A stretch of DNA of 64,000 bases from [Empedobacter] haloabium (GTDB lineage: Bacteria > Pseudomonadota > Gammaproteobacteria > Burkholderiales > Burkholderiaceae_D): assembly GCA_008011715.2 (NCBI GenBank), contig CP136508.1, positions 744,001 through 808,000 on the forward strand. The letters run 5' to 3'. The position numbers were made by a program, and so were the translations under genes. How positions within the stretch are numbered: the stretch's first letter is position 1; the number at the start of each line of letters is the position of its first letter. This document shows, in pieces, positions 1 through 64,000 of the stretch. The notes beneath the pieces are model-generated. The model was given only the letters and a program-made list of their open reading frames with translations. It had not been told where the DNA came from and made no database searches.

Positions 1-557
1 CGCACCTGCTCGTGGTAGGCCGCGACCAGCTGGTCGAAGGTGACGTTGCGGGCGGCCGGGTCGTTCACGTCCGGCGAGATCGAGGCCGTCTTCGGCGTCG
101 GGCCCAGCGCGCCGGCGACGAAGCGCGGTTTGTCGGGCGTGCTGTACTTGGCGGTCGCCGCGCGCGCCAGCTTCGCGGCCTCGACGTTCATCTCGTAGGC
201 CAGGTGCGCCATGTGGTAGTCGTCCTGCGCGATGGTCGTGGCGCCGAACGTGTTGGTCTCGATCAGGTCGGCGCCGGCGGCCAGGTAGCGCTCGTGGATC
301 TCCTGGATCACGTGCGGCTGCGTCAGGGTCAGCAGCTCGTTGTTGCCCTTGACGAAGAGTTCGCGCGCGCCGCTGCCGGCGGGCGCCGCGAAATCGATGA
401 AGCGGCCTTGCGGCCCGCCGCGGTAGGCCTGTTCGTCCAGCTTGTATTGCTGGATGATCGTGCCCATGGCGCCGTCGAGGAACATGATGCGGCGCGACAG
501 GATGTCGCGCAGTTGCGCTTCGGTCTGGGAGGCTGGGCGGGTCGCGATCTTGGTCAT
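1..557 (-). CDS. metH: Methionine synthase, homocysteine-binding N-terminal part (partial)
   Basis: This is the 5' part of a cobalamin-dependent methionine synthase; the window edge cuts it after about 185 residues. The protein starts MTKIATRP at the ATG ending at 557. It shows the pterin/homocysteine methyltransferase opening [11 protein letters not shown] (about residues 27-37), then NELLTLTQP and [16 protein letters not shown], the family's substrate-barrel strands. The domain takes the methyl group from methylcobalamin to homocysteine in the cytoplasm. In many Burkholderiales metH is split, with this domain as a separate protein of roughly 350 residues. The missing 3' end prevents deciding between split and full-length forms. 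Confidence 0.93.
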
Positions 558-613
558 TTTGCTACTTTCGAGGAGCTGCGTCGGTGGGCGGGAGGCTTGC
601 TGGCCGGTCTGAA

Positions 614-619
614 ATTATA
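614..619 (-). promoter_or_regulatory. Candidate -10 box for metH
   Basis: On the minus strand this reads TATAAT, 56 bases upstream of the metH start codon. No convincing -35 hexamer is seen at 16-18 bases further upstream. The 57-base leader is too short to hold an SAH or cobalamin riboswitch. Confidence 0.35.
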
Positions 620-679
620 CGGCAAAGCAGCTTTTTCGCTTGCCGGGCGGCCAGCGCCCGTTCTGCCGGCCCACTCGTG

Positions 680-714
680 AAAACGGCCTGCGCACCTTGC
701 GGTGGGCAGGCCGT
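680..714 (-). terminator. Intrinsic terminator of the PEP-CTERM gene
   Basis: A 9-bp stem (683-691 with 706-714, ACGGCCTGC/GCAGGCCGT) closes a 14-base loop. On the minus strand it is followed by TTTT. It sits just beyond the stop codon at 732, so it should end transcription of the PEP-CTERM gene before metH. Confidence 0.65.
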
Positions 715-731
715 CGCGGGGGCCGCGCGGA

Positions 732-1340
732 TCAGCGCTGGCAGGGCTGCAGCGGCTCGTTCCTGCGGCGGCGGGCCACACCGGCGACCAGCGCCAGGCC
801 CGTCAGGATCATGGCCCACGTGCCCGGTTCCGGCACAGCCGGCGTCACACCGCCGCTCGACAGTGACGTGATGGAGAACCTGGTCTCGTCCGTCCACAGG
901 TAAGCGCCGCTGCGGGTTTCCGATTCCGGCGTGAAGCGATAGCTGTATTCCTCGATGCCGGCGCGAACGACATAACCGCCACCATAAATACGCTCCGGAT
1001 CGGTGCCAGCTGTTCCCGCAGAGAAATCAAGCTTGCCGCCGAGTTCATAACGGAAACGGTCGGTGCCGCAGTAGTTATAGGGGCTGTTCATGCTGCTGCA
1101 GGCCATATAATCGGTGCCGTTCAGCACGAACTCGGTGATCTCTTCCTTTTCGATGATGCCGTCGTGGTTGACATCGCTGCCCGTGAACGATCCGGTGATC
1201 GTGCGATCCTGGACAAACATCCAGTTATCCTCATCGAAAAAACCGACGTAGGCGAACTGCCAGGTATTTGCCGCGCTCGCTGCGGCGCTGATTGCGAGCG
1301 AACCGGCCATCATGCCGGCAATAGCGAGTTTCTTGAACAT
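732..1340 (-). CDS. PEP-CTERM sorting domain protein with an EF-hand-like loop
   Basis: A secreted protein of 202 residues. The chosen start (MFKKLAIAGMMAGS) gives a clean signal peptide ending near ASA-AN, with GAGAAG-like bases upstream; an earlier in-frame ATG at 1376 would add 12 residues before the signal and is less likely. The C-terminus has the exosortase signal VPEPGTWAMILTGLALVAG followed by an arginine cluster, so the protein should be cleaved and delivered to the surface or matrix by the exosortase/EpsH system. Residues about 46-58 (DVNHDGIIEKEE) look like an EF-hand or dockerin calcium loop. The function is unknown. Confidence 0.85.
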   Translation of the reverse strand: MFKKLAIAGMMAGSLAISAAASAANTWQFAYVGFFDEDNWMFVQDRTITGSFTGSDVNHDGIIEKEEITEFVLNGTDYMACSSMNSPYNYCGTDRFRYELGGKLDFSAGTAGTDPERIYGGGYVVRAGIEEYSYRFTPESETRSGAYLWTDETRFSITSLSSGGVTPAVPEPGTWAMILTGLALVAGVARRRRNEPLQPCQR

Positions 1341-1624
1341 GATGCTTCTCGGACAGAAGTGAAGAGGAGCAGCCATGGTATCGCGGTCTTCCCCTCAAGG
1401 AAACTTATATGTCTCCGCTGTGTGCGGATACAACGCTTATATTATCGTTCAGTTACCGTCTTAACGCCGCTCAATATATCGGCAGAAAATACCCGAGGTA
1501 ACGAAAGTTTATACGGGGAAAATAACATTCTTTTGAGAAAAATCAATTCCAACGGAATCGATATTCGAATGGGGAAGTGCGGCGCGCAGGGGCGGGCGCT
1601 GCCGCCCGCCCGCGTTGAGTGGCC
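1341..1624. other. AT-rich intergenic region between fmt and the PEP-CTERM gene
   Basis: These 284 bases are much richer in A and T than the flanking genes, especially 1400-1575. No gene is convincing. The region should carry the promoter of the leftward PEP-CTERM gene and the 3' end of fmt, which is transcribed toward it. No clear hairpin with a T-run was found. Confidence 0.4.
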
Positions 1625-2581
1625 TCAGCCGAAGCGCAGGCCATCCAGGGCGAAGCCCTTGATGAACTCGGCGGCAGGCAGGCGCTTGCCGCCTGGCTTC
1701 TGCAATTCGGTCAGGCGCAGCGCACCGCTGCCGCAGGCGACGACAATGCCGTGCTGGGCATCGGCGGCCAGTACCTGGCCGGCCGGCGCATTGCTGCCGG
1801 CTTCCAGCAGTTCAGACCCCCACAGCTTGATGACGGTACCGTTGACGGTGCCGTGCGCGCCCGGGAACGGATTGAACGCGCGAATCTTGCGGTGGAGGTC
1901 GCGCGCGGAATGGGTAAAGTCCAGCGCCGCTTCCTCCTTGGCGATCTTGGCCGCATAGGTGACGCCGTGTTCCGGCTGCGGCACGGCCTCGACGATACCT
2001 TGCGCCATCTTGTGCAGCACCTTCACGACCATCTGCGCGCCCATGGCGGCCAGGCGGTCGTGCAGGATCGCGGTGGTATCGTGCGGGCCGATCGGGGTGC
2101 GCTCGATCAGCAGCATCGGCCCCGTGTCCAGGCCTTCCTCCATTTGCATGATCGTCACGCCGGTCTCGGCGTCGCCCGCCTCGATGGCGCGGTGGATCGG
2201 CGCGGCGCCGCGCCAGCGCGGCAGCAGCGAGCCGTGGATATTGATGCAGGGCTTGATGTCGAGCGTGCTGCGCGGCAGGATCAGGCCATAGGCGGCCACG
2301 ACCATCGCGTCGTACTCGGTGGCCAGCAGCAGTTCGTGCGCGGCCTTCGCTTCCTGCGCCCGCTGCGGGTCCTTGGCGTCCATGCGCAGCGACAGCGGCT
2401 GGGCGACGGGGATGCCCTGCGCGACGGCGAACTGCTTGACGGCCGACGGCTGCAGCTGCAGGCCGCGGCCGGCGGGGCGGTCCGGCTGGGTCAGCACGAG
2501 GGGAATCTCGAAACCCGCCTCATGCAGCGCCTTCAGCGCGACGGCGGCAAACTCGGGCGTACCAGCGAAGACGACTTTCAT
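1625..2581 (-). CDS. fmt: Methionyl-tRNA formyltransferase
   Basis: Transfers a formyl group from 10-formyl-tetrahydrofolate to initiator methionyl-tRNA in the cytoplasm. The length of 318 residues is standard. The catalytic motif [15 protein letters not shown] lies at residues 114-128, giving Asn114 and His116, with Asp152 in LDTGPM; these match the known catalytic triad of the family. The N-terminal Rossmann-type fold is followed by the C-terminal tRNA-binding domain (from about 210). It follows def by 13 bases on the same strand, the common def-fmt operon, in which the added formyl group is later removed by the partner enzyme. Confidence 0.98.
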
Positions 2582-2594
2582 GGCCGCGCTCCGA

Positions 2595-3134
2595 TCAGCG
2601 GCGACCGTTGGCGCGCAGCTGGCGCTCGCGTTCCATGCCGCGCTCTTCCTTCAGCAACTTGGTCTTGATGCGGTTGCGCTTCAGCGGCGACAGGTACTCG
2701 ACAAAGACCTTGCCGGCCAGGTGGTCCATTTCGTGCTGGATGCACACGGCCAGCAGGCCGTCCGCATCCACTTCGAAGAACTCGCCCTTGGCGTCCTGCG
2801 CGCGCACCTTGACCTTGGCCGGGCGCTCGACGTCGTCGTAAATGCCGGGCACGGACAGGCAGCCTTCGTCGTAAACCTGCTTGTCGTCGCTGGCCCAGAC
2901 GATCTCGGGATTGATGAAGACCGTCAGCTGGTCCTTCGTCTCGCTGATGTCGATGACGATCACGCGCTCGTGCACGTCCACCTGCGTGGCGGCCAGGCCG
3001 ATGCCGGGCGCGTCATACATGGTCTCGGCCATGTCGGCCACCAGGCGCGCGATGCGTTCGTCGAACACTTCGACAGGCTTGGCCACCTTGTGCAGGCGGG
3101 GATCGGGATAGCGGAGGATGTTCAGTATGGACAT
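2595..3134 (-). CDS. def: Peptide deformylase
   Basis: Removes the N-formyl group from nascent proteins, using a metal ion (Fe2+ in vivo). The 179-residue protein carries all three family motifs: GIGLAATQ (44-51), EGCLSVP (90-96, metal ligand Cys92) and HEMDH (134-138, two metal ligands and the catalytic Glu). The start [14 protein letters not shown] at 3134 matches the usual N-terminus. An open frame continues 36 codons upstream but lacks family similarity. It is co-transcribed with fmt downstream and diverges from the LysM gene, with 285 bases between. Confidence 0.98.
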
Positions 3135-3419
3135 TGGTGATCGGATATCAGGTATACAAAAGGGTTGCCAGGGACTTGGCACCTCGACAACGGCAACGGC
3201 GTCACCCGGCAACAACACCCGGCGCAATACAGCGCCGGGCAACGAGAACGGGCCGCGTCGCAGCGCGGTTTAGCTTGCCAGTCGAGGGTAAAGTGGGCAG
3301 AATTTGATTCAGTACGGCAAGTTTTCCCGGCCTGCCGGGAATCTCCAAGAACCACCACGGAGCGCCTCTCGAGATCGCGACGACGTCATCCGGGTGCCCG
3401 GTCAGTATCGGACATATTC

Positions 3420-4538
3420 ATGAAAAATTTTAGCACAGGTGGCGCGCGCCTGTCGGCGGGCCTCCTGCTTGCCGCCCTGCTGGCGGCCGCGCCAGCCTTC
3501 GCGCAAACCGCGCCGGACGGTTGCGCGTTCCGCACCGATGCACCGGATCGCCACGTCGTCACGGCGGGCGATACCTTATGGGATATCTCCGGCCGTTTCC
3601 TCGAGAAGCCCTGGTGCTGGCCGCGGGTGTGGGGCATGAATCGTGCCGAGATCGCCAACCCGCACTGGATCTATCCGGGCCAGGTGGTCTACCTGGACCG
3701 CGCCGCCGGACGGTTGCACTTGGCGAACCCGGTTGGCGCGACCAGCGCCGATGGCGCGGTGCCCGGCACGTTGAAGTTGTCGCCGCAACTGCGCACCGAA
3801 GGACTCGGCAAGGACGCCGTGCGCTCGATCCCGGCCAGCGCCATCGAACCGTTCCTGACGCAGCCGCTGATCGTCGAGGCCGACGAGCTGAAGAACGCAC
3901 CGCGCATCGTCGCGACGCCGGAAAACCACGTCTTCATCGGCAAGGACGACAAGGCCTATGTGCGCGGCAACCTGAACGGCGGCACGTCGTTCCAGGTGTT
4001 CCGGCCCGGCAAGCCCTTGCTCGATCCCGTCACGAAACAGCCCGTGGCGACGGAAGCGTTCTACCTGGGCACTTTGAAATTGCTGCGCGCGGCCGAGCCG
4101 GGCAGCGACGTGCACACCTTTATCGTCGCCAGCGCAAAGGAAGAGATGGGCGTGGGCGACCAGTTGATGCAGATGCCGCCGACGCCGATGCAGCACTACG
4201 TGCCGCATCCGCCCGAACGCAGGATCGATGCGCGCGTGCTGGCCATCTATAACGGCGTCACGCATGCGGGCCAGAACCAGGTCGTCAGTGTCAACCGGGG
4301 CCGGCTTGACGGACTCGATGTCGGCGCCGTGCTGCAGCTGTACCATAAGGGCCAGACGGTGCGCGATCCGGGTGCCAGCAAGGGCTGGCACAACCTGGGC
4401 AATCCGCAGGTCAAGCTGCCGGACGAGCAAGTGGGCAGCTTGTTTATCTTCCGCGTGTTCAACCATGTGTCGTATGGCCTGATCATGCAGGTGACGGAAC
4501 CGGTGGTGGTGGGCGACGTCGCCAAGTCTCCGGAGTAA
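3420..4538 (+). CDS. LysM peptidoglycan-binding domain protein
   Basis: An exported protein of 372 residues. The start at 3420 (MKNFSTGGARLSAG) gives a signal peptide with cleavage after AFA near residue 28. A single LysM domain covers about residues 45-93 (HVVTAGDTLWDISGRF to PGQVVYLDR) and should bind peptidoglycan glycan strands. The remaining 280 residues have no domain I can name. The gene lies 8 bases ahead of dprA; the LysM-dprA-smg-topB order is common in betaproteobacteria. A cell-wall role is inferred from LysM alone. Confidence 0.9.
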   Translation: MKNFSTGGARLSAGLLLAALLAAAPAFAQTAPDGCAFRTDAPDRHVVTAGDTLWDISGRFLEKPWCWPRVWGMNRAEIANPHWIYPGQVVYLDRAAGRLHLANPVGATSADGAVPGTLKLSPQLRTEGLGKDAVRSIPASAIEPFLTQPLIVEADELKNAPRIVATPENHVFIGKDDKAYVRGNLNGGTSFQVFRPGKPLLDPVTKQPVATEAFYLGTLKLLRAAEPGSDVHTFIVASAKEEMGVGDQLMQMPPTPMQHYVPHPPERRIDARVLAIYNGVTHAGQNQVVSVNRGRLDGLDVGAVLQLYHKGQTVRDPGASKGWHNLGNPQVKLPDEQVGSLFIFRVFNHVSYGLIMQVTEPVVVGDVAKSPE

Positions 4539-4546
4539 CCCCCGCC

Positions 4547-5704
4547 GTGCAAGCCACGGACTCCTTACCCAGCAGCAGCCATGACGGTGACAGCATTGCC
4601 GCATGGCTGCGTCTGGTTTACACGCCTGGCCTGTCGCGCCTTGCCGCCGCGCGCTTGTTGCGCCAGCACGGCACAGCGCAGGCAGTCATTGCGGCCAGCC
4701 ATGCATCGGATCGCGCCAGCGGTCTTGCGCCGGGCCATGCCGCGGCCTTGCGTGCGCCGCCATCGGCCGCGTTGCGCGCGCTGGTCGATGCCACCCTGGA
4801 ATGGTCGGCGCGGCCGGGCCATACGCTGCTGACCTACCACGACGCCGGCTATCCACCGCTCTTGCGCGAGATCGCCGATCCACCGCTGCTGTTGCATGCA
4901 TGCGGCAACGCCACCTTGCTGACGCGCAGTGCCCTTGGCATCGTCGGCAGCCGCAACGCCACCACGCAAGGTCGCCTCAACGCGGAGCGCTTCGCGCGCA
5001 GCCTTGCCGATGCCGGCCTGACGATCGTTTCCGGCCTGGCCCTGGGCATCGACGCGGCCGCGCATGCGGGTGCCTTGCAAGGCGCCGGGTCCACGGTCGC
5101 GGTGATCGGCACCGGCATCGACGTCGTCTATCCGGGCGCCAACGCGGCGCTGGCGCGGCGCGTCGCGCAAGGCGGCTGCATCGTCAGCGAGTTTGCCCTG
5201 GGCACGCCTGCGCGCGCGCCGCATTTCCCCATCCGCAACCGCACCATCAGCGGCATGACACGCGGCGTGCTGGTGGTCGAAGCGGCCGAACGTTCCGGCT
5301 CGCTGATCACGGCGCGCTGCGCGGGCGAGCAGGGCCGCGACGTGTTCGCCATCCCCGGCTCCATCCATGCCACGCTGTCGAAGGGCTGTCATCGTTTGAT
5401 CCGCGAAGGCGCGCTGCTGGTGGAGACGGCGGACGACATCCTGGCCGCATTGCGCATCGGCGATAGCGCGCGTGCACGGGGTTTTGGTGATGGCAACGCA
5501 AGTTGCGAGGACGCCATGACGAGCCTGGAGCGCGCCGCGCGGCCCCTGCTGGAGGCCTTGACGTACGATCCCGTCAGCGCCGACGAACTGGCTTCTCGCT
5601 TGCAACTCGATGCCGCTGATACTCAAGCAAGTTTGTTGGCATTGGAGCTTGCAGGTGTTGTGGAACGGCTGCCAGGTGGGGCTTTTCAGCGACTGAAACG
5701 ATGA
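4547..5704 (+). CDS. dprA: DNA-processing protein DprA
   Basis: Loads RecA on incoming single-stranded DNA during natural transformation. The 385-residue protein has the DprA Rossmann fold in the middle, with GIVGSRNATTQG, TIVSGLALGIDAAAHAGAL and the SGSLITARCAGEQGRDVFAIPGS region (residues about 130-275). The C-terminus (about 325-385) looks like the DprA winged-helix domain. The only sensible start is GTG at 4547, 8 bases after the LysM gene's stop, which suggests coupled translation. Confidence 0.96.
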   Translation: MQATDSLPSSSHDGDSIAAWLRLVYTPGLSRLAAARLLRQHGTAQAVIAASHASDRASGLAPGHAAALRAPPSAALRALVDATLEWSARPGHTLLTYHDAGYPPLLREIADPPLLLHACGNATLLTRSALGIVGSRNATTQGRLNAERFARSLADAGLTIVSGLALGIDAAAHAGALQGAGSTVAVIGTGIDVVYPGANAALARRVAQGGCIVSEFALGTPARAPHFPIRNRTISGMTRGVLVVEAAERSGSLITARCAGEQGRDVFAIPGSIHATLSKGCHRLIREGALLVETADDILAALRIGDSARARGFGDGNASCEDAMTSLERAARPLLEALTYDPVSADELASRLQLDAADTQASLLALELAGVVERLPGGAFQRLKR

Positions 5705-5757
5705 TCGCAATGGTGTGGGACTTGTGCCGCGCCGATCGATGCTGATAGAGTAGCGCC

Positions 5758-6222
5758 ATGTTCGACATCCTTGTTTATCTCTACGAGACCTATTACCGGC
5801 CCGACGCGTGCCCTGAACCGGCAGCGTTGGCGAAGAAGCTTTCGGCCGTCGGTTTCGACGACGTGGAGATCTCCGAGGCGCTGGTCTGGCTGAACGACCT
5901 GACCGAGATGGCCGGCGACGAGCAGGCATCCGTGGCCGCGTCGACCGGCATGCGTTTCTATGTCGAGCAGGAGCAGGATGTACTGGGATCGCAGGCCATC
6001 GGCTTTATCGCGTTCCTGGAAAGCGCGCGCGTGCTGACGCCGCTGCAGCGCGAGATCGTCATCGAACGGGCGTTGTCGCTGGAAGAGGCGCCCGTCAACC
6101 TGGGCAAGCTGAAGATCATCGTGCTGATGCTGTTGTGGAGCCAGGGCAAGGAGCCCGACGCATTGATGTTCGACGACTTGTTCGGTTCCGACGAAGAGCA
6201 GGCTCCCCGCCTGCTGCACTGA
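5758..6222 (+). CDS. smg: DUF494 family protein Smg
   Basis: A 154-residue cytoplasmic protein of the Smg/DUF494 family, recognised by the opening [13 protein letters not shown] and by its place between dprA and a topoisomerase gene, the order kept across beta- and gammaproteobacteria. Its biochemical function is not established. The start ATG is 53 bases after the dprA stop, with TAGAGTAGCGCC upstream and no strong Shine-Dalgarno sequence. Cotranscription with dprA is likely. Confidence 0.93.
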
Positions 6223-6511
6223 GCGCGCCGCCGGCTCTCGTCGGCGCAATGCTTTAATCACATATTCATTACGCTGCGGCATCGTCACGCGAGGGCGTCG
6301 CACGTCTGTCCGGCGCTGACGTTGTTGCTGGCCGAGGGCGCGCACCTTGCGAAGTCCAACGCAACGCGCTTATGATTGGCCCTTTTGCAAAACGGCAGGG
6401 CGCGCGGCGCGGCTGCCGAAAATGGCGACGGCGCAGCGGCGTCGTCGTTAACATGTATGATGCGCCTGCCCGCGTGCGGGCGTCATCGCAAAGCAACCGA
6501 GAACAACAACC

Positions 6512-9178
6512 ATGAGCAAAACCCTCATCATCGCCGAGAAGCCTTCTGTCGCGAACGATATCGCGAAGTCGCTTGGCGGCTTCACCAAGCACGATGAGTA
6601 TTTCGAATCCGACGAATACGTGCTGTCTTCCGCCGTCGGTCACCTGCTGGAAATCGCGGTGCCGGAAGAGCACGACGTCAAGCGCGGCAAGTGGAGCTTC
6701 GCGCACCTGCCGATGATCCCGCCGTACTTCGCGCTGAACCCTATCGCCAAGACGGAAAGCCGGCTCAAGGTCCTGAATAAACTGATCAAGCGCAAGGACG
6801 TCACCGCCCTGATCAACGCATGCGACGCGGGCCGCGAAGGTGAACTGATCTTCCGCCTGATCGCGCAGAACGCGAAGGTGAACAAGCCCGTCAAGCGCCT
6901 GTGGCTGCAGTCGATGACGCCCACCGCGATCCGCGAGGGCTTCGCACACCTGCGCAGCGACGAAGAGATGCTGCCGCTGGCCGACGCGGCCCGTTGCCGC
7001 TCCGAAGCCGACTGGCTGATCGGCATCAACGGCACCCGTGCGATGACCGCCTTCAATTCGAAAGAGGGCGGCTTCTACCTGACGACCGTGGGCCGCGTGC
7101 AAACGCCGACCCTGTCGATCGTGGTGGAACGCGAGGACAAGATCAAGAAGTTCGTACCGCGCGACTACTGGGAAGTGCGCGCCGAATTCGTCTGCGCCGC
7201 CGGCGTGTACGAAGGCCGCTGGCTCGACACGAACTTCAAGAAGGACGAGAACGATCCGGAAAAGCGCGCCGAGCGCCTGTGGAGCAAGGCTGCTGCCGAC
7301 TCGATCGCGCTGGCGTGCCGCGGCAAGCAGGGCAACGTCACCGAGGAATCGAAGCCGACGACGTCGATGGCGCCCGCGCTGTTCGACCTGACCTCGCTGC
7401 AGCGCGAGGCCAACGGCCGCTTCGGCTTCTCCGCCAAGAACACGCTGGGCCTGGCGCAGGCGCTGTACGAGAAGCACAAGGTGCTGACTTACCCGCGTAC
7501 CGATTCGCGCCACCTGCCGGAAGACTACCTGCCGACCGTGCAGTCCACGCTGGAAGTGGTCAAGCAGAATCCGAACTACCACCAGTTCGCCAAGCAGATC
7601 CTGGACAAGGGCTGGGTCAAGCCGAACAAGCGCATCTTCGACAATACCAAGATCTCGGACCACTTCGCGATCATCCCGACCGGCATCGCGCCGAAGGGCT
7701 TGTCCGAGCCGGAACAGAAGCTGTACGACCTGGTCACGCGCCGCTTCATGGCCGTGTTCTTCCCGGCCGCGGAGTTCCAGGTCACCACGCGCTACACGGA
7801 AGTGTCGGGCCACCAGTTCAAGACCGAAGGCAAGGTCATGACGAACCCCGGCTGGCTGGCGGTGTACGGCAAGGACACGAGCGACGACAAGGAGGGCGGC
7901 GGCAACCTGGTGCCGGTGGCGAAGGGCGAGAAGGTGCACACGGAGCAGGTCAACGCCAACGGCCTGGTGACGAAGCCGCCCGCGCGCTACACGGAAGCGA
8001 CGCTGCTGTCCGCGATGGAAGGCGCCGGCAAGCTGGTCGACTCGGACGAATTGCGCGACGCGATGGCCGGCAAGGGCCTGGGCACGCCAGCCACGCGCGC
8101 GGCCATCATCGAGGGCCTGCTGACGGAAAAATACCTGATCCGCGAAGGGCGCGAGCTGATCCCGACGGCGAAAGCTTCGCAGCTGATGACGTTGTTGCGC
8201 GGCCTGGGCGTCAACGAACTGACGGCGCCGGAGCTGACGGGCGAGTGGGAATACAAGCTGTCACAGATGGAGAAGGGCAGGATCTCGCGCGAGGAATTCA
8301 TGCGCGAGATCGCGCAGATGACGCAGATTATCGTCAAGCGCGCCAAGGAATACGACAACGACACGATCCCGGGCGAATACGCCACCCTGGCCACGCCGTG
8401 CCCGAACTGCGCCGGCGTCGTCAAGGAGAATTACCGCCGCTTCGCGTGCACCAAGTGCGACTTCTCGATGAGCAAGACGCCCGGCAGCCGCCAGTTCGAG
8501 ATCGCCGAAGTGGAAGAGCTGTTGAAGAACCGCACCATCGGTCCGCTGCAGGGCTTCCGCTCGAAGATGGGCCGGCCGTTCGCCGCGATCCTGCGCATCG
8601 TGCGCGACGAGGACATCAACAACTTCAAGCTGGAGTTCGACTTCGGCCAGAACGACGAGGAAGGCGAGGACGGCGAGGGCGTCGACTTCACCGGCCAGAC
8701 GCCGCTCGGCCCGTGCCCGAAGTGCAATGGCGGCGTGTACGAGATGGGCCTGGCCTATGTGTGCGAGCACAGCGTGGCCAAGCCGAAGACGTGCGACTTC
8801 CGCAGCGGCCGCATCATCCTGCAGCAGGAGATCCTGCCGGAGCAGATGGCCAAGTTGCTCAACGACGGCAAGACCGATCTGCTGCCGGGCTTTATCTCGC
8901 AGCGCACGCGCCGTCCGTTCAAGGCCTTCCTGGTGAGGGGCAAAGACGGCAAGATCAGCTTCGAGTTCGAACCGCGCAAGGAAAAGCCGGGTGCGAAGCC
9001 GAAGGCCGGTGCGGAAGCGGCGGCGGAAGGCGGCGAGGAAGCAGCAGTCGCGCCAGCGAAGAAGACGGCGGCGAAGAAGGCCGCCGCGAAGCCGGCCGCG
9101 AAGGCCGCCACCAAGACGGCGGCCAAGAAGGCGCCGGCGAAGAAGGCCGCCGCCAAGAAGACCGTCGCGGCGGAATAA
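6512..9178 (+). CDS. topB: DNA topoisomerase III with Zn-finger and lysine-alanine tail
   Basis: A type IA topoisomerase that passes single strands to decatenate and relax DNA. The 888-residue protein opens KTLIIAEKPSVANDIAKSL, the TopB-type TOPRIM start, with acidic DAGREGE further on. The catalytic tyrosine in LTYPRTDSRHLP is Tyr327, in line with the family. After about residue 625 come two cysteine clusters, CPNCAG...CTKC and CPKCNG...CEH, which look like zinc ribbons. The last 50 residues are a basic alanine-lysine repeat resembling histone H1-like tails, probably for DNA binding. It ends at a strong terminator. Confidence 0.96.
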   Translation: MSKTLIIAEKPSVANDIAKSLGGFTKHDEYFESDEYVLSSAVGHLLEIAVPEEHDVKRGKWSFAHLPMIPPYFALNPIAKTESRLKVLNKLIKRKDVTALINACDAGREGELIFRLIAQNAKVNKPVKRLWLQSMTPTAIREGFAHLRSDEEMLPLADAARCRSEADWLIGINGTRAMTAFNSKEGGFYLTTVGRVQTPTLSIVVEREDKIKKFVPRDYWEVRAEFVCAAGVYEGRWLDTNFKKDENDPEKRAERLWSKAAADSIALACRGKQGNVTEESKPTTSMAPALFDLTSLQREANGRFGFSAKNTLGLAQALYEKHKVLTYPRTDSRHLPEDYLPTVQSTLEVVKQNPNYHQFAKQILDKGWVKPNKRIFDNTKISDHFAIIPTGIAPKGLSEPEQKLYDLVTRRFMAVFFPAAEFQVTTRYTEVSGHQFKTEGKVMTNPGWLAVYGKDTSDDKEGGGNLVPVAKGEKVHTEQVNANGLVTKPPARYTEATLLSAMEGAGKLVDSDELRDAMAGKGLGTPATRAAIIEGLLTEKYLIREGRELIPTAKASQLMTLLRGLGVNELTAPELTGEWEYKLSQMEKGRISREEFMREIAQMTQIIVKRAKEYDNDTIPGEYATLATPCPNCAGVVKENYRRFACTKCDFSMSKTPGSRQFEIAEVEELLKNRTIGPLQGFRSKMGRPFAAILRIVRDEDINNFKLEFDFGQNDEEGEDGEGVDFTGQTPLGPCPKCNGGVYEMGLAYVCEHSVAKPKTCDFRSGRIILQQEILPEQMAKLLNDGKTDLLPGFISQRTRRPFKAFLVRGKDGKISFEFEPRKEKPGAKPKAGAEAAAEGGEEAAVAPAKKTAAKKAAAKPAAKAATKTAAKKAPAKKAAAKKTVAAE

Positions 9179-9180
9179 GG

Positions 9181-9208
9181 AACGGGACCCGCGGGTCCCG
9201 TTTTTTTT
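9181..9208 (+). terminator. Intrinsic terminator of topB
   Basis: The perfect palindrome 9181-9202 (AACGGGACCC and its complement) is followed directly by T8, two bases after the topB stop. This is the clearest intrinsic terminator in the window. Confidence 0.93.
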
Positions 9209-9236
9209 GCGTGCGCACTGTTACAGCGTCCGGCCT

Positions 9237-9335
9237 GGGGTCTGTCCCCGCATGGGGACAGACCCCGGTTTTAATCACGCAAGTCGCATGGTTCAGCGAT
9301 TAAAACCAGGGTCAGTCCCCGAGGGGACAGACCCT
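9237..9335. repeat. Compound palindrome with three stems
   Basis: Two short stem-loops are nested in a larger one. Stem A is 9237-9249 with 9254-9266 (GGGGTCTGTCCCC, perfect, 13 bp). Stem C is 9308-9320 with 9323-9335 (one mismatch). Between them 9263-9276 pairs with 9298-9311 (GGTTTTAATC/GATTAAAACC core). The element sits between convergent topB and an unknown gene, beyond the topB terminator. The GGGTCTGTCCCC arms relate it to the other gene-end palindromes in the window. Confidence 0.75.
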
Positions 9336-9360
9336 AAGCCCAGATACTTTGCTGGTGCGC

Positions 9361-10062
9361 TCAGCGCAAATCGTCGGTATAGAAATACACCGTCCCGCCA
9401 ATCGCGGAAGGTGCCACCCCCAGCGCCGCGGCCAGCTCGCGCGCCGCGGGCTGCTGCAACGCCACCTTCGGCACCGTCACCGAACCAGTTTCCGCCCCGG
9501 GTGCGGCGCGATAAGCCACGATGTGGTCGAAATCCGGCCGGCTGTCGATCGTCTTGACGAGGAAGCGCTGGCGTCCCGTGCCCACCTGCATGTAGCGCGC
9601 GCTGGCGTTCTCCAGGGTTGCCGGCGACAGCCGCCGGAACAACACGACTTCCTCGACGACGATGCCCACATGCCGGTACTGCGTCTTGCCGCCCTGTTCG
9701 AAATGCCCCAGTACGACGTTGGCGTCGAACTGGCGCAGCGGTGCGACAGCGCCAGGTGCCAGCCGGTCCAGCTCGAACTTGTCCGGTTCGATCGTCCACA
9801 GTGCCGTCTTGCCGTCCAGGCGTGCGCGCAGCGCCGCGTCCAGCTTGGGATCGGCCACGCGTATCTTGAGGATCACCTGGTAATCGTGCGGCGCATGGAA
9901 CATCGGCAGGTGCGACGCATACAGCGCTTCGCGGCCGCCGAACAGCGCCATGCCGTGCGTGCCATAGGTGGGGCCGGCGGCCAACGCGGGAAGCGCCGGC
10001 GCGCAGGCCAGCAGCAATGCCCCCGCGAGTGCGCGGCGGCGAGAAAAGAAGGTCGGATTCAT
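9361..10062 (-). CDS. Secreted protein of unknown function
   Basis: I do not recognise this family. The 233-residue protein begins MNPTFFSRRRALAGALLL, an arginine-rich start before a hydrophobic stretch ending at ALAA (about residue 28). That is a signal peptide, perhaps twin-arginine-like but without the full motif. The mature part is soluble, with no membrane segment and no cysteine. A start 7 codons upstream (MATYHRG) is possible; the chosen start has CGGGGC close before it. It stands alone, convergent with topB. Confidence 0.7.
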   Translation of the reverse strand: MNPTFFSRRRALAGALLLACAPALPALAAGPTYGTHGMALFGGREALYASHLPMFHAPHDYQVILKIRVADPKLDAALRARLDGKTALWTIEPDKFELDRLAPGAVAPLRQFDANVVLGHFEQGGKTQYRHVGIVVEEVVLFRRLSPATLENASARYMQVGTGRQRFLVKTIDSRPDFDHIVAYRAAPGAETGSVTVPKVALQQPAARELAAALGVAPSAIGGTVYFYTDDLR

Positions 10063-10237
10063 GCCCCGATGGTACGTTGCCATGATGTTATAGGGCAAGC
10101 ATTTCCGGCCGACGTATCCGCGCCACAGATACTGTAATTTCCAAATGGAAACACAATTCATGGTAAACTTCTCTTTCTCTTGAGCATTTTGTCCAGCGCC
10201 CCGCCACTGTGGACGGCAGCGCGGCAACCTACCCACT

Positions 10238-11776
10238 ATGAACAATCTGAAAATCGGTACCCGCCTCGGCCTGGGCTTCGGGCTGGTCCTGCTGCTGACA
10301 CTCCTGATGACGACGTTCGGCGTCCTGCGCATGCAATCGGTGGCGGAAGCCACGCGCGAGCTGATGCAGGTGCCCCTTGCCAAGGAGCGCATGATCGCGG
10401 ACTGGTACATGCGTATCCACACCAGCGTGCGTCGCACCACGGCGATCTCGAAGAGCAGCGACCCGTCGCTGGGCCCGTTCTTCGCCGAGGACACCGCCAA
10501 TTCGACGCGTGAAGTCAACGCATTGCAGAAGAACGTCGAACCGCTGCTGGTCACGGGACCGGAAAAGGAAATCTTCGAGCGCATCGTCGCGGCGCGCAAG
10601 CGCTACCTGGCCTCGCGCGACGCCATCGTCGCGCTGAAGAAGGAAGGCAAGTTCGACGAGGCCAACGAGGTGCTCGTGAAGACGTTCCAGCCGGACGGCA
10701 AGGCCTACCTGGATGCGCTGCACGACCTGCTGCAGTCGCAGCGCAACTTCATCGACTCGGAAGCCGTACGCATCGACAAGGTGTTCCAGGACAACCGCCG
10801 CTTCATGATCCTGTTCGGCGGCGCCGTGCTGGCGCTGGGCGCGTTCTGCTCGTGGTGGCTGACGCGCGGCATCGTGGTGCCGCTGCACCGCGCTGTCGAC
10901 GTGGCATGGTCGGTGGCGAACAACGACCTGCGCAGCGACATCGAAAGCAATACGAAGGACGAGACGGGCCGCCTGCTGGGCGCCCTGAAGACGATGAACG
11001 ACAACCTGGCCCGCATCGTCGGCCAGGTGCGCAACGGCACCGAGCACATCTCCAGCGCCTCGGGCGAAATCGCCGCCGGCAACCTGGACCTGTCCACGCG
11101 CACCGAGCAGCAGGCCAGCGCGCTGGAGGAGACGGCATCGTCGATGGAGGAACTGACCTCCACCGTGCGCCAGAACGCGGACAACGCGCGCCAGGCCAAC
11201 CAGCTGGCCGTCAACGCCTCGGAAGTGGCGGTGCGGGGCGGTGAAGTGGTGGGGCGCGTGGTCGAGACGATGGACTCGATCAATGCCTCGGCGCGCAAGA
11301 TCGTCGACATCATCTCCGTCATCGACGGCATCGCGTTCCAGACCAACATCCTGGCGCTGAACGCCGCCGTGGAAGCGGCGCGCGCCGGTGAGCAGGGCCG
11401 CGGCTTCGCCGTCGTCGCCAGCGAGGTGCGCAACCTGGCGCAGCGCTCGGCTGCCGCCGCGAAGGAAATCAAGGTGCTGATCGGGGATTCGGTGGACAAG
11501 GTCGACGCCGGCAGCAAGCTGGTCGAGCAGGCCGGCACGACGATGACGGAGGTGGTGCAGAGCATCCACCGCGTGACCGACATCATGGGCGAGATCACCA
11601 CCGCCAGCGTGGAGCAGAGCTCGGGCATCGAGCAGGTCAACCGCGCCATTGCCGACATGGATGGCGTGACGCAGCAGAACGCCGCGCTGGTGGAGGAGGC
11701 CGCCGCCGCTGCCGCTTCGCTGCGCGAGCAGGCGGCGGCGCTGGCTGGTGTCGTGAGCGTGTTCAAGCTGGCGTAA
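10238..11776 (+). CDS. Methyl-accepting chemotaxis protein
   Basis: A transmembrane chemoreceptor of 512 residues. The order is a first membrane segment (about 10-32), a periplasmic four-helix-bundle sensor (about 33-188), a second membrane segment (about 190-212), a HAMP linker (about 213-265) and the cytoplasmic signalling coiled coil. The kinase-contact hairpin is unmistakable: [20 protein letters not shown] and [20 protein letters not shown]. The segment [20 protein letters not shown] looks like a methylation helix. There is no pentapeptide tether at the C-terminus. No chemotaxis genes lie nearby and the ligand is unknown. Confidence 0.96.
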
Positions 11777-11793
11777 CTGCGGCGCCAAACCCA

Positions 11794-11850
11794 ATGGTGT
11801 CAGGCACCTATCTGCGGGTCGAAGACCCGCAGATAGGTGCCTGACACCAT
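11794..11850. repeat. Long perfect palindrome at a convergent gene end
   Basis: The arms 11794-11820 and 11824-11850 are perfect complements (27 bp) around GAA. The outer arm reads ATGGTGTCAGGCACC and the inner arm ATCTGCGGGTC. It lies between the convergent chemoreceptor and DUF3597 genes, so it could act as a two-way terminator, although it lacks a T-run. It closely matches the elements at 34306-34354 and at the IS insertion point near 58968. Confidence 0.85.
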
Positions 11851-11856
11851 GGGTCA

Positions 11857-12297
11857 TCAATCCTTCAAGTCCGCCGGCACCTTGCCGCCATTCGCGGCCA
11901 GCTTGTTCATCACCTGCCGGTGCAGCCAGATATTCATCTTGGCCGAATCGCCGGTATCTCCCGTGTAGTGCAGCTCCTGCGCCAGTTCCTTGCGGGCCTG
12001 CAGGCTGCTGTCCAGGTCCAGCAATTTCAACAGGTCGACGATCGACGTGCGCCAGTTCAGCGGCTGCCCGGCCGACTGCGCCTTCTGGTTCAGGATCGCT
12101 TCGACGTCCACTTCGGCCATGGCGGCGGGTGCGGCCTGCTGGGCCGGCGCAACGGGGGCGGGGGCCGCAGGCGAGGCGGCAGCCGGTGCCGTGGCCGGTG
12201 CCGCCTGCGGCGTGGCCGCCGGCGTGGCCGGCTTCTGCTGCACGGCCGGGTGCGAGGACGGGAAGATCTTGTGGAAGATATTGCTCAGGATGCCCAT
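11857..12297 (-). CDS. DUF3597 domain protein
   Basis: A 146-residue protein starting MGILSNIFHKIFP. A low-complexity alanine-proline linker covers about residues 22-60. The C-terminal half (EVDVEAILNQKAQSAGQPLN to the end) matches my memory of DUF3597, including the phrase WRTSIVDLLKLLDLDSSL. There is no signal peptide. It follows another small protein gene at 12329 on the same strand after 31 bases, so the two are probably co-transcribed. Function unknown. Confidence 0.85.
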   Translation of the reverse strand: MGILSNIFHKIFPSSHPAVQQKPATPAATPQAAPATAPAAASPAAPAPVAPAQQAAPAAMAEVDVEAILNQKAQSAGQPLNWRTSIVDLLKLLDLDSSLQARKELAQELHYTGDTGDSAKMNIWLHRQVMNKLAANGGKVPADLKD

Positions 12298-12328
12298 GGA
12301 TTGCTCCTTTGTTCGCGTTGGTGAGGGG

Positions 12329-12841
12329 TCAGTTCTGGTGCGACTGGGCGATCTTGCCCAGCACGATGGCCAGCGCGGCGCCGCCCAGCGCTTTCACGAG
12401 CGTCGGATGCTCCGCGTAGAAGTCGCCCATGCGGTCGACGATGCCGGGGTTGTGCTGTTCCGCCGTGGCGGCGATTTCCTGCACCTGTTGCGGCGTGATC
12501 TGCTCGGCCTGTTCCGGCGTCACCTGCGGCTGGCCGCCGCCCTTGAACAGGTTGCCGACGCCGCCGGCCAGCGAGGCCAGCATCGCCGGGCTGACGTTGG
12601 CCAGCAACTGGTTCAGCATGCCGGCGCGCTGTTGCGCATCGCTGCGGCCGAACAGTTGGCTGACCAGGGTTGCGAACGGCGGGGTCTGGTCGGAGCGCAG
12701 CGCCTCCGTCACGCCCTGCGCCATGCCGGCGCGCGGCGCCTGCTGCGCCACGTGGTCGAAGTCCTGTTCCGCACGGGCCGGGTCGGCCGCGCCGTTCCCG
12801 CCCAGGTATTGCTGCAGCAAGTTACCGAGATCGAATCCCAT
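12329..12841 (-). CDS. Small protein of unknown function, YidB/DUF937-like composition
   Basis: A 170-residue protein starting at MGFDLGNLLQQYLGG; the start is supported by AGGAG nine bases upstream. It is rich in Gln, Ala and Gly. It has a glycine-rich middle segment (SLAGGVGNLFKGGGQ) and a hydrophobic C-terminal helix (LVKALGGAALAIVLGKIA). The layout recalls DUF937/YidB proteins, but I cannot confirm that family. It lies upstream of the DUF3597 gene and probably forms a two-gene unit with it. Confidence 0.7.
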   Translation of the reverse strand: MGFDLGNLLQQYLGGNGAADPARAEQDFDHVAQQAPRAGMAQGVTEALRSDQTPPFATLVSQLFGRSDAQQRAGMLNQLLANVSPAMLASLAGGVGNLFKGGGQPQVTPEQAEQITPQQVQEIAATAEQHNPGIVDRMGDFYAEHPTLVKALGGAALAIVLGKIAQSHQN

Positions 12842-12897
12842 TGCTTGACTCCTGTGTTTGTCTGACGAAAGTGTCAGCATACGTCGGGAGCGGGGCC

Positions 12898-12928
12898 GGG
12901 TCTGTTCGCGGTTTAACCCTGGGTCAGG
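12898..12928. repeat. Degenerate relative of the gene-end palindromes
   Basis: The stretch contains GGGTCTGTTC, GCGGTTTAAC and CTGGGTCAGG in the same order as pieces of the compound element at 9237-9335. The pairing is eroded. It overlaps the stop codon of the ABC-2/M1 gene at 12924. Confidence 0.35.
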
Positions 12929-15900
12929 GCGGGACGGCGACCGCGGTCATGTTGTCGTCCGGCTTGCGGTCGATCAGCTTGTTGTCCGGGTCGATGCCGG
13001 CCCGGGCCGGGCGCCCGGTGACGACCATCTTGAATGTCGTGGTGCCATTGGCGATGCGACGGCGTTCGCGCAGCAGGGGCCTGCCGTCCTTGTCGTCCGC
13101 GCCGATGTCGACCAGGTCGGCCATCGGCACTTCCTTCTCGGCGCCCAGGCCATCGGCGTGCAGCTTGCTGGCCTGTACCGTGACGCTGACGTCGTAGCGG
13201 CCATCGAGGCGCTTGCGGAAGGTGGCCGACAGTGCCCGGTTGTCGTACAGGACGATGCTGTCGAACAGGTCGTCGACGAGGTAGGCCTGCCCGGCCGGCA
13301 CGGCCGCACGCAAGCCGTCGACCAGCACGGAGACGCTCGGATAAGGGCTGCCGCGGTAGGCATGCTGCTGCAGCAGGCGGCGCAGCAGCGCGTTGATGCG
13401 TTCTTCGCCCACGATGTCCTGCAGCTGGTACATCGCCAGGCTGCCCTTGCGGTAGTGGATGTAGCGCTGGTTCTCGTTGTCCGCCAGCGGCAGCTCCTTG
13501 CCGTTCTCCATCGCGCGGCCGCGCAGGTACATGTCCAGGTCGTAGCGCAGGAAGCGGCGCATGCGTTCCGGTCCGAAGGTCTTCTTCATCACCATCAGCG
13601 CCGAGTACTCCGCCAGCGTTTCCGACAGCACGGTCGCGCCGCGCGTGTCGCCGCCCACCAGCTGGTGGCCCCACCACTGGTGCGCCACCTCGTGCGCCGT
13701 CACGTAATACGGGTAGTCGATGTCCTTCGGGTTCTTCTCGTCCACCTTGGCGATGAAGCCCATGCTTTCCGAGAACGGCACCGTGTTCGGGTACGACTGC
13801 GCGAAGCGCTCGTAGGCGGGAAACTCCACCACCCGCAGCACCTTGTGCTGGTAGGGGCCGAAGTTGCGGCTGTAGTAGTCCAGCGCATCGCGCACGCCGC
13901 GGGTGATGCGGTCCAGGTTGACCTCGTGGCCGGGGTGGTAGTACAGCTCGATGCCCACGTCCTGCCACCAGTCGTGGCGCACCGCATAGCGCGCCGACTG
14001 AAACGAATAGAAGTTCAGGATCGGCTTGTCCATGCGGTAGTGGAAGTAGCGCCGTCCCTGCGCCGTCCATTCCTTGACCAGCGTGCCCGGTGCGATCGCG
14101 GTCTGGTCGGCGGCCGTACCGATGACGGCGTCGAACGTGACCCAGTCCGCGTCGCTGCCCAGCAGGTTGTTGGCCAGGCCCTTGGCGTCGTCGCGCGGCA
14201 GCTGGCGCTCCTGCGCCGGCAGCCCGTGGCGGCGGCGGTCGCGCGGATCGGTCAGTTCGCTGTCGCGCTGGTAGCCGATGTGCGGCAGCACGCGGTTGTT
14301 GAAGAAGGTGCCGTTGGCCACGACCGGGGTGTCCTGGCCCAGGCCGAAAATGCCCTTCGGTTCGTAGACGAGCTCGAACTCCATCGCCAGCCTGGCGCCC
14401 GGCGCCAATGGCGTTGCCAGCGCATAGGCATGGAAGCCCAGCGGCGCGTCGTCCAGCGTCACGCGCGCCGGCACGCCGAAGCGCACTGGCCGCAGCGCGC
14501 CGTGCGGTTCCTGCGTGACGTAGACAGTGCCGATCGGCTGCGCCGTGCGGTTCTCCAGCAGGTAGCGCCCCTTGACGACGAGGCGGCGCTGCGCCGGTTC
14601 GATGTCCACGGTGAGTTTCACGTCGGCGATGCGCGGCTGCGCCAGCGCGGCCACGCGCTTGTAGCGCTTCTCGTAGTCGGCCCGGTCGGCCGCCTGGCGG
14701 TAGGCCGTCTCGAAGCGGTTGGCGATGTTCAGGTTGTAGAACAGCACGGTGCCGGTGCCGAGGAACAGCAGCACGCCCGCGCCGAACGTGGCCAGAACCG
14801 GCAAGGTCAGCGCATGGCGCGCCAGGCGCCGGCGCGTGTGCCACTCCTCGTTGGCGCCGCGCGGCCAGAAGGCCAGCGTCAGCACGGCCAGCACGAGTGC
14901 CGCGCCGCCCCAGTACAGCTGGTACCAGCGTTCGCGCAGCAGGAAGTGGCCGAAGCCGTTCATGTCCGAGTAGCGGATCTCCGGCGTGACGCCGTACAGC
15001 AGCAGCGGGTGCTCCAGGCCGAAGCCGGCCAGCACGATCGTTGCCACGTAGTAGACGATCATCGCGAAGTAGGCCATGTACTTGTGGCCGATCAGCACCT
15101 GCATGGCGATCGCCAGCACCGCCACCAGCACGTAGTAGGGCAGCTCGATCGTAAACAGCGCCTTGGCGTACAACCCCGGCTCCAGATGGAAGTAACCCTG
15201 GAACACCTGGATCGACATCCCGCACAGCATCACCACCAGCAGCAGCAGCGCCTGCAGCCCGACCAGTGCGGCCAGCTTCGCCAGCATCGGCAGCCAGCTG
15301 GGCACCGGCAGCGCGTCCAGCAGCAGCGCCATGCGGTGCTCGCGCTCGCGCCAGACCAGTTCACCGGCGTAGAACGTCGTCACCACCAGCAGGAAGGGCG
15401 TGAACGTCTTGCTGACCATCTCCAGCACCACGTAGGTCAGCGGGTAGGTGTTGGTGCCCCAGATCGAGCCCATGTCCAACGCGCCGGCGTACATCGTCAG
15501 CACGCCGGCCAGCACGATGACGAAGAAGTAGACGTTCTTGGTGGTCTCGCGCAAATTCAGCCAGGTCATGCGCGCCAGCAGCAGGGCCAGGCTGCGTGCC
15601 TGGAAGTCGGGCGCCTCGGCGGTGCGCGTGGCGGTACTGGTGATCCGCAGCGGCATGTCGCTTTCGCCGCGCGCGGCCGCGTTGCCGCCATCCTGCGTGC
15701 CGACGAAATGGAAGCGCCAGTAGCCCAGCATCAGCACCACCAGCGAGAACGAGCACCAGATCACGCGATTGAGCAGGTAGACGCCTTCCGGCAGCACCAG
15801 GCGCGCGTTGCGCTCCGCGATGGGCCAGTATTCGGTCAGGCGCAGCGCGGCGGCCGTGCCGAACGGGTCGATCAGCGCGGCCAGTGTCTTGTAATCGAGG

Positions 15901-16511
15901 TCGCGCGCCAAGGTCGGCGCGACGATATAGCCGATCAGCATGACGACGCTGCTGACGTAGACCGGCAGCATGCGGCGCGTCAGCGCGGCCAGCACGTAGA
16001 AGATGGCGCCGAAGATGAACAGGTTGGGCAGCAGCGACAGCAGGTAGGGCAACAGGTAGGCCTCGAGCCGGAACGCGCCGAGGCGGGTGGGGTCGATGCC
16101 AGGCAGCCAGGTGCCCAGCGCGAGGCCGAGCGGGATGCTGGCGAACACCACGGCCAGCACCAGCCATGCGCCGGCGAAGCGGCCCAGCATGTACTGGTGC
16201 TTGCGGATCGGCGCGGCGAAGAAGAAGTGGTGCATGTCGTATTCGAAGTCCTGCTGCACCGCGCGGCCCATCATGGCGGCGACGACGATGACCCCGAGGC
16301 AGCCCAGGATGCTGGTCGTCAGCATCACGGGCATCGGCGCGTTGATCAGCACGCGGCCGCCGAAGCCGATGGTGGCGTTCTTCAGCGCGCCGCCGGCGGC
16401 GGCCACGCACAGCAGCGCCAGCGCCAGGAACATCAGGAAGTACACCCACGTGGACAGCAGGCGGAAGCGCTGCTTGGCTTCGAACAGCGCGATGGAAAGG
16501 AGCGCCGTCAT
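12924..16511 (-). CDS. ABC-2 permease fused to an M1-family aminopeptidase
   Basis: A very large inner-membrane protein (1195 residues). The first part (about 1-600) holds many hydrophobic segments in two ABC-2-like halves, with charged loops between. The last part (about 620-1195) is an M1 zinc peptidase with [10 protein letters not shown] at residues 940-949 and the third zinc-ligand glutamate in [10 protein letters not shown] about 20 residues later. The metal site is complete, so it may be active outside the membrane. The ATPase gene ends one base before its start, so the two are coupled. Such fusions are known; the transported substrate is not. Confidence 0.92.
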
Positions 16512-16512
16512 G

Positions 16513-17403
16513 TCAGTCGCAGGCGTCGGTCACGTGGCGCCCGGCGATGGTGGCGAAGTAGACGTCCTCCAGGTCGCCGATGGCTTCCTCGAAGCCGTCG
16601 CCCGGATCGGTGTCGCTGTAGGCATGGATCAGGGTGCGGCCGGACAGCAGACGGGTCGAGATGATCGTATGGCGTTGCTGGAAATAGGCCAGGTCCTTCT
16701 TGTCGACGAAGCGCGCCCAGATCTTGCAGCTGATGTCGTCGATCAGTTCCTGGGTGGCGCCGGTGACCAGCAGCTCGCCCTTGTTGATGATGGCCATGTT
16801 CGAGCACAGGTCGGCCACGTCGCTGACGATGTGCGTCGACAGGATCACGGTGCGGTCGTCGCCGATGTCGGACAGCAGGTTGTGGAAGCGCACCCGCTCC
16901 TGCGGGTCCAGGCCGGCCGTCGGCTCGTCGACGATGATCAGCTTCGGGTCGCCCAGCAGCGCCTGGGCGATGCCGAAGCGCTGGCGCATGCCGCCCGAGA
17001 AGGTGCCCAGCTTCTGGTGGCGCACCTCGAACAGGTTGGTCTGCTGCAGCAGGCCATCGACGATCTCGCGCCGGCGGCCCCGATGCGACAGCCCTTTCAG
17101 GATGGCGAAATGGTCCAGCAGCTCGTAGGCGGTCACTTTCGGGTAGACGCCGAAATCCTGCGGCAGGTAGCCCAGCTGGCGGCGGACTTCGTCTTTTTCG
17201 TCCAGCACGTCCAGCTCGCCGAAAAAGACGGAACCCGCGTCGCATTCCTGCAAGGTGGCCAGGATGCGCATCAGCGTCGACTTGCCGGCGCCGTTCGGCC
17301 CCAGCAGGCCGAACATGCCCGACGGGATCGTCAGTGAAATATTGCCCAGGGCCACCACGCCATTGGCGTAGGTCTTGGACAGGTTGCGGATTCTCAGCTC
17401 CAT
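16513..17403 (-). CDS. ABC transporter ATP-binding protein
   Basis: The ATPase partner of the ABC-2/M1 fusion, 296 residues. Walker A is GPNGAGKS (35-42), the signature is FSGGMRQR, and Walker B is [13 protein letters not shown], followed by the H-loop in [10 protein letters not shown]. About 65 residues after the core fold form an accessory domain, common in ABC-2 ATPases. Translation of the permease probably depends on this gene: its stop (16513-16515) and the next start (16509-16511) are one base apart. Confidence 0.95.
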
Positions 17404-17438
17404 GCTTACTCCTGCTTACTTCTCATTCAATTGCGGCG

Positions 17439-17460
17439 CAGCATGGAAACCACCATGCTG
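17439..17460. promoter_or_regulatory. Inverted repeat upstream of the ABC/M1 operon
   Basis: CAGCATGG (17439-17446) and CCATGCTG (17453-17460) form a perfect 8-bp inverted repeat with a 6-base spacer. It lies 36 bases before the ATPase start codon. It could be an operator or a leader hairpin; no regulator gene is adjacent. Confidence 0.35.
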
Positions 17461-17652
17461 ACCTCTGCACATGATGGCATTGTATTGAAACGACGACACA
17501 TCGGTTGCCGCCTTGCGACAGGGTGCGCTTTCCACGTCCCAGGCCGTGAAATCCGTGCCCTGGGACGGCGGGGTTGAAAAAGCGTCAAGGGTAACGTGCG
17601 GGGCCGGCGGTGGCAAGCCGCAAACCGACCAGCTTGCGCTATAGTGCAGGCC

Positions 17653-18111
17653 ATGAGCCAGGAAAACGCCAAACTCGATACACAGCTGCAGGAGAAGATC
17701 CTGGCCGTGACCCGCTGCGGGCTGACGGCCAAGGAATCCACCGGCTTTTTCCGCGTGGCGCTCGGCTTGTGCTACCTGGCCAGCCTGATGACGAAGGAAG
17801 CGCTGGACTTCAAGAAGCTGGACAAGGAATTCAACCGCTTCATCTACCGCTCGATCGGTCCCGGCCACAGCATCACCAGCATCCTGCAGTACATGAGCGG
17901 CGAAGGCGTCGTCAAGGTGCTCGACTCGCCGCGCTTCATGCGCGCGTTCGGCGACTACTGCCCGCACGTGCCGCTCGAATCGATTCCTTTCCTGCTCGGG
18001 TTGAACCTGGGCGTGGCCAAGGACTTTTCCGGGCTGGACGTGCGCGGCCCGGTGGCCGACTGGATCGAGCGCCAGCGCATCCTGCGCGAGGAGCGCGAGG
18101 GCGGCGCCTAG
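17653..18111 (+). CDS. Conserved-looking small protein of unknown function
   Basis: I do not recognise this 152-residue protein. The start MSQENAKLDTQ at 17653 is preceded by GCTATAGTGCAGGCC, which may be a -10 box very close to the start. The sequence is mostly helical and cytoplasmic, without signal peptide or membrane segment. Earlier in-frame codons (from 17596) have unusual composition and are left out. It lies 65 bases before coq7 on the same strand, and a TATAAT box in the gap suggests that coq7 has its own promoter. Confidence 0.7.
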   Translation: MSQENAKLDTQLQEKILAVTRCGLTAKESTGFFRVALGLCYLASLMTKEALDFKKLDKEFNRFIYRSIGPGHSITSILQYMSGEGVVKVLDSPRFMRAFGDYCPHVPLESIPFLLGLNLGVAKDFSGLDVRGPVADWIERQRILREEREGGA

Positions 18112-18176
18112 CCCGCGACGCCCGGCCGACCCGGCGCTTATAATCGTGGCCATCGGAACAAGCAGGACAACATGCC

Positions 18177-18818
18177 ATGAGCTCCAAATACCATACTCCC
18201 CTGGATCGTTTCATCTGCAGCGCGGACAAGGCGCTGCGCGTCATCTCCGGCGTGGCATCGGCCTCGCGCCCGACGCCGGCCGTGCACGTCGACGATGCCC
18301 ACCTGACGGATGAGGAGCGCAAGCACAGCGCCGGCCTGATCCGCGTCGACCACGTCGGCGAAGTGATGGCGCAGGCGCTGTACAACTCGCAGGCGCGCTT
18401 CGCCAAGAGCGACGCGCTGCGCCAGCAGTTCGAGAAGGCCAGCCGCGAGGAAGAGGATCACCTGGCCTGGACGGCGCAGCGCCTGAAGGAACTGAACTCG
18501 CAGACCAGCGTGCTGGCGCCGCTGTTCTATGCCGGCGCCTACGCGCTGGGTACGGTGGCAGCCAAGATGGGCGACCCGCACAGCCTGGGCTTCGTCGTCG
18601 AGACGGAACGCCAGGTCGAAAAGCACCTGGAGTCGCACATGAAAAGCCTGCCGGCCGGCGACGCCAAGTCGCGCGCCATCGTCGACCAGATGCGCATCGA
18701 CGAGATCGCGCATGGCAAGGCCGCCCAGGACGCGGGCGCGGCCGAGACGCCGCTGCCGGTGAAGCTGGCGATGACGGCCATGTCCAAGCTGATGACCGGC
18801 ACCACCTACTACATCTGA
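18177..18818 (+). CDS. coq7: Demethoxyubiquinone hydroxylase Coq7
   Basis: Hydroxylates 2-polyprenyl-3-methyl-6-methoxy-1,4-benzoquinone late in ubiquinone synthesis, using a di-iron centre. The 213-residue protein shows the repeated ferritin-like iron ligand motifs: RVDHVGEVMAQALY, REEEDHLAWTAQRLKEL, the later ETERQVEKHLESHM and MRIDEIAHGK. It is a peripheral inner-membrane enzyme. TATAAT at about 18139-18144 is a likely -10. The family is the betaproteobacterial alternative to the flavin enzyme UbiF. Confidence 0.96.
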   Translation: MSSKYHTPLDRFICSADKALRVISGVASASRPTPAVHVDDAHLTDEERKHSAGLIRVDHVGEVMAQALYNSQARFAKSDALRQQFEKASREEEDHLAWTAQRLKELNSQTSVLAPLFYAGAYALGTVAAKMGDPHSLGFVVETERQVEKHLESHMKSLPAGDAKSRAIVDQMRIDEIAHGKAAQDAGAAETPLPVKLAMTAMSKLMTGTTYYI

Positions 18819-18975
18819 AGCAAGCGCACCAACTGTCACGTCTGAAGCACCTGGGGTTTCGACCCGCGAGCCGGCATCTGTCCTCTTCGGTTTGAATTGT
18901 GACAAGGCGTAACTTGCGCCATCGAACCCACCCCAGCCCTTATAGTGTCGGAAAAAACACTAACAGGAGTGCATC

Positions 18976-19854
18976 ATGCGCTGGGAAGGCAATCGGGAAA
19001 GCGATAACGTGGAAGACCGCCGTGGCGATGGCGGCGGTGGGGGCGGTGGGGGCGGATTCAGTTTCGGCGGCGGCTCGCTGGGCATCGGCGGCGTCGTCGT
19101 CGCGCTGGTGCTGTCGTACGTACTGGGCGTCAGCCCCAGCACCATCCTCGGCTTGATGAGCGGAGGCGGCGCGCCGCAGCAGCAGGCACAGACGCGCGCC
19201 ACGCCGGCCAACGACGAGACGACGCGTTTCGTCCGCACCGTGCTGGCCGATACGGAAGACGTCTGGGGCAACCTGTTCCGCCAGCAGGGCGAGACCTATG
19301 CGCAACCGACGCTGGTGCTGTTCTCCGGCCGCACACCGACCGCTTGCGGCACCGGTCAGTCGGCCACGGGCCCGTTCTACTGTCCGCCGGACCAGCGCGT
19401 CTACATCGACCTCGACTTCTTCAAGCTGATGCAGCAGCGCTTCCACGTTACCGGCGAATTCGCCCAGGCCTACGTGATCGCGCACGAGATCGGGCACCAC
19501 GTGCAGAACCTGATGGGCCTGTCGGACAAGGTCCATAACGCCCAGCAGCGCCTGAGCGAAGCCGAGGGCAATGCCTTGTCGGTAAAACTGGAGTTGCAGG
19601 CCGATTGCTTCGCCGGTGTGTGGGCCTTCCACGCCAACCGCTCGCGCCAGATTCTGGAGCAGGGCGATGTCGAGACGGCGCTGTCGGCCGCCACCGCCAT
19701 CGGCGACGACGCGCTGCAGCGCCAGTCGCAGGGCTACGTGGTGCCGGACTCGTTCACGCACGGCACCTCGGCGCAGCGGGTGCGCTGGTTCCGGCGCGGG
19801 ATCGACAGCGGCGAGATCGCGCAGTGCGATACGTTCAGCGCGCGGCAACTGTAA
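18976..19854 (+). CDS. ypfJ: Neutral zinc metallopeptidase, YpfJ family
   Basis: A membrane-anchored protein of 292 residues, the usual length. The N-terminus MRWEGNRESDNVEDRR is the family opening. A glycine run and one hydrophobic segment follow (about 36-58). The zinc motif HEIGHH is at residues 170-175 in AYVIAHEIGHHVQNLMG, and the third-ligand region contains LELQADCFAGVWA. The physiological substrate is unknown. A GGAG sits 7 bases upstream of the start. The gene converges on udk with a palindrome between. Confidence 0.93.
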   Translation: MRWEGNRESDNVEDRRGDGGGGGGGGGFSFGGGSLGIGGVVVALVLSYVLGVSPSTILGLMSGGGAPQQQAQTRATPANDETTRFVRTVLADTEDVWGNLFRQQGETYAQPTLVLFSGRTPTACGTGQSATGPFYCPPDQRVYIDLDFFKLMQQRFHVTGEFAQAYVIAHEIGHHVQNLMGLSDKVHNAQQRLSEAEGNALSVKLELQADCFAGVWAFHANRSRQILEQGDVETALSAATAIGDDALQRQSQGYVVPDSFTHGTSAQRVRWFRRGIDSGEIAQCDTFSARQL

Positions 19855-19863
19855 GCAAAAAAA

Positions 19864-19918
19864 CCGGGGTCAGGTCTGGCATTCGGACATGATGTCCGAA
19901 TGTCAGACCTGACCCCGG
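19864..19918. repeat. Long palindrome at a convergent gene end
   Basis: The arms 19864-19890 and 19892-19918 (27 bp) pair with one mismatch, leaving a single central base. The outer arm is CCGGGGTCAGGTCTG and the inner arm ATTCGGACAT. It lies 9 bases after the ypfJ stop and converges with udk. The inner arm differs wholly from the elements at 11794 and 34306, while the outer GGGTCAGG core is shared. Confidence 0.8.
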
Positions 19919-19982
19919 AGTTATCTCCTCCCGGGCATGCGATCGGGGTGTGCCGAGAACAGCCCTGAGTGGGTAAACGAAA

Positions 19983-20624
19983 TCAAGACCGCTTCAATTG
20001 CCCGATAACGCTCGCCACCTTGGTGGTGATGACATCCACCGCCGGATCATTGGCCCCATGCGGCAGGATCACGTCGGCATGGCGCTTGGTCGGCTCGATG
20101 AACTGCTTGTGCATCGGCCGTACCGTTTCCAGGTACTGGTTGACGATGCTCTCCATCGAGCGGCCACGTTCCGCGATGTCGCGCTGCATGCGGCGGATGA
20201 AGCGCACGTCCGGCGCGGTGTCGACGAAGATCTTCAGCGACATCATCTTGCGCAGCTCCGCGTCGTACAAAGCGAACAGGCCCTCGATGACGATGACCGG
20301 CGCCGGCTTGACGGCGATGGTGCGGGTGGAACGGTTGTCGATCGTGAAATCGTACTCGGGCATCGCGATCGTCTCGCCGTTGCGCAGGGCCTGCACGTGC
20401 TGGATCAGCAGCGGCCAGTCGAACGCTTGCGGATGGTCGTAGTTTTGCTTGCGGCGCACTTCGGGAGGGAGATGGGTCTGGTCGCAGTAGTAATCGTCCT
20501 GCATCACGACCGAGACCATGTCGGCGCCGAACGAGGCCAGCACCTGCTGGGACACCGTCGACTTCCCGCTGCCGCTGCCACCGGCGACACCGATGACAAA
20601 GGGGTGAAAAGTATTCTGATTCAT
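19983..20624 (-). CDS. udk: Uridine kinase
   Basis: Phosphorylates uridine and cytidine to UMP and CMP in pyrimidine salvage. The 213-residue protein has the P-loop GGSGSGKST at residues 15-23 and the DDYYCDQTHL and NYDHPQAFDW motifs of the uridine kinase family. The segment VIVIEGLFALYD forms the Walker B region, and arginines in RRMQRDIAERGR are the lid. It is monocistronic and converges with ypfJ. Confidence 0.95.
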   Translation of the reverse strand: MNQNTFHPFVIGVAGGSGSGKSTVSQQVLASFGADMVSVVMQDDYYCDQTHLPPEVRRKQNYDHPQAFDWPLLIQHVQALRNGETIAMPEYDFTIDNRSTRTIAVKPAPVIVIEGLFALYDAELRKMMSLKIFVDTAPDVRFIRRMQRDIAERGRSMESIVNQYLETVRPMHKQFIEPTKRHADVILPHGANDPAVDVITTKVASVIGQLKRS

Positions 20625-20742
20625 CCCCGCATGATACCGGATTACGGTCGCGGCGGCCCGATCGGCGGGGCCGGGCGTGGCTGCGTGAGCCCTTTGACAA
20701 GCTTGCCGCGCCGGCCCAGCGGCCCAGGTTTCCGTGCTTATT

Positions 20743-21288
20743 TCACCATTTGCAACCCGTGTCGGTCACGGTGTCGTACAGCAGTGGTATCAACCGGAGC
20801 GGGTCGAGCGTGGCACCGCCGCTGTACTTCTTGACGCAGTCCTCGCGCCCGGCCTTCCTGATGGCGCGAGCGCCGTCGCTGTCGTCGCGGGCACGAATGC
20901 GTTGCTCGTCCTGCACCCGCTCGAGCGGATCGCGGCGGCGTTTGCGCTCGTATTCGCCCGCTGCCGCACGCATGGCGACCAGGTCGAGCGCCGGCGCCGC
21001 TTGCTCGGCAGCCGGCGTGGCGGGTGCCGGAACGGGAGACGGTGCCGGCGAGACCACCGCGGCAGGCTGGCGCCGAGTGGCTACTGGCGTGGTGCGTGCC
21101 TTGGCCGGCGGCGCCGGCGGCGGCTCGGCCGCCTCGGTCCGCGGCCGCGGCGGCGCCACCAGCATCAAGTCCGCATACACCACCTGTTCCGCAGCGGGCA
21201 ACTCGACGCCACTGCGCGCCAACAACAGCGCCAGCCCGGCGTGCAGGCCGGCCAGTGCCAGCAGCAAGGCATGGCGCCGCGGCGCCAT
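20743..21288 (-). CDS. Membrane-anchored proline-rich protein of unknown function
   Basis: A 181-residue protein with an N-terminal hydrophobic segment (residues about 7-25), then a TonB-like proline-alanine-rich stretch (about 45-95). A charged, Arg-rich part follows, and a C-terminal tail has two cysteines (EDCVKKY and DTGCKW), perhaps disulphide-bonded in the periplasm. No TonB C-terminal domain is present, so TonB activity is unlikely. Its start overlaps the stop of the OsmC gene (ATGA, 21286-21290), so translation is coupled. Confidence 0.75.
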   Translation of the reverse strand: MAPRRHALLLALAGLHAGLALLLARSGVELPAAEQVVYADLMLVAPPRPRTEAAEPPPAPPAKARTTPVATRRQPAAVVSPAPSPVPAPATPAAEQAAPALDLVAMRAAAGEYERKRRRDPLERVQDEQRIRARDDSDGARAIRKAGREDCVKKYSGGATLDPLRLIPLLYDTVTDTGCKW

Positions 21289-21710
21289 CAGACTTCGACG
21301 ATCTCGATGCTGTGCGTGATCTCGGCCGTCTTGGCCAGCATGATGCTGGCCGAGCAGTATTTGTCGTGCGACAGGGTAACCGCCCGCTCCACCGCTTCCG
21401 GCTTCAGGTCGCGACCGGTGACGACGAAGTGGAAGTTAATCTTGGTGAAGACCTTCGGCTCCGTCTCGGCACGCTCGGCCTGCAAGGTGACGTCGCAGCC
21501 GCGCACGTCCGCGCGGCCCTTCTTCAGGATCAGGACCACGTCGTAGGCGGTGCAGCCGCCGGTGCCCAGCAGGACCATTTCCATCGGCCGCGGCGCCAGG
21601 TTGTGGCCGCCGCCCTCGGGCGCGCCGTCCATCGCGACCATGTGGCCGGAGCCGGTCTGCGCACGAAAACTCATGCCCGACGGGCCATTCCAGCTGACTT
21701 TTACTTCCAT
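21288..21710 (-). CDS. OsmC family protein
   Basis: A 140-residue OsmC/Ohr-fold protein; the family reduces organic hydroperoxides with paired cysteines. The two cysteine regions are GGCTAYDVVLIL (first Cys about 54) and DKYCSASIML (second about 118), the arrangement of the OsmC subgroup. ARPMEMVLLG-type residues precede the first cysteine, as usual. It is cytoplasmic. Which subfamily it belongs to (OsmC, Ohr or YhfA) cannot be decided by eye; YhfA-like is likely from its length. Confidence 0.92.
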   Translation of the reverse strand: MEVKVSWNGPSGMSFRAQTGSGHMVAMDGAPEGGGHNLAPRPMEMVLLGTGGCTAYDVVLILKKGRADVRGCDVTLQAERAETEPKVFTKINFHFVVTGRDLKPEAVERAVTLSHDKYCSASIMLAKTAEITHSIEIVEV

Positions 21711-21756
21711 TGCTTTTCTCCGCTTCGGTATTGATACGTCGATTGTATGCCAGCCT

Positions 21757-22947
21757 TCAGATCGCCATCAGGTAGCGGTCGCTTTTCATCCGCCGCACCG
21801 TGAAGCCGACGCACAGCAGCGCCAGCAGCAGGCTGGCGCCGAAGGTCAGCGCGAACGGCAGCACCCCCACGCTCTGGCCCTTGGCCAGCTCGCGCAACAG
21901 CGTCTGGTGCGACAGCACCGGCACCAGGTACATCCAGGTGGCCGTGGTCAGGTTCATCATCGGCACCACGATGACCGGCACCATCGGGATCATGATGGCG
22001 AAGCTGGCCGTCGTCTGCGCTTCCTTGAACGTTTTGGCGTTGATCGCCAGCGCGATCTCGAGGGCCGCCGCGAACAGCGGCAGGGACAATGCCGTGACGC
22101 AGACGGTCGCGAGGTCGAGCCACGACAGCCGCCACGACATGCCGATTTCCTCCAGCGGCAGCCATTTCAGCACGCCGTGCGCGATGGCGAGCTCCAGGGT
22201 CAGGCCAACGATGGACAGCAGCGCGGCCGCCAGCCACTTGCCCAGCACCAGGTCGAGCGGGCGGGCCGGCTGCGCCAGCAGTACTTCCAGCGAGCGCCGT
22301 TCCCGTTCGCCGGCGGTGCTGTCGACGGCGGTGCTGAGGCAAAAGAAGAATGCCGGGATAAAGAACATGCCCAGCATTGTGCCGATGACGGAGGCCGAGC
22401 GCGACGCGCTGGTGCCGGTGTCGTACTTCTGCAGCTGCACCGGATACAGCGTGGCGGGCGAGACGCCATGGGCCAGCAGGCGCGCGCCGGCGATGGTATT
22501 GCCGTAGCTGCGTACCACGTGCTCGATGTCCCCGACCTTGCGGCCGTTGGCGGAAGCCGAGTCGTACCACAGCTCGACGCGAGCCGGCCGCATGTTGCGG
22601 TAGTCGTCGCCGTAGCTCTCCGACAGGCGCAGCACGGCCGCCGTCTTCTGGCTGCGCAGCAGCGCCGCGATCTGCTCCTGCGTCATCGCGTCCACGGCGT
22701 GGATGGTGACGTTCTTCTGCTTCAGTTGCGTCATCAAGGTGGGCGCGCGCGCCGCGCCGATCACGGTCAGCTCGATGCCTTCCTTTTCCGGCTTGGTCGC
22801 GCGGCTGATCTGCTGCTGCAGCACGCCGGCCACCAGCATCGGATACATCAGCACGAACAGCAGCACCAGGCCCATGGCGCGGCGGTCGCGCACCGTCTCG
22901 CGCAATTCCTTCAGCAGCACGACGATAAAGGGTGGCCGCGCGCTCAT
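21757..22947 (-). CDS. ABC-2 type exporter permease
   Basis: An inner-membrane permease of 396 residues. One membrane segment near the N-terminus (about 24-44) is followed by a large extracytoplasmic domain (about 45-185). A cluster of five or six segments then runs to the end, the layout of NatB/YhaP-type Na+ or drug exporters. The start ATG (22945-22947) overlaps the stop of the ATPase gene by ATGA, so the two form a coupled pair. The substrate is unknown. Confidence 0.93.
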   Translation of the reverse strand: MSARPPFIVVLLKELRETVRDRRAMGLVLLFVLMYPMLVAGVLQQQISRATKPEKEGIELTVIGAARAPTLMTQLKQKNVTIHAVDAMTQEQIAALLRSQKTAAVLRLSESYGDDYRNMRPARVELWYDSASANGRKVGDIEHVVRSYGNTIAGARLLAHGVSPATLYPVQLQKYDTGTSASRSASVIGTMLGMFFIPAFFFCLSTAVDSTAGERERRSLEVLLAQPARPLDLVLGKWLAAALLSIVGLTLELAIAHGVLKWLPLEEIGMSWRLSWLDLATVCVTALSLPLFAAALEIALAINAKTFKEAQTTASFAIMIPMVPVIVVPMMNLTTATWMYLVPVLSHQTLLRELAKGQSVGVLPFALTFGASLLLALLCVGFTVRRMKSDRYLMAI

Positions 22948-23678
22948 ACGGAGATCCCTTCCTCGGTGCCGACCAGCTTGACGAAGGCGTCCTCCAGGCT
23001 GGCGATGCCGGTACGCTCGCACAGCGATTGCGGCGTGCCCTGCGCCACCGTGCGGCCGTTGGCGATGACGATGACGTCGTCGCAGGAACTGGTCACCTCC
23101 TGCATCACGTGGGTGGCCATGATGACGCAGCAGCCGTCGGCCCGCAGCGCGGCCAGCGCGCGCCGCAGCGCCCGCGTGCTCATCACGTCCAGGCCGCGGC
23201 TCGGTTCGTCCAGCAGCAGGTTGCGCGGCCGGTGCAGCAGCGTGCGCGCCAGCGCCACCTTGATGCGCTGGCCCTGGCTGAAGCCTTTCGAGCGGCGCTC
23301 CAGGATGTCGTCCAGTGCCAGCAGTTCCGTCACCTCGTCGATGCGGCGGGCCAGGTCGGCGTTGTTCATGCCATTGAGTTCGCCGAAGTAGCGCAGGTAT
23401 TCGCGCGTGGTCAGCTTTTCGTACAGCCCGAACTGGTCGGTCAGGAAGCCGATGCTGCGCCTGACCGTCATCGGGTCGCGGCCCGGGTCGACGCCATCGA
23501 CGGCGATGTGGCCGGCGTCGCGCCGCAACAGGCCGACCAGCATGCGCAGCAGGGTGGTCTTGCCGGCGCCGTTGGGGCCCAGCAGGGCGGTGACCTGGCC
23601 GTCGCGCGCCGTGAACGAGGCACCGGCCAGGGCCTGCACCTTGCCGAAGTGCTTGGTGACGTCGTGGATGTCGATCAT
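22944..23678 (-). CDS. ABC transporter ATP-binding protein, NatA-like
   Basis: The ATPase of the exporter pair, 244 residues. Walker A GPNGAGKTT is at 34-42, the signature FSQGQRIKVALAR at about 140, Walker B LLLDEPSRGLDV and the H-loop in IMATHVMQEV. The signature has Q in place of the second G (FSQGQ), a known variant in NatA-type proteins. It overlaps both neighbours by ATGA: the peptidase gene upstream and the permease downstream. This makes a tight three-gene operon. Confidence 0.95.
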   Translation of the reverse strand: MIDIHDVTKHFGKVQALAGASFTARDGQVTALLGPNGAGKTTLLRMLVGLLRRDAGHIAVDGVDPGRDPMTVRRSIGFLTDQFGLYEKLTTREYLRYFGELNGMNNADLARRIDEVTELLALDDILERRSKGFSQGQRIKVALARTLLHRPRNLLLDEPSRGLDVMSTRALRRALAALRADGCCVIMATHVMQEVTSSCDDVIVIANGRTVAQGTPQSLCERTGIASLEDAFVKLVGTEEGISV

Positions 23679-25096
23679 GGCTGCGGTCCTGCGCTGTCGA
23701 GCTGGAAGGTGGGGGCGGGGATCTCGGCCAGGCAGGCGCCATCGACGCGCCGCGTCGGCTGGTCGAGGAATTCGCGCAGCAGGCGCGGCACGCAGCCCAG
23801 CGTGGAGACGATGTGGCCGCCGTTGGCGACGACCAGGTGTTGGGCCGCCTTCATCGATTTCATCGCCGCCTCGGCGCGGCGCGGCGGCGTGACAGGGTCT
23901 TGCGCGCCGGACAGCAGCAAGGTGGGCGCCGCGATCATGCTGGGCGCGGGGTAGCTGACGGGCTTGACGTTGACGGCCGGGCACAGCGCCGCCAGTTGCG
24001 TCACCTGTGGCGCGCCCAGGAACGAGCCGCGCGTGTCCTCGGCCACCAGCTGCGGCGTCAGCCGCGGGAAGTCCTCGGCGCACACGACGGCCAGGTACAG
24101 CGGGCCGGACATGCTGCCGTCGGCCGATAGATCGGTATCGCGGTTGCTGCGCGCGACGAACGGCTCCCAGCGGCCGTTGTAGGCACTGTGGATCAGGAAG
24201 GGCAGGCTGTAGGCGTCCGCCTGCGCGTACAGCACCCGGTGCACGGTGGCGGCAAAGCGCCGGCTGCTGATCTGCACGGGGCGCACGACGGTGGTGCGTG
24301 GATCGGCCATCGTCACCGTCAACGGGCCTTGCGCCAACTTGGCCGAGAGGCTGGCGAATTCGGCGCGCAAAGCGGGGAAGGTGCGCTTGCAGGCCGCGTT
24401 GGCCTCGCACTGGCGGAACGTGGCCTCCAGCGCGGCCTGGGCATCGCGGCCGCCGGCGGGGATGACCTGGTCGGGCGCCGCCACGCCGTCCAGCACCAGG
24501 GCGCGCACGCTGGCGGGATACAGGCGGGCATAGTGCTGCGCCAGGCGGGTGCCATACGACGCGCCCCAGACGTTGACCTGGCGATAGCCCAGCGCCTGGC
24601 GAACGCGTTCGATGTCGCGCGCCGCGGCGTCGGTGCTGTACTGGCTGTAGGGCGCGCCGAGCTTTTCGACGCAGCGGCGGGCATCGGCGTCCAGCTGCTC
24701 TTCCGTCATGGTGTCGATGTCGGGCGGTGTCTTGCAATCGAGCTTGCCGGACAGGCCGGTGCCGCGCTGGTCGATCAGGACGATGTCGCGGGTGGCGCGC
24801 ACGCGGCGCAGGGCGGCTTCCAGGATCGGCAGGATGTCGCTGCCGGCCTGGCCCGGCCCGCCGGCCAGCACGAACAGCGGATCCGGCCGCGCCGCCTCGC
24901 GGTACGCCGGCGCCACGGTGGCGTGGATGGCAATGGTCTTGCCGGGCTGGCGGTAGTCGAGCGGCACGGTCACGGTAAAGCAGCGCAGTGCCTCCTCGGC
25001 ACCGGGCAGGTGGCAGGTGCGGCCGGGCGGGGCGGCCAGTACGGCCAGCGGCGCCACCAGCAGCGCGGCTGGCAGCAAAGATCGGATTTTCCTCAC
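23675..25096 (-). CDS. Secreted alpha/beta-hydrolase, S33 tripeptidyl aminopeptidase-like
   Basis: A 473-residue exported hydrolase with a signal peptide (MRKIRSLLPAALLVAPLAVLAA). The core motif FVLAGGPGQAGSD and the nucleophile elbow GASYG in VNVWGASYGTRLAQHY indicate a serine hydrolase of the proline iminopeptidase/tripeptidyl aminopeptidase group. The Asp (GAQDPVTPP) and His (NGGHIVS) of the triad are present. Six or more cysteines suggest disulphides. It is the first gene of an operon with an ABC exporter, so it may act on the exported product, but this is inference. Confidence 0.9.
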   Translation of the reverse strand: MRKIRSLLPAALLVAPLAVLAAPPGRTCHLPGAEEALRCFTVTVPLDYRQPGKTIAIHATVAPAYREAARPDPLFVLAGGPGQAGSDILPILEAALRRVRATRDIVLIDQRGTGLSGKLDCKTPPDIDTMTEEQLDADARRCVEKLGAPYSQYSTDAAARDIERVRQALGYRQVNVWGASYGTRLAQHYARLYPASVRALVLDGVAAPDQVIPAGGRDAQAALEATFRQCEANAACKRTFPALRAEFASLSAKLAQGPLTVTMADPRTTVVRPVQISSRRFAATVHRVLYAQADAYSLPFLIHSAYNGRWEPFVARSNRDTDLSADGSMSGPLYLAVVCAEDFPRLTPQLVAEDTRGSFLGAPQVTQLAALCPAVNVKPVSYPAPSMIAAPTLLLSGAQDPVTPPRRAEAAMKSMKAAQHLVVANGGHIVSTLGCVPRLLREFLDQPTRRVDGACLAEIPAPTFQLDSAGPQP

Positions 25097-25196
25097 GGTG
25101 CCCTCGGCAATAGCAATCGGGCAATACTAGCGTTCCGGCACCGTTCCGGCAACCGCGCCTGTGCCTGCCTGTGCCTGCCGGTAGCCAAGGCCGGGC

Positions 25197-25226
25197 TTGA
25201 CCAGGAATTACGCGGCAGGCTATAAT
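25197..25226 (+). promoter_or_regulatory. Promoter of the rplM-rpsI operon
   Basis: TTGACC (25197-25202) and TATAAT (25221-25226) are separated by 18 bases, close to the sigma-70 consensus. They leave a leader of about 105 bases before rplM. The leader holds a small GGCGG/CCGCC hairpin and then a T6 run (25310-25315), which could be an attenuator. Confidence 0.75.
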
Positions 25227-25336
25227 CGCCAGCTTTCCGTTCGCTCAGGAAAAGTCAACAACAAGGATGCGTCCGCTGCGGCACCAGGGCGGAACCGCCA
25301 TTTGAGCGTTTTTTATTCTTCATTAGGAAGTCAAAC

Positions 25337-25765
25337 ATGAAAACTTTTTCCGCTAAGGGCCATGAAGTCCAGCGCGACTGGTTCGTGATTGACGCGACGG
25401 ACAAAGTCCTCGGCCGTGTTGCCAGCGAAGTGGCACGCCGACTGCGCGGCAAGCACAAGCCAGAATTTACCCCTCACGTCGACACGGGCGATTTCATCGT
25501 CGTCATCAATGCAGGCAAACTGCGCGTGACCGGTACCAAAGCCACCGAGAAGACGTACTACCGTCACTCGGGCTACCCAGGCGGCATCTACGAAACGAAC
25601 TTCCTGAAAATGCAACAGCGTTTCCCGGGCCGTGCTCTGGAAAAAGCTGTCAAGGGCATGCTGCCAAAAGGCCCGCTGGGCTACGCAATGATCAAGAAGC
25701 TGAAAGTGTACGCCGAAGGTTCGCACCCGCACGCTGCTCAGCAACCTAAAGCACTCGAATTCTAA
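25337..25765 (+). CDS. rplM: 50S ribosomal protein L13
   Basis: An early-assembly protein of the large ribosomal subunit. The 142-residue length and the sequence are standard: [37 protein letters not shown] and [23 protein letters not shown] C-terminal text. AGGAAG lies upstream. It is followed after 9 bases by rpsI, the usual pair. The third-position composition differs slightly from its neighbours (more CTG/CGT), as expected for a highly expressed gene. Confidence 0.99.
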
Positions 25766-25774
25766 GGAACTGAC

Positions 25775-26167
25775 ATGATCGGTAACTACAACTACGGCAC
25801 CGGCCGTCGCAAGAGTGCAGTGGCTCGTGTGTTCATCAAGGTCGGCACCGGCCAAATCATCGTGAACGGCAAGCCAGCGTCGGAGTACTTCTCCCGCGAA
25901 ACCGGCCTGATGGTCATCCGTCAGCCGCTGGAACTGACCGGCAACGTCGAGCGTTTCGACATCAAGGTCAACGTGCATGGCGGCGGCGAGTCCGGCCAGG
26001 CAGGTGCAGTGCGCCACGGCATCACCCGCGCGCTGATCGACTACGACGCAGGCCTGAAGGGCGATCTGGCACGTGCCGGCTTCGTTACCCGTGACGCCCG
26101 TGAAGTCGAGCGTAAAAAAGTGGGTCTGCGCAAAGCACGTCGCGCAAAGCAGTTCTCGAAGCGTTAA
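25775..26167 (+). CDS. rpsI: 30S ribosomal protein S9
   Basis: A small-subunit protein whose C-terminal tail reaches toward the P-site tRNA. At 130 residues it is standard. It opens [13 protein letters not shown] (residues about 7-19) and ends [17 protein letters not shown], the conserved basic tail with terminal KR. It forms the conserved rplM-rpsI pair, with AAGGAA ahead of the start, and ends at the terminator at 26208. Confidence 0.99.
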
Positions 26168-26207
26168 TTTGCTTCCTGCTCAGCCTGGCTCTGCCGGGCT
26201 GGCCTCG

Positions 26208-26237
26208 AAAAGCCGCTGGTTCGCCCAGCGGCTTTTT
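26208..26237 (+). terminator. Intrinsic terminator of rplM-rpsI
   Basis: AAAAGCCGCTGG (26208-26219) pairs with CCAGCGGCTTTT (26225-26236) around TTCGC, with a T5 run ending at 26237. It lies 41 bases beyond the rpsI stop codon. Confidence 0.9.
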
Positions 26238-26320
26238 GCTTTTTGGATAGGGTAAAACGTCTGTCATCGGACGCTGCTAAAATTCGCATTCACTCACCAT
26301 CTTTCGCAAGGAAAAAGAAC

Positions 26321-27358
26321 ATGATCAAAGTTGGCATCGTTGGCGGCACCGGCTATACCGGAGTGGAACTGCTGCGATTGTTGGCCGTCCATCCCGAAGT
26401 GCAGCTGACGGCCATCACGTCGCGCAAGGAAGATGGCCTGCCGGTGGCCGACATGTATCCTTCCCTGCGCGGCCGCGTCGATATCGCCTTCTCGGCACCC
26501 GATAAAGCCGACCTGACCCAGTGCGACGTGGTGTTCTTTGCCACCCCGCACGGCGTGGCGATGGCGCAGGCGCCGGAGCTGCTGGCCAAGGGCGTCAAGG
26601 TGATCGACCTGGCGGCGGATTTCCGCATCAAGGACCGCGCCGTGTTCGAGAAGACGTACAAGATCGACCATACGGCGCCGGAGCTGCTGGAGCAGGCCGT
26701 GTACGGCCTCGTCGAGCTGAACCGTGAAGAGATCAAGCAGGCGAACCTGATCGCCAATCCGGGCTGCTACCCGACCACGATGCAGATCGGCTACGCGCCG
26801 CTGCTGAAGGCCGGCGTGATCGACGCGGGCCACCTGATCGCCGACTGCAAGTCCGGCGTGTCGGGCGCGGGCCGCAAGGCCGAGATCGGCATCCTGTTCT
26901 CGGAAGCGAGCGACAACTTCAAGGCCTACGGCGTCTCGGGCCACCGCCACACGCCGGAAACGTCGGCCCAGCTGCAGCGCTTCACGGACCAGAAAGTGTC
27001 GCTGATCTTCACGCCGCACCTGGTGCCAATGATCCGCGGCATGCACTCGACCCTGTACGCCAAGCTGACCAGGGACATCAGCAACGAAGAGCTGCAAAAG
27101 CTGTTCGAGGATGCCTACAAGGACGAGCAGTTCGTCGACGTGATGCCGTTCGGCTCGCACCCGGAAACGCGCACGACCAAGGGTTCGAACATGCTGCGCC
27201 TGGCGGTGCACCGTCCGGACGGTGGCGACACCGTCATCGTGCTGGTGGTGCAGGACAACCTGGTCAAGGGGGCATCGGGCCAGGCGGTGCAGTGCATGAA
27301 CCTGATGTTCGGGTTGCAAGAGGATCTGGGCCTGAACACGATAGCCCTGCTGCCATAA
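26321..27358 (+). CDS. argC: N-acetyl-gamma-glutamyl-phosphate reductase
   Basis: The NADPH-dependent third step of arginine synthesis. The 345-residue protein starts [20 protein letters not shown] (Rossmann GxxGxxG), with GGAAAAAG upstream. The catalytic cysteine is Cys149 in NPGCYPTT; the histidine region is GHRHTPE. An upstream in-frame ATG at 26243 overlaps the rpsI terminator region and is rejected as a start. The rpsI-argC-erpA order is typical for betaproteobacteria. Confidence 0.97.
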
Positions 27359-27481
27359 GGGACAATACGTGGTTTAAATGCGGCGAAGCAGCCGCATATT
27401 CCCGTCAGAAACGTAGTGGGCCTGAGCGGCAGTCTGTGCAAAGGTCTATAATGGGCCAACGATTTTTAGTAGGAGTTCCAA

Positions 27482-27844
27482 ATGAATGCAGTAGCCGAAG
27501 CACAAGACGTCATCCCGGCACCGATCATCTTCACCGACAGCGCCGCCGAGAAAGTGGCCCAGCTGATCGAAGAAGAGGGCAACCCTGACCTGAAGCTGCG
27601 CGTGTTCGTGCAGGGCGGCGGCTGTTCCGGTTTCCAGTACGGCTTCACGTTCGACGAAATCGTCAACGAAGACGACACGACGATGGTCAAGAACGGCGTG
27701 CAACTGTTGATCGACTCGATGAGCTACCAGTACCTGGTGGGCGCCGAGATCGACTACAAGGACGACCTGGAAGGCGCGCAATTCGTCATCAAGAACCCGC
27801 AAGCCAGTTCGACCTGCGGTTGCGGTTCGTCGTTCTCCGTATAA
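27482..27844 (+). CDS. erpA: Iron-sulfur cluster insertion protein ErpA
   Basis: An A-type carrier that delivers Fe-S clusters to apoproteins. The 120-residue protein has the three cluster cysteines, Cys48 ([10 protein letters not shown]), Cys112 and Cys114 ([11 protein letters not shown]). AGGAG lies 8 bases ahead of the start, and TATAAT at 27447-27452 is a likely -10. It is probably monocistronic, since a terminator follows. Confidence 0.97.
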
Positions 27845-27862
27845 TCGGCACGACGCAATGAC

Positions 27863-27895
27863 AACGGCGGCCAGCGCAAGCTGGCCGCCGTTTTT
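27863..27895 (+). terminator. Intrinsic terminator of erpA
   Basis: AACGGCGGCCAGC (27863-27875) pairs with GCTGGCCGCCGTT (27880-27892) around GCAA, with T5 at 27891-27895. It starts 19 bases after the erpA stop. Confidence 0.92.
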
Positions 27896-27956
27896 CGTTT
27901 ACCGCGGAAATCCGGGACTGTCCCGGAAATCGGGCAGTATGAGACCCCAGGTTTCC

Positions 27957-28364
27957 TCAGGCGGCAGCCAGCCGTTCGCCAGCGGCCCGCGCCTCGAAAC
28001 GCTCCCACAAGCGGTCGTGATAAGGCAGGGCCACCACGTTCAGGATCGGCTCCAGGACGGCCGCCAGGCCACCCAATGCCAGCGAGCCCGTGGCCCAGTA
28101 CATGACGGCCATTGCAACGATCATGTGAAAGCCCGTCTGGCTCAGCTTTTCGGCCGCCAGCACGGCCGTGGCGTAGCGCCCGGCACGCGCGCGCAGCCGC
28201 TGCCAGAAGCCCTCATGCAGCGGCAGCAGCGCCACGTTGATGACAGGCTCGATGATCGCCGCCAGGCCGCCGAAGGCCAGCGAACCCGTCATCACGTACA
28301 TCAGCCCGAACGCGAGCGTCATATGGGTCGCTACCTGGCTAAGTTTTTTTGCTGCGATGATCAT
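27957..28364 (-). CDS. DUF2061 protein with an internal duplication
   Basis: A 135-residue membrane protein built of two tandem copies of the same unit. The first runs from KKLSQVATHMTLAFGLMYVM to INVALLPLHEGFW, the second from EKLSQTGFHMIVAMAVMYWA to LNVVALPYHDRLW. Each copy has two hydrophobic segments and ends in a LPxH-W motif, the DUF2061 pattern. The function of DUF2061 is unknown. The gene stands alone, converging with erpA. Confidence 0.88.
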   Translation of the reverse strand: MIIAAKKLSQVATHMTLAFGLMYVMTGSLAFGGLAAIIEPVINVALLPLHEGFWQRLRARAGRYATAVLAAEKLSQTGFHMIVAMAVMYWATGSLALGGLAAVLEPILNVVALPYHDRLWERFEARAAGERLAAA

Positions 28365-28469
28365 CTTGGCTGCCTCTTCAGTGGATACCGTTGAGGCAAA
28401 TGATAACGATTCTCGTTCCGATATGTAAATTGATTGTCGTGAAATGTGCGATTGAAATTATCTATCGAC

Positions 28470-29567
28470 TTAGCGGGGATACAGCGCACCGAGGATGCGC
28501 GGTCCCTGGGCGCCCGTCACGGACGGCAGGTTGCCGGGCTCGCGCGCATCGAAGCGGAACGCCAGCCAGGCCCAGCAGAGAGCCTCGACGAGGGTCGGGG
28601 CGACACCCAGCGCATCCGTCGTCGTCACCTGGACATGGCTGCCCAGCTCGTCCGCCAACATGCGCGTCAGCGTGCCGTTGTGGGCGCCGCCACCGCACAG
28701 GTAGACGATCTCGGTGGCCGGTGCGTGCTGGCGTATCCCCGCAGCCAGCGTGATGGCCGTCAGGCGCGTCAACGTCGCCATCACATCCTGCGGCGTCGCG
28801 TTGAGGTGGGCATGCACGTGGCGCTGCAACCAGCTCGCATGGAACAGGTCGCGTCCGGTGCTTTTCGGTGGAGGCGCCGCGAAGTAGGGTTCGGACAGCA
28901 TCGACGCGAGCAACGTCGGCAATACCGTGCCGGTCGCCGCCCAGGCGCCACCCTCGTCATACGGCTTGCCCAGGTGGCGGCCGATCCACTCATCCATCAA
29001 TACGTTGCCGGGCCCGGTGTCGAAGCCGGTCACGTGGCCGTCCGGCTGCAGCACGCTGATGTTGGCGATGCCGCCGATATTGGCCAGCACGCGTGTCTTG
29101 CCCTGCTGGCCGAACAAGGCCTGGTGCGCCGCCGGTGCCAGCGGCGCACCCTGGCCGCCGGCGGCTACGTCGCGCGCGCGAAAGTCGGCGATGACGTCGA
29201 TGCCGCACAGCTCGGCCAGTAGCGCACCGTTCAGCGACTGCCACGTGAAGCCCAGTTCGGGGCGGTGGCGGATCGTCTGGCCGTGCGCGCCGACGGCGCG
29301 CACGTCGGCCGGCTTGATGTCGGTCTTCGCCAGCACCTGCTCGACGCACTGCGCATACACGGCGGCGATGCGGTTGGCGGCCAGCGCTTCGCGCTCCAGT
29401 TCGTTCTCGCTGGCCGCTTGCAGCGCCAGCAGCTCGTCGCGCAGCGCGTCGGGGTAGGGCACGTGGCTGGACGCCAGCGTCCGCGCCGCGCCGGCCCAGA
29501 AATCGACCAGGACGCCATCGACGCCATCCAGGCTGGTGCCCGACATCAGTCCGATAAACAAGCTCAT
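28470..29567 (-). CDS. anmK: Anhydro-N-acetylmuramic acid kinase
   Basis: Phosphorylates 1,6-anhydro-N-acetylmuramic acid, opening the anhydro ring, in cell-wall recycling. The 365-residue protein starts MSLFIGLMSGTSLDGVDGVL, the family signature, and has ADFRARDVAAGGQGAPLAPA and LANIGGIANISVL (ATP-binding region), then VYLCGGGAHNGTL near the C-terminus. Its neighbour upstream is a murein endopeptidase gene, so the two fit a peptidoglycan turnover module. Confidence 0.97.
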   Translation of the reverse strand: MSLFIGLMSGTSLDGVDGVLVDFWAGAARTLASSHVPYPDALRDELLALQAASENELEREALAANRIAAVYAQCVEQVLAKTDIKPADVRAVGAHGQTIRHRPELGFTWQSLNGALLAELCGIDVIADFRARDVAAGGQGAPLAPAAHQALFGQQGKTRVLANIGGIANISVLQPDGHVTGFDTGPGNVLMDEWIGRHLGKPYDEGGAWAATGTVLPTLLASMLSEPYFAAPPPKSTGRDLFHASWLQRHVHAHLNATPQDVMATLTRLTAITLAAGIRQHAPATEIVYLCGGGAHNGTLTRMLADELGSHVQVTTTDALGVAPTLVEALCWAWLAFRFDAREPGNLPSVTGAQGPRILGALYPR

Positions 29568-29695
29568 GGGAGATCCGCGAAAACAAGGAAGTCTTCATTG
29601 TGCCCGATGTGCCGAGTTTGCCAAAGTGTTAGGCAGCTAACGGATCGGTACGACGCGGCGCCGTATGATGACATCACAGTGAGGGGGAAAGAAAA

Positions 29696-29717
29696 ACGGC
29701 GCCCCTCGGGGCGCCGT
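29696..29717 (-). terminator. Intrinsic terminator of the M23 gene
   Basis: ACGGCGCCCC (29696-29705) pairs with GGGGCGCCGT (29708-29717). On the minus strand it is followed by a T-run (A5 at 29692-29696 on plus). It lies 24 bases after the M23 stop codon. Confidence 0.85.
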
Positions 29718-29740
29718 CTTTTCCAGATCCAGGCTGGTGC

Positions 29741-31120
29741 TTATTTCTGTGCCAGTGCGCGGTTGTTTTCTTCCGGACGCAGCAGGGCGAAGCGGTGGAT
29801 CATGTCGCCGGCGACCATCTTGAAGCGCGCCATCTCGGCGGGCGTCAGCGGCGCCTGTGCCACCACGTTCAGGCGGTTCGGATCGAGCGACTGGCCGCCC
29901 ACGCGGAACTCGTAGTGCAGGTGCGCGCCGGTCGACCAGCCGGTCGAGCCCACGTAGCCGATCAGGTCGCCCTGGCTGACCTTCTGACCCTTGCGCAAGC
30001 CGGAAGCGAACCGGCTCATGTGCGCGTAGGCGGTGCTGTAATTGTTCCAGTGCTTCAGGACGACCACGTTGCCGTAGCCGTTCTGCGTGCCCGCGAAATC
30101 GACGACGCCATCACCGGCGGCGCGAATCGGCGTGCCCGTCGGCGCCGCGAAATCGATCCCCTTGTGCGCTTTCCAGTTGCCCGAGATCGGGTGCACGCGC
30201 ATCGAGAAACCGGACGAAATGCGCGAGAACTCCAGCGGCGACTTCAGGAAGCCGCGCTTCAGGGACTTGCCGTCGAAGCTGTAGTAGCCGCCACCCTGCT
30301 TGCTGGCAGGATCTTCGAACCACACGGATTGATACGTCGTGCCGCGGTTGGTGAACTCGCCGGCCAGGATGCGGCCGGCCTTGACGAACTCGCCATCCTG
30401 CCAGAACGTCTCATAGACCACGTTGAACTTGTCGCCGCGCTTCAGGTCAGAGCGGAAGTCGATGTTGGTCGAGAACATCTCCACGATCTGGTGCACGATC
30501 GAGTCCGGCAGGCGGGTACCGTCCGCATCGGAGTCGGTCGCCGCGAACAGCGTGGTCGTGATGTCGCGCGCATGCATTTCGACGCGGCGCTCCAGCTTGA
30601 CCGGCGCTTCCTCGGCAACGAAATTTTCGCCCTTGCGCTGCACGGAGATCGTCTTGACGGGCACGTCCTTGCTGTCCACCACGCTGGCGCGCAGCCACAG
30701 CAGGTTGCCTTCGTCATCGGTCTTGGCCTGGACGCGCTTGCCCGTCTTCAGCTGCATGATGGCGCGCGCGGTCTTGTCCTGCTTGATGAAGCTTTGCGCG
30801 GCATCGTCCTCGACGCCCAGGCGCTGCAGCAGCGTGGCCAGCGTATCGCCGGCGCGGATGCGCTCTTCGTGCACGTAGGTTTGGGAGTCTTCCGCCTGGT
30901 CGATGGCGGCGATCTGCGTGGAGAGGTTCGGCAGGGCGACGTCCTGCGAGACGGTTTTAACCGGCAGGTCGCTTGCATCCGGGGCCAGAGGGGCCACGCC
31001 GGCGGCGCCGAAGGCGCACACGGTCAGCGCCACCGCCGAGAGGCGGATGATGCGCGCTTTGCGCGTCGTACCTAGCAGATGAGACAAGCGCGAGCTTGTG
31101 AACTTGTTTGTCTGGTTCAT
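29741..31120 (-). CDS. M23-family murein endopeptidase
   Basis: A 459-residue envelope protein that should cut peptide cross-links in peptidoglycan. A hydrophobic N-terminal segment (about 26-46) is a membrane anchor or signal. Residues about 80-125 (RAGDTLATLLQRLG) resemble an OapA/LysM-like domain, followed by a Csd3/MepM-type central domain. The C-terminal LytM domain has the zinc motifs HPISGNWKAHKGIDFA and GAHLHYEFRVGG, so the metal site is complete. It diverges from tyrS; the anmK-M23-tyrS order is conserved in Burkholderiales. Confidence 0.95.
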   Translation of the reverse strand: MNQTNKFTSSRLSHLLGTTRKARIIRLSAVALTVCAFGAAGVAPLAPDASDLPVKTVSQDVALPNLSTQIAAIDQAEDSQTYVHEERIRAGDTLATLLQRLGVEDDAAQSFIKQDKTARAIMQLKTGKRVQAKTDDEGNLLWLRASVVDSKDVPVKTISVQRKGENFVAEEAPVKLERRVEMHARDITTTLFAATDSDADGTRLPDSIVHQIVEMFSTNIDFRSDLKRGDKFNVVYETFWQDGEFVKAGRILAGEFTNRGTTYQSVWFEDPASKQGGGYYSFDGKSLKRGFLKSPLEFSRISSGFSMRVHPISGNWKAHKGIDFAAPTGTPIRAAGDGVVDFAGTQNGYGNVVVLKHWNNYSTAYAHMSRFASGLRKGQKVSQGDLIGYVGSTGWSTGAHLHYEFRVGGQSLDPNRLNVVAQAPLTPAEMARFKMVAGDMIHRFALLRPEENNRALAQK

Positions 31121-31276
31121 GCAATCAGTTAAAATTTGCCGCTTGAACTTGATGGATTTTTGCTATTTTGTTCTAAGTTGTTGATTTATTTCGTTTTCAT
31201 CGGGCAAGATTGATGGGATCGGGAATTATAGCAAAGTCCTGCGCTACGCCAACACTTTAAGAAAATTTCCCCACAT

Positions 31277-32530
31277 ATGGATACACATTCCCCGGCGCCG
31301 AAAAAGGCCGCCGCACCTGCTCTTCCGCTCAGCGACGCCGTCCAGGAAGCCCTTGCCATCACCAAGCGTGGCGTCGACGAACTGCTGATCGAAAGCGAAT
31401 TCGCCCAGAAGCTGGCGCATTACGAACAGAGCGGTGTGCCGCTGCGCATCAAGCTGGGCCTGGACCCGACCGCGCCGGACCTGCACCTGGGCCATACCGT
31501 GGTGCTGAACAAGATGCGCCAGCTGCAGAACCTGGGCCACCAGGTGATCTTCCTGATCGGCGACTTCACGTCGATGATCGGCGACCCGTCCGGCCGCAAC
31601 GCCACCCGTCCGCCGCTGACGCGCGAGCAGATCGAGCAGAACGCGCAGACCTACTTCAAGCAGGCCTCGCTGGTGCTCGATCCGGACAAGACGGAAATCC
31701 GCTACAACTCCGAATGGTGCGACCAGCTGGGCGCGCGCGGAATGATCCAGCTCGCTTCCCGCTACACGGTGGCGCGCATGATGGAACGCGACGACTTCTC
31801 CAAGCGCTTCAAGAATGGGACACCGATCTCGGTCCATGAGTTCCTGTATCCGCTGATGCAGGGCTACGACTCCGTCGCGCTGAAGGCCGACCTGGAACTT
31901 GGGGGTACCGACCAGAAATTCAACCTGCTGGTCGGCCGCGAGCTGCAGAAGGACTGGGACCAGGAGCCGCAATGCATCCTGACGATGCCGCTGCTGGAAG
32001 GCCTGGACGGTGTTGAAAAAATGTCCAAGTCGAAGAACAACTACATCGGCATCACGGAACCGGCCAACACGATGTTTGCCAAGGTGATGAGCATCTCGGA
32101 CACGATGATGTGGCGCTACTACGAGCTGCTGTCGTGGCGCTCGCTCGACGAAGTGGCTGCACTGAAGCAGGCGATTGCCGGCGGCGCCAACCCGCGCGAC
32201 GCCAAGGTCGCGATCGCCCAGGAAATCGTGGCGCGCTTCCACTCGCAGCAGGCGGCCGAGGATGCGCTGGCCGACTTCGTCAACCGCTCGAAGGGCGGCA
32301 TTCCAGACGATATTGCCGAATTGTCCGTGACGGGCGCGCCGCTGGGCCTGGCCCAGCTGCTCAAGCAGACCGGCCTGTGTGCGTCGACGTCGGAAGCGAT
32401 GCGCATGATCGACCAGGGCGGCGTGCGCATCGACGGCACCGTCATCAGCGACAAGGCACTCAAGGTCGAAGCGGGCACGTTCGTGCTGCAAGTGGGCAAG
32501 CGCAAGTTCGCGCGCGTCACACTGGCATGA
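31277..32530 (+). CDS. tyrS: Tyrosyl-tRNA synthetase
   Basis: Charges tRNA-Tyr. The 417-residue protein has the HIGH-type motif HLGH (70-73, in [15 protein letters not shown]) and KMSKS at 248-252. A C-terminal S4-like RNA-binding domain follows (about 345-417; [16 protein letters not shown]). It is the longer TyrZ-like class, judged by its N-terminal extension. The stop overlaps the dtd start by ATGA, fitting a shared role in D-tyrosine quality control. Confidence 0.98.
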
Positions 32531-32982
32531 TCGGGCTGCTGCAACGGGTGACGAGCGCACAGGTGGTTGTCGACGGCGCGCTTGTCGGCGCCATCGACGG
32601 CGGCCTGATGGTGCTGGTGTGCGCCGAGCGGGGCGACAGCGAGCGGGAAGCCGATGCGCTGCTGACCAAGCTGCTGTCCTACCGCGTGTTTTCGGACGAG
32701 GCGGGCAAGATGAACCGCAGCGTCACCGACGTGGCGGGTGGCCTGCTGCTGGTGCCCCAGTTCACGCTGGCGGCGGACACGAAATCGGGCACGCGGCCCT
32801 CGTTTACGCCGGCCGCGCCGCCGGACGAGGGCAAACGCCTGTTCGACCATTTCGTCACGCAGGCGCGGGCCCGCCATGCCAACGTGGCAACGGGCCAGTT
32901 CGGGGCGGACATGAAGGTGTCACTCACCAATGACGGCCCCGTCACATTCTGGCTGCAAGTGGAACCAAAGCAGGTATCATGA
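32527..32982 (+). CDS. dtd: D-aminoacyl-tRNA deacylase
   Basis: Hydrolyses D-aminoacyl-tRNAs (for example D-Tyr-tRNA) to proofread chirality. The 151-residue protein starts [17 protein letters not shown]. It has the two active-site motifs [11 protein letters not shown] (the SxQ-type loop with Q) and TNDGPVT (the NxGP loop). The usual S of SQFTL is here P, a common variant. The ATG at 32527 overlaps the tyrS stop, so translation is coupled. Confidence 0.97.
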
Positions 32983-33035
32983 AGAAAGAAAGCCGCGCGT
33001 CACGGTGACGCACAGCGGCAGCGGAGAGCTTACGC

Positions 33036-33659
33036 ATGAAAATCTGGAGTCATTCCTTCAAGGACGGCGCCCCGATCCCCGGCGACAACGCGTTTGCCGT
33101 CCCGGACCCGGCCAGCCACGTCCGCCTGGCCGGCAACCGCAATCCGCACCTGGCGTGGGACGACATCCCGCCGGGCACGGCGTCGCTGGTGCTGCTGTGC
33201 ATCGACGGCGACGCGCCCACGGTGGGCACGGACGTCAACAAGGAAGGACGCACGCTGCCGGTCGACCTGCCGCGCGGCGATTTCTATCACTGGGCGCTGG
33301 TGGACATTCCCCCTTCCGTCACGACGCTGCCCGAAGGCGTGCACGCGGATGGCGTGACCGCGCACGGCAAGCCGGGCCCGGCCATTGCAGGCAGCCCGAT
33401 GCGCCATGGCCTGAACGACTACACCAGCTGGTTTGCCGAAGACCCCGAGATGGCCGGCGACTACTTCGGCTACGACGGCCCGTGTCCGCCATGGAACGAC
33501 GAGCGGGTGCATCACTACATCTTCCGCCTGTACGCGCTGGACATCGCCAAGCTGCCCGTCAGCGGCCGTTTCACCGCGCAGGACGTGCTGGCGGCCATGC
33601 ACGGCCACATTGTCGACGAGGCGCAACTGATCGGCACCTATACGCTCAGGGCCGCATGA
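33036..33659 (+). CDS. YbhB/YbcL family Raf-kinase-inhibitor-like protein
   Basis: A 207-residue cytoplasmic protein of the PEBP fold. Its features are SFKDGAPIPGDNAFAVPDP near the start, the ligand-pocket LVLLCIDGDAPT, the FYHWALVDIPP stretch and GYDGPCPPWND, all family hallmarks. The bacterial members have no agreed function. Its stop overlaps the following histidine-phosphatase start by ATGA, and it lies 53 bases after dtd, so it belongs to the tyrS-dtd transcription unit. Confidence 0.93.
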   Translation: MKIWSHSFKDGAPIPGDNAFAVPDPASHVRLAGNRNPHLAWDDIPPGTASLVLLCIDGDAPTVGTDVNKEGRTLPVDLPRGDFYHWALVDIPPSVTTLPEGVHADGVTAHGKPGPAIAGSPMRHGLNDYTSWFAEDPEMAGDYFGYDGPCPPWNDERVHHYIFRLYALDIAKLPVSGRFTAQDVLAAMHGHIVDEAQLIGTYTLRAA

Positions 33660-34297
33660 CGACGACGCTGTTGCTGATCCGTCATGGCGAGACGGCCTGG
33701 AACGCCGTACGCCGCCTGCAGGGCCACCTGGACATCGAACTGAACGACGCCGGCCGGCGCCAGGCCGCCGCGCTCGCGCATGCGCTTGCGGAAGCGCCGC
33801 TGGACGCGATCGTCTCCAGCGACCTGCAGCGCGCCATGCAGACGGCAGGGGCCGTCGCGCGCCTGCACGACGTGCCGCTGCATACCGACCCGGCGCTGCG
33901 TGAGCGCGGTTATGGCGTGTTCGAGGGCTTGCTGTACAGCGAGATCGAAGCGCGTTATCCGCACGATTTCCACGCCTGGCAGCAGCGCCACGTGGACGCG
34001 AAGATGCCGCATGGCGAACGCCATGCCGAAAGTTTTCGTGAATTCTACACACGCAGCGTCGGCGCCATCGGGCGCTGGGCCGAGCGCTACGCCGGCCGCA
34101 CGCTGGCGCTGGTCGCGCACGGTGGCGTGCTGGAATGCGCCTATCGCGCGGCCACCGGCATGACGCTGGAGAGCCCGCGCGATTTCCAGGTGCGTAATGC
34201 CAGCATCAACCGGTTCACGTATGCCGATGGCAAGCTCGCGCTGACGCAGTGGGGCGATGTCGAGCACCTGGCGTTGAGCCTGGACGACATCGTGTAA
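33656..34297 (+). CDS. Histidine phosphatase family protein (phosphoglycerate mutase-like)
   Basis: A 213-residue member of the histidine phosphatase superfamily. The catalytic motif LIRHGETAWN is at residues 7-16 (phospho-His10). The second His lies in LVAHGGVLECAYRAATG, and the Glu in HGERHAESFREFYTR. The substrate is not predictable; a cofactor-dependent phosphoglycerate mutase or a non-specific phosphatase is possible. It is translation-coupled to the YbhB-like gene (ATGA overlap). Confidence 0.92.
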   Translation: MTTTLLLIRHGETAWNAVRRLQGHLDIELNDAGRRQAAALAHALAEAPLDAIVSSDLQRAMQTAGAVARLHDVPLHTDPALRERGYGVFEGLLYSEIEARYPHDFHAWQQRHVDAKMPHGERHAESFREFYTRSVGAIGRWAERYAGRTLALVAHGGVLECAYRAATGMTLESPRDFQVRNASINRFTYADGKLALTQWGDVEHLALSLDDIV

Positions 34298-34305
34298 ACC
34301 CATGG

Positions 34306-34354
34306 TGTCAGGCACCGATCTGCGGGTCGAAGACCCGCAGATCGGTGCCTGACA
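34306..34354. repeat. Long palindrome downstream of the histidine phosphatase gene
   Basis: The arms 34306-34328 and 34332-34354 pair perfectly over 23 bp around GAA. The arms are TGTCAGGCACC outside and GATCTGCGGGTC inside, nearly identical to the element at 11794. Beyond the arms the pairing breaks (ATGG versus ACGG). It follows the stop codon by 8 bases; dusB begins about 185 bases on. Confidence 0.85.
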
Positions 34355-34539
34355 ACGGCGTTATCGCGCGCTGTCGAACGGCCGTCCTAAAAATTTCCAG
34401 GCATAACTCCTTGTTTCATAACCGGAAAGCTGCACACTTGCCCTTTTAATACAAAATAGTGCTTATTAATTGAGCAGTGCATGGGTTAGAATTGCAGGTT
34501 CCTCCGCTGCGGTCGCGGTGCCAACCACGGATTCCCCAA

Positions 34540-35556
34540 GTGCAAATCGGTCCACATCTCCTGCGCAATAATGTTTTCGTCGCCCCCATGGCCGGCGTGA
34601 CGGATCGTCCGTTCCGCCAGCTGTGCAAGGAGCTGGGCGCCGGCTATGCCGTGTCGGAAATGGCGGCGGCGAACCCGCGCGTGTGGGCGTCCGAAAAGAG
34701 CTCGCGCCGCACCGATCACGCGGGCGAGATGGAGCCGAAAGCCGTGCAGATCGCCGGTTCCGACCCGCAAGAGCTCGCCGATTGCGCCAAGTTCAATGTC
34801 GACAAGGGCGCCCAGATCATCGACATCAATATGGGCTGCCCGGTGAAAAAGGTCTGCAACAACTGGTGCGGCTCCGCGCTGCTGCAGTTCGAAGACCTGG
34901 TCGAGCGCATCCTGCACGCGGTGGTGGGCGCGGTCGACGTGCCCGTTACGTTGAAATTTCGCACCGGTTGGAACCGCGAGAACAAGAACGCGCTGCGCAT
35001 CGCCCGCATCGCCGAGCAGGCCGGCATCCAGATGCTGACCCTGCACGGCCGCACCCGGGCCGATGGCTACACGGGCGATGCGGAATACGACACGATCGCG
35101 GCCGTGAAAGCGTCCGTGCAGATTCCCGTGGTGGCCAACGGCGACATCACGACGCCGGAAAAGGCCCGCTTCGTGCTCGATAAAACCGGCGCGGACGCGG
35201 TGATGATCGGCCGTGCCGCGCAAGGGCGGCCGTGGATCTTCCGCGAGATCGACCATTTCCTGCGCACGGGCGAGCACCTGCCGGCACCGCTGGTGGCCGA
35301 GGTGCGCCAGCTGATGGACGAGCACCTGCGCGCCCACTACGCGTTCTACGGCGAGTACCTGGGCGTGCGCACGGCGCGCAAGCACATCGGCTGGTACGTG
35401 CGCGACCTGCCGGGCGGGGAAGAATTCCGCCAGCAGATGAACCGCCTCGAATCCACCGCCGAGCAATTGCGCGCCGTGGACGGCTTCTTCGAATCGCAAT
35501 GGAAGTATGGCGAGCGGTTACAATACCGCCTCGCCGAAGAAATGCTGGCGGCCTGA
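34540..35556 (+). CDS. dusB: tRNA-dihydrouridine synthase B
   Basis: A flavin enzyme that reduces uridine to dihydrouridine in tRNA. About 338 residues from the GTG at 34540 (MQIGPHLLRNNVFVAPMAGV); the FMN-binding PMAGVTDRPFRQLCKELG and catalytic-cysteine NMGCPVKKVCNNWCGSALL motifs are intact. The GTG start fits the family length; an ATG at 34477 would add 21 residues without similarity. It is followed by fis after 41 bases, the conserved dusB-fis operon. Confidence 0.95.
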   Translation: MQIGPHLLRNNVFVAPMAGVTDRPFRQLCKELGAGYAVSEMAAANPRVWASEKSSRRTDHAGEMEPKAVQIAGSDPQELADCAKFNVDKGAQIIDINMGCPVKKVCNNWCGSALLQFEDLVERILHAVVGAVDVPVTLKFRTGWNRENKNALRIARIAEQAGIQMLTLHGRTRADGYTGDAEYDTIAAVKASVQIPVVANGDITTPEKARFVLDKTGADAVMIGRAAQGRPWIFREIDHFLRTGEHLPAPLVAEVRQLMDEHLRAHYAFYGEYLGVRTARKHIGWYVRDLPGGEEFRQQMNRLESTAEQLRAVDGFFESQWKYGERLQYRLAEEMLAA

Positions 35557-35597
35557 CCCGGCGCCAGACCGGCAAACATTTAGCAGAACACAAGAAT

Positions 35598-35831
35598 ATG
35601 AGCAAAGAAAGTATCCAGGAAGTCGTCCAGAAAAGCCTCGAAGAGTATTTCAACGACCTGGGCGAGCAACAGGCATCGAATATCTACGACATGGTCGTCA
35701 TGACCGTCGAGAAGCCGATCCTGCAAGTGGTGATGACGCGCGCCGACGGCAATCAGTCGCACGCCGCGCAGATGCTCGGTATCAATCGCAACACGCTGCG
35801 CAAGAAACTGCAGGAACACGGCCTGCTGTAA
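35598..35831 (+). CDS. fis: Fis family DNA-binding protein
   Basis: A nucleoid protein of 77 residues, shorter than the 98-residue enterobacterial Fis but normal for betaproteobacteria. The C-terminal helix-turn-helix is NQSHAAQMLGINRNTLRKKL (about 52-71). It bends DNA and acts as a global regulator. As in enterobacteria, it follows dusB and is probably transcribed with it. Confidence 0.95.
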   Translation: MSKESIQEVVQKSLEEYFNDLGEQQASNIYDMVVMTVEKPILQVVMTRADGNQSHAAQMLGINRNTLRKKLQEHGLL

Positions 35832-35953
35832 CGCTCGATCCGGCCCCGGCAAGTGGCTGTGACCGGCCACTGGGCCGGTGAGTCTGTCTACCGGAACGGT
35901 TGCCCACGCAACGTTCCCTCCACCAGAATTCATTCACAACCTTGACCATAGCC

Positions 35954-37540
35954 ATGATCAAACAAGCTCTCATTTCCGTTTCCGACAAGACCGGCGTGCT
36001 GGACTTCGCCCGCGCCTTGGCGGCGATGGGTGTCAACATCCTGTCCACGGGCGGTACCGCCAAGCTGCTGCTGGAAAACGGCGTGGCCGTGACCGAAGTG
36101 GCGGATTACACGGGCTTCCCGGAAATGCTGGACGGCCGCGTGAAGACGCTGCACCCGAAGGTCCACGGCGGCATCCTGGCGCGCCGCGACTTCCCGGAAC
36201 ACATGGCCAAGCTGGATGAACATGGCATTCCGACGATCGACCTGGTCGTCGTCAACCTGTACCCGTTCCAGGCCACCGTCGCGAAAGACGAGTGCACCCT
36301 GGACGACGCCATCGAGAACATCGACATCGGCGGCCCGGCCATGCTGCGCTCGGCGGCCAAGAATCACAAGGACGTGATCGTCATCTGCGACCCGTCCGAC
36401 TACGGCGTGGTGCTGGCGGAAATGAAGACGACCGACAATTCGCCCGGCTACGTCAGCTACGAAACACGCTTCAATCTGGCCAAAAAGGTGTATGCGCACA
36501 CGGCCGCGTACGACGGCGCCATCACGAACTACCTGTCCAGCCTGGGTCCGGACCGCCAGCACGCGACCCGCGGCGCCTACCCGCAGACGCTGAACGTGCA
36601 CTTTGAAAAAGTGCAGGACATGCGCTACGGCGAAAACCCGCACCAGAGCGCCGCGTTCTACCGCGACGCCAGCGCCGTCGAAGGCGCGCTGGCCAACTAC
36701 CGCCAGCTGCAGGGCAAGGAACTGTCGTACAACAATATCGCCGACGCCGATGCCGCGTGGGAATGCGTGAAGAGCCTGGGCGGCATGGACCAGCCGGCCG
36801 CCTGCGTCATCGTCAAGCACGCCAATCCTTGCGGCGTGGCGCTGGGCGGCTCCGCCGTCGAAGCCTACAGCCGCGCGCTGCAGACCGACCCGACCTCCGC
36901 GTTCGGCGGCATCATCGCCTTCAACGTGGCGGTCGATGGCGCCGCGGCGAGCGAACTGGTCAAGCTGTTCGTCGAAGTCCTGATCGCGCCATCGTTCACC
37001 GATGAAGCCAAGCAGATCATGGCGGCCAAACAGAACGTGCGCCTGCTGGAAATTCCGCTGGGCACGGGCGTCAACCCGATGGACTTCAAGCGCGTGGGTG
37101 GCGGCCTCTTGGTACAGTCGGCGGACGCGAAAAACGTGCTGTTGGCCGACACCCGTGTGGTGACGAAAAAGCAGCCGACGCCGCAACAGCTGGCCGACCT
37201 GATGTTCGCCTGGAAGGTGGCCAAGTTCGTCAAGTCGAACGCGATCGTCTTCTGCGGCAATAACATGACCCTGGGCGTGGGCGCCGGCCAGATGAGCCGC
37301 ATCGACTCCGCCCGCATCGCCTCGATCAAGGCACAGAACGCCGGCCTGACGCTGGCGGGCTCCGTCGTGGCGTCGGACGCCTTCTTCCCGTTCCGCGACG
37401 GCCTGGACGTGGTAGTGGACGCCGGCGCCACCTGCGTGATCCAGCCGGGCGGCTCGATGCGCGACCAGGAAGTGATCGACGCCGCCGACGAGCGCGGCGT
37501 TGTCATGCTGTACACGGGCACCCGCCACTTCCGCCACTGA
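35954..37540 (+). CDS. purH: Bifunctional AICAR formyltransferase / IMP cyclohydrolase
   Basis: Catalyses the last two steps of IMP synthesis. The 528-residue protein starts [19 protein letters not shown]. The N-terminal IMP cyclohydrolase (about 1-145) carries [14 protein letters not shown] and [17 protein letters not shown]. The AICAR formyltransferase domain follows (from about 190), with the active-site [11 protein letters not shown] and [10 protein letters not shown]. An upstream ATG at 35900 would add 18 unrelated residues and is rejected. Confidence 0.98.
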
Positions 37541-37561
37541 TCCGTCACCAACGGCTCAGTC

Positions 37562-37600
37562 CGTGTCCCACCGCGGTGTCAGTCACCAAAGTGGGACACG
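37562..37600. repeat. Short inverted repeat between purH and ruvC
   Basis: CGTGTCCCAC (37562-37571) pairs with GTGGGACACG (37591-37600). A nested GGTG-TCAGT-CACC stem lies between. It carries the same GTGTC(A/C) motifs as the other gene-end palindromes and starts 22 bases after the purH stop. No T-run follows. Confidence 0.55.
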
Positions 37601-37668
37601 TCCTCGACACTAGCGCCTGCAACGGTCCTTCCCTTGCAGGCGCTTTCTTTACTGCATACAATCAGCCA

Positions 37669-38214
37669 ATGATTATTCTCGGCATCGACCCCGGCCTGCG
37701 TACCACCGGCTTTGGCGTGATTCACAAGCAGGGTACGAAGCTGCGCTACATCGCCTCCGGCACGATCAAGAGCGGCGAGGGCGACCTGCCGACGCGCCTG
37801 AAGGTCATCCTGGACGGGGTCGCGCAACTGACCGCGACGTACCAGCCGGACTGTGCCGCCATCGAAAAAGTCTTCGTCAACGTCAATCCGCAATCGACCC
37901 TGCTGCTGGGGCAGGCGCGCGGCGCCGCCATTTGCGGCCTAGTCAGCGCGTCGCTGACAGTGGCGGAGTATTCGCCCACGCAGATCAAGCAGGCCGTCAC
38001 GGGCACCGGCAAGGCGGCCAAGCCGCAGGTGCAGGACATGGTCGCGCGGCTGCTGGCGCTGCCGGGCCTGCCCGGATCGGACGCGGCCGACGCGCTCGGC
38101 GTCGCCATTTGCCACGCCAACACCTACGACACCCTGGCGGCCATCGCCACCATCGACGTGGCGGCGCGCGGCACGGCAGGCCTGTCCATGAAGCGCGGCC
38201 GCCTGGTCGGCTAA
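37669..38214 (+). CDS. ruvC: Holliday junction resolvase RuvC
   Basis: An endonuclease that cuts Holliday junctions. The 181-residue protein starts [18 protein letters not shown] (acidic Asp7) with [11 protein letters not shown] (Glu67 region) and the C-terminal acidic pair in [15 protein letters not shown]. The chosen ATG at 37669 gives the family N-terminus; an earlier in-frame ATG at 37576 runs through the inverted repeat and is rejected. It is the first gene of ruvC-ruvA-ruvB. Confidence 0.98.
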
Positions 38215-38248
38215 ACTAGCCGTCATTCACCTATAAACGGAATTACCC

Positions 38249-38830
38249 ATGATCGGACGTCTCTCCGGCATCCTGCTTGAAAAAAATCCGCCGCAACTGC
38301 TGGTCGACGTCCAAGGCGTCGGCTACGAAGTCGACGTGCCGATGAGCACCTTCTACAACCTGCCACACACGGGCGAGCGCGTCATGCTGTACACGCATCT
38401 GACCATCCGCGAGGACGCGCACCTGCTGTTCGGCTTCGGCCATGCCGAGGAACGCGCGGTGTTCCGCCAGCTGATCAAGATCAGCGGCATCGGCGCACGC
38501 ACGGCGCTGGCGATCCTGTCCGGCATGTCGATCGCCGATCTGTCGCAGGCCGTCACGCGCCAGGAAGCGGGGCGCCTCGTGAAAGTGCCTGGCATCGGCA
38601 AGAAGACGGCAGAGCGCCTGCTGCTGGAGCTGAAGGGCAAGCTGGGGCCGGACCTGGGCGCGGTCGGCGGCGTCGCGGCCGTGCCGGACGCGCAGACGGA
38701 CATCCTCAACGCCCTGCTCGCGCTGGGCTACTCCGACAAGGAAGCGCTGCTGGCGCTGAAGACGGTGCCCGCCGGTGCCTCCGTTTCGGACGGCATCAAG
38801 CAGGCGCTCAAAGCGCTGTCGAAGGGCTAA
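38249..38830 (+). CDS. ruvA: Holliday junction branch-migration protein RuvA
   Basis: The junction-binding partner of RuvB. The 193-residue protein starts [20 protein letters not shown] and has the OB-fold, then tandem helix-hairpin-helix units ([31 protein letters not shown]). The C-terminal RuvB-binding domain (about 145-193) includes [16 protein letters not shown]. It begins 34 bases after ruvC and ends 3 bases before ruvB. Confidence 0.98.
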
Positions 38831-38833
38831 GCC

Positions 38834-39883
38834 ATGAGTATCCAGACCGACGATTTCACACCCCAGCGCATCATCGACGCGGCCCCGTCCTCGCCCAACG
38901 AGGAAGCGATCGAACGCGCACTGCGCCCCAAGCTGCTGGACGAATACGTCGGGCAGGAGAAGATCCGCAGCCAGCTGGAGATCTTCATCACGGCCGCGCG
39001 CGGGCGCAGCGAAGCGCTCGACCACACCTTGCTGTTCGGCCCACCGGGCCTGGGCAAGACGACGCTGGCCAACATCATCGCGCGCGAGATGGGCGTGAAC
39101 CTGCGCCAGACCTCCGGCCCCGTGCTGGAACGCCCGGGCGACCTGGCCGCGCTGCTGACGAACCTGGAAGCGAACGACGTGCTGTTCATCGACGAGATCC
39201 ACCGCCTCTCGCCCGTGGTCGAGGAGATCCTGTATCCGGCACTGGAGGACTACCAGATCGACATCATGATCGGCGAGGGCCCGGCCGCGCGCTCGGTGAA
39301 GCTGGACCTGCAGCCGTTCACGCTGGTGGGCGCCACCACGCGCGCCGGCATGCTGACCAATCCGCTGCGCGACCGCTTCGGCATCGTCGCCCGGCTGGAG
39401 TTCTATACGACGGAAGAACTGGCGAAGATCGTCACGCGCAGCGCCGCGCTGCTGAAGGCCCACATCGACGACGAGGGCGCGCACGAGATCGCGCGCCGCG
39501 CCCGTGGCACGCCCCGTATCGCCAACCGCCTGCTGCGCCGCGTGCGCGACTACGCGGAGGTGAAGAGCAACGGCGACATCACGAAGGACATCGCGGACGC
39601 GGCGCTGGTGATGCTGGACGTGGACAAGGTCGGCTTCGACGTGATGGACCGCAAGCTGCTGGAAGCGGTGCTGTACAAGTTCAACGGCGGCCCGGTCGGC
39701 ATCGGCAACCTGGCCGCCGCCATCGGCGAGGCGGCGGACACGATCGAGGACGTGCTGGAACCCTACCTGATCCAGCAAGGCTACCTGCAGCGCACCCCGC
39801 GCGGCCGGGTAGCCACGCCGGCCGCCTTCCAGCACTTCGGCCTGCAGCCGCCGCGCGCGTCGCTGACCGGGGACCTGTGGTAA
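38834..39883 (+). CDS. ruvB: Holliday junction branch-migration ATPase RuvB
   Basis: The hexameric AAA+ motor of branch migration. It is 349 residues long, with Walker [12 protein letters not shown], Walker [12 protein letters not shown], an arginine finger in the sensor region ([12 protein letters not shown]) and a C-terminal winged helix ending [15 protein letters not shown]. Its stop TAA (39881-39883) overlaps the ATG of the next gene by one base. Confidence 0.98.
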
Positions 39884-40363
39884 TGCAGATCTGGGTCGAC
39901 GCCGATGCCTGCCCCGGCGTCATCAAGGAGATCCTGTACCTGTCTCTTATACACATCTAGATGCGTGGCCGAGCGCGTGCAGATGAACGTGACCCTGGTG
40001 GCGAACCAGCTGCTGCGCGTGCCGCCATCGAAATACGTGCGTGCACTGCAGGTGCCGCACGGCTTCGACGTGGCCGACAACGAGATCGTGCGCCTGTGCG
40101 AGCCGGGCGACCTGGTGGTCACGGGCGATATCCCGCTGGCCTCCGACGTGCTGGCCAAGGGCGGCCACGCGCTCAACCCGCGCGGCGAATTCTATACGCC
40201 GGACACGATCAAGCAGCAGCTGACGATGCGCGCCTTCATGGAAGACCTGCGCAGCAGTGGCGTCGATACCGGCGGCCCGTCCGCCTTCAGCCAGGCCGAC
40301 CGGCAGCGCTTCGCCAACGCGCTCGACGGCCACCTGCGCAAGGCGCGACCATCGCCTCGATAG
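39883..40363 (+). pseudogene. yaiI: YaiI/YqxD family protein (DUF188), interrupted by a 22-base insert
   Basis: The start ATG overlaps the ruvB stop. The first 19 codons read [19 protein letters not shown], the DUF188 opening with the acidic pair, then the frame breaks at 39941-39962. The frame resumes as [16 protein letters not shown] and continues to [20 protein letters not shown]. Deleting exactly those 22 bases gives a 152-residue intact protein (ILY-RVAERV) of normal family length. The gene is almost certainly intact in the organism and broken only in this sequence. The family is thought to bind nucleic acid; its function is unknown. Confidence 0.85.
39941..39962 (+). other. Tn5/Nextera mosaic-end adapter sequence (probable assembly artefact)
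   Basis: With the flanking C at 39940, this begins CTGTCTCTTATACACATCT, the 19-bp Tn5 mosaic end, and continues AGAT, the first bases of the reverse mosaic end. That is the layout of a Nextera mate-pair junction adapter. The match extends through the G at 39963. Its removal restores the reading frame of the surrounding gene without any other change. Confidence 0.95.
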
Positions 40364-40388
40364 CGCGACTTGCGGTATCCTTGCGCGC

Positions 40389-41159
40389 ATGCTGATCAAA
40401 ACTTCATTTGCCGCGCTGGCGCTGGCGCTCGCCACGCTCGCCCAAGCCGCCGTTCCCGTCTACGGCTACACCGTCAAGCAGACGTACCCGCACGACCCGC
40501 AGGCCTTCACGGAAGGGCTGTTCTACCAGGACGGCGTGATGTACGAGAGCACGGGCCTGAACGGCCGCTCGTCGATCCGCAAGGTCGAGCTGGAAACGGG
40601 CAAGGTAGTGCTGTCGCGCGAGATCCCGTCGATGTACTTCGGCGAAGGCATCGCGCCGTTCGGCAAACGCCTGATCAGCCTCACGTGGCAGAACCAGGTG
40701 GGTTTCATCTTCGACCTGGAAACCCTGCAGCCGCAAAGCCGCTTCGGCTACGAAGGCGAGGGTTGGGCGCTGACCAGCGACGGCGAGCGCCTGTACATGA
40801 GCGACGGCACGGCCTACATCCGCGTGCTCGACCCGGAAACGCTGAAGGTGACGCGTCGCATCCGCGTCACGGCCGACGGGGCGCCGGTCACGCAGATCAA
40901 CGAGCTGGAATGGGTGGAAGGGCAGATTTACGCGAACATCTGGCAGACCGACCGCATCGCCCGCATCGATCCGTTTTCCGGCCGGGTGCTCGGGTGGATC
41001 GATTTGACGGGGCTGGACAAGCTGTCCGGCGTGGCGCCTGGCACGGACAACGTCTTGAACGGTATCGCCTACGACAAGGCAAAAAAGCGCTTGTTCGTGA
41101 CCGGGAAGATGTGGCCCAAGCTGTTCCACATCGAGTTGAAGCAGCCGGCGGGACGCTGA
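40389..41159 (+). CDS. Glutaminyl-peptide cyclotransferase
   Basis: A secreted enzyme of 256 residues that converts N-terminal glutamine to pyroglutamate. The N-terminus MLIKTSFAALALALATLAQA is a signal peptide. The rest shows the five-bladed beta-propeller text of the plant-type (QC-II) family: HDPQAFTEGLFYQDG, LYESTGLNGRSSIRKV-like, FGEGIAP, LTWQNQVGFIFD, INELEWVEGQIYANIW and NGIAYD. It follows yaiI by 25 bases and may be part of the ruv unit. In-frame codons before 40389 belong to the yaiI region. Confidence 0.9.
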   Translation: MLIKTSFAALALALATLAQAAVPVYGYTVKQTYPHDPQAFTEGLFYQDGVMYESTGLNGRSSIRKVELETGKVVLSREIPSMYFGEGIAPFGKRLISLTWQNQVGFIFDLETLQPQSRFGYEGEGWALTSDGERLYMSDGTAYIRVLDPETLKVTRRIRVTADGAPVTQINELEWVEGQIYANIWQTDRIARIDPFSGRVLGWIDLTGLDKLSGVAPGTDNVLNGIAYDKAKKRLFVTGKMWPKLFHIELKQPAGR

Positions 41160-41186
41160 GGGCGTCCCGCGCGGCCGGGGCGCTGG

Positions 41187-41867
41187 TCAGGCGCGCTTGC
41201 GGCGCCAGGCTACCAGGCCGAGGCCGGCGAGCAGCATGGCGTAGGTGCCGGGTTCCGGGACGGCGGCGATGGCGGTGATGTCGCCGCTGATGTCCCAACG
41301 GAAGTTATGGTAGCCGTCGGCGTCAAGCGTGTAGCCTTCGTAGCTGTAGGTGAACGAACCGGCACGGAAGTTGGTCAATTCGGAGCCTGGCAGTTGGTAG
41401 CCGTTCAGTACCGTGCCACTCGCGTCTTCCAACCTCACCGCGATCATTTCCCGGACGCTGAAGTTGTTCCTGAAGAAGTAGGCATACGAGGAGAAGCCGT
41501 CCCCCATCGATGGGTAGAGATCGTTGTCGTGGGTCCAGATGACGCCGCCTTCCGCCTCGCCACCACGGACAATGGCGCCATTGCCGAGGTTGATGAACGA
41601 GCTGAGTGGCCGACGGAAATTGGCTCCGCCCCAGTCCGCAAGATGGGCCTCTTCGCTGGTGTCATAGGTGACAGTGGCTGTCACCGCGTCACCGATCGTG
41701 GCAGTGCCGAATGGCAGCGTGATGGACGAAAGTTCGACGTCCGGAACGACATCGGCCTTGGACACGATCTGCTTGACGGTCGATGTGAACTGGAACGTCC
41801 GCTCAACTGCTTGCGCGGTACCGGTGAATGCCAGCACGCTGGCTGCTGCGCAAAGGACTGATTTCAT
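41187..41867 (-). CDS. PEP-CTERM sorting domain protein
   Basis: A secreted protein of 226 residues from the ATG at 41867 (MKSVLCAAASVLAFTGTAQA, signal peptide). A GTG nine bases earlier is an alternative start. The mature part is beta-rich, with repeated patches of Gly, Thr and Ser, and has no recognised domain. The C-terminus AAVPEPGTYAMLLAGLGLVAWRRKRA is the PEP-CTERM sorting signal, predicting exosortase processing. It diverges from the DUF4214 gene; the 168 bases between hold a perfect inverted repeat. The window carries no exosortase gene. Confidence 0.87.
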   Translation of the reverse strand: MKSVLCAAASVLAFTGTAQAVERTFQFTSTVKQIVSKADVVPDVELSSITLPFGTATIGDAVTATVTYDTSEEAHLADWGGANFRRPLSSFINLGNGAIVRGGEAEGGVIWTHDNDLYPSMGDGFSSYAYFFRNNFSVREMIAVRLEDASGTVLNGYQLPGSELTNFRAGSFTYSYEGYTLDADGYHNFRWDISGDITAIAAVPEPGTYAMLLAGLGLVAWRRKRA

Positions 41868-41915
41868 GTGTAGCACTCGTGAAGATAAAGGATGCTATTA
41901 GAACATCGGCATTTC

Positions 41916-41940
41916 AAATTTGCAACTAAATTGCAAATTT
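41916..41940. promoter_or_regulatory. Perfect inverted repeat in the divergent PEP-CTERM/DUF4214 promoter region
   Basis: AAATTTGCAA (41916-41925) and TTGCAAATTT (41931-41940) are separated by CTAAA. A further TTTGCAAT occurs at 41982-41989. The repeat lies 49 bases before the leftward PEP-CTERM start and 96 bases before the rightward gene. It looks like a dimeric repressor or activator site. Confidence 0.55.
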
Positions 41941-42035
41941 AACCCTCTGCACGGTGCAGTACGCACTCAGCATTTCATGTTTGCAATCAATGACGGGGTT
42001 AATCATAAAACCACTGAAATTATTACAGGGAAACA

Positions 42036-44215
42036 ATGAGCGATACCACCGTGCCTATACTGAAGGGACTGCGCTTCCCGAAAACCATCGACCTGTCCAA
42101 AGGCCCTGCCGCTTTCACTGTGGCGGTCGATACTGAAGACGCCAGCGCGATCAGTGAGGTCACGTTCACCCTCGATCGGCCCGTGATCCATCTGCAGTTC
42201 GGCGAGGGATACCCAGGGCGTTCGATCAGCATCGACGGCTACTATAACAATGGGGACACCTTCACGGATGGCACGCCCTACATTGCCGCCAACACGATCA
42301 CGCTAGGGACCAACACGTCCGCCGGCACCTATACATTCAGCGCCGTGAATGTGTGGGATGTCGCGGGAAACCTGTGTACTTATTACACAAGTGACCTGCA
42401 TAACCTTGGCATTGGCCAGACGTTCACGGTCACGGGAACGAAGGCCGATCAGACCGGGGGCATATTGACTGGGCTGTCGATGCAGCCTACGGTGGACCTG
42501 TCCAAGGACCTGCGATGTTCCATGCCAGCGCTGGCGCCGTTGATAATGCCGGTGGCAACGGTATCGCCTATGTGATGGTAGAACTGGACAAGGAGATCGT
42601 GTACGACTGGGGTGCCTCTCCCTACCTGTTCATCGGCCGGGACACCTACGGGCTGGATACTTTCGCGGACCGCTCGCCCGAATCTGGCGATTACTCGAGG
42701 GTGGTGTCGAGCCTGACGGCAGCAGGGACCTATGAAGTGCGATCGGCGCAGGTGATCGATTTGAGCGGTAATACCACGGCCTATAGCCGCGACCAGCTCG
42801 CTGCACTCGGTTTCGACACCGGCTTCAAGATAACAGGAAGCCAGGGCGACACCATCAAGCCGGTACTCAAGGGCCTTCAAGTGCCGACCTACCTGGACCT
42901 GAGCAAGGGCACCCAGCCGTACGCGTTCACCGCCCAGGCGGGCGACGAAGGCGGCGCAGGCGTCCGTCAAGTGTGGGTGTACCTCGACCGGTCTTTCGTG
43001 ACGCCGGATCGTGCCAAACAAGGAATTCTCTTCCTTAACAGCACGCCGGAGGAGGATGACTTCGATGACGCAACCCCAGGTTCCGCCGTTCAATTCGAGC
43101 AGATCATGCCGACTACTCCCCATGGCGCCTACAACATCAGTACGGTATGGGTGGAAGACGGCGCGGGGAACCGGGCCACCTATGACGTCGACCAGTTGCG
43201 CGACATGGGCATCGCGACACGCTTCCAGGCGGGCGACGGCACCACGCTGAAACCGCCCACCGCCGTGGCAACGATGCGGCTGGATGGCGACAACGTTATC
43301 GTCACGATGTCCGCGCAGGCATGGAAGAGCGCCGACGGCCAGGCGAATATTTCGCTGACGTATGATCCGGCCAGGATGCACTACCTTGGCGCAACAGCGC
43401 CAGGTGCGGGCATCCTAGGTGGTGAGGCGAACAGCAGCACTGATGCCGGGTATGTCAGCACTTGGATTTACGGCCACACGACCGATTCGCCTGAGGTCGT
43501 GTCGATGACGTTCAAGCTGCTCGACACACGCAGCAATGTCTCGTTCAATCTCGACGGGTTTTCGATCGGGACACAGAAGCAGACGTTCCGTGGCGGTGAG
43601 CTGCTGAAGTTCCAGCACGGCGGTGCCGGCGACGACCTGCTGCGTGGCGGGCTGGGCAACGATGCGACCGATGGCGGCGCCGGCTACGACACCGTGCGCT
43701 ATGCCATGTCGAGCAGCGGCATCGAGATCACTCGCAGTGCCAACGGCTTTACGGTCACGGACGGCAAGGGGGTCTACGACGATTTGCTCAACGTCGAGGT
43801 CATTGCCTTTACCGACCGCGCCATCGCGTATGACCCGGAAGGGACGGCGGGCGACATCTTCCGGCTGTACCAGGCGGCTTTCGACCGCACCCCTGACAAA
43901 CCCGGTTTGGGATACTGGATCGACAAGGCGGAACATGGCGCTTCGCTGCGCAGCATCGCGGCGGGATTCATGCAAAGCGCCGAGTTTAAGAACATGTACG
44001 GCACGGGCGGGCCGGACAGCGTGTTCCTGGAAAAGCTGTACCAGCACGCGCTGCACCGTGCACCCGATGAGGAAGGCATGCTGTATTGGCAGCACCAGTT
44101 GCATCGTGGCGCCACGCGGGTGGACTTGCTGCTGTCGTTTGCCGACAGCCCGGAAAATCACGCGCAGGTGATCGGCTCCATTCGCGACGGCATCGACTAC
44201 GTGCCCATTGCCTGA
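42036..44215 (+). CDS. DUF4214 domain protein with Ig-like and RTX-type repeats (frameshifted)
   Basis: A large probable surface or secreted protein, 726 residues if one missing G near 42506 is restored. Three repeated units begin LKGLRFPKTIDLSKGPAAF, LTGLSMQPTVDLSKG and LKGLQVPTYLDLSKGTQPYAF. They are followed by a cohesin-like stretch (AVATMRLDGDNVIVTMSAQA) and one RTX-like patch (GGAGDDLLRGGLGNDATDGG). A C-terminal DUF4214 tandem runs from IFRLYQAAFDRTPDKPGLGYW to LYQHALHRAPDEEGMLYWQ. There is no N-terminal signal, so type I or other secretion is likely. As written, frame one stops at 42575 and frame two runs to 44215. Confidence 0.82.
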
Positions 44216-44280
44216 GCCGGGGCCCGATGCCGCGCGCGGCATCGGGCCTGGTGATGATGCTCGGCCGAGAACAAGGCAGC

Positions 44281-44733
44281 TTACTGCTGCCGCACCCAGG
44301 TCTGCGACCGCCCGAACATCGGCACCCCGACATATCCGCGCACGTCCAGCTTCTTGCCATCGTCGACGAGCTTCATCTTGCTCTTGTAGACTTTACCGTC
44401 CTCCGGATCGAGGATGGTGCCGCCCTTGTACTCGTCGCCATCCTTCTTCATGCCATTGATGATGGCCAGGCCGACCATCGGCTTGCCCTTGTCGGCGCCT
44501 TCGCACTTGTCGCAGACGGGATTCTGGTCCTGGTCAGGCGCGCGGAACAGCTTTTCGATGCGGCCCTGCAGCACGCCATTGGCTTCGCTGATGCGGATTT
44601 CCGCCTTCGGCTTGCCGGTTTTGTCGTCGATGTTCTTCCACAGGCCGACAGGGCTCGAGTTGTCGGCAACGGCGGGCAGGGTGGCGGCGCCGAATGCGGC
44701 GCCGATGAGGGCGGCAAAAATGAATGGACGCAT
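44281..44733 (-). CDS. DUF2147 domain protein
   Basis: A secreted protein of 150 residues: signal peptide MRPFIFAALIGAAFGAATLPAVA, then a compact beta domain containing SPVGLWKNIDDKTGKPKAEI, GLAIINGMKKDGDEYKGGTI and YKSKMKLVDDGKKLDVRGYV. This is the DUF2147 pattern. Two cysteines in NPVCDKCEGADKGK may form a disulphide. The family has no known activity. It is monocistronic and converges with the DUF4214 gene. Confidence 0.9.
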   Translation of the reverse strand: MRPFIFAALIGAAFGAATLPAVADNSSPVGLWKNIDDKTGKPKAEIRISEANGVLQGRIEKLFRAPDQDQNPVCDKCEGADKGKPMVGLAIINGMKKDGDEYKGGTILDPEDGKVYKSKMKLVDDGKKLDVRGYVGVPMFGRSQTWVRQQ

Positions 44734-44811
44734 GGGTATCTCCTTTTATAGTTGGAGAATCCAGTGTAGCGCACGGTCGTGCTGAAAAATTCGTGGACAC
44801 GCTCTAATGAA

Positions 44812-44847
44812 AAAACGCCGGCCCAGGTCAACCCGGGCCGGCGTTTT
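44812..44847 (-). terminator. Intrinsic terminator of valS
   Basis: AAAACGCCGGCCC (44812-44824) pairs with GGGCCGGCGTTTT (44835-44847), leaving a 10-base loop. On the minus strand the stem is followed by T6 (A6 at 44810-44815). It starts 21 bases beyond the valS stop. Confidence 0.9.
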
Positions 44848-44867
44848 CGCAACGAATGCGGGACAGC

Positions 44868-47666
44868 TTACGCCACCGGCAGCTTCGCAAACTGCTCGCG
44901 CAGCTTGTCCAGCGTCGCGGTGAACGTGGCGACGCGCTCCTTCTCCTGCGCCACCACCGCCGCCGGCGCACGCGCGACAAAGCTCTCGGACGACAGCTTG
45001 CCCGATGCCTTGGCGATCTCGCCTTCCAGGCGCGCGATCTCCTTCGACAGGCGCTCGCGTTCGGCCTTGACGTCGATCTCCACCTTCAGCATCAGCTTCG
45101 TGGTGCCGACGACCGACACGGCGGCCGGCGATTCCGGCAGCGCGTCGACGATCTGTACTTCCGACAGCTTGCCCAGCAGCTGGACGTACGGCGCGAAGGC
45201 GGCGATCTTGTCCTTGTCGAGCCCCGCGGCTTCGACGATCAGCGGCACGCGCACCGATGGCGACAGCTTCATCTCGCCACGCAGGTTGCGCGTTGCATCG
45301 GTCAGGCCTTTCAGCTCGGCGATCCAGGCTTCGGCTTGCGGATCGATGGCCGCTTCGTTCGGCAGCGGGTAGGGCTGCGTCATGATCGACTTGCCTTCGG
45401 CGTCCTTGCCAGCCAATGGGGCAACGGTCTGCCACAGCTGCTCGGTGACGAACGGGATGATCGGGTGCGCCAGGCGCAGCACCACTTCCAGCACGCGCAA
45501 GAGCGTGTTGCGGGTGGCGCGCTGCTGGCCTTCCGTACCCTGCTGGACCTGCACCTTGGCCAGTTCCAGGTACCAGTCGCAGTACTCGTCCCAGACGAAC
45601 TTGTAGATCGCGGCGGCGATATTGTCGAAGCGGTAGTCGGCAAAACCCTTTGCCACTTCCTGCTCGGTGCGATTCAACAGCGAGACGATCCACTTGTCGG
45701 CCGGCGACAGGTCGGCATCGCTGGCGCTGCAGTCCTTGCCTTCCGTGTTCATCAGCACAAAACGCGTAGCGTTCCACAGCTTGTTGCAGAAGTTGCGGTA
45801 GCCTTCGGCGCGGCCCAGGTCGAAGTTGATGTTGCGGCCCAGCGATGCGTAGCTGGCCATCGTGAAACGCACCGCGTCCGTGCCGTAGGCCGCGATCCCT
45901 TCCGGGAACTCCTTGCGCGTGGCCTTCTCGATCTTCTCGGCCGCCCTCGGGTTCATCAGGCCGGTGGTGCGTTTTTCCACCAGCGCGTCGATGCCGATAC
46001 CGTCGATCAGGTCGATCGGGTCGAGCGTGTTGCCCTTCGACTTGGACATCTTCTGGCCCTGCGAGTCGCGTACCAGGCCGTGCACGTACACGGTCTCGAA
46101 CGGCACCTTGCCGGTAAAGTGCGCCGTCATCATGACCATCCGGGCGACCCAGAAGAAGATGATGTCGAAGCCCGTCACCAGCACGGACGACGGCAGGAAT
46201 GCCTTCAGGTCCGGCGTTTCATCCGGCCAGCCCAGGGTGGAGAAGGGCACCAGCGCGGACGAGAACCAGGTGTCCAGCACGTCGTTGTCGCGCGTCAGCG
46301 CGCCGGTGCTGCCGGCGGCCTGCTGCTTGGCCAGCGCTTCCTCTTCCGTGCGCGCGACGAAGATATTGCCCTGCTCGTCGTACCACGCCGGGATCTGGTG
46401 GCCCCACCACAGCTGGCGCGAGATGCACCAGTCCTGGATGTTGTTCAGCCACTGGTTGTACGTGGTGGTCCAGTTCTCTGGCACGAACTTGATCTCGCCC
46501 GACGACACTTTTTCCAGCGCCACTTCGGCGATCGACTTGCCCGGGTTGAACGTGCCTTCCGGCGCCGGCTTGCTCATGGCGACGAACCACTGATCCGTCA
46601 GCATCGGTTCGATGACGACGCCGGTACGGTCGCCGCGCGGCACCATCAGCTTGTGCGGCTTTACTTGTTCCAGCAGGCCTTGCGCTTCCAGGTCGGCCAC
46701 GATCTGCTTGCGCGCGGCGAAGCGGTCCATGCCGCGGTAGGCTGCCGGTGCCTCGTCGCTGATCTTCGCGTCCAGGGTCAGGATCGACGGCATGTCCAGC
46801 TTGTGGCGCTGGCCGACGGCGTAGTCGTTGAAGTCGTGCGCCGGCGTGATCTTCACGCAGCCGGTGCCGAACGCCTTGTCGACGTAGGAGTCGGCGATGA
46901 TCGGGATTTCGCGGCCGACCAGCGGCAGGGTCAGCATCTTGCCAACCAGCGCTTCATAACGCTCGTCGGTCGGATCGACGGCCACGGCCACGTCGCCCAG
47001 CATCGTTTCGGGACGGGTCGTCGCCACGGTCAGCGTGCCGCTGCCGTCGGCCAGCGGGTACTTGATGTACCACATCGAGCCGTCTTCTTCTTCCGACACC
47101 ACTTCCAGGTCGGAGACGGCGGTGCCCAGCACGGGGTCCCAGTTGACCAGGCGCTTGCCGCGGTAGATCAGGCCCTGCTCGTACAGGCGCACGAACACTT
47201 CGGCCACCGTCTTCGAACGCGGTGCATCCATCGTGAAATATTCGCGGTCCCAGTCGGCCGAGGCGCCCAGGCGACGCATCTGGCCCGTGATCGTGGAGCC
47301 GGATTTTTCCTTCCACTCCCACACCTTCTCGACGAACTTCTCGCGGCCCAGGTCGTGGCGCGAGATCTTCTGCGCGTCCAGTTGGCGCTCGACGACGATC
47401 TGCGTGGCGATGCCGGCGTGGTCGGTGCCCGGGATCCAGGCGGTGTTGTGACCCAGCATGCGGTGATAGCGCGTCAGGCCATCCATGATGGTCTGGTTGA
47501 AGGCGTGGCCCATGTGCAGCGTGCCCGTGACGTTCGGCGGCGGCAGCTGGATGCTGAAGGCAGGCTTGGAGAGGTCCATCGAAGCGGCGAAGTACCCGCG
47601 CTTCTCCCACTCGCCGCGCCAGAACTGTTCAATGTCGGCAGGCTCGAAAGACTTGGCTAATTCCAT
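44868..47666 (-). CDS. valS: Valyl-tRNA synthetase
   Basis: Charges tRNA-Val, with editing of mischarged threonine. The 932-residue protein has the HIGH motif HMGH at 51-54 ([16 protein letters not shown]) and KMSKS at 539-543. A large CP1 editing domain lies between (about 190-430). An anticodon-binding domain is followed by a C-terminal coiled coil ([19 protein letters not shown]). Length and order are those of bacterial ValRS. Terminator downstream; the upstream gap is 92 bases. Confidence 0.98.
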
Positions 47667-47758
47667 GATCTGGGAAAGGTAATTTGGCGAAAACGACCAT
47701 TATAAGGGAGCGGGGGCCGTCGTGGCCCGGCCGTCCAGGCCCGGCCGCCCTGGCGCGG

Positions 47759-48388
47759 TCAGCGCGGCGCCGCCGCACACTCGGCGCTCCACGCCACCAG
47801 CTCGTTGCGCGACTTGCGCACGGCGACGCGGGCCGTGCCGCCGATATCGTTCTCGAACACCAGCACGGGCAAACCATTTTTCGCCCGGTCCAGCCCTGCC
47901 AGGCGGAAGCCGCGCGAGCGCACCGGCGCGCACTGCGTGTTCCCGGTCATCAGCAGGCGCGCATTGTTCAGCAGGGTGGGGTGCTGCTGGATCAGCACGA
48001 GGATATCCATCTCCGGCAGCGCCGCCAGCAGGCGCACCGGCGTCTCCGGCTGCGCAGCGCATTGCGGGCCGTGATGGACCCACACCAGCTGCTGGGATTC
48101 CCGTTCGCTCCAGCGCTTGGCCTTGGTATCGTAGTCGAACACGCCGCGCGGCTGGCGGCACAGCGGCAGCACCAGGCGCTGTGCCGCGCCATCCACGGTG
48201 GCCGTCACGCGGCGCTTCTTGCGCTCGCCCGTCACGGCGAACTGCGGCCGCAGCAGGCCGCCCGTGCTGGGGTGGGCCGCCGCGTAGTATTCGAAGAACG
48301 AGGCCTGTTCCTTGTCCGTGACGGCCGGCGCTGCCGTTGCCGTTATTGCCGCCGTCATCATCGCCATCGCCAGGCACTGGTTGCGCAT
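47759..48388 (-). CDS. Secreted protein of unknown function
   Basis: Unrecognised, 209 residues. The chosen start (MRNQCLAMAMMTAAITATAA) makes a signal peptide ending near APA. The mature part has several cysteines (CRQPRG, QCAAQ, TQCAPV, ECAAAPR), so disulphides are likely. An earlier in-frame ATG exists at 48688, but the added 100 residues would read through the TPP riboswitch and are implausible. It stands alone, divergent from thiC across the riboswitch. Confidence 0.7.
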   Translation of the reverse strand: MRNQCLAMAMMTAAITATAAPAVTDKEQASFFEYYAAAHPSTGGLLRPQFAVTGERKKRRVTATVDGAAQRLVLPLCRQPRGVFDYDTKAKRWSERESQQLVWVHHGPQCAAQPETPVRLLAALPEMDILVLIQQHPTLLNNARLLMTGNTQCAPVRSRGFRLAGLDRAKNGLPVLVFENDIGGTARVAVRKSRNELVAWSAECAAAPR

Positions 48389-48508
48389 CGATTCTCCACA
48401 CTGTCGCGGCCGCGCCGCACGGTCGAAATTATAGGCGCTGTTGCGCTTTTCATATGGTGCGCTTTGCCGCATAATGGCGGCGCTGCCGGCGGGCCAACGC
48501 CGGCGGCA

Positions 48509-50563
<2,055 letters not shown>

Positions 50564-50568
50564 AGAAA

Positions 50569-50772
50569 ATGATCGAGATCGAAGTCAATGGCGCGCCGCG
50601 CCAGGTCGAGCCGGGCCACACCCTGCACGATCTGGTGGTGGCGCTGCAATTGGACGGCCAGGCGCTGGCGCTGGCCGTCAACCGCGCCGTGGTGCCGCGC
50701 CAGCGCTGGCGCGAGGTGCAGCTGGCGGGCGCGGACCGGGTGGACATCGTGCGCGCCATCGGCGGCGGCTGA
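50569..50772 (+). CDS. thiS: Sulfur carrier protein ThiS
   Basis: A ubiquitin-like sulfur carrier for thiazole formation, 67 residues, starting [18 protein letters not shown]. It ends RAIGGG, with the GG terminus that is adenylated and then thiocarboxylated. The start is 5 bases after the thiC stop, so the genes are coupled. Ends 13 bases before thiG. Confidence 0.93.
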
Positions 50773-50785
50773 ACAAGGAGAATAT

Positions 50786-51580
50786 ATGAGCGACAAAGAT
50801 ACGAACCTGCTGACCATCGCGGGCAAGCAGTACAACTCGCGCCTGCTGGTGGGCAGCGGCAAGTACAAGGACCTGGAGCAGACCCGCGCCGCCACCGATG
50901 CGGCGGGCGCGGAAATCGTCACGGTGGCGATCCGCCGCGTCAACATCGGCCAGGACCCCAACGCACCGAGCCTCCTGGACGTGCTGCCGCCGTCCGAGTA
51001 CACCATCCTGCCGAATACGGCCGGCTGCTACAACGCGAAGGATGCCGTGTACACGCTGCAGCTGGCGCGCGAGCTGCTGAACGGCCACAAGCTGGTCAAG
51101 CTCGAAGTGCTGGGCGACGAGAAAACGCTGTTCCCCAACATGCCGGAAACGCTGGTGGCGGCGAAGGAGTTGGTCAAGGACGGTTTCGACGTGATGGTCT
51201 ACTGCAGCGACGACCCGATCCAGGCGCGCATGCTGGAGGACATCGGCTGCGTGGCCGTGATGCCGCTGGCGTCCTTGATCGGTTCCGGCATGGGCATCCT
51301 GAATCCCTGGAACCTGTCGCTGATCATCGAGCAGGCGCGCGTGCCGGTGCTGGTCGATGCCGGCGTGGGCACCGCATCCGACGCCGCCATTGCGATGGAG
51401 CTGGGCTGCGACGGCGTGCTGATGAACACCGCCATCGCCGCCGCGCAGGACCCGGTGCGGATGGCGCGGGCGATGCGCCTGGCCGTGCTGGCGGGCCGCG
51501 AGGCCTACCTGGCCGGGCGCATGCCGCGCCGCTTTGCCGCGTCGCCGTCGTCGCCGATGGCCGGGCGCATCGCGGCATGA
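50786..51580 (+). CDS. thiG: Thiazole synthase ThiG
   Basis: Forms the thiazole phosphate ring from deoxyxylulose phosphate, dehydroglycine and ThiS-thiocarboxylate. The 264-residue TIM barrel contains [12 protein letters not shown], the Schiff-base lysine region [15 protein letters not shown] and [30 protein letters not shown] lies 7 bases before the ATG. It overlaps thiD by ATGA. The C-terminus has a family-typical extension [15 protein letters not shown]. Confidence 0.97.
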
Positions 51581-52353
51581 CGATGCGCGCCTGCGTGCTG
51601 GTATTTGCCGGCTCCGATCCATCGGCCGGCGCCGGCATCGCCGCCGACGTGCAGGCCATCGCGGCGGTAGGGGCGCACCCGCTGGCCGTCGTGACGGCAC
51701 TGACGGTGCAGGACCACAACCGTGTGCACGAGGTGATCCCGGTGGCGTCGGACGTGGTGACGCGCCAGGCGCAGGCGCTGGTGGCGGCATGCCGCATCGG
51801 CGCCGTCAAGATCGGCATTCCCGGCAGCGCGGACAACGCGCGCGCGATCGCCGGCGTTATCCTGGCATTGCGCGCGCGGCAGCCGTCGCTGCCCGTCGTG
51901 CTGGACCCGGTGCTGGCCAGCGGCCATGGCGACAGCCTCTCGCGCGGCAACGCGGTGGCCGCGCTGGCGCCTTTGCTGCCGCTGGCGACGGTGATCACGC
52001 CGAACGGTCCGGAAGGGGCGGCGCTGGCGGCTCATCATGGCAGCGGCGATCCAGACCATGCGGCGGGCCTGCGCGCGCTGGGCTGTGAACACGTGCTGGT
52101 CACGGGCGGGCACGGTGGCGGCGATGAAGTCGTCAACCGCTGGCAGGGGCCGGACCAGCGCCAGCACTGGTCGTGGCCGCGGCTGGCCGGCGAATTCCAT
52201 GGCAGCGGCTGTACGTTGGCGTCCGCGCTGGCGGGCCTGCTGGCACAGGAAGTGCCGATGGCGCAGGCGCTGGCGCGGGCCCAGGCCTACACGCACGCGG
52301 CGCTGGCCAACGCCTATGCGATCGGACCCGGCCAGCGCATGCCGCTGCGCTGA
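51577..52353 (+). CDS. thiD: Hydroxymethylpyrimidine/phosphomethylpyrimidine kinase
   Basis: Phosphorylates HMP and HMP-P to HMP-PP. The 258-residue ribokinase-fold protein has [20 protein letters not shown] at the N-terminus, [15 protein letters not shown] in the middle and the catalytic [16 protein letters not shown] (anion hole/Cys) near the C-terminus. It overlaps thiG (ATGA) and is followed by thiE. Confidence 0.96.
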
Positions 52354-52375
52354 CCCCCATTCAAAAGGAACCCAT

Positions 52376-53017
52376 ATGAACACGAGATTTCGCGGCCTGT
52401 ACCTGGTCACGCCCGACTGGGACGACACCGACCGGCTGCTGGCCGCCAGCGCCGAAGCCCTGGCGGCCGGCGCCGCGCTGCTGCAGTACCGCCACAAGTT
52501 CGCCTCGCCCGAGCTGCGCATCGAGCAGGCCACGGCGCTGCTGGCGCTGTGCCGGCGCCATGGCGTGCCCTTCATCGTCAACGACCACGTCGACCTGTGC
52601 CTGCGACTGGGCGCGGACGGCGTGCACGTCGGCGGGCTCGATGCCAGCGTCGCCGAGGTGCGTGCCGCCGTCGGCCCGGACCGGATCGTCGGCGCCTCCT
52701 GCTACGGCCAGTTGCCGCTGGCGCTCGATGCCCAGGCGGCCGGCGCCAGCTATGCCGCGTTCGGCGGTTTCTACCCGTCGCGCGTGAAGAAATACGCGGT
52801 GACGACGCAAGCCGCGATCATCGAGGACGCGCGCGCGGCCGGGCTCACATTGCCGACCGTCGTCATCGGCGGCATGACGCCGGAGAACGCGGCGCCGCTG
52901 GTGGCCGCCGGGGCGGACATGGTGGCGGCCATCAGCAGCGTCTACTTCGCCGACTACCGCGCCGGCGACGTGGCCGCGGCCGTGCAGGCGTTCACGGGGC
53001 TGTTCAACAACAGATAG
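52376..53017 (+). CDS. thiE: Thiamine-phosphate synthase
   Basis: Joins HMP-PP and thiazole phosphate into thiamin phosphate. The 213-residue TIM-barrel protein contains AAGAALLQYRHK, VPFIVNDHVDLCLRLGADGVHVG and [32 protein letters not shown] lies 6 bases before the ATG. Last gene of the operon; no terminator hairpin is seen in the 63 bases before the next gene. Confidence 0.96.
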   Translation: MNTRFRGLYLVTPDWDDTDRLLAASAEALAAGAALLQYRHKFASPELRIEQATALLALCRRHGVPFIVNDHVDLCLRLGADGVHVGGLDASVAEVRAAVGPDRIVGASCYGQLPLALDAQAAGASYAAFGGFYPSRVKKYAVTTQAAIIEDARAAGLTLPTVVIGGMTPENAAPLVAAGADMVAAISSVYFADYRAGDVAAAVQAFTGLFNNR

Positions 53018-53080
53018 GGGCTGGCGCCTTGTGCGATGCGCTATATAATCGGCCCATCACCATTGCCGAACTGCTCAGCC

Positions 53081-53710
53081 ATGACTCCACAAGCGACCGC
53101 CAAACGCCTGATCCTGATCGTCGACGACGACCAGCTGCTGGCGGAATTCCTCAGCGTGATCCTGCAGAATGCAGGCTACGAGACCGTGCAGGCCCATTCG
53201 GCCGACCACGCCCTGAAGCTGGTGGCCGAGCGCGAGCCGGACATGGCGCTGCTGGACATCCACATGCCCGGCATGTCCGGCCTGGAGCTGGCCAAGCAGC
53301 TCAATCGCGAGACGTCGGTGCCGTTCATGTTCCTGTCCGGTCGCGGCGACGCCGATGCGGGCAAGCAGGCCGCCGCCTACGGCGCGGTGGGTTTCGTCGT
53401 GAAACCCGTGGACGAGAAGCACCTGATGCCGGCCTTCGAGGCGGGCCTGGCGCGGGCCGACGAGATCCGCCAACTGCGCCGCACGGAGCTGAACCTGAAC
53501 GCCGCGCTGGCGGCCGGCCGCGAGACCAGCCTGGCCGTGGGCCTCCTGATGTGCAAGTTCCAGACCGACCGCAACACGGCCTTCGAGGTGCTGCGCGACC
53601 ATGCCCGTTCCAGCCGCCGCAAGGTCAACGAAGTCGCCGACCAGTTGCTTACCGCGGAGGAAACATTGAACAGTCTGCATGCGGCTTTTTACGCACGGTC
53701 CAAAAAATAG
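53081..53710 (+). CDS. Response regulator with an ANTAR output domain
   Basis: A receiver domain (1-120) with the acidic pair Asp15/Asp16 (VDDDQ), the phosphorylatable Asp59 (ALLDIHMPG) and Lys108 (VVKPVD) is joined to an ANTAR RNA-binding domain. The latter is about 145-200: VGLLMCKFQTDRNTAFEVLR, then a second helix with RKVNEVADQLL. ANTAR proteins prevent termination by binding dual hexaloop RNA hairpins. No partner histidine kinase is adjacent. TATAAT (53043-53048) is a possible -10 box. Confidence 0.9.
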   Translation: MTPQATAKRLILIVDDDQLLAEFLSVILQNAGYETVQAHSADHALKLVAEREPDMALLDIHMPGMSGLELAKQLNRETSVPFMFLSGRGDADAGKQAAAYGAVGFVVKPVDEKHLMPAFEAGLARADEIRQLRRTELNLNAALAAGRETSLAVGLLMCKFQTDRNTAFEVLRDHARSSRRKVNEVADQLLTAEETLNSLHAAFYARSKK

Positions 53711-53919
53711 GCTTTCCTTATTGCACTAAAAATGCGCTAAACTAGGTATGTTCGACGCGGCCCCTCCGCCGCGTCTTCCGACCAGCGGTCGCCCGTCCCC
53801 CGCGCCCGCGTCAAGCCCTTCGGCCCAGCTCCGCCGACCCGCATCCTGCAATCCACCGACCCCGCGCGAGCGGCGCACGATTTCAGGCCACTGCATTTTC
53901 CGGACCGCGGAGTCAGACC

Positions 53920-54321
53920 ATGAACATGAACGATGCCCTGGAGGCCTGCAAGCCTCTGCTTCCCGCACCTCGCCTGCTGCACATCGATGCCGATGACACG
54001 ACGGCCTTGATCCTTGCCACCCTCCTTGTCCCGGAAATCCAGGTCACCCGCGCCGGCTCGATGCTGGAAGCGGACGCGCTGCTGCGCCAGCACGAGTTCG
54101 CGCTGATCGTGCTCGATCCCGATTTGCCGGACGGCGATGGCCAGGTGCTGATTCGCGAGCTGCGCGAGCGCGGCGTGCACACCCCCGTGCTGCTGTACTC
54201 GGCCCGCCAGCCCAGCCTGCACCACCAGGCGCACGCCTTCCTGCCGAAACCCTGGACGTCGCCGCGGCAGTTGTGGCAGGCCACGTGCCGCTTGCTCGAA
54301 ATCGATCTCGTCGCCAGATGA
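53920..54321 (+). CDS. Single-domain response regulator
   Basis: A 133-residue receiver-only protein. The acidic pocket is HIDADD (23-26), the acceptor Asp66 lies in [11 protein letters not shown], and Lys112 lies in FLPKPW. The residues after the acceptor (LPD) fit the family. The output is unknown, as in CheY-like proteins; a phosphorelay role is likely. It follows an ANTAR regulator by 209 bases in which no gene is seen. No kinase is close by. Confidence 0.85.
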
Positions 54322-54325
54322 CACC

Positions 54326-54377
54326 GGGACAGGCGCCGTTGCTGGGGGCTCCCGACCCCAGCAACGGCGCCTGTCCC
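54326..54377. repeat. Long palindrome downstream of the receiver gene
   Basis: The arms 54326-54347 and 54356-54377 (22 bp) are perfectly complementary around an 8-base loop. The arm begins GGGACAGGCGCC. It starts 4 bases after the response regulator's stop and is 52 bases ahead of the formaldehyde dehydrogenase start. The loop is longer than in the others. There is no clear T-run on either strand, except TTCTTTTG 5 bases downstream. Confidence 0.8.
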
Positions 54378-54428
54378 CTGGGGCTTCTTTTGCTATCATG
54401 CCGCTTTATCACATCACTGGATATTGCG

Positions 54429-55535
54429 ATGAAGACCAAGGCAGCAGTAGCATGGAAAGCGGGCGCCCCGCTGACGATCGAGGAAGTGGAACTGGGCGGA
54501 CCGCGCGAAGGCGAGGTCCTGGTCGAGATCAAGGCCACCGGCATCTGCCACACCGATTACTACACCCTGTCCGGCGCCGACCCGGAAGGGATTTTCCCCG
54601 CCATCCTGGGCCATGAAGGCGCCGGCGTCGTCGTCGACGTCGGTCCCGGCGTGAAAAGCCTCAAGAAGGACGACCACGTCATCCCGCTGTACACGCCGGA
54701 ATGCCGCCAGTGCAAATTCTGCCTGTCGCAGAAGACCAACCTGTGCCAGGCGATCCGCTCGACCCAGGGCCGCGGCCTGATGCCCGATGCGACCAGCCGC
54801 TTCTCCCTCGACGGCAAGCCGATCTACCACTACATGGGTACCTCGACGTTCTCGAACTACATCGTCGTGCCGGAAATCGCGCTGGCCAAGATCCGTGAGG
54901 ATGCGCCGTTCGACAAGGTCTGCTACATCGGCTGCGGCGTCACCACGGGCGTGGGCGCCGTGCTGTTCACCGCCAAGGTGGAGGCCGGCGCCAACGTCGT
55001 GGTGTTCGGCCTGGGCGGCATCGGCCTGAACGTGATCCAGGCGGCGAAGATGGTCGGCGCGGACAAGATCATCGGCATCGACATCAATCCGGGCCGCGAA
55101 GCGATGGCGAAGAAGTTCGGCATGACGCACTTCATCAACCCGAACGACGTCGAGAACGTGGTCGACGCCATCATTCAGCTGACCGACGGCGGCGCCGACT
55201 ACAGCTTCGAATGCGTCGGCAACACGACCCTGATGCGCCAGGCACTGGAGTGCTGCCACAAGGGCTGGGGCAAGTCGATCATCATCGGCGTGGCCGCCGC
55301 CGGCCAGGAAATCTCGACCCGCCCGTTCCAGCTGGTCACCGGCCGCGAATGGAAGGGCTCCGCGTTCGGCGGCGCCCGCGGCCGCACCGACGTGCCGAAG
55401 ATCGTCGACTGGTACATGGACGGCAAGCTCAACATCGATGACCTGATCACGCACAAGCTGTCGCTCGAGCAGATCAACGAAGGCTTCGACCTGATGAAGA
55501 AGGGCGAGTCGATCCGCTCCGTCGTGATGTATTGA
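54429..55535 (+). CDS. frmA: S-(hydroxymethyl)glutathione dehydrogenase / class III alcohol dehydrogenase
   Basis: Oxidises the glutathione-formaldehyde adduct with NAD+ in formaldehyde detoxification. The 368-residue protein has the catalytic-zinc region [17 protein letters not shown] and GHEGAGVV, the four structural-zinc cysteines in [18 protein letters not shown], and the cofactor loop [14 protein letters not shown]. The ATG at 54429 is the standard family start. No S-formylglutathione hydrolase gene is next to it. Confidence 0.96.
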
Positions 55536-55542
55536 TGACCTG

Positions 55543-55565
55543 CGGGGCGGCTTGGCCGCCCCGTT
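55543..55565 (+). terminator. Candidate terminator of frmA
   Basis: CGGGGCGGC (55543-55551) pairs with GCCGCCCCG (55555-55563) around TTG. Only TT follows, so the terminator is weak. It lies 7 bases after the frmA stop. Confidence 0.5.
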
Positions 55566-55635
55566 CCCACCGTCTGTCCCGCCCGTTGCGCGGTCCGTCG
55601 CAACGACCGTTCTCATTTCCTTCGCCCGTAGTAAC

Positions 55636-55694
55636 TTGACATCGTCGCGCCACGCCTTCAACTAGACAAAAAGTTCTAGACAAGCTTTTCTAGA
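55636..55694 (+). promoter_or_regulatory. Promoter and three phased CTAGA boxes before the M56 protease gene
   Basis: TTGACA (55636-55641) is a good -35. A weak -10 such as AACTAG lies 17-19 bases on. The pentamer CTAGA then occurs three times exactly 14 bases apart (55662, 55676, 55690), the last two as TTCTAGA. This spacing is likely to be an operator. The last box ends 53 bases before the start codon. Confidence 0.5.
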
Positions 55695-55747
55695 TCGCAT
55701 ATTCTGCTTTCGACAATACGCTGTCCCACTTTGACGAGCCGCCGCCC

Positions 55748-57760
55748 ATGACGAACCTGTTCGATACCCTGATACCCGCGATCGGCTGGTCGCTGCTGCA
55801 TTTCGTCTGGCAAGGCCTGCTGGTGGGCTGGGCCGCGACACTGGCGCTGCATGCGCTGCGCAACCGTTCGGCGCAGGCCCGCTATGCCGTCGCCTGCGGG
55901 GCGCTGCTGCTGTGCGCCGCCGTGCCGCTGGCCAGCATCGCATGGCGGGTGCTGGAGGCGCAGGCGGCCGGCTACTCGGTGCCGGCCACAGCCGATCCGC
56001 TGCTGCTGGCGGTCGGCGGCGCGGCGGCGCCGCTGCCGGTGCTGCTGGACGGCGACGGCATGACGTCGCTGGAATACCTGCTGCGACGCCAGTTGCCGTC
56101 GCTGGTGCTGCTGTGGGCGGCGGGCGCGGCGCTGATGACGCTGCGCCTGTCGCTGGGGCTGCAGTGGGTGCGGCAGCGCACGCTGGCGGGACGCTTCACG
56201 CCGCACCCGGCCTGGCAGCGCCGCCTGGACGCGCTGGCGGAGCGCATGGGCCTGCGCCGTCCGGTGCTGCTGGGCGTATCGGGCGCCGACCTGGAAGGAC
56301 CGATGACGGCGGGCTGCTGGCGTCCCATCGTGCTGGTGCCGGCGGCGCTGGTGACGGGCATGTCGCCGCACCTGCTGGAGGCGCTGCTGGCGCACGAGCT
56401 GGCGCACATTCGCCGCCACGACTACCTGGTCAACCTGGTGCAAAGCGCCATCGAGATCCTGTTGTTCTATCACCCCAGCGTCTGGCGGCTGTCGCAGCGC
56501 ATCCGCGCCGAGCGCGAACAGATCGCCGACGACCTGGCGGCCGCGGCGCTGGGCGAGCCCCGGCGCCTGGCCCGGGCCTTGTCCGAACTGGACAAGTTCC
56601 AGTTCTCGACCAATCATTTCGCCCCCGCGGCGCAAGGAGGAGACCTCATGTCCCGAATCAAACGTCTGGTCCGGCCGGACACCCAACCCCTCAGCTGGAA
56701 AATGGCCGCGCCGCTGCTGGGCCTGTGCGCGGCCTGCATGATGCTGTATGCCCATGCGCGGCCGGTCAACGAGCCGGCGCTTGCGACGCCGGCGCACCGC
56801 CCCGCCACGGTCAAGCAAGCCGTCGCGGTGCCGGCGTTGCCCGCGCCCGATGCACCCGATGCACCCGATGCACCAGATGCGCCGGCAGCCCCCGCAGTAC
56901 CGGCGGCACCGGGAGCAGCAGACGCGATCCCGGCACCGCCAGCTCCACCGGCCCCGCCAGCACCACCGGCGCCGCCAGCACCGCCAGCACCACCGGCGCG
57001 GATCGATACGGGCATGCGCTTTCACATCGGCGAGCGCGGGGATGGCTATGCGGTCGTGACACGCGGTGCCGGCCAGATTGTCTCGCTGCGCAATTTTGAC
57101 GAGCGCCAGCTGGAGCGCATCAAGGCCACGCAGAAGGGGGATTTTGTCTGGTTCACGAAAGACGGCAAGGGCTATGTCGTCACCGACCCCGCCGTGGTGG
57201 ACAAGGCGCGTGCGGCCTGGACGCCAGTGGAGCAGCTCGGCAAGAAAATCGAACGTCACGGTCAGGAAATGGAAGCGCTGGGGGCAAAGCTGGGCGCCGT
57301 CGGCGCGCAACTGGGCGAGCAGCATGCCGCGGCAGGGCGCGATTCGGTCGTGCGTGCGCTCGAGCGCAAGCTGCGCGAAAAGGAGCGCCGGATGGAACCG
57401 CTGGCCGCGCAGATGGAAAAGCTGGGCCGTGACATCGGGCGGGCGGAGGACGCGAAGGAACGCGACGCGATCGTCGCGCGCAGCATGGCGCTGCAGCGCC
57501 AGATGGTGCCGCTGCAAGCGGAAATGGACGGCATCGCCGCCAGCATCGCCGCGCAGCAGGGCATGATGCAGCCGGACGATGCCCGCATCAAGGCCCTGCG
57601 CGCGCAGATGCAGGCAATCCAGCGGCCGATGGGCGAGCTGGGCCGCAAGATGGGTGAACTGGGGCGCGACCAGGACATGGCCGGCCAGGCAGCGGAGCGC
57701 ACGATGCGCAAGCTGCTGGACGAGGCGTTGCGGCGGGGGACGGCGGTGCCGGCAGGGTAG
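55748..57760 (+). CDS. M56-family membrane metallopeptidase (BlaR1-like) with proline-rich linker
   Basis: A 670-residue inner-membrane zinc protease resembling the BlaR1/MecR1 sensor-protease. Hydrophobic segments occur in the first 150 residues. The HEXXH motif is HELAH at 216-220 (LLAHELAHIRRHDYLVNLV), followed by the third ligand region in RAEREQIADDLA. A last membrane segment (about 318-336) leads to a linker of DAP and PAPP repeats (about 365-418). The C-terminal domain (about 420-670) is charged and mostly coiled-coil, not a beta-lactam sensor. No BlaI-type regulator is adjacent. Confidence 0.88.
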   Translation: MTNLFDTLIPAIGWSLLHFVWQGLLVGWAATLALHALRNRSAQARYAVACGALLLCAAVPLASIAWRVLEAQAAGYSVPATADPLLLAVGGAAAPLPVLLDGDGMTSLEYLLRRQLPSLVLLWAAGAALMTLRLSLGLQWVRQRTLAGRFTPHPAWQRRLDALAERMGLRRPVLLGVSGADLEGPMTAGCWRPIVLVPAALVTGMSPHLLEALLAHELAHIRRHDYLVNLVQSAIEILLFYHPSVWRLSQRIRAEREQIADDLAAAALGEPRRLARALSELDKFQFSTNHFAPAAQGGDLMSRIKRLVRPDTQPLSWKMAAPLLGLCAACMMLYAHARPVNEPALATPAHRPATVKQAVAVPALPAPDAPDAPDAPDAPAAPAVPAAPGAADAIPAPPAPPAPPAPPAPPAPPAPPARIDTGMRFHIGERGDGYAVVTRGAGQIVSLRNFDERQLERIKATQKGDFVWFTKDGKGYVVTDPAVVDKARAAWTPVEQLGKKIERHGQEMEALGAKLGAVGAQLGEQHAAAGRDSVVRALERKLREKERRMEPLAAQMEKLGRDIGRAEDAKERDAIVARSMALQRQMVPLQAEMDGIAASIAAQQGMMQPDDARIKALRAQMQAIQRPMGELGRKMGELGRDQDMAGQAAERTMRKLLDEALRRGTAVPAG

Positions 57761-57766
57761 ACCCAT

Positions 57767-57774
57767 GGTGACAG
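57767..57774. repeat. Left arm fragment of the palindrome split by the IS110 element
   Basis: GGTGAC plus the AG core (57773-57774) remain of the left arm of a palindrome. The rest (from 58968) is on the other side of the insertion. The fragment is 6 bases after the M56 stop codon. Joined to 58968-58984 it rebuilds a 25-base arm complementary, with one mismatch, to 58988-59012. Confidence 0.85.
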
Positions 57775-57782
57775 ATACCGTC

Positions 57783-58784
57783 TTAGCTCGCAAGCGGTTT
57801 CTGTAGATAGTTGGAGTCAAACGGCTGGCCCGAGCGGATGACACCATATATTTGGTGCACGAGCTTGCGCATGGCAGCGACGACGACTGCCATCTTGGCC
57901 ATGCCATTTGCGCTAAGACGCTGCGCGAAGGCGGCGATCAGCGGGTTGTGTTTGATGGCCGTGATAGCAGGCATGTACATAGCGGTTCGCACTTCACCGC
58001 TACCCATGCGGCTTATCGTCGAGCGGCCCCTTACAGAGCTACCGGACTGACGCTGCTTCGGTGTCACCCCCAGATACGCTGCGAGCTTCTTCGCATCGGT
58101 AAAGCGCCGTATGTCGCCCACGCGACTGATCACCTTGGCCGCGGTAACGCGGCCAAGGCCTGGGATGGAAGTCATGAGGTCCACGTCTCGCTTGAGGCCA
58201 GGATGGCCGTCGATATGGTCATCAATCTCCTTTGCTAGCCGTTTGATCTCCTCGTCGAGGTAGGCGATAAGGTTTTTCGCGTTTGCCTGCATCGCCGTAT
58301 CGCTCGCAAACGTATAGGCTTCGAGCCTGTTCTCCTCCTGCTGCCGCATATCCTTCATGGCCGCGACGCGGTCAGTCAACGATCGCAGATGCCGAAGCTC
58401 CGGCGATGGCGCCTCCCAGAGCGGAGGATGCATCGCTGCGCAGTAGCGTGCAATCACGCCAGCGTCGGCTCGGTCATTCTTGTTGCGCATGTTCTCGCAC
58501 TGCCCGAATCCCTTCACGAGCGTCGGGTTGACCATACTTACCTTCAGTCCTAAGTCCGACAACCCCAGTGCGACGGGCTCGCTGTAGACCCCGGTGGACT
58601 CCATACAGGCATGAACGTCTTCGATGACGACACCCTGCTTACCTAGCCACGTCGCCAGTTCCGCGTAGCCCTTGCGCGAATTCTCTACAACTTTGTACTT
58701 CAACTTTCCGCCTGCCAGCAACGCTGCATCGAGCTTCTTTTTGCTGACATCAATCCCTACAACTGGCGAACCTACCACAATCAT
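57783..58784 (-). CDS. IS110-family transposase (DEDD/serine recombinase)
   Basis: A 333-residue bridge-RNA-guided recombinase. The N-terminal RuvC-like DEDD domain has Asp12 (GIDVSK), Glu62 (CMESTG), Asp104 and Asp107 (NDRADA). A coiled-coil region (about 145-195) is followed by the Transposase_20 domain, IPGLGRVTAAKVISRVG to GVTPKQ. The serine cluster QSGSSVRG (246-253) holds the likely catalytic serine. All catalytic residues are present. GGGAGG lies 9 bases before the start and overlaps the end of the bridge RNA's donor guide region. It ends 10 bases inside the right IS boundary. Confidence 0.95.
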   Translation of the reverse strand: MIVVGSPVVGIDVSKKKLDAALLAGGKLKYKVVENSRKGYAELATWLGKQGVVIEDVHACMESTGVYSEPVALGLSDLGLKVSMVNPTLVKGFGQCENMRNKNDRADAGVIARYCAAMHPPLWEAPSPELRHLRSLTDRVAAMKDMRQQEENRLEAYTFASDTAMQANAKNLIAYLDEEIKRLAKEIDDHIDGHPGLKRDVDLMTSIPGLGRVTAAKVISRVGDIRRFTDAKKLAAYLGVTPKQRQSGSSVRGRSTISRMGSGEVRTAMYMPAITAIKHNPLIAAFAQRLSANGMAKMAVVVAAMRKLVHQIYGVIRSGQPFDSNYLQKPLAS

Positions 58785-58794
58785 TTAACCGACC

Positions 58795-58951
58795 TCCCTC
58801 GTATGCAGGCTTGAAGCCTAAGATACCGTCCGGACTCTGAAATGATAAACAGGCAGAGGCACCACTCTGTCACACAGGCTTATGCGCCTCAGGCACCACC
58901 GATGTCTCTCTGCCTGGCCGTACACTCAGCTATATTCTGCCAAAGTTCGAC
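58795..58951 (-). ncRNA. Predicted IS110 bridge RNA
   Basis: The non-coding end upstream of the transposase. Read on minus, the target loop is closed by CAGGCAGAG/CTCTGCCTG (58908-58916 with 58850-58858). It contains GGTGCCT (58891-58897) and GTGACAG (58867-58873), matching GGTGC-CT-GTCAC at the insertion site. The donor loop has GACGGTATCT (58821-58830) and CATACGAG (58798-58805), matching the joined IS ends ...GACGGTAT-CT-CGTATG. AGGC/GCCT hairpins split each pair of guides. The 5' end is inferred from the junction promoter; exact ends are uncertain. Confidence 0.85.
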
Positions 58952-58957
58952 GTGATC

Positions 58958-58963
58958 ATCATA
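58958..58963 (-). promoter_or_regulatory. -10 half of the IS circle-junction promoter
   Basis: On minus this is TATGAT just inside the left IS end. The matching -35, TTGCGA, is at 57788-57793 just inside the other end, overlapping the transposase's last codons. When the ends join through the CT core the spacing is exactly 17 bases. In the integrated form the two halves are over 1 kb apart and the promoter is disrupted. Confidence 0.7.
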
Positions 58964-58967
58964 CGAG

Positions 58968-59012
58968 GCACCGATTTACGGGTCTGCGACCCGCAAATCG
59001 GTGCCTGTCACC
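58968..59012. repeat. Remainder of the palindrome split by the IS110 element
   Basis: The inner part of the left arm (58968-58984), loop TGC and the complete right arm (58988-59012). It resembles the elements at 11794 and 34306 (GCACCGAT-TT-CGGGTC arms) but has GGTGACAGGCACC in place of GGTGTCAGGCACC. It lies 10 bases from the uvrD stop codon, so before the insertion it was a palindrome between two convergent genes. Confidence 0.85.
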
Positions 59013-59021
59013 TCCGGGTTT

Positions 59022-61328
59022 CTAGCGTCCCAGCCGCTCCAGCTTCGCCACCGACAGATCCAGCACCTTCATTCCGGCGCTGCCGAAATTGATCTGCGCC
59101 CGGCAATTGCTGCCGCTGCCCTCGATATTGACGATGACGCCCTCGCCGAACTTGGCATGGGCCACCGACTCGCCGATGCGCCAGCCCGAGCCGCCTGCCT
59201 TGTTCTGCGCGATGCGCTGGGCGATGGCGTTGTCCGAGCCGCCGGACAATTGCGCATCCTCCCAGGTCGGCTTCTTGTTGGCGAACCAGTGGCTCTGCAC
59301 CTTCGGCGACAGCCACTTCAAGGACTTCTCCGGCAGCTCGTCGAAGAAGCGCGACTTCATGTTGTAGCGGGTCTGGCCGTGCAGCATGCGCGTCTGCGAG
59401 AAGCACATGTACAGGCGCTTGCGCGCGCGCGTGATCGCCACGTACATCAGCCGGCGCTCTTCCTCCACGCCGCCTTCCTCCTTCGAACTGCTCTCGTGGG
59501 GGAACAGGCCTTCCTCCAGGCCCGTGATGAACACGTTGTCGAACTCCAACCCCTTGGCCGAGTGCACCGTCATCAGCTGCAGCGCTTCCTGGCCGGCCTG
59601 GGCCTGGTTGTCGCCCGCTTCCAGCGAGGCGTGCGCCAGGAACGCCGACAGCGGTGACATCACGGTCGCCAGCGGCGCGTCCGCATCGAGAATCTCGACG
59701 CCATCGGCGTTGACGATCGCGGCACCAGCCTGCGCCTCGGCCTGCGGGCCCATGTGCGCCGGCGCGCCCTGGCCGTAGCCTTCCTCGGACACGAACTGCG
59801 TGGCCGCGCTGACCATCTGTTCCAGGTTCTCGATGCGGTCGGCGCCTTCCTTCTCGGTGGCGTAATGCGCCAGCAGGCCCGAAGCTTCCAGCGTCACGCG
59901 CACTAGCTCGGGCAGCGCCATATGCTGCGTCTCGAAGCGCACGCCCTCGACCAGCTTGACGAAGCCGCCCAGCGCCGTGCCGGCCTTGCCGACCATGTAG
60001 GGCACTGCCGCGTACAGCGAGATGCCATACGTCTCGGCCGCGTTCTGCAACTGCTCCAGCGTGCGCGCACCGATACCGCGCGCCGGGAAGTTCACGACAC
60101 GCAGGAACGCCGAGTCGTTGTGCGGGTTGTCCATCAGCTGCAGGTAGGCGATCGCGTGCTTGATCTCGGCGCGCTGGAAGTAGCGCAGGCCGCCATATAC
60201 GTGATACGGGATGCCGGCCGAGAACAGCGCGTGCTCGATCACGCGCGACTGCGCGTTGGAGCGGTACAGCACGGCGATCTCGCTGCGCGACGCACCCTCG
60301 GCGATGAGGTTCTTCGCCTCCTCGATGATCCACTGCGCTTCCTGCAGGTCGGAACTGGCCTCGTAGACGCGCACCTGCTCGCCGTGGCCCGCGTCCGTGC
60401 GCAGGTTCTTGCCCAGGCGCCGGCTGTTGTTGGCGATCAGCATATTGGCCGCATCGAGGATGTGGCCGTGCGAGCGGTAGTTCTGTTCCAGCTTGATCAG
60501 GTTACGCACCTGGAATTCGGCCTCGAACGCCGCCATATTGCCCACGTTGGCGCCGCGGAAGGCGTAGATGCTCTGGTCGTCGTCGCCCACCGCGAACAGG
60601 GCGCCGCCCTGCTGCGCGCCGTGGCCGGCCATCAGCTTCAGCCAGTTGTATTGCAGGTTGTTGGTGTCCTGGAACTCGTCGACGAGGATGTGGCGGAAGC
60701 GCTGCTGGTAGTGCTCGCGCAGCGGCTGGTTGCGTGACAACAGCTCGTAGGTGCGCAGCAGCAGCTCGGCGAAATCGACCACGCCTTCGCGCTGGCACTG
60801 CTGGTCGTACAGGTCGTACAGCTCGACCAGCTTGCGCTCGATCGCGTCGTATGGCTCGATCTGCGTGGCGCGCAGGCCTTGCTCCTTGTGGTTGTTGATG
60901 AAGTACATCACCGTCTTGGGCGGGTACTTTTCGTCGTCCACGTTGTTTGCCTTGAGCAGGCGCTTGATCATCGACAGCTGGTCCTGCGAGTCGAGGATCT
61001 GGAACGACTGCGGCAGCGCCGCGTCGCGGTAGTGGGTGCGCAGCAGGCGATTGCACAGGCCGTGGAAAGTGCCGATCCACATGCCGCGTGTATTAATCGG
61101 CAACATTGCCGACAGGCGTGTCAGCATCTCCTTGGCTGCTTTGTTCGTGAACGTGACGGCCAGGATGCCGGCCGGCGATACCTGGCCGGTCTGGATCAGC
61201 CACGCGATGCGCGTGGTCAGCACGCGCGTCTTTCCCGAGCCGGCGCCCGCCAGGATCAGGGCGTTCTGCGGCGGCAGGGTGACGGCGGCAAGTTGTTCGG
61301 GATTGAGATTCAGGAGGAGATTTTGCAT
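59022..61328 (-). CDS. uvrD: ATP-dependent DNA helicase UvrD/PcrA
   Basis: A 3'-5' helicase of nucleotide-excision and mismatch repair, 768 residues. It opens MQNLLLNLNPEQLAAV and has Walker A AGAGSGKTRVL (about 27-37), the LAVTFTNKAAKEML motif Ia, the DEFQDTNNLQ motif II, GDDDQSIYAFRGA motif III, and the C-terminal LMTVHSAKGLEFDNVF and VAITRARKRLYMCF motifs. The start at 61328 matches the family; the ATG at 61370 would add 14 unlikely residues. A TATAAT lies only 7 bases before the ATG. Confidence 0.96.
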   Translation of the reverse strand: MQNLLLNLNPEQLAAVTLPPQNALILAGAGSGKTRVLTTRIAWLIQTGQVSPAGILAVTFTNKAAKEMLTRLSAMLPINTRGMWIGTFHGLCNRLLRTHYRDAALPQSFQILDSQDQLSMIKRLLKANNVDDEKYPPKTVMYFINNHKEQGLRATQIEPYDAIERKLVELYDLYDQQCQREGVVDFAELLLRTYELLSRNQPLREHYQQRFRHILVDEFQDTNNLQYNWLKLMAGHGAQQGGALFAVGDDDQSIYAFRGANVGNMAAFEAEFQVRNLIKLEQNYRSHGHILDAANMLIANNSRRLGKNLRTDAGHGEQVRVYEASSDLQEAQWIIEEAKNLIAEGASRSEIAVLYRSNAQSRVIEHALFSAGIPYHVYGGLRYFQRAEIKHAIAYLQLMDNPHNDSAFLRVVNFPARGIGARTLEQLQNAAETYGISLYAAVPYMVGKAGTALGGFVKLVEGVRFETQHMALPELVRVTLEASGLLAHYATEKEGADRIENLEQMVSAATQFVSEEGYGQGAPAHMGPQAEAQAGAAIVNADGVEILDADAPLATVMSPLSAFLAHASLEAGDNQAQAGQEALQLMTVHSAKGLEFDNVFITGLEEGLFPHESSSKEEGGVEEERRLMYVAITRARKRLYMCFSQTRMLHGQTRYNMKSRFFDELPEKSLKWLSPKVQSHWFANKKPTWEDAQLSGGSDNAIAQRIAQNKAGGSGWRIGESVAHAKFGEGVIVNIEGSGSNCRAQINFGSAGMKVLDLSVAKLERLGR

Positions 61329-61348
61329 CCCCTCATTATACCGGTCGG

Positions 61349-61384
61349 GACCCGCGACCGCCGCAGCCATGCGGGTCGCGGGTC
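61349..61384. promoter_or_regulatory. Inverted repeat just upstream of uvrD
   Basis: GACCCGCGACC (61349-61359) pairs perfectly with GGTCGCGGGTC (61374-61384) around 14 bases. On minus it follows the BPSS1780-like gene's stop and precedes the TATAAT at 61335-61340. It could terminate the upstream gene or be a binding site over the uvrD promoter. No LexA-like box is seen. Confidence 0.5.
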
Positions 61385-61412
61385 GATCCGCGTCATGCCG
61401 CGGCGCTGGCTT

Positions 61413-62201
61413 CTACAGGCCGGAAGGACCCTTGGCCGACGGCGCGCCTTCCAATTGCGGCGTGCCGAAGATCTGGCAATAGGCGGCGTACAGCGCGCAG
61501 TGCGCCACGCCGAACAGCAGCACGAACAGCACCCGCAGCAGCGCCATCGAAAACGCGTTGAAGCCCAGCACCAGCAACACGACCTGGGAGCCGAACATGA
61601 CGATGGCGAACAGGCTGAAGGCAAATACCACGAACGCCAGGAAGGCGCGCTTGGCCGCGAAGAACGCATAGAACAGCGCCTTGCCCGGACCCATGCCGCT
61701 CCAGTAGACCAGCGGCACGGCGAAGCACAGCACCGTCACGGCCGGCACGTACAGCAGCAGCGCCGCCATCATGCCGGGGAACAGGCCGGAGTCGCGCAGC
61801 AGTTCCGGGTCCGGCTGCGCCTTGCCGGTGGCGATCTGCGTCAGCACGTCGCCATTGGCGATCAGCAGCAGGGCGCCAGCCGCCACGATGGCCGCGACGA
61901 GGTGCACGGCGCCCAGCACGCACAGGCGCCCCAGCAGCGGCTTGTGGAAACCGGTGCCCAGCAGGCCCGGCACCACGGGCCGGTCCTGCTGGATGTGCTG
62001 GGCGGCGCGCATGAAACCGATGGAAAACACGGGCAGCAGCACGCCCTGGGCCAGTTGGCCCAGCAGCGGCACAAGGCTGAGCAGCGCCGTGACGATCATA
62101 TAGGCGAGGAACAAGGTCGACAGGCCGCCCGGCTGCTTGCGAAACAGCGCGAAGCCCTGCTTGACCCAGCCCCAACCCGCGCTGGCTGGTGTCCCGTTCA
62201 T
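61413..62201 (-). CDS. BPSS1780-family membrane protein
   Basis: A 262-residue inner-membrane protein with about six hydrophobic segments. It opens with [21 protein letters not shown], the phrase typical of the BPSS1780 family. The middle has [17 protein letters not shown] and the C-terminus [20 protein letters not shown]. The function of the family is unknown. Its start overlaps the stop of thrB by ATGA, so it is co-translated with thrB. Confidence 0.88.
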
Positions 62202-63169
62202 GGAAGCAGCCCTGGAGCAGGGTGGGCCACGCGTTCGCGCAGGATGCGTTCGAAATGCGTGGGGTCGTGCGGCGTCAGGATTTCCGCCTCGCGTGGGCGG
62301 TACAGGTCGTACAGGCGCGACAGCCAGAAGCGCAGCGCGGCGGCGCGCAGCGAGCATTGCCAGCCGGCCTGCTCGTCCGCCGTGAACGGCCGCACGGCAT
62401 GGTAGGCGTCCAGCATGGCGCGGACCCGCGCCTCGTCCAGTACGCCCGTGTCGAGGTCCACGCACCAGTCATTGACGGTGACGGCCACGTCGAACAGCCA
62501 GGTGTCGCAGCCGGCGAAATAGAAGTCGAAGAAGCCCGTCAGGCGTTCGCCGTCGAACATCACGTTGTTGCGGAACAGGTCCGCGTGCACCGGGCCATGC
62601 GGCAGGCGCTTGTGCAGGTCGGAGCCGTGGAACGCTTCCTGGTAATGGATTTCGCTGCGCAGCAGGCGCGTTTCCGGCTCGGACAGGTGCGGCAGCACGG
62701 CCGGGGCGGCCTCGTGCCACCAGGCGATGCCGCGCAGGTTCGGCTGGTGCAGCGGGAAGTCCTGGCCCGCCAGGTGCATCTTCGCCAGCATCGCGCCGAC
62801 GGCCGCGCAGTGCACGGGGCCCGGGGCCATCTGCGAGCTGCCCTGCAGCTTGGAGACGATGGCGGCCGGCTTGCCGTGCAGCGGCACGCACAGCTCGCCG
62901 GCATGGGTGGGCACCGGTTCCGGCACCAGCACGCCGCGCGTGGCCAGGTGCCGCATCAGCTGCAGGTAGAACGGCAGCTGTTCGAAGCCGAGGTTCTCGA
63001 AGATCGTCAGCACGTATTCGGTGCGCCGGCCGTCCAGTTCAGTCGTCAGGAAGAAGTTGCTGTTTTCGATGCCGGAGGCGATGCCTTTCAGCGCGACGGC
63101 ATCGCCGAGGGGGAACTGCGCGATCCACGCCTGGACGTCGTCCAGGCTGACCGAGGTGAACACTGCCAT
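62198..63169 (-). CDS. thrB: Homoserine kinase (aminoglycoside phosphotransferase fold)
   Basis: Phosphorylates homoserine for threonine synthesis. The 323-residue protein belongs to the ThrB type of the APH superfamily found in many proteobacteria, not the GHMP type. It starts [40 protein letters not shown] is the nucleotide loop, and the Brenner motif [11 protein letters not shown] with [15 protein letters not shown] is the catalytic and metal site. It is linked with a BPSS1780 gene by ATGA overlap. Confidence 0.94.
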
Positions 63170-63213
63170 GAGAATCTATAGTAAAAGGTCGAGGAAAATG
63201 ACGCGTATGCGCG

Positions 63214-63651
63214 TCAGCGGCTGCCCTTGGCCGGCGGCGGGGGCGGCGGCGGCGCGTCTTCCGCGTTTTCCGCTGCCGCGGCGGCATCGGCGCTGCGCTG
63301 CTTCTGCTTTTTGGCGATATCGAACTCCATCACCGTCCACTGCGCGCCACGGATGGCCGGGCCGCCGGCGTCGCCGGCCTGCGCCGTGCTGTTGGTGTTG
63401 TTCGGCTTGATCGTGTACGTGCTGCCGCCCGCGTGCACGGTTTCCTGCGTGATGCGGCCGTTCTGGCGCTGCACGCTGGTCGTGGTCTCGCGGTTCTGCT
63501 TGGGCGATACGGTGATGGGCGTGTCGGTGTCGTCCAGCTGTTCCAGCTTGGGCGGCTGTTCCAGCTTTTTCTGCGCCTCGGTCTGGGCGAATGCGGGGAA
63601 CACGATGGCGTAAAGGGCCGAAACGGCCAGCAGGAGGGCGGGAGCGCGCAT
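63214..63651 (-). CDS. DUF2782 domain protein
   Basis: A small secreted protein of 145 residues. The signal peptide is MRAPALLLAVSALYAIVFPAFA. The mature part includes EEQLDDTDTP-type acidic text and VTVSPKQNRET-like and RITQETVHAGGSTYTIKP strands, the pattern of DUF2782. The C-terminus is proline-rich (DAPPPPPPPAKGSR). GAGG lies 9 bases before the start. It is 44 bases upstream of thrB on the same strand, so they are probably co-transcribed. Often neighbours polA in Burkholderiales. Confidence 0.85.
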   Translation of the reverse strand: MRAPALLLAVSALYAIVFPAFAQTEAQKKLEQPPKLEQLDDTDTPITVSPKQNRETTTSVQRQNGRITQETVHAGGSTYTIKPNNTNSTAQAGDAGGPAIRGAQWTVMEFDIAKKQKQRSADAAAAAENAEDAPPPPPPPAKGSR

Positions 63652-63842
63652 GATGGAACCTCGGTGGGAGCCTGTGGTGTTGGAGTATGAACCATTGTAA
63701 CAAACTGACACCGTTGGCGCCTGCCAGCACGGTTTTGTCCCGGGGCGCACCCGTGGCGATACTGGAAACTCTGCGATAATCCCCCTATTCGATCCATTCG
63801 CTTCCTTTGCCGTGCCCGACCGGCGCACGGCTGAAAAACATC

Positions 63843-64000
63843 ATGCAAAAAACCCTGCTGTTAGTCGACGGTTCCAGTTACCTCTACCGTGCCTTCCACG
63901 CGCTGCCCGACCTGCGCAGTCCGGATGGCCACCCGACCGGCGCCATGCACGGCATGGTCAACATGCTGCGCCGCCTGCGCGCCGACTACCCGGCCGCCTA
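63843..64000 (+). CDS. polA: DNA polymerase I (N-terminal fragment)
   Basis: Only the first 52 codons are in the window: MQKTLLLVDGSSYLYRAFHA and then HPTGAMHGMVNMLRRL, the start of the 5'-3' exonuclease domain (Asp9 region in VDGSSYLYRA). In the full enzyme this domain removes RNA primers and damaged strands. It diverges from the DUF2782 gene. Confidence 0.93.
   Translation, partial: MQKTLLLVDGSSYLYRAFHALPDLRSPDGHPTGAMHGMVNMLRRLRADYPAA

Follow-up and report, generated by a model that had tools for sequence, protein, structure and literature searches.

Is one genomic copy of an IS110 element enough to read off its target, core, donor and boundaries? The question was raised by an insertion in the window, i.e., the 64,000-nucleotide stretch of [Empedobacter] haloabium DNA analysed here, for which an earlier note, made from the letters alone, had proposed a complete bridge RNA. 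Our results indicate that all four can be read in this way and confirmed by comparison. We estimate a probability of roughly 93% that the insertion is an intact-looking mobile element of the IS110 group (IS621-like) encoding its own bridge RNA. This reading draws on the guides, ends, core and target copies, on the covariation of the structure, on the co-change of guides and targets and on a related uninterrupted site, all seen in the DNA itself. The features are collected in Table 1, for which guides, stem and flanks were counted by eye.

Table 1. Features of the element, its predicted RNA and its target
Feature	Position	Strand	Basis
IS110-group element, 1,193 bp with one CT core counted	57775..58967	-	guides, flanks, relatives
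Recombinase gene, 333 aa, DEDD (RuvC-like) and Transposase_20 domains	57783..58784	-	
CT core (AG on plus), right-end junction	57773..57774	.	flank reading
CT core (AG on plus), left-end junction	58966..58967	.	flank reading
Predicted bridge RNA, putative extent (5' end estimated from junction -10 box)	58785..58951	-	covariation, junction promoter
Target-binding loop and closing stem	58850..58916	-	consensus fold, covariation
Left target guide GGTGCCT	58891..58897	-	matches rejoined site
Right target guide GTGACAG (reads CTGTCAC)	58867..58873	-	matches rejoined site
Left donor guide GACGGTATCT	58821..58830	-	matches right end over 10 bases
Right donor guide CATACGAG, contiguous	58798..58805	-	matches left end over 8 bases
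-35-like TTGCGA, inside recombinase gene 3' end	57788..57793	-	joined-end comparison
-10-like TATGAT, 17 bases from -35 only in joined circle	58958..58963	-	joined-end comparison
Outer part of interrupted hairpin arm, GGTGACAG	57767..57774	.	
Rest of target hairpin	58968..59012	.	
Second, unused exact target GGTGCCTGTCAC in other hairpin arm	59000..59011	+	

All the strings claimed by the earlier note were present on the minus strand where it had placed them. The flanks sharing the CT core, GGTGACAG (57767-57774) and AGGCACC (58966-58972), rejoin on the minus strand to GGTGC-CT-GTCAC, and the ends of the element, once joined, read GACGGTAT-CT-CGTATG. The target loop is closed by the stem CAGGCAGAG/CTCTGCCTG (58850-58858 pairing with 58908-58916) and its guides, said to specify the insertion site, match the rejoined sequence at 12 of 12 positions. 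The guides of the second loop, which had been read as specifying the joined ends through the CT core, indeed do so over 10 and 8 bases, and the AGGC/GCCT hairpin described between the guides of each pair is there as well.

Counting both strands, the window has 6,315 sites with a CT core, and only one of these showed the intact 12/12 target match, namely 59000-59011; at one mismatch or fewer there were four matches, where shuffling gave 0.44 on average. Genome-wide (6.48 Mb) the exact 12-mer was found 74 times, versus once for the reversed pattern, while a looser pattern, GGTGNCTGNCACC, gave 206 versus 1. A one-base variant of GGTGCCTGTCAC, namely GGTGCCTGACAC, is also common in the genome. Given the 12/12 reading and the excess of matches in both window and genome, a chance match of guides to site was rejected. 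The earlier note had given the target sequence correctly but overlooked the hairpin arm; because the target is an arm of a high-copy hairpin, the guide specifies 74 exact places instead of one.

The recombinase scored above cut-off for PF01548 (DEDD, 77.2 bits), PF02371 (91.9 bits) and the NCBIfam model NF033542 (IS110 family RNA-guided transposase). Its best relative of solved structure was IS621 (8wt6, E 1.2e-71), with ISCro4 next. Residues D12, E62, D104, D107 and S247 align with D11, E60, D102, D105 and S241 of IS621, in an alignment read by eye, with the crystal chain taken to be offset by two residues; the IS621 active-site residues are those named in the available text of PMC11208158. 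The long non-coding region of the element (58785-58967, minus strand) lies upstream of the recombinase gene, between it and the left end. At the other end, the last recombinase codons and the bases just past them hold the -35-like box and the donor half-site, which leaves the right end only about 8 non-coding bases ahead of the core. The flanking genes are labelled uvrD and M56 peptidase, which we take to be their identities.

A search of 198 genomes at E<=1e-60, the window's own (G000) included, returned 26 matches spread over 13 genomes, and two more loci from other records brought the copies to 28. Of these, we analysed the 24 with a readable left end (three others were cut by contig ends and L058 was left out); 21 of the 24 also had a right end. 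Guides correspond to flanks in the 24 readable copies, with the following mismatches. Among the 15 genus copies with a right end, 14 match the right guide over 7 bases including the core, L055 having one mismatch; six distant copies (L040, L041, L042, L047, L048, L051) match it over 4 to 6 bases. Beyond wobble, the left guide has a single mismatch in L033 and another in L047, and it is also imperfect in L034, L050 and L057. The left target guides of L034, L035, L050 and L057 carry TG or TT instead of CT at the core; in L035 both the guide and the left junction are TT at the core and the right junction is CT.

In a swap test where wobble pairs were scored as matches, the left guides of 15 element types matched their own sites at 5.64 of 6 positions versus 3.06 for the sites of others (0 of 20,000 shuffles as good), a score favoured by the framing of seven of the 15 guides with the site in view. 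For the right guides of 10 types the values were 4.42 of 5 versus 2.96 (1 of 20,000 shuffles as good), and 1 of 20,000 shuffles equalled both tests combined; these figures are not strict probabilities, because the element types are related. Guides and sites change together even at single bases, reading GTCAC in G000, GACAC in G032 and GACCC in G045.

For the RNA structure, we aligned nine left ends of the genus clade and scored 29 pairs, leaving out seven guide-to-end pairs. The consensus fold comprises a 5' stem-loop and a target loop that has a long closing stem and a hairpin inside it; the donor region contains an inner hairpin of its own. Compensatory changes, with both sides changed, occur in 15 of the 29 pairs, and 93.9% of the cells pair; neither value was reached in 500 shuffles, and sliding the partners by 1 to 3 columns lowered pairing to 31.8-46.4%. 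Further pair types over the same 29 pairs and nine left ends did not exceed shuffles (27 versus a mean of 28.2; 398 of 500). Folded singly, the sequence had an ordinary energy (z -0.63, equalled by 48 of 200 shuffles), and its minimum-energy fold was not the two-loop form alone. The predicted two-loop structure thus rests on comparison among homologues. Rfam returned nothing at gathering score for window positions 56500-60500 or for L074, L090 and L105.

The earlier note had assigned the RNA to the IS110/IS621 type, and the co-change of guides and sites and the covarying structure in relatives support that assignment. It had also named two observations that would speak against a bridge RNA, i.e., copies of the same element at non-matching sites and the lack of a conserved two-loop structure. 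Neither was made: G000 gave a single match at E<=1e-60 and hence no second copy, the sites of relatives change with their guides, and the structure is kept, with compensatory changes, in nine homologues.

With RNA model R1, 18 of 74 genomes gave matches. At the 30 loci kept, tblastn detected recombinase sequence at 16 and none at 14. Five of the latter were read as candidate stand-alone bridge RNAs, and no sound one was seen: L129, L138 and L143 stop at a contig end beside the start of the recombinase gene, while L135 and L136, both within contigs, look decayed. The other nine, outside the five read, are short and at contig ends. At L128, L135, L136 and L139, a bridge RNA or left end accompanies a shortened, split or missing recombinase gene, i.e., these are decayed elements.

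Joining the ends yields TTGnnn-17-TATnnT in 21 of 21 joinable copies. The promoter scores are individually weak, being equalled by 58 of 500 shuffles for this copy and by 252-270 of 500 for the G045 copies; compared with the joined form, the integrated form scored lower in 17 of the 21 copies, the same in 3 and higher in one. The evidence for a putative promoter is therefore the constant spacing, not the single scores. The IS621 RNA is reported, in the available text of PMC11208160, as transcribed from such a junction promoter.

From these data we infer transcription, a circular form, binding and recombination along the following lines. The recombinase would excise the element as a circle, whose joined ends would form the promoter TTGCGA-17-TATGAT and drive transcription of the left end over about 165 nt. 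The first loop of this RNA would pair with both strands of the target GGTGC-CT-GTCAC and the second with GACGGTAT-CT-CGTATG at the circle junction, after which the recombinase would swap strands at the CT core. Because exchange would take place at that core, insertion would repeat only its 2 bp.

Other explanations must be weighed against this scheme. The rejoined site is a near-perfect palindrome, and several relatives also lie in palindromes (read by eye), as might be found if the recombinase recognised the hairpin by its shape or through protein contacts, the RNA matches being by-products of an RNA with another role. However, recognition by shape is hard to reconcile with guides and sites that co-change at single bases (GTCAC, GACAC and GACCC in G000, G032 and G045), and with two loops that match two separate sequence pairs; we regard it as very improbable. 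The position of the region, directly upstream of the recombinase gene, would also suit a role mainly as a 5' untranslated regulator of that gene, as reported for ISPpu9 in the portion of that work available. As the main function this would not lead one to expect that target and ends are matched, or that they co-change, and it too appears barely credible, though some regulatory role may exist.

That the element is a genuine bridge-RNA carrier which has lost its activity is a minor but real prospect, unlikely in our judgment. It would fit with the single copy found in the genome and with the existence of decayed relatives (L128, L135, L136); against it, the recombinase has a full open frame with the five active-site positions conserved, and the element keeps both ends and all four guides.

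Taken as the carrier of its own bridge RNA, the element is a fresh example of the published IS621-type/IS110 design. The likeness to IS621, as described in the accessible parts of PMC11208160 and PMC11208158, covers the recombinase domains and active site, the location of the RNA in the left end, its order of 5' stem-loop, target loop and donor loop, the CT core, the sense left guide and antisense right guide, and a putative junction promoter. According to the same sources IS621 also targets palindromic repeats, but the hairpin here is a different one. Protein identity is in the class of about 36-40%, as judged from the alignment and not separately computed. The right target guide is 7 bases long here, like the extended form noted in the available text of the IS621 paper; that of IS621 is short, and the 4-6-base matches of the distant copies resemble it. 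The right donor guide is contiguous, whereas in IS621 nine RNA bases are described, in the accessible text, as pairing discontiguously with seven donor bases. This departure is a small one: 8 of 9 genus-clade RNAs have an unbroken guide, and 3 of 3 distant ones a split, IS621-like guide. To our knowledge the split right donor guide is a described detail of IS621 and is not known to define the IS110 family.

The seekRNA systems (IS110 and IS1111 types), as far as the available text of PMC11187229 describes them, share with our element the upstream non-coding region (IS110 type), two strand-specific guides and natural reprogramming between relatives, but their targets differ from the hairpin targeted here. 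Unlike IS1111, the element showed no subterminal inverted repeat linking one end to the other; on this ground, and since the non-coding region is upstream of the gene and not downstream, the element does not fit the IS1111 group.

It is a tentative proposal, to which we give somewhat less than even odds, that the clade represents a structural variant with two features combined: a right donor guide two bases shorter, pairing without a bulge with 7-8 donor bases, and target guides re-set by single bases between related elements to different subfamilies of a gene-trailing hairpin with complementary, variable stems. The element and its relatives (GTCAC, GACAC, GACCC) offer a natural series of recombinases with single-base guide differences, useful to probe specificity, wobble tolerance and contiguous versus split donor pairing.

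The target itself forms the outer arm of a hairpin that measures 53-54 bases and is found behind genes, and the rejoined site is such a hairpin. Many of the 12-mers occur in opposite pairs about 40 bases apart. We read 45 distinct hairpins, from T-type and part of the A-type places, chosen for having both outer arms intact, and scored 44, leaving out the window's own. The outer arms are fixed, GGTG[A/T]CAGGCACC, and the interiors vary between copies yet stay complementary (e.g., at window 11796-11848 and at loci L001-L030 and L064-L103). Within a copy the 12-base interiors are complementary at 11.8 of 12 positions versus 7.7 crosswise, and perfectly so in 37 of 44. Two subfamilies account for 28 and 16 of the 44, both outer arms of one copy being of the same type. 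A simple reading-frame score placed 27 of the 44 between convergent genes, 16 behind a single gene and 1 between divergent genes, so that 43 of 44 are behind at least one gene; they are possibly transcript ends, and in the loci searched they gave no Rfam match at gathering score. Because the target arms lie behind genes, insertion would spare coding sequence, and the high-copy hairpin looks like a safe landing place.

The hairpin family is worth study in its own right; no published description of it was found, as judged by title or abstract. ISPpu9, ISPpu10 and ISPa11, in the available text of PMC1525189, likewise insert specifically into repeated extragenic palindromes (REP). Unlike those REP sequences, the hairpin here has 53-54 bases, conserved outer arms and variable complementary interiors.

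Among 19 relatives' loci at the insertion place, that of G071 (L105) carries an uninterrupted hairpin of the same kind with the corresponding arm degenerate, and that of G020 (L116) another palindrome. At least 10 copies of the 12-mer were present in seven of 74 genus genomes (G000, G003, G028, G032, G045, G061 and G071), which include the three genomes with the closest elements; G071, with 168 copies, is without such an element at E<=1e-60. A rule by which the guide follows the commonest hairpin subfamily of the host was unsupported, as it fits only one of the three: the 12-mer subfamily counts are 74, 0 and 27 in G000, where the rule holds; 32, 16 and 15 in G032, whose element is programmed for the second; and 150, 51 and 8 in G045, whose element is programmed for the third.

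A REP/RAYT source of the hairpin was also unsupported: of five Y1 genes in the genome, none has the hairpin within about 1.5 kb. Other palindromes, e.g., GGGGTCAGACCC and GGTGACTGACACC, lie near four of these five Y1-type transposase genes (L059, L060, L062, L063), and they resemble the targets of related IS110 elements.
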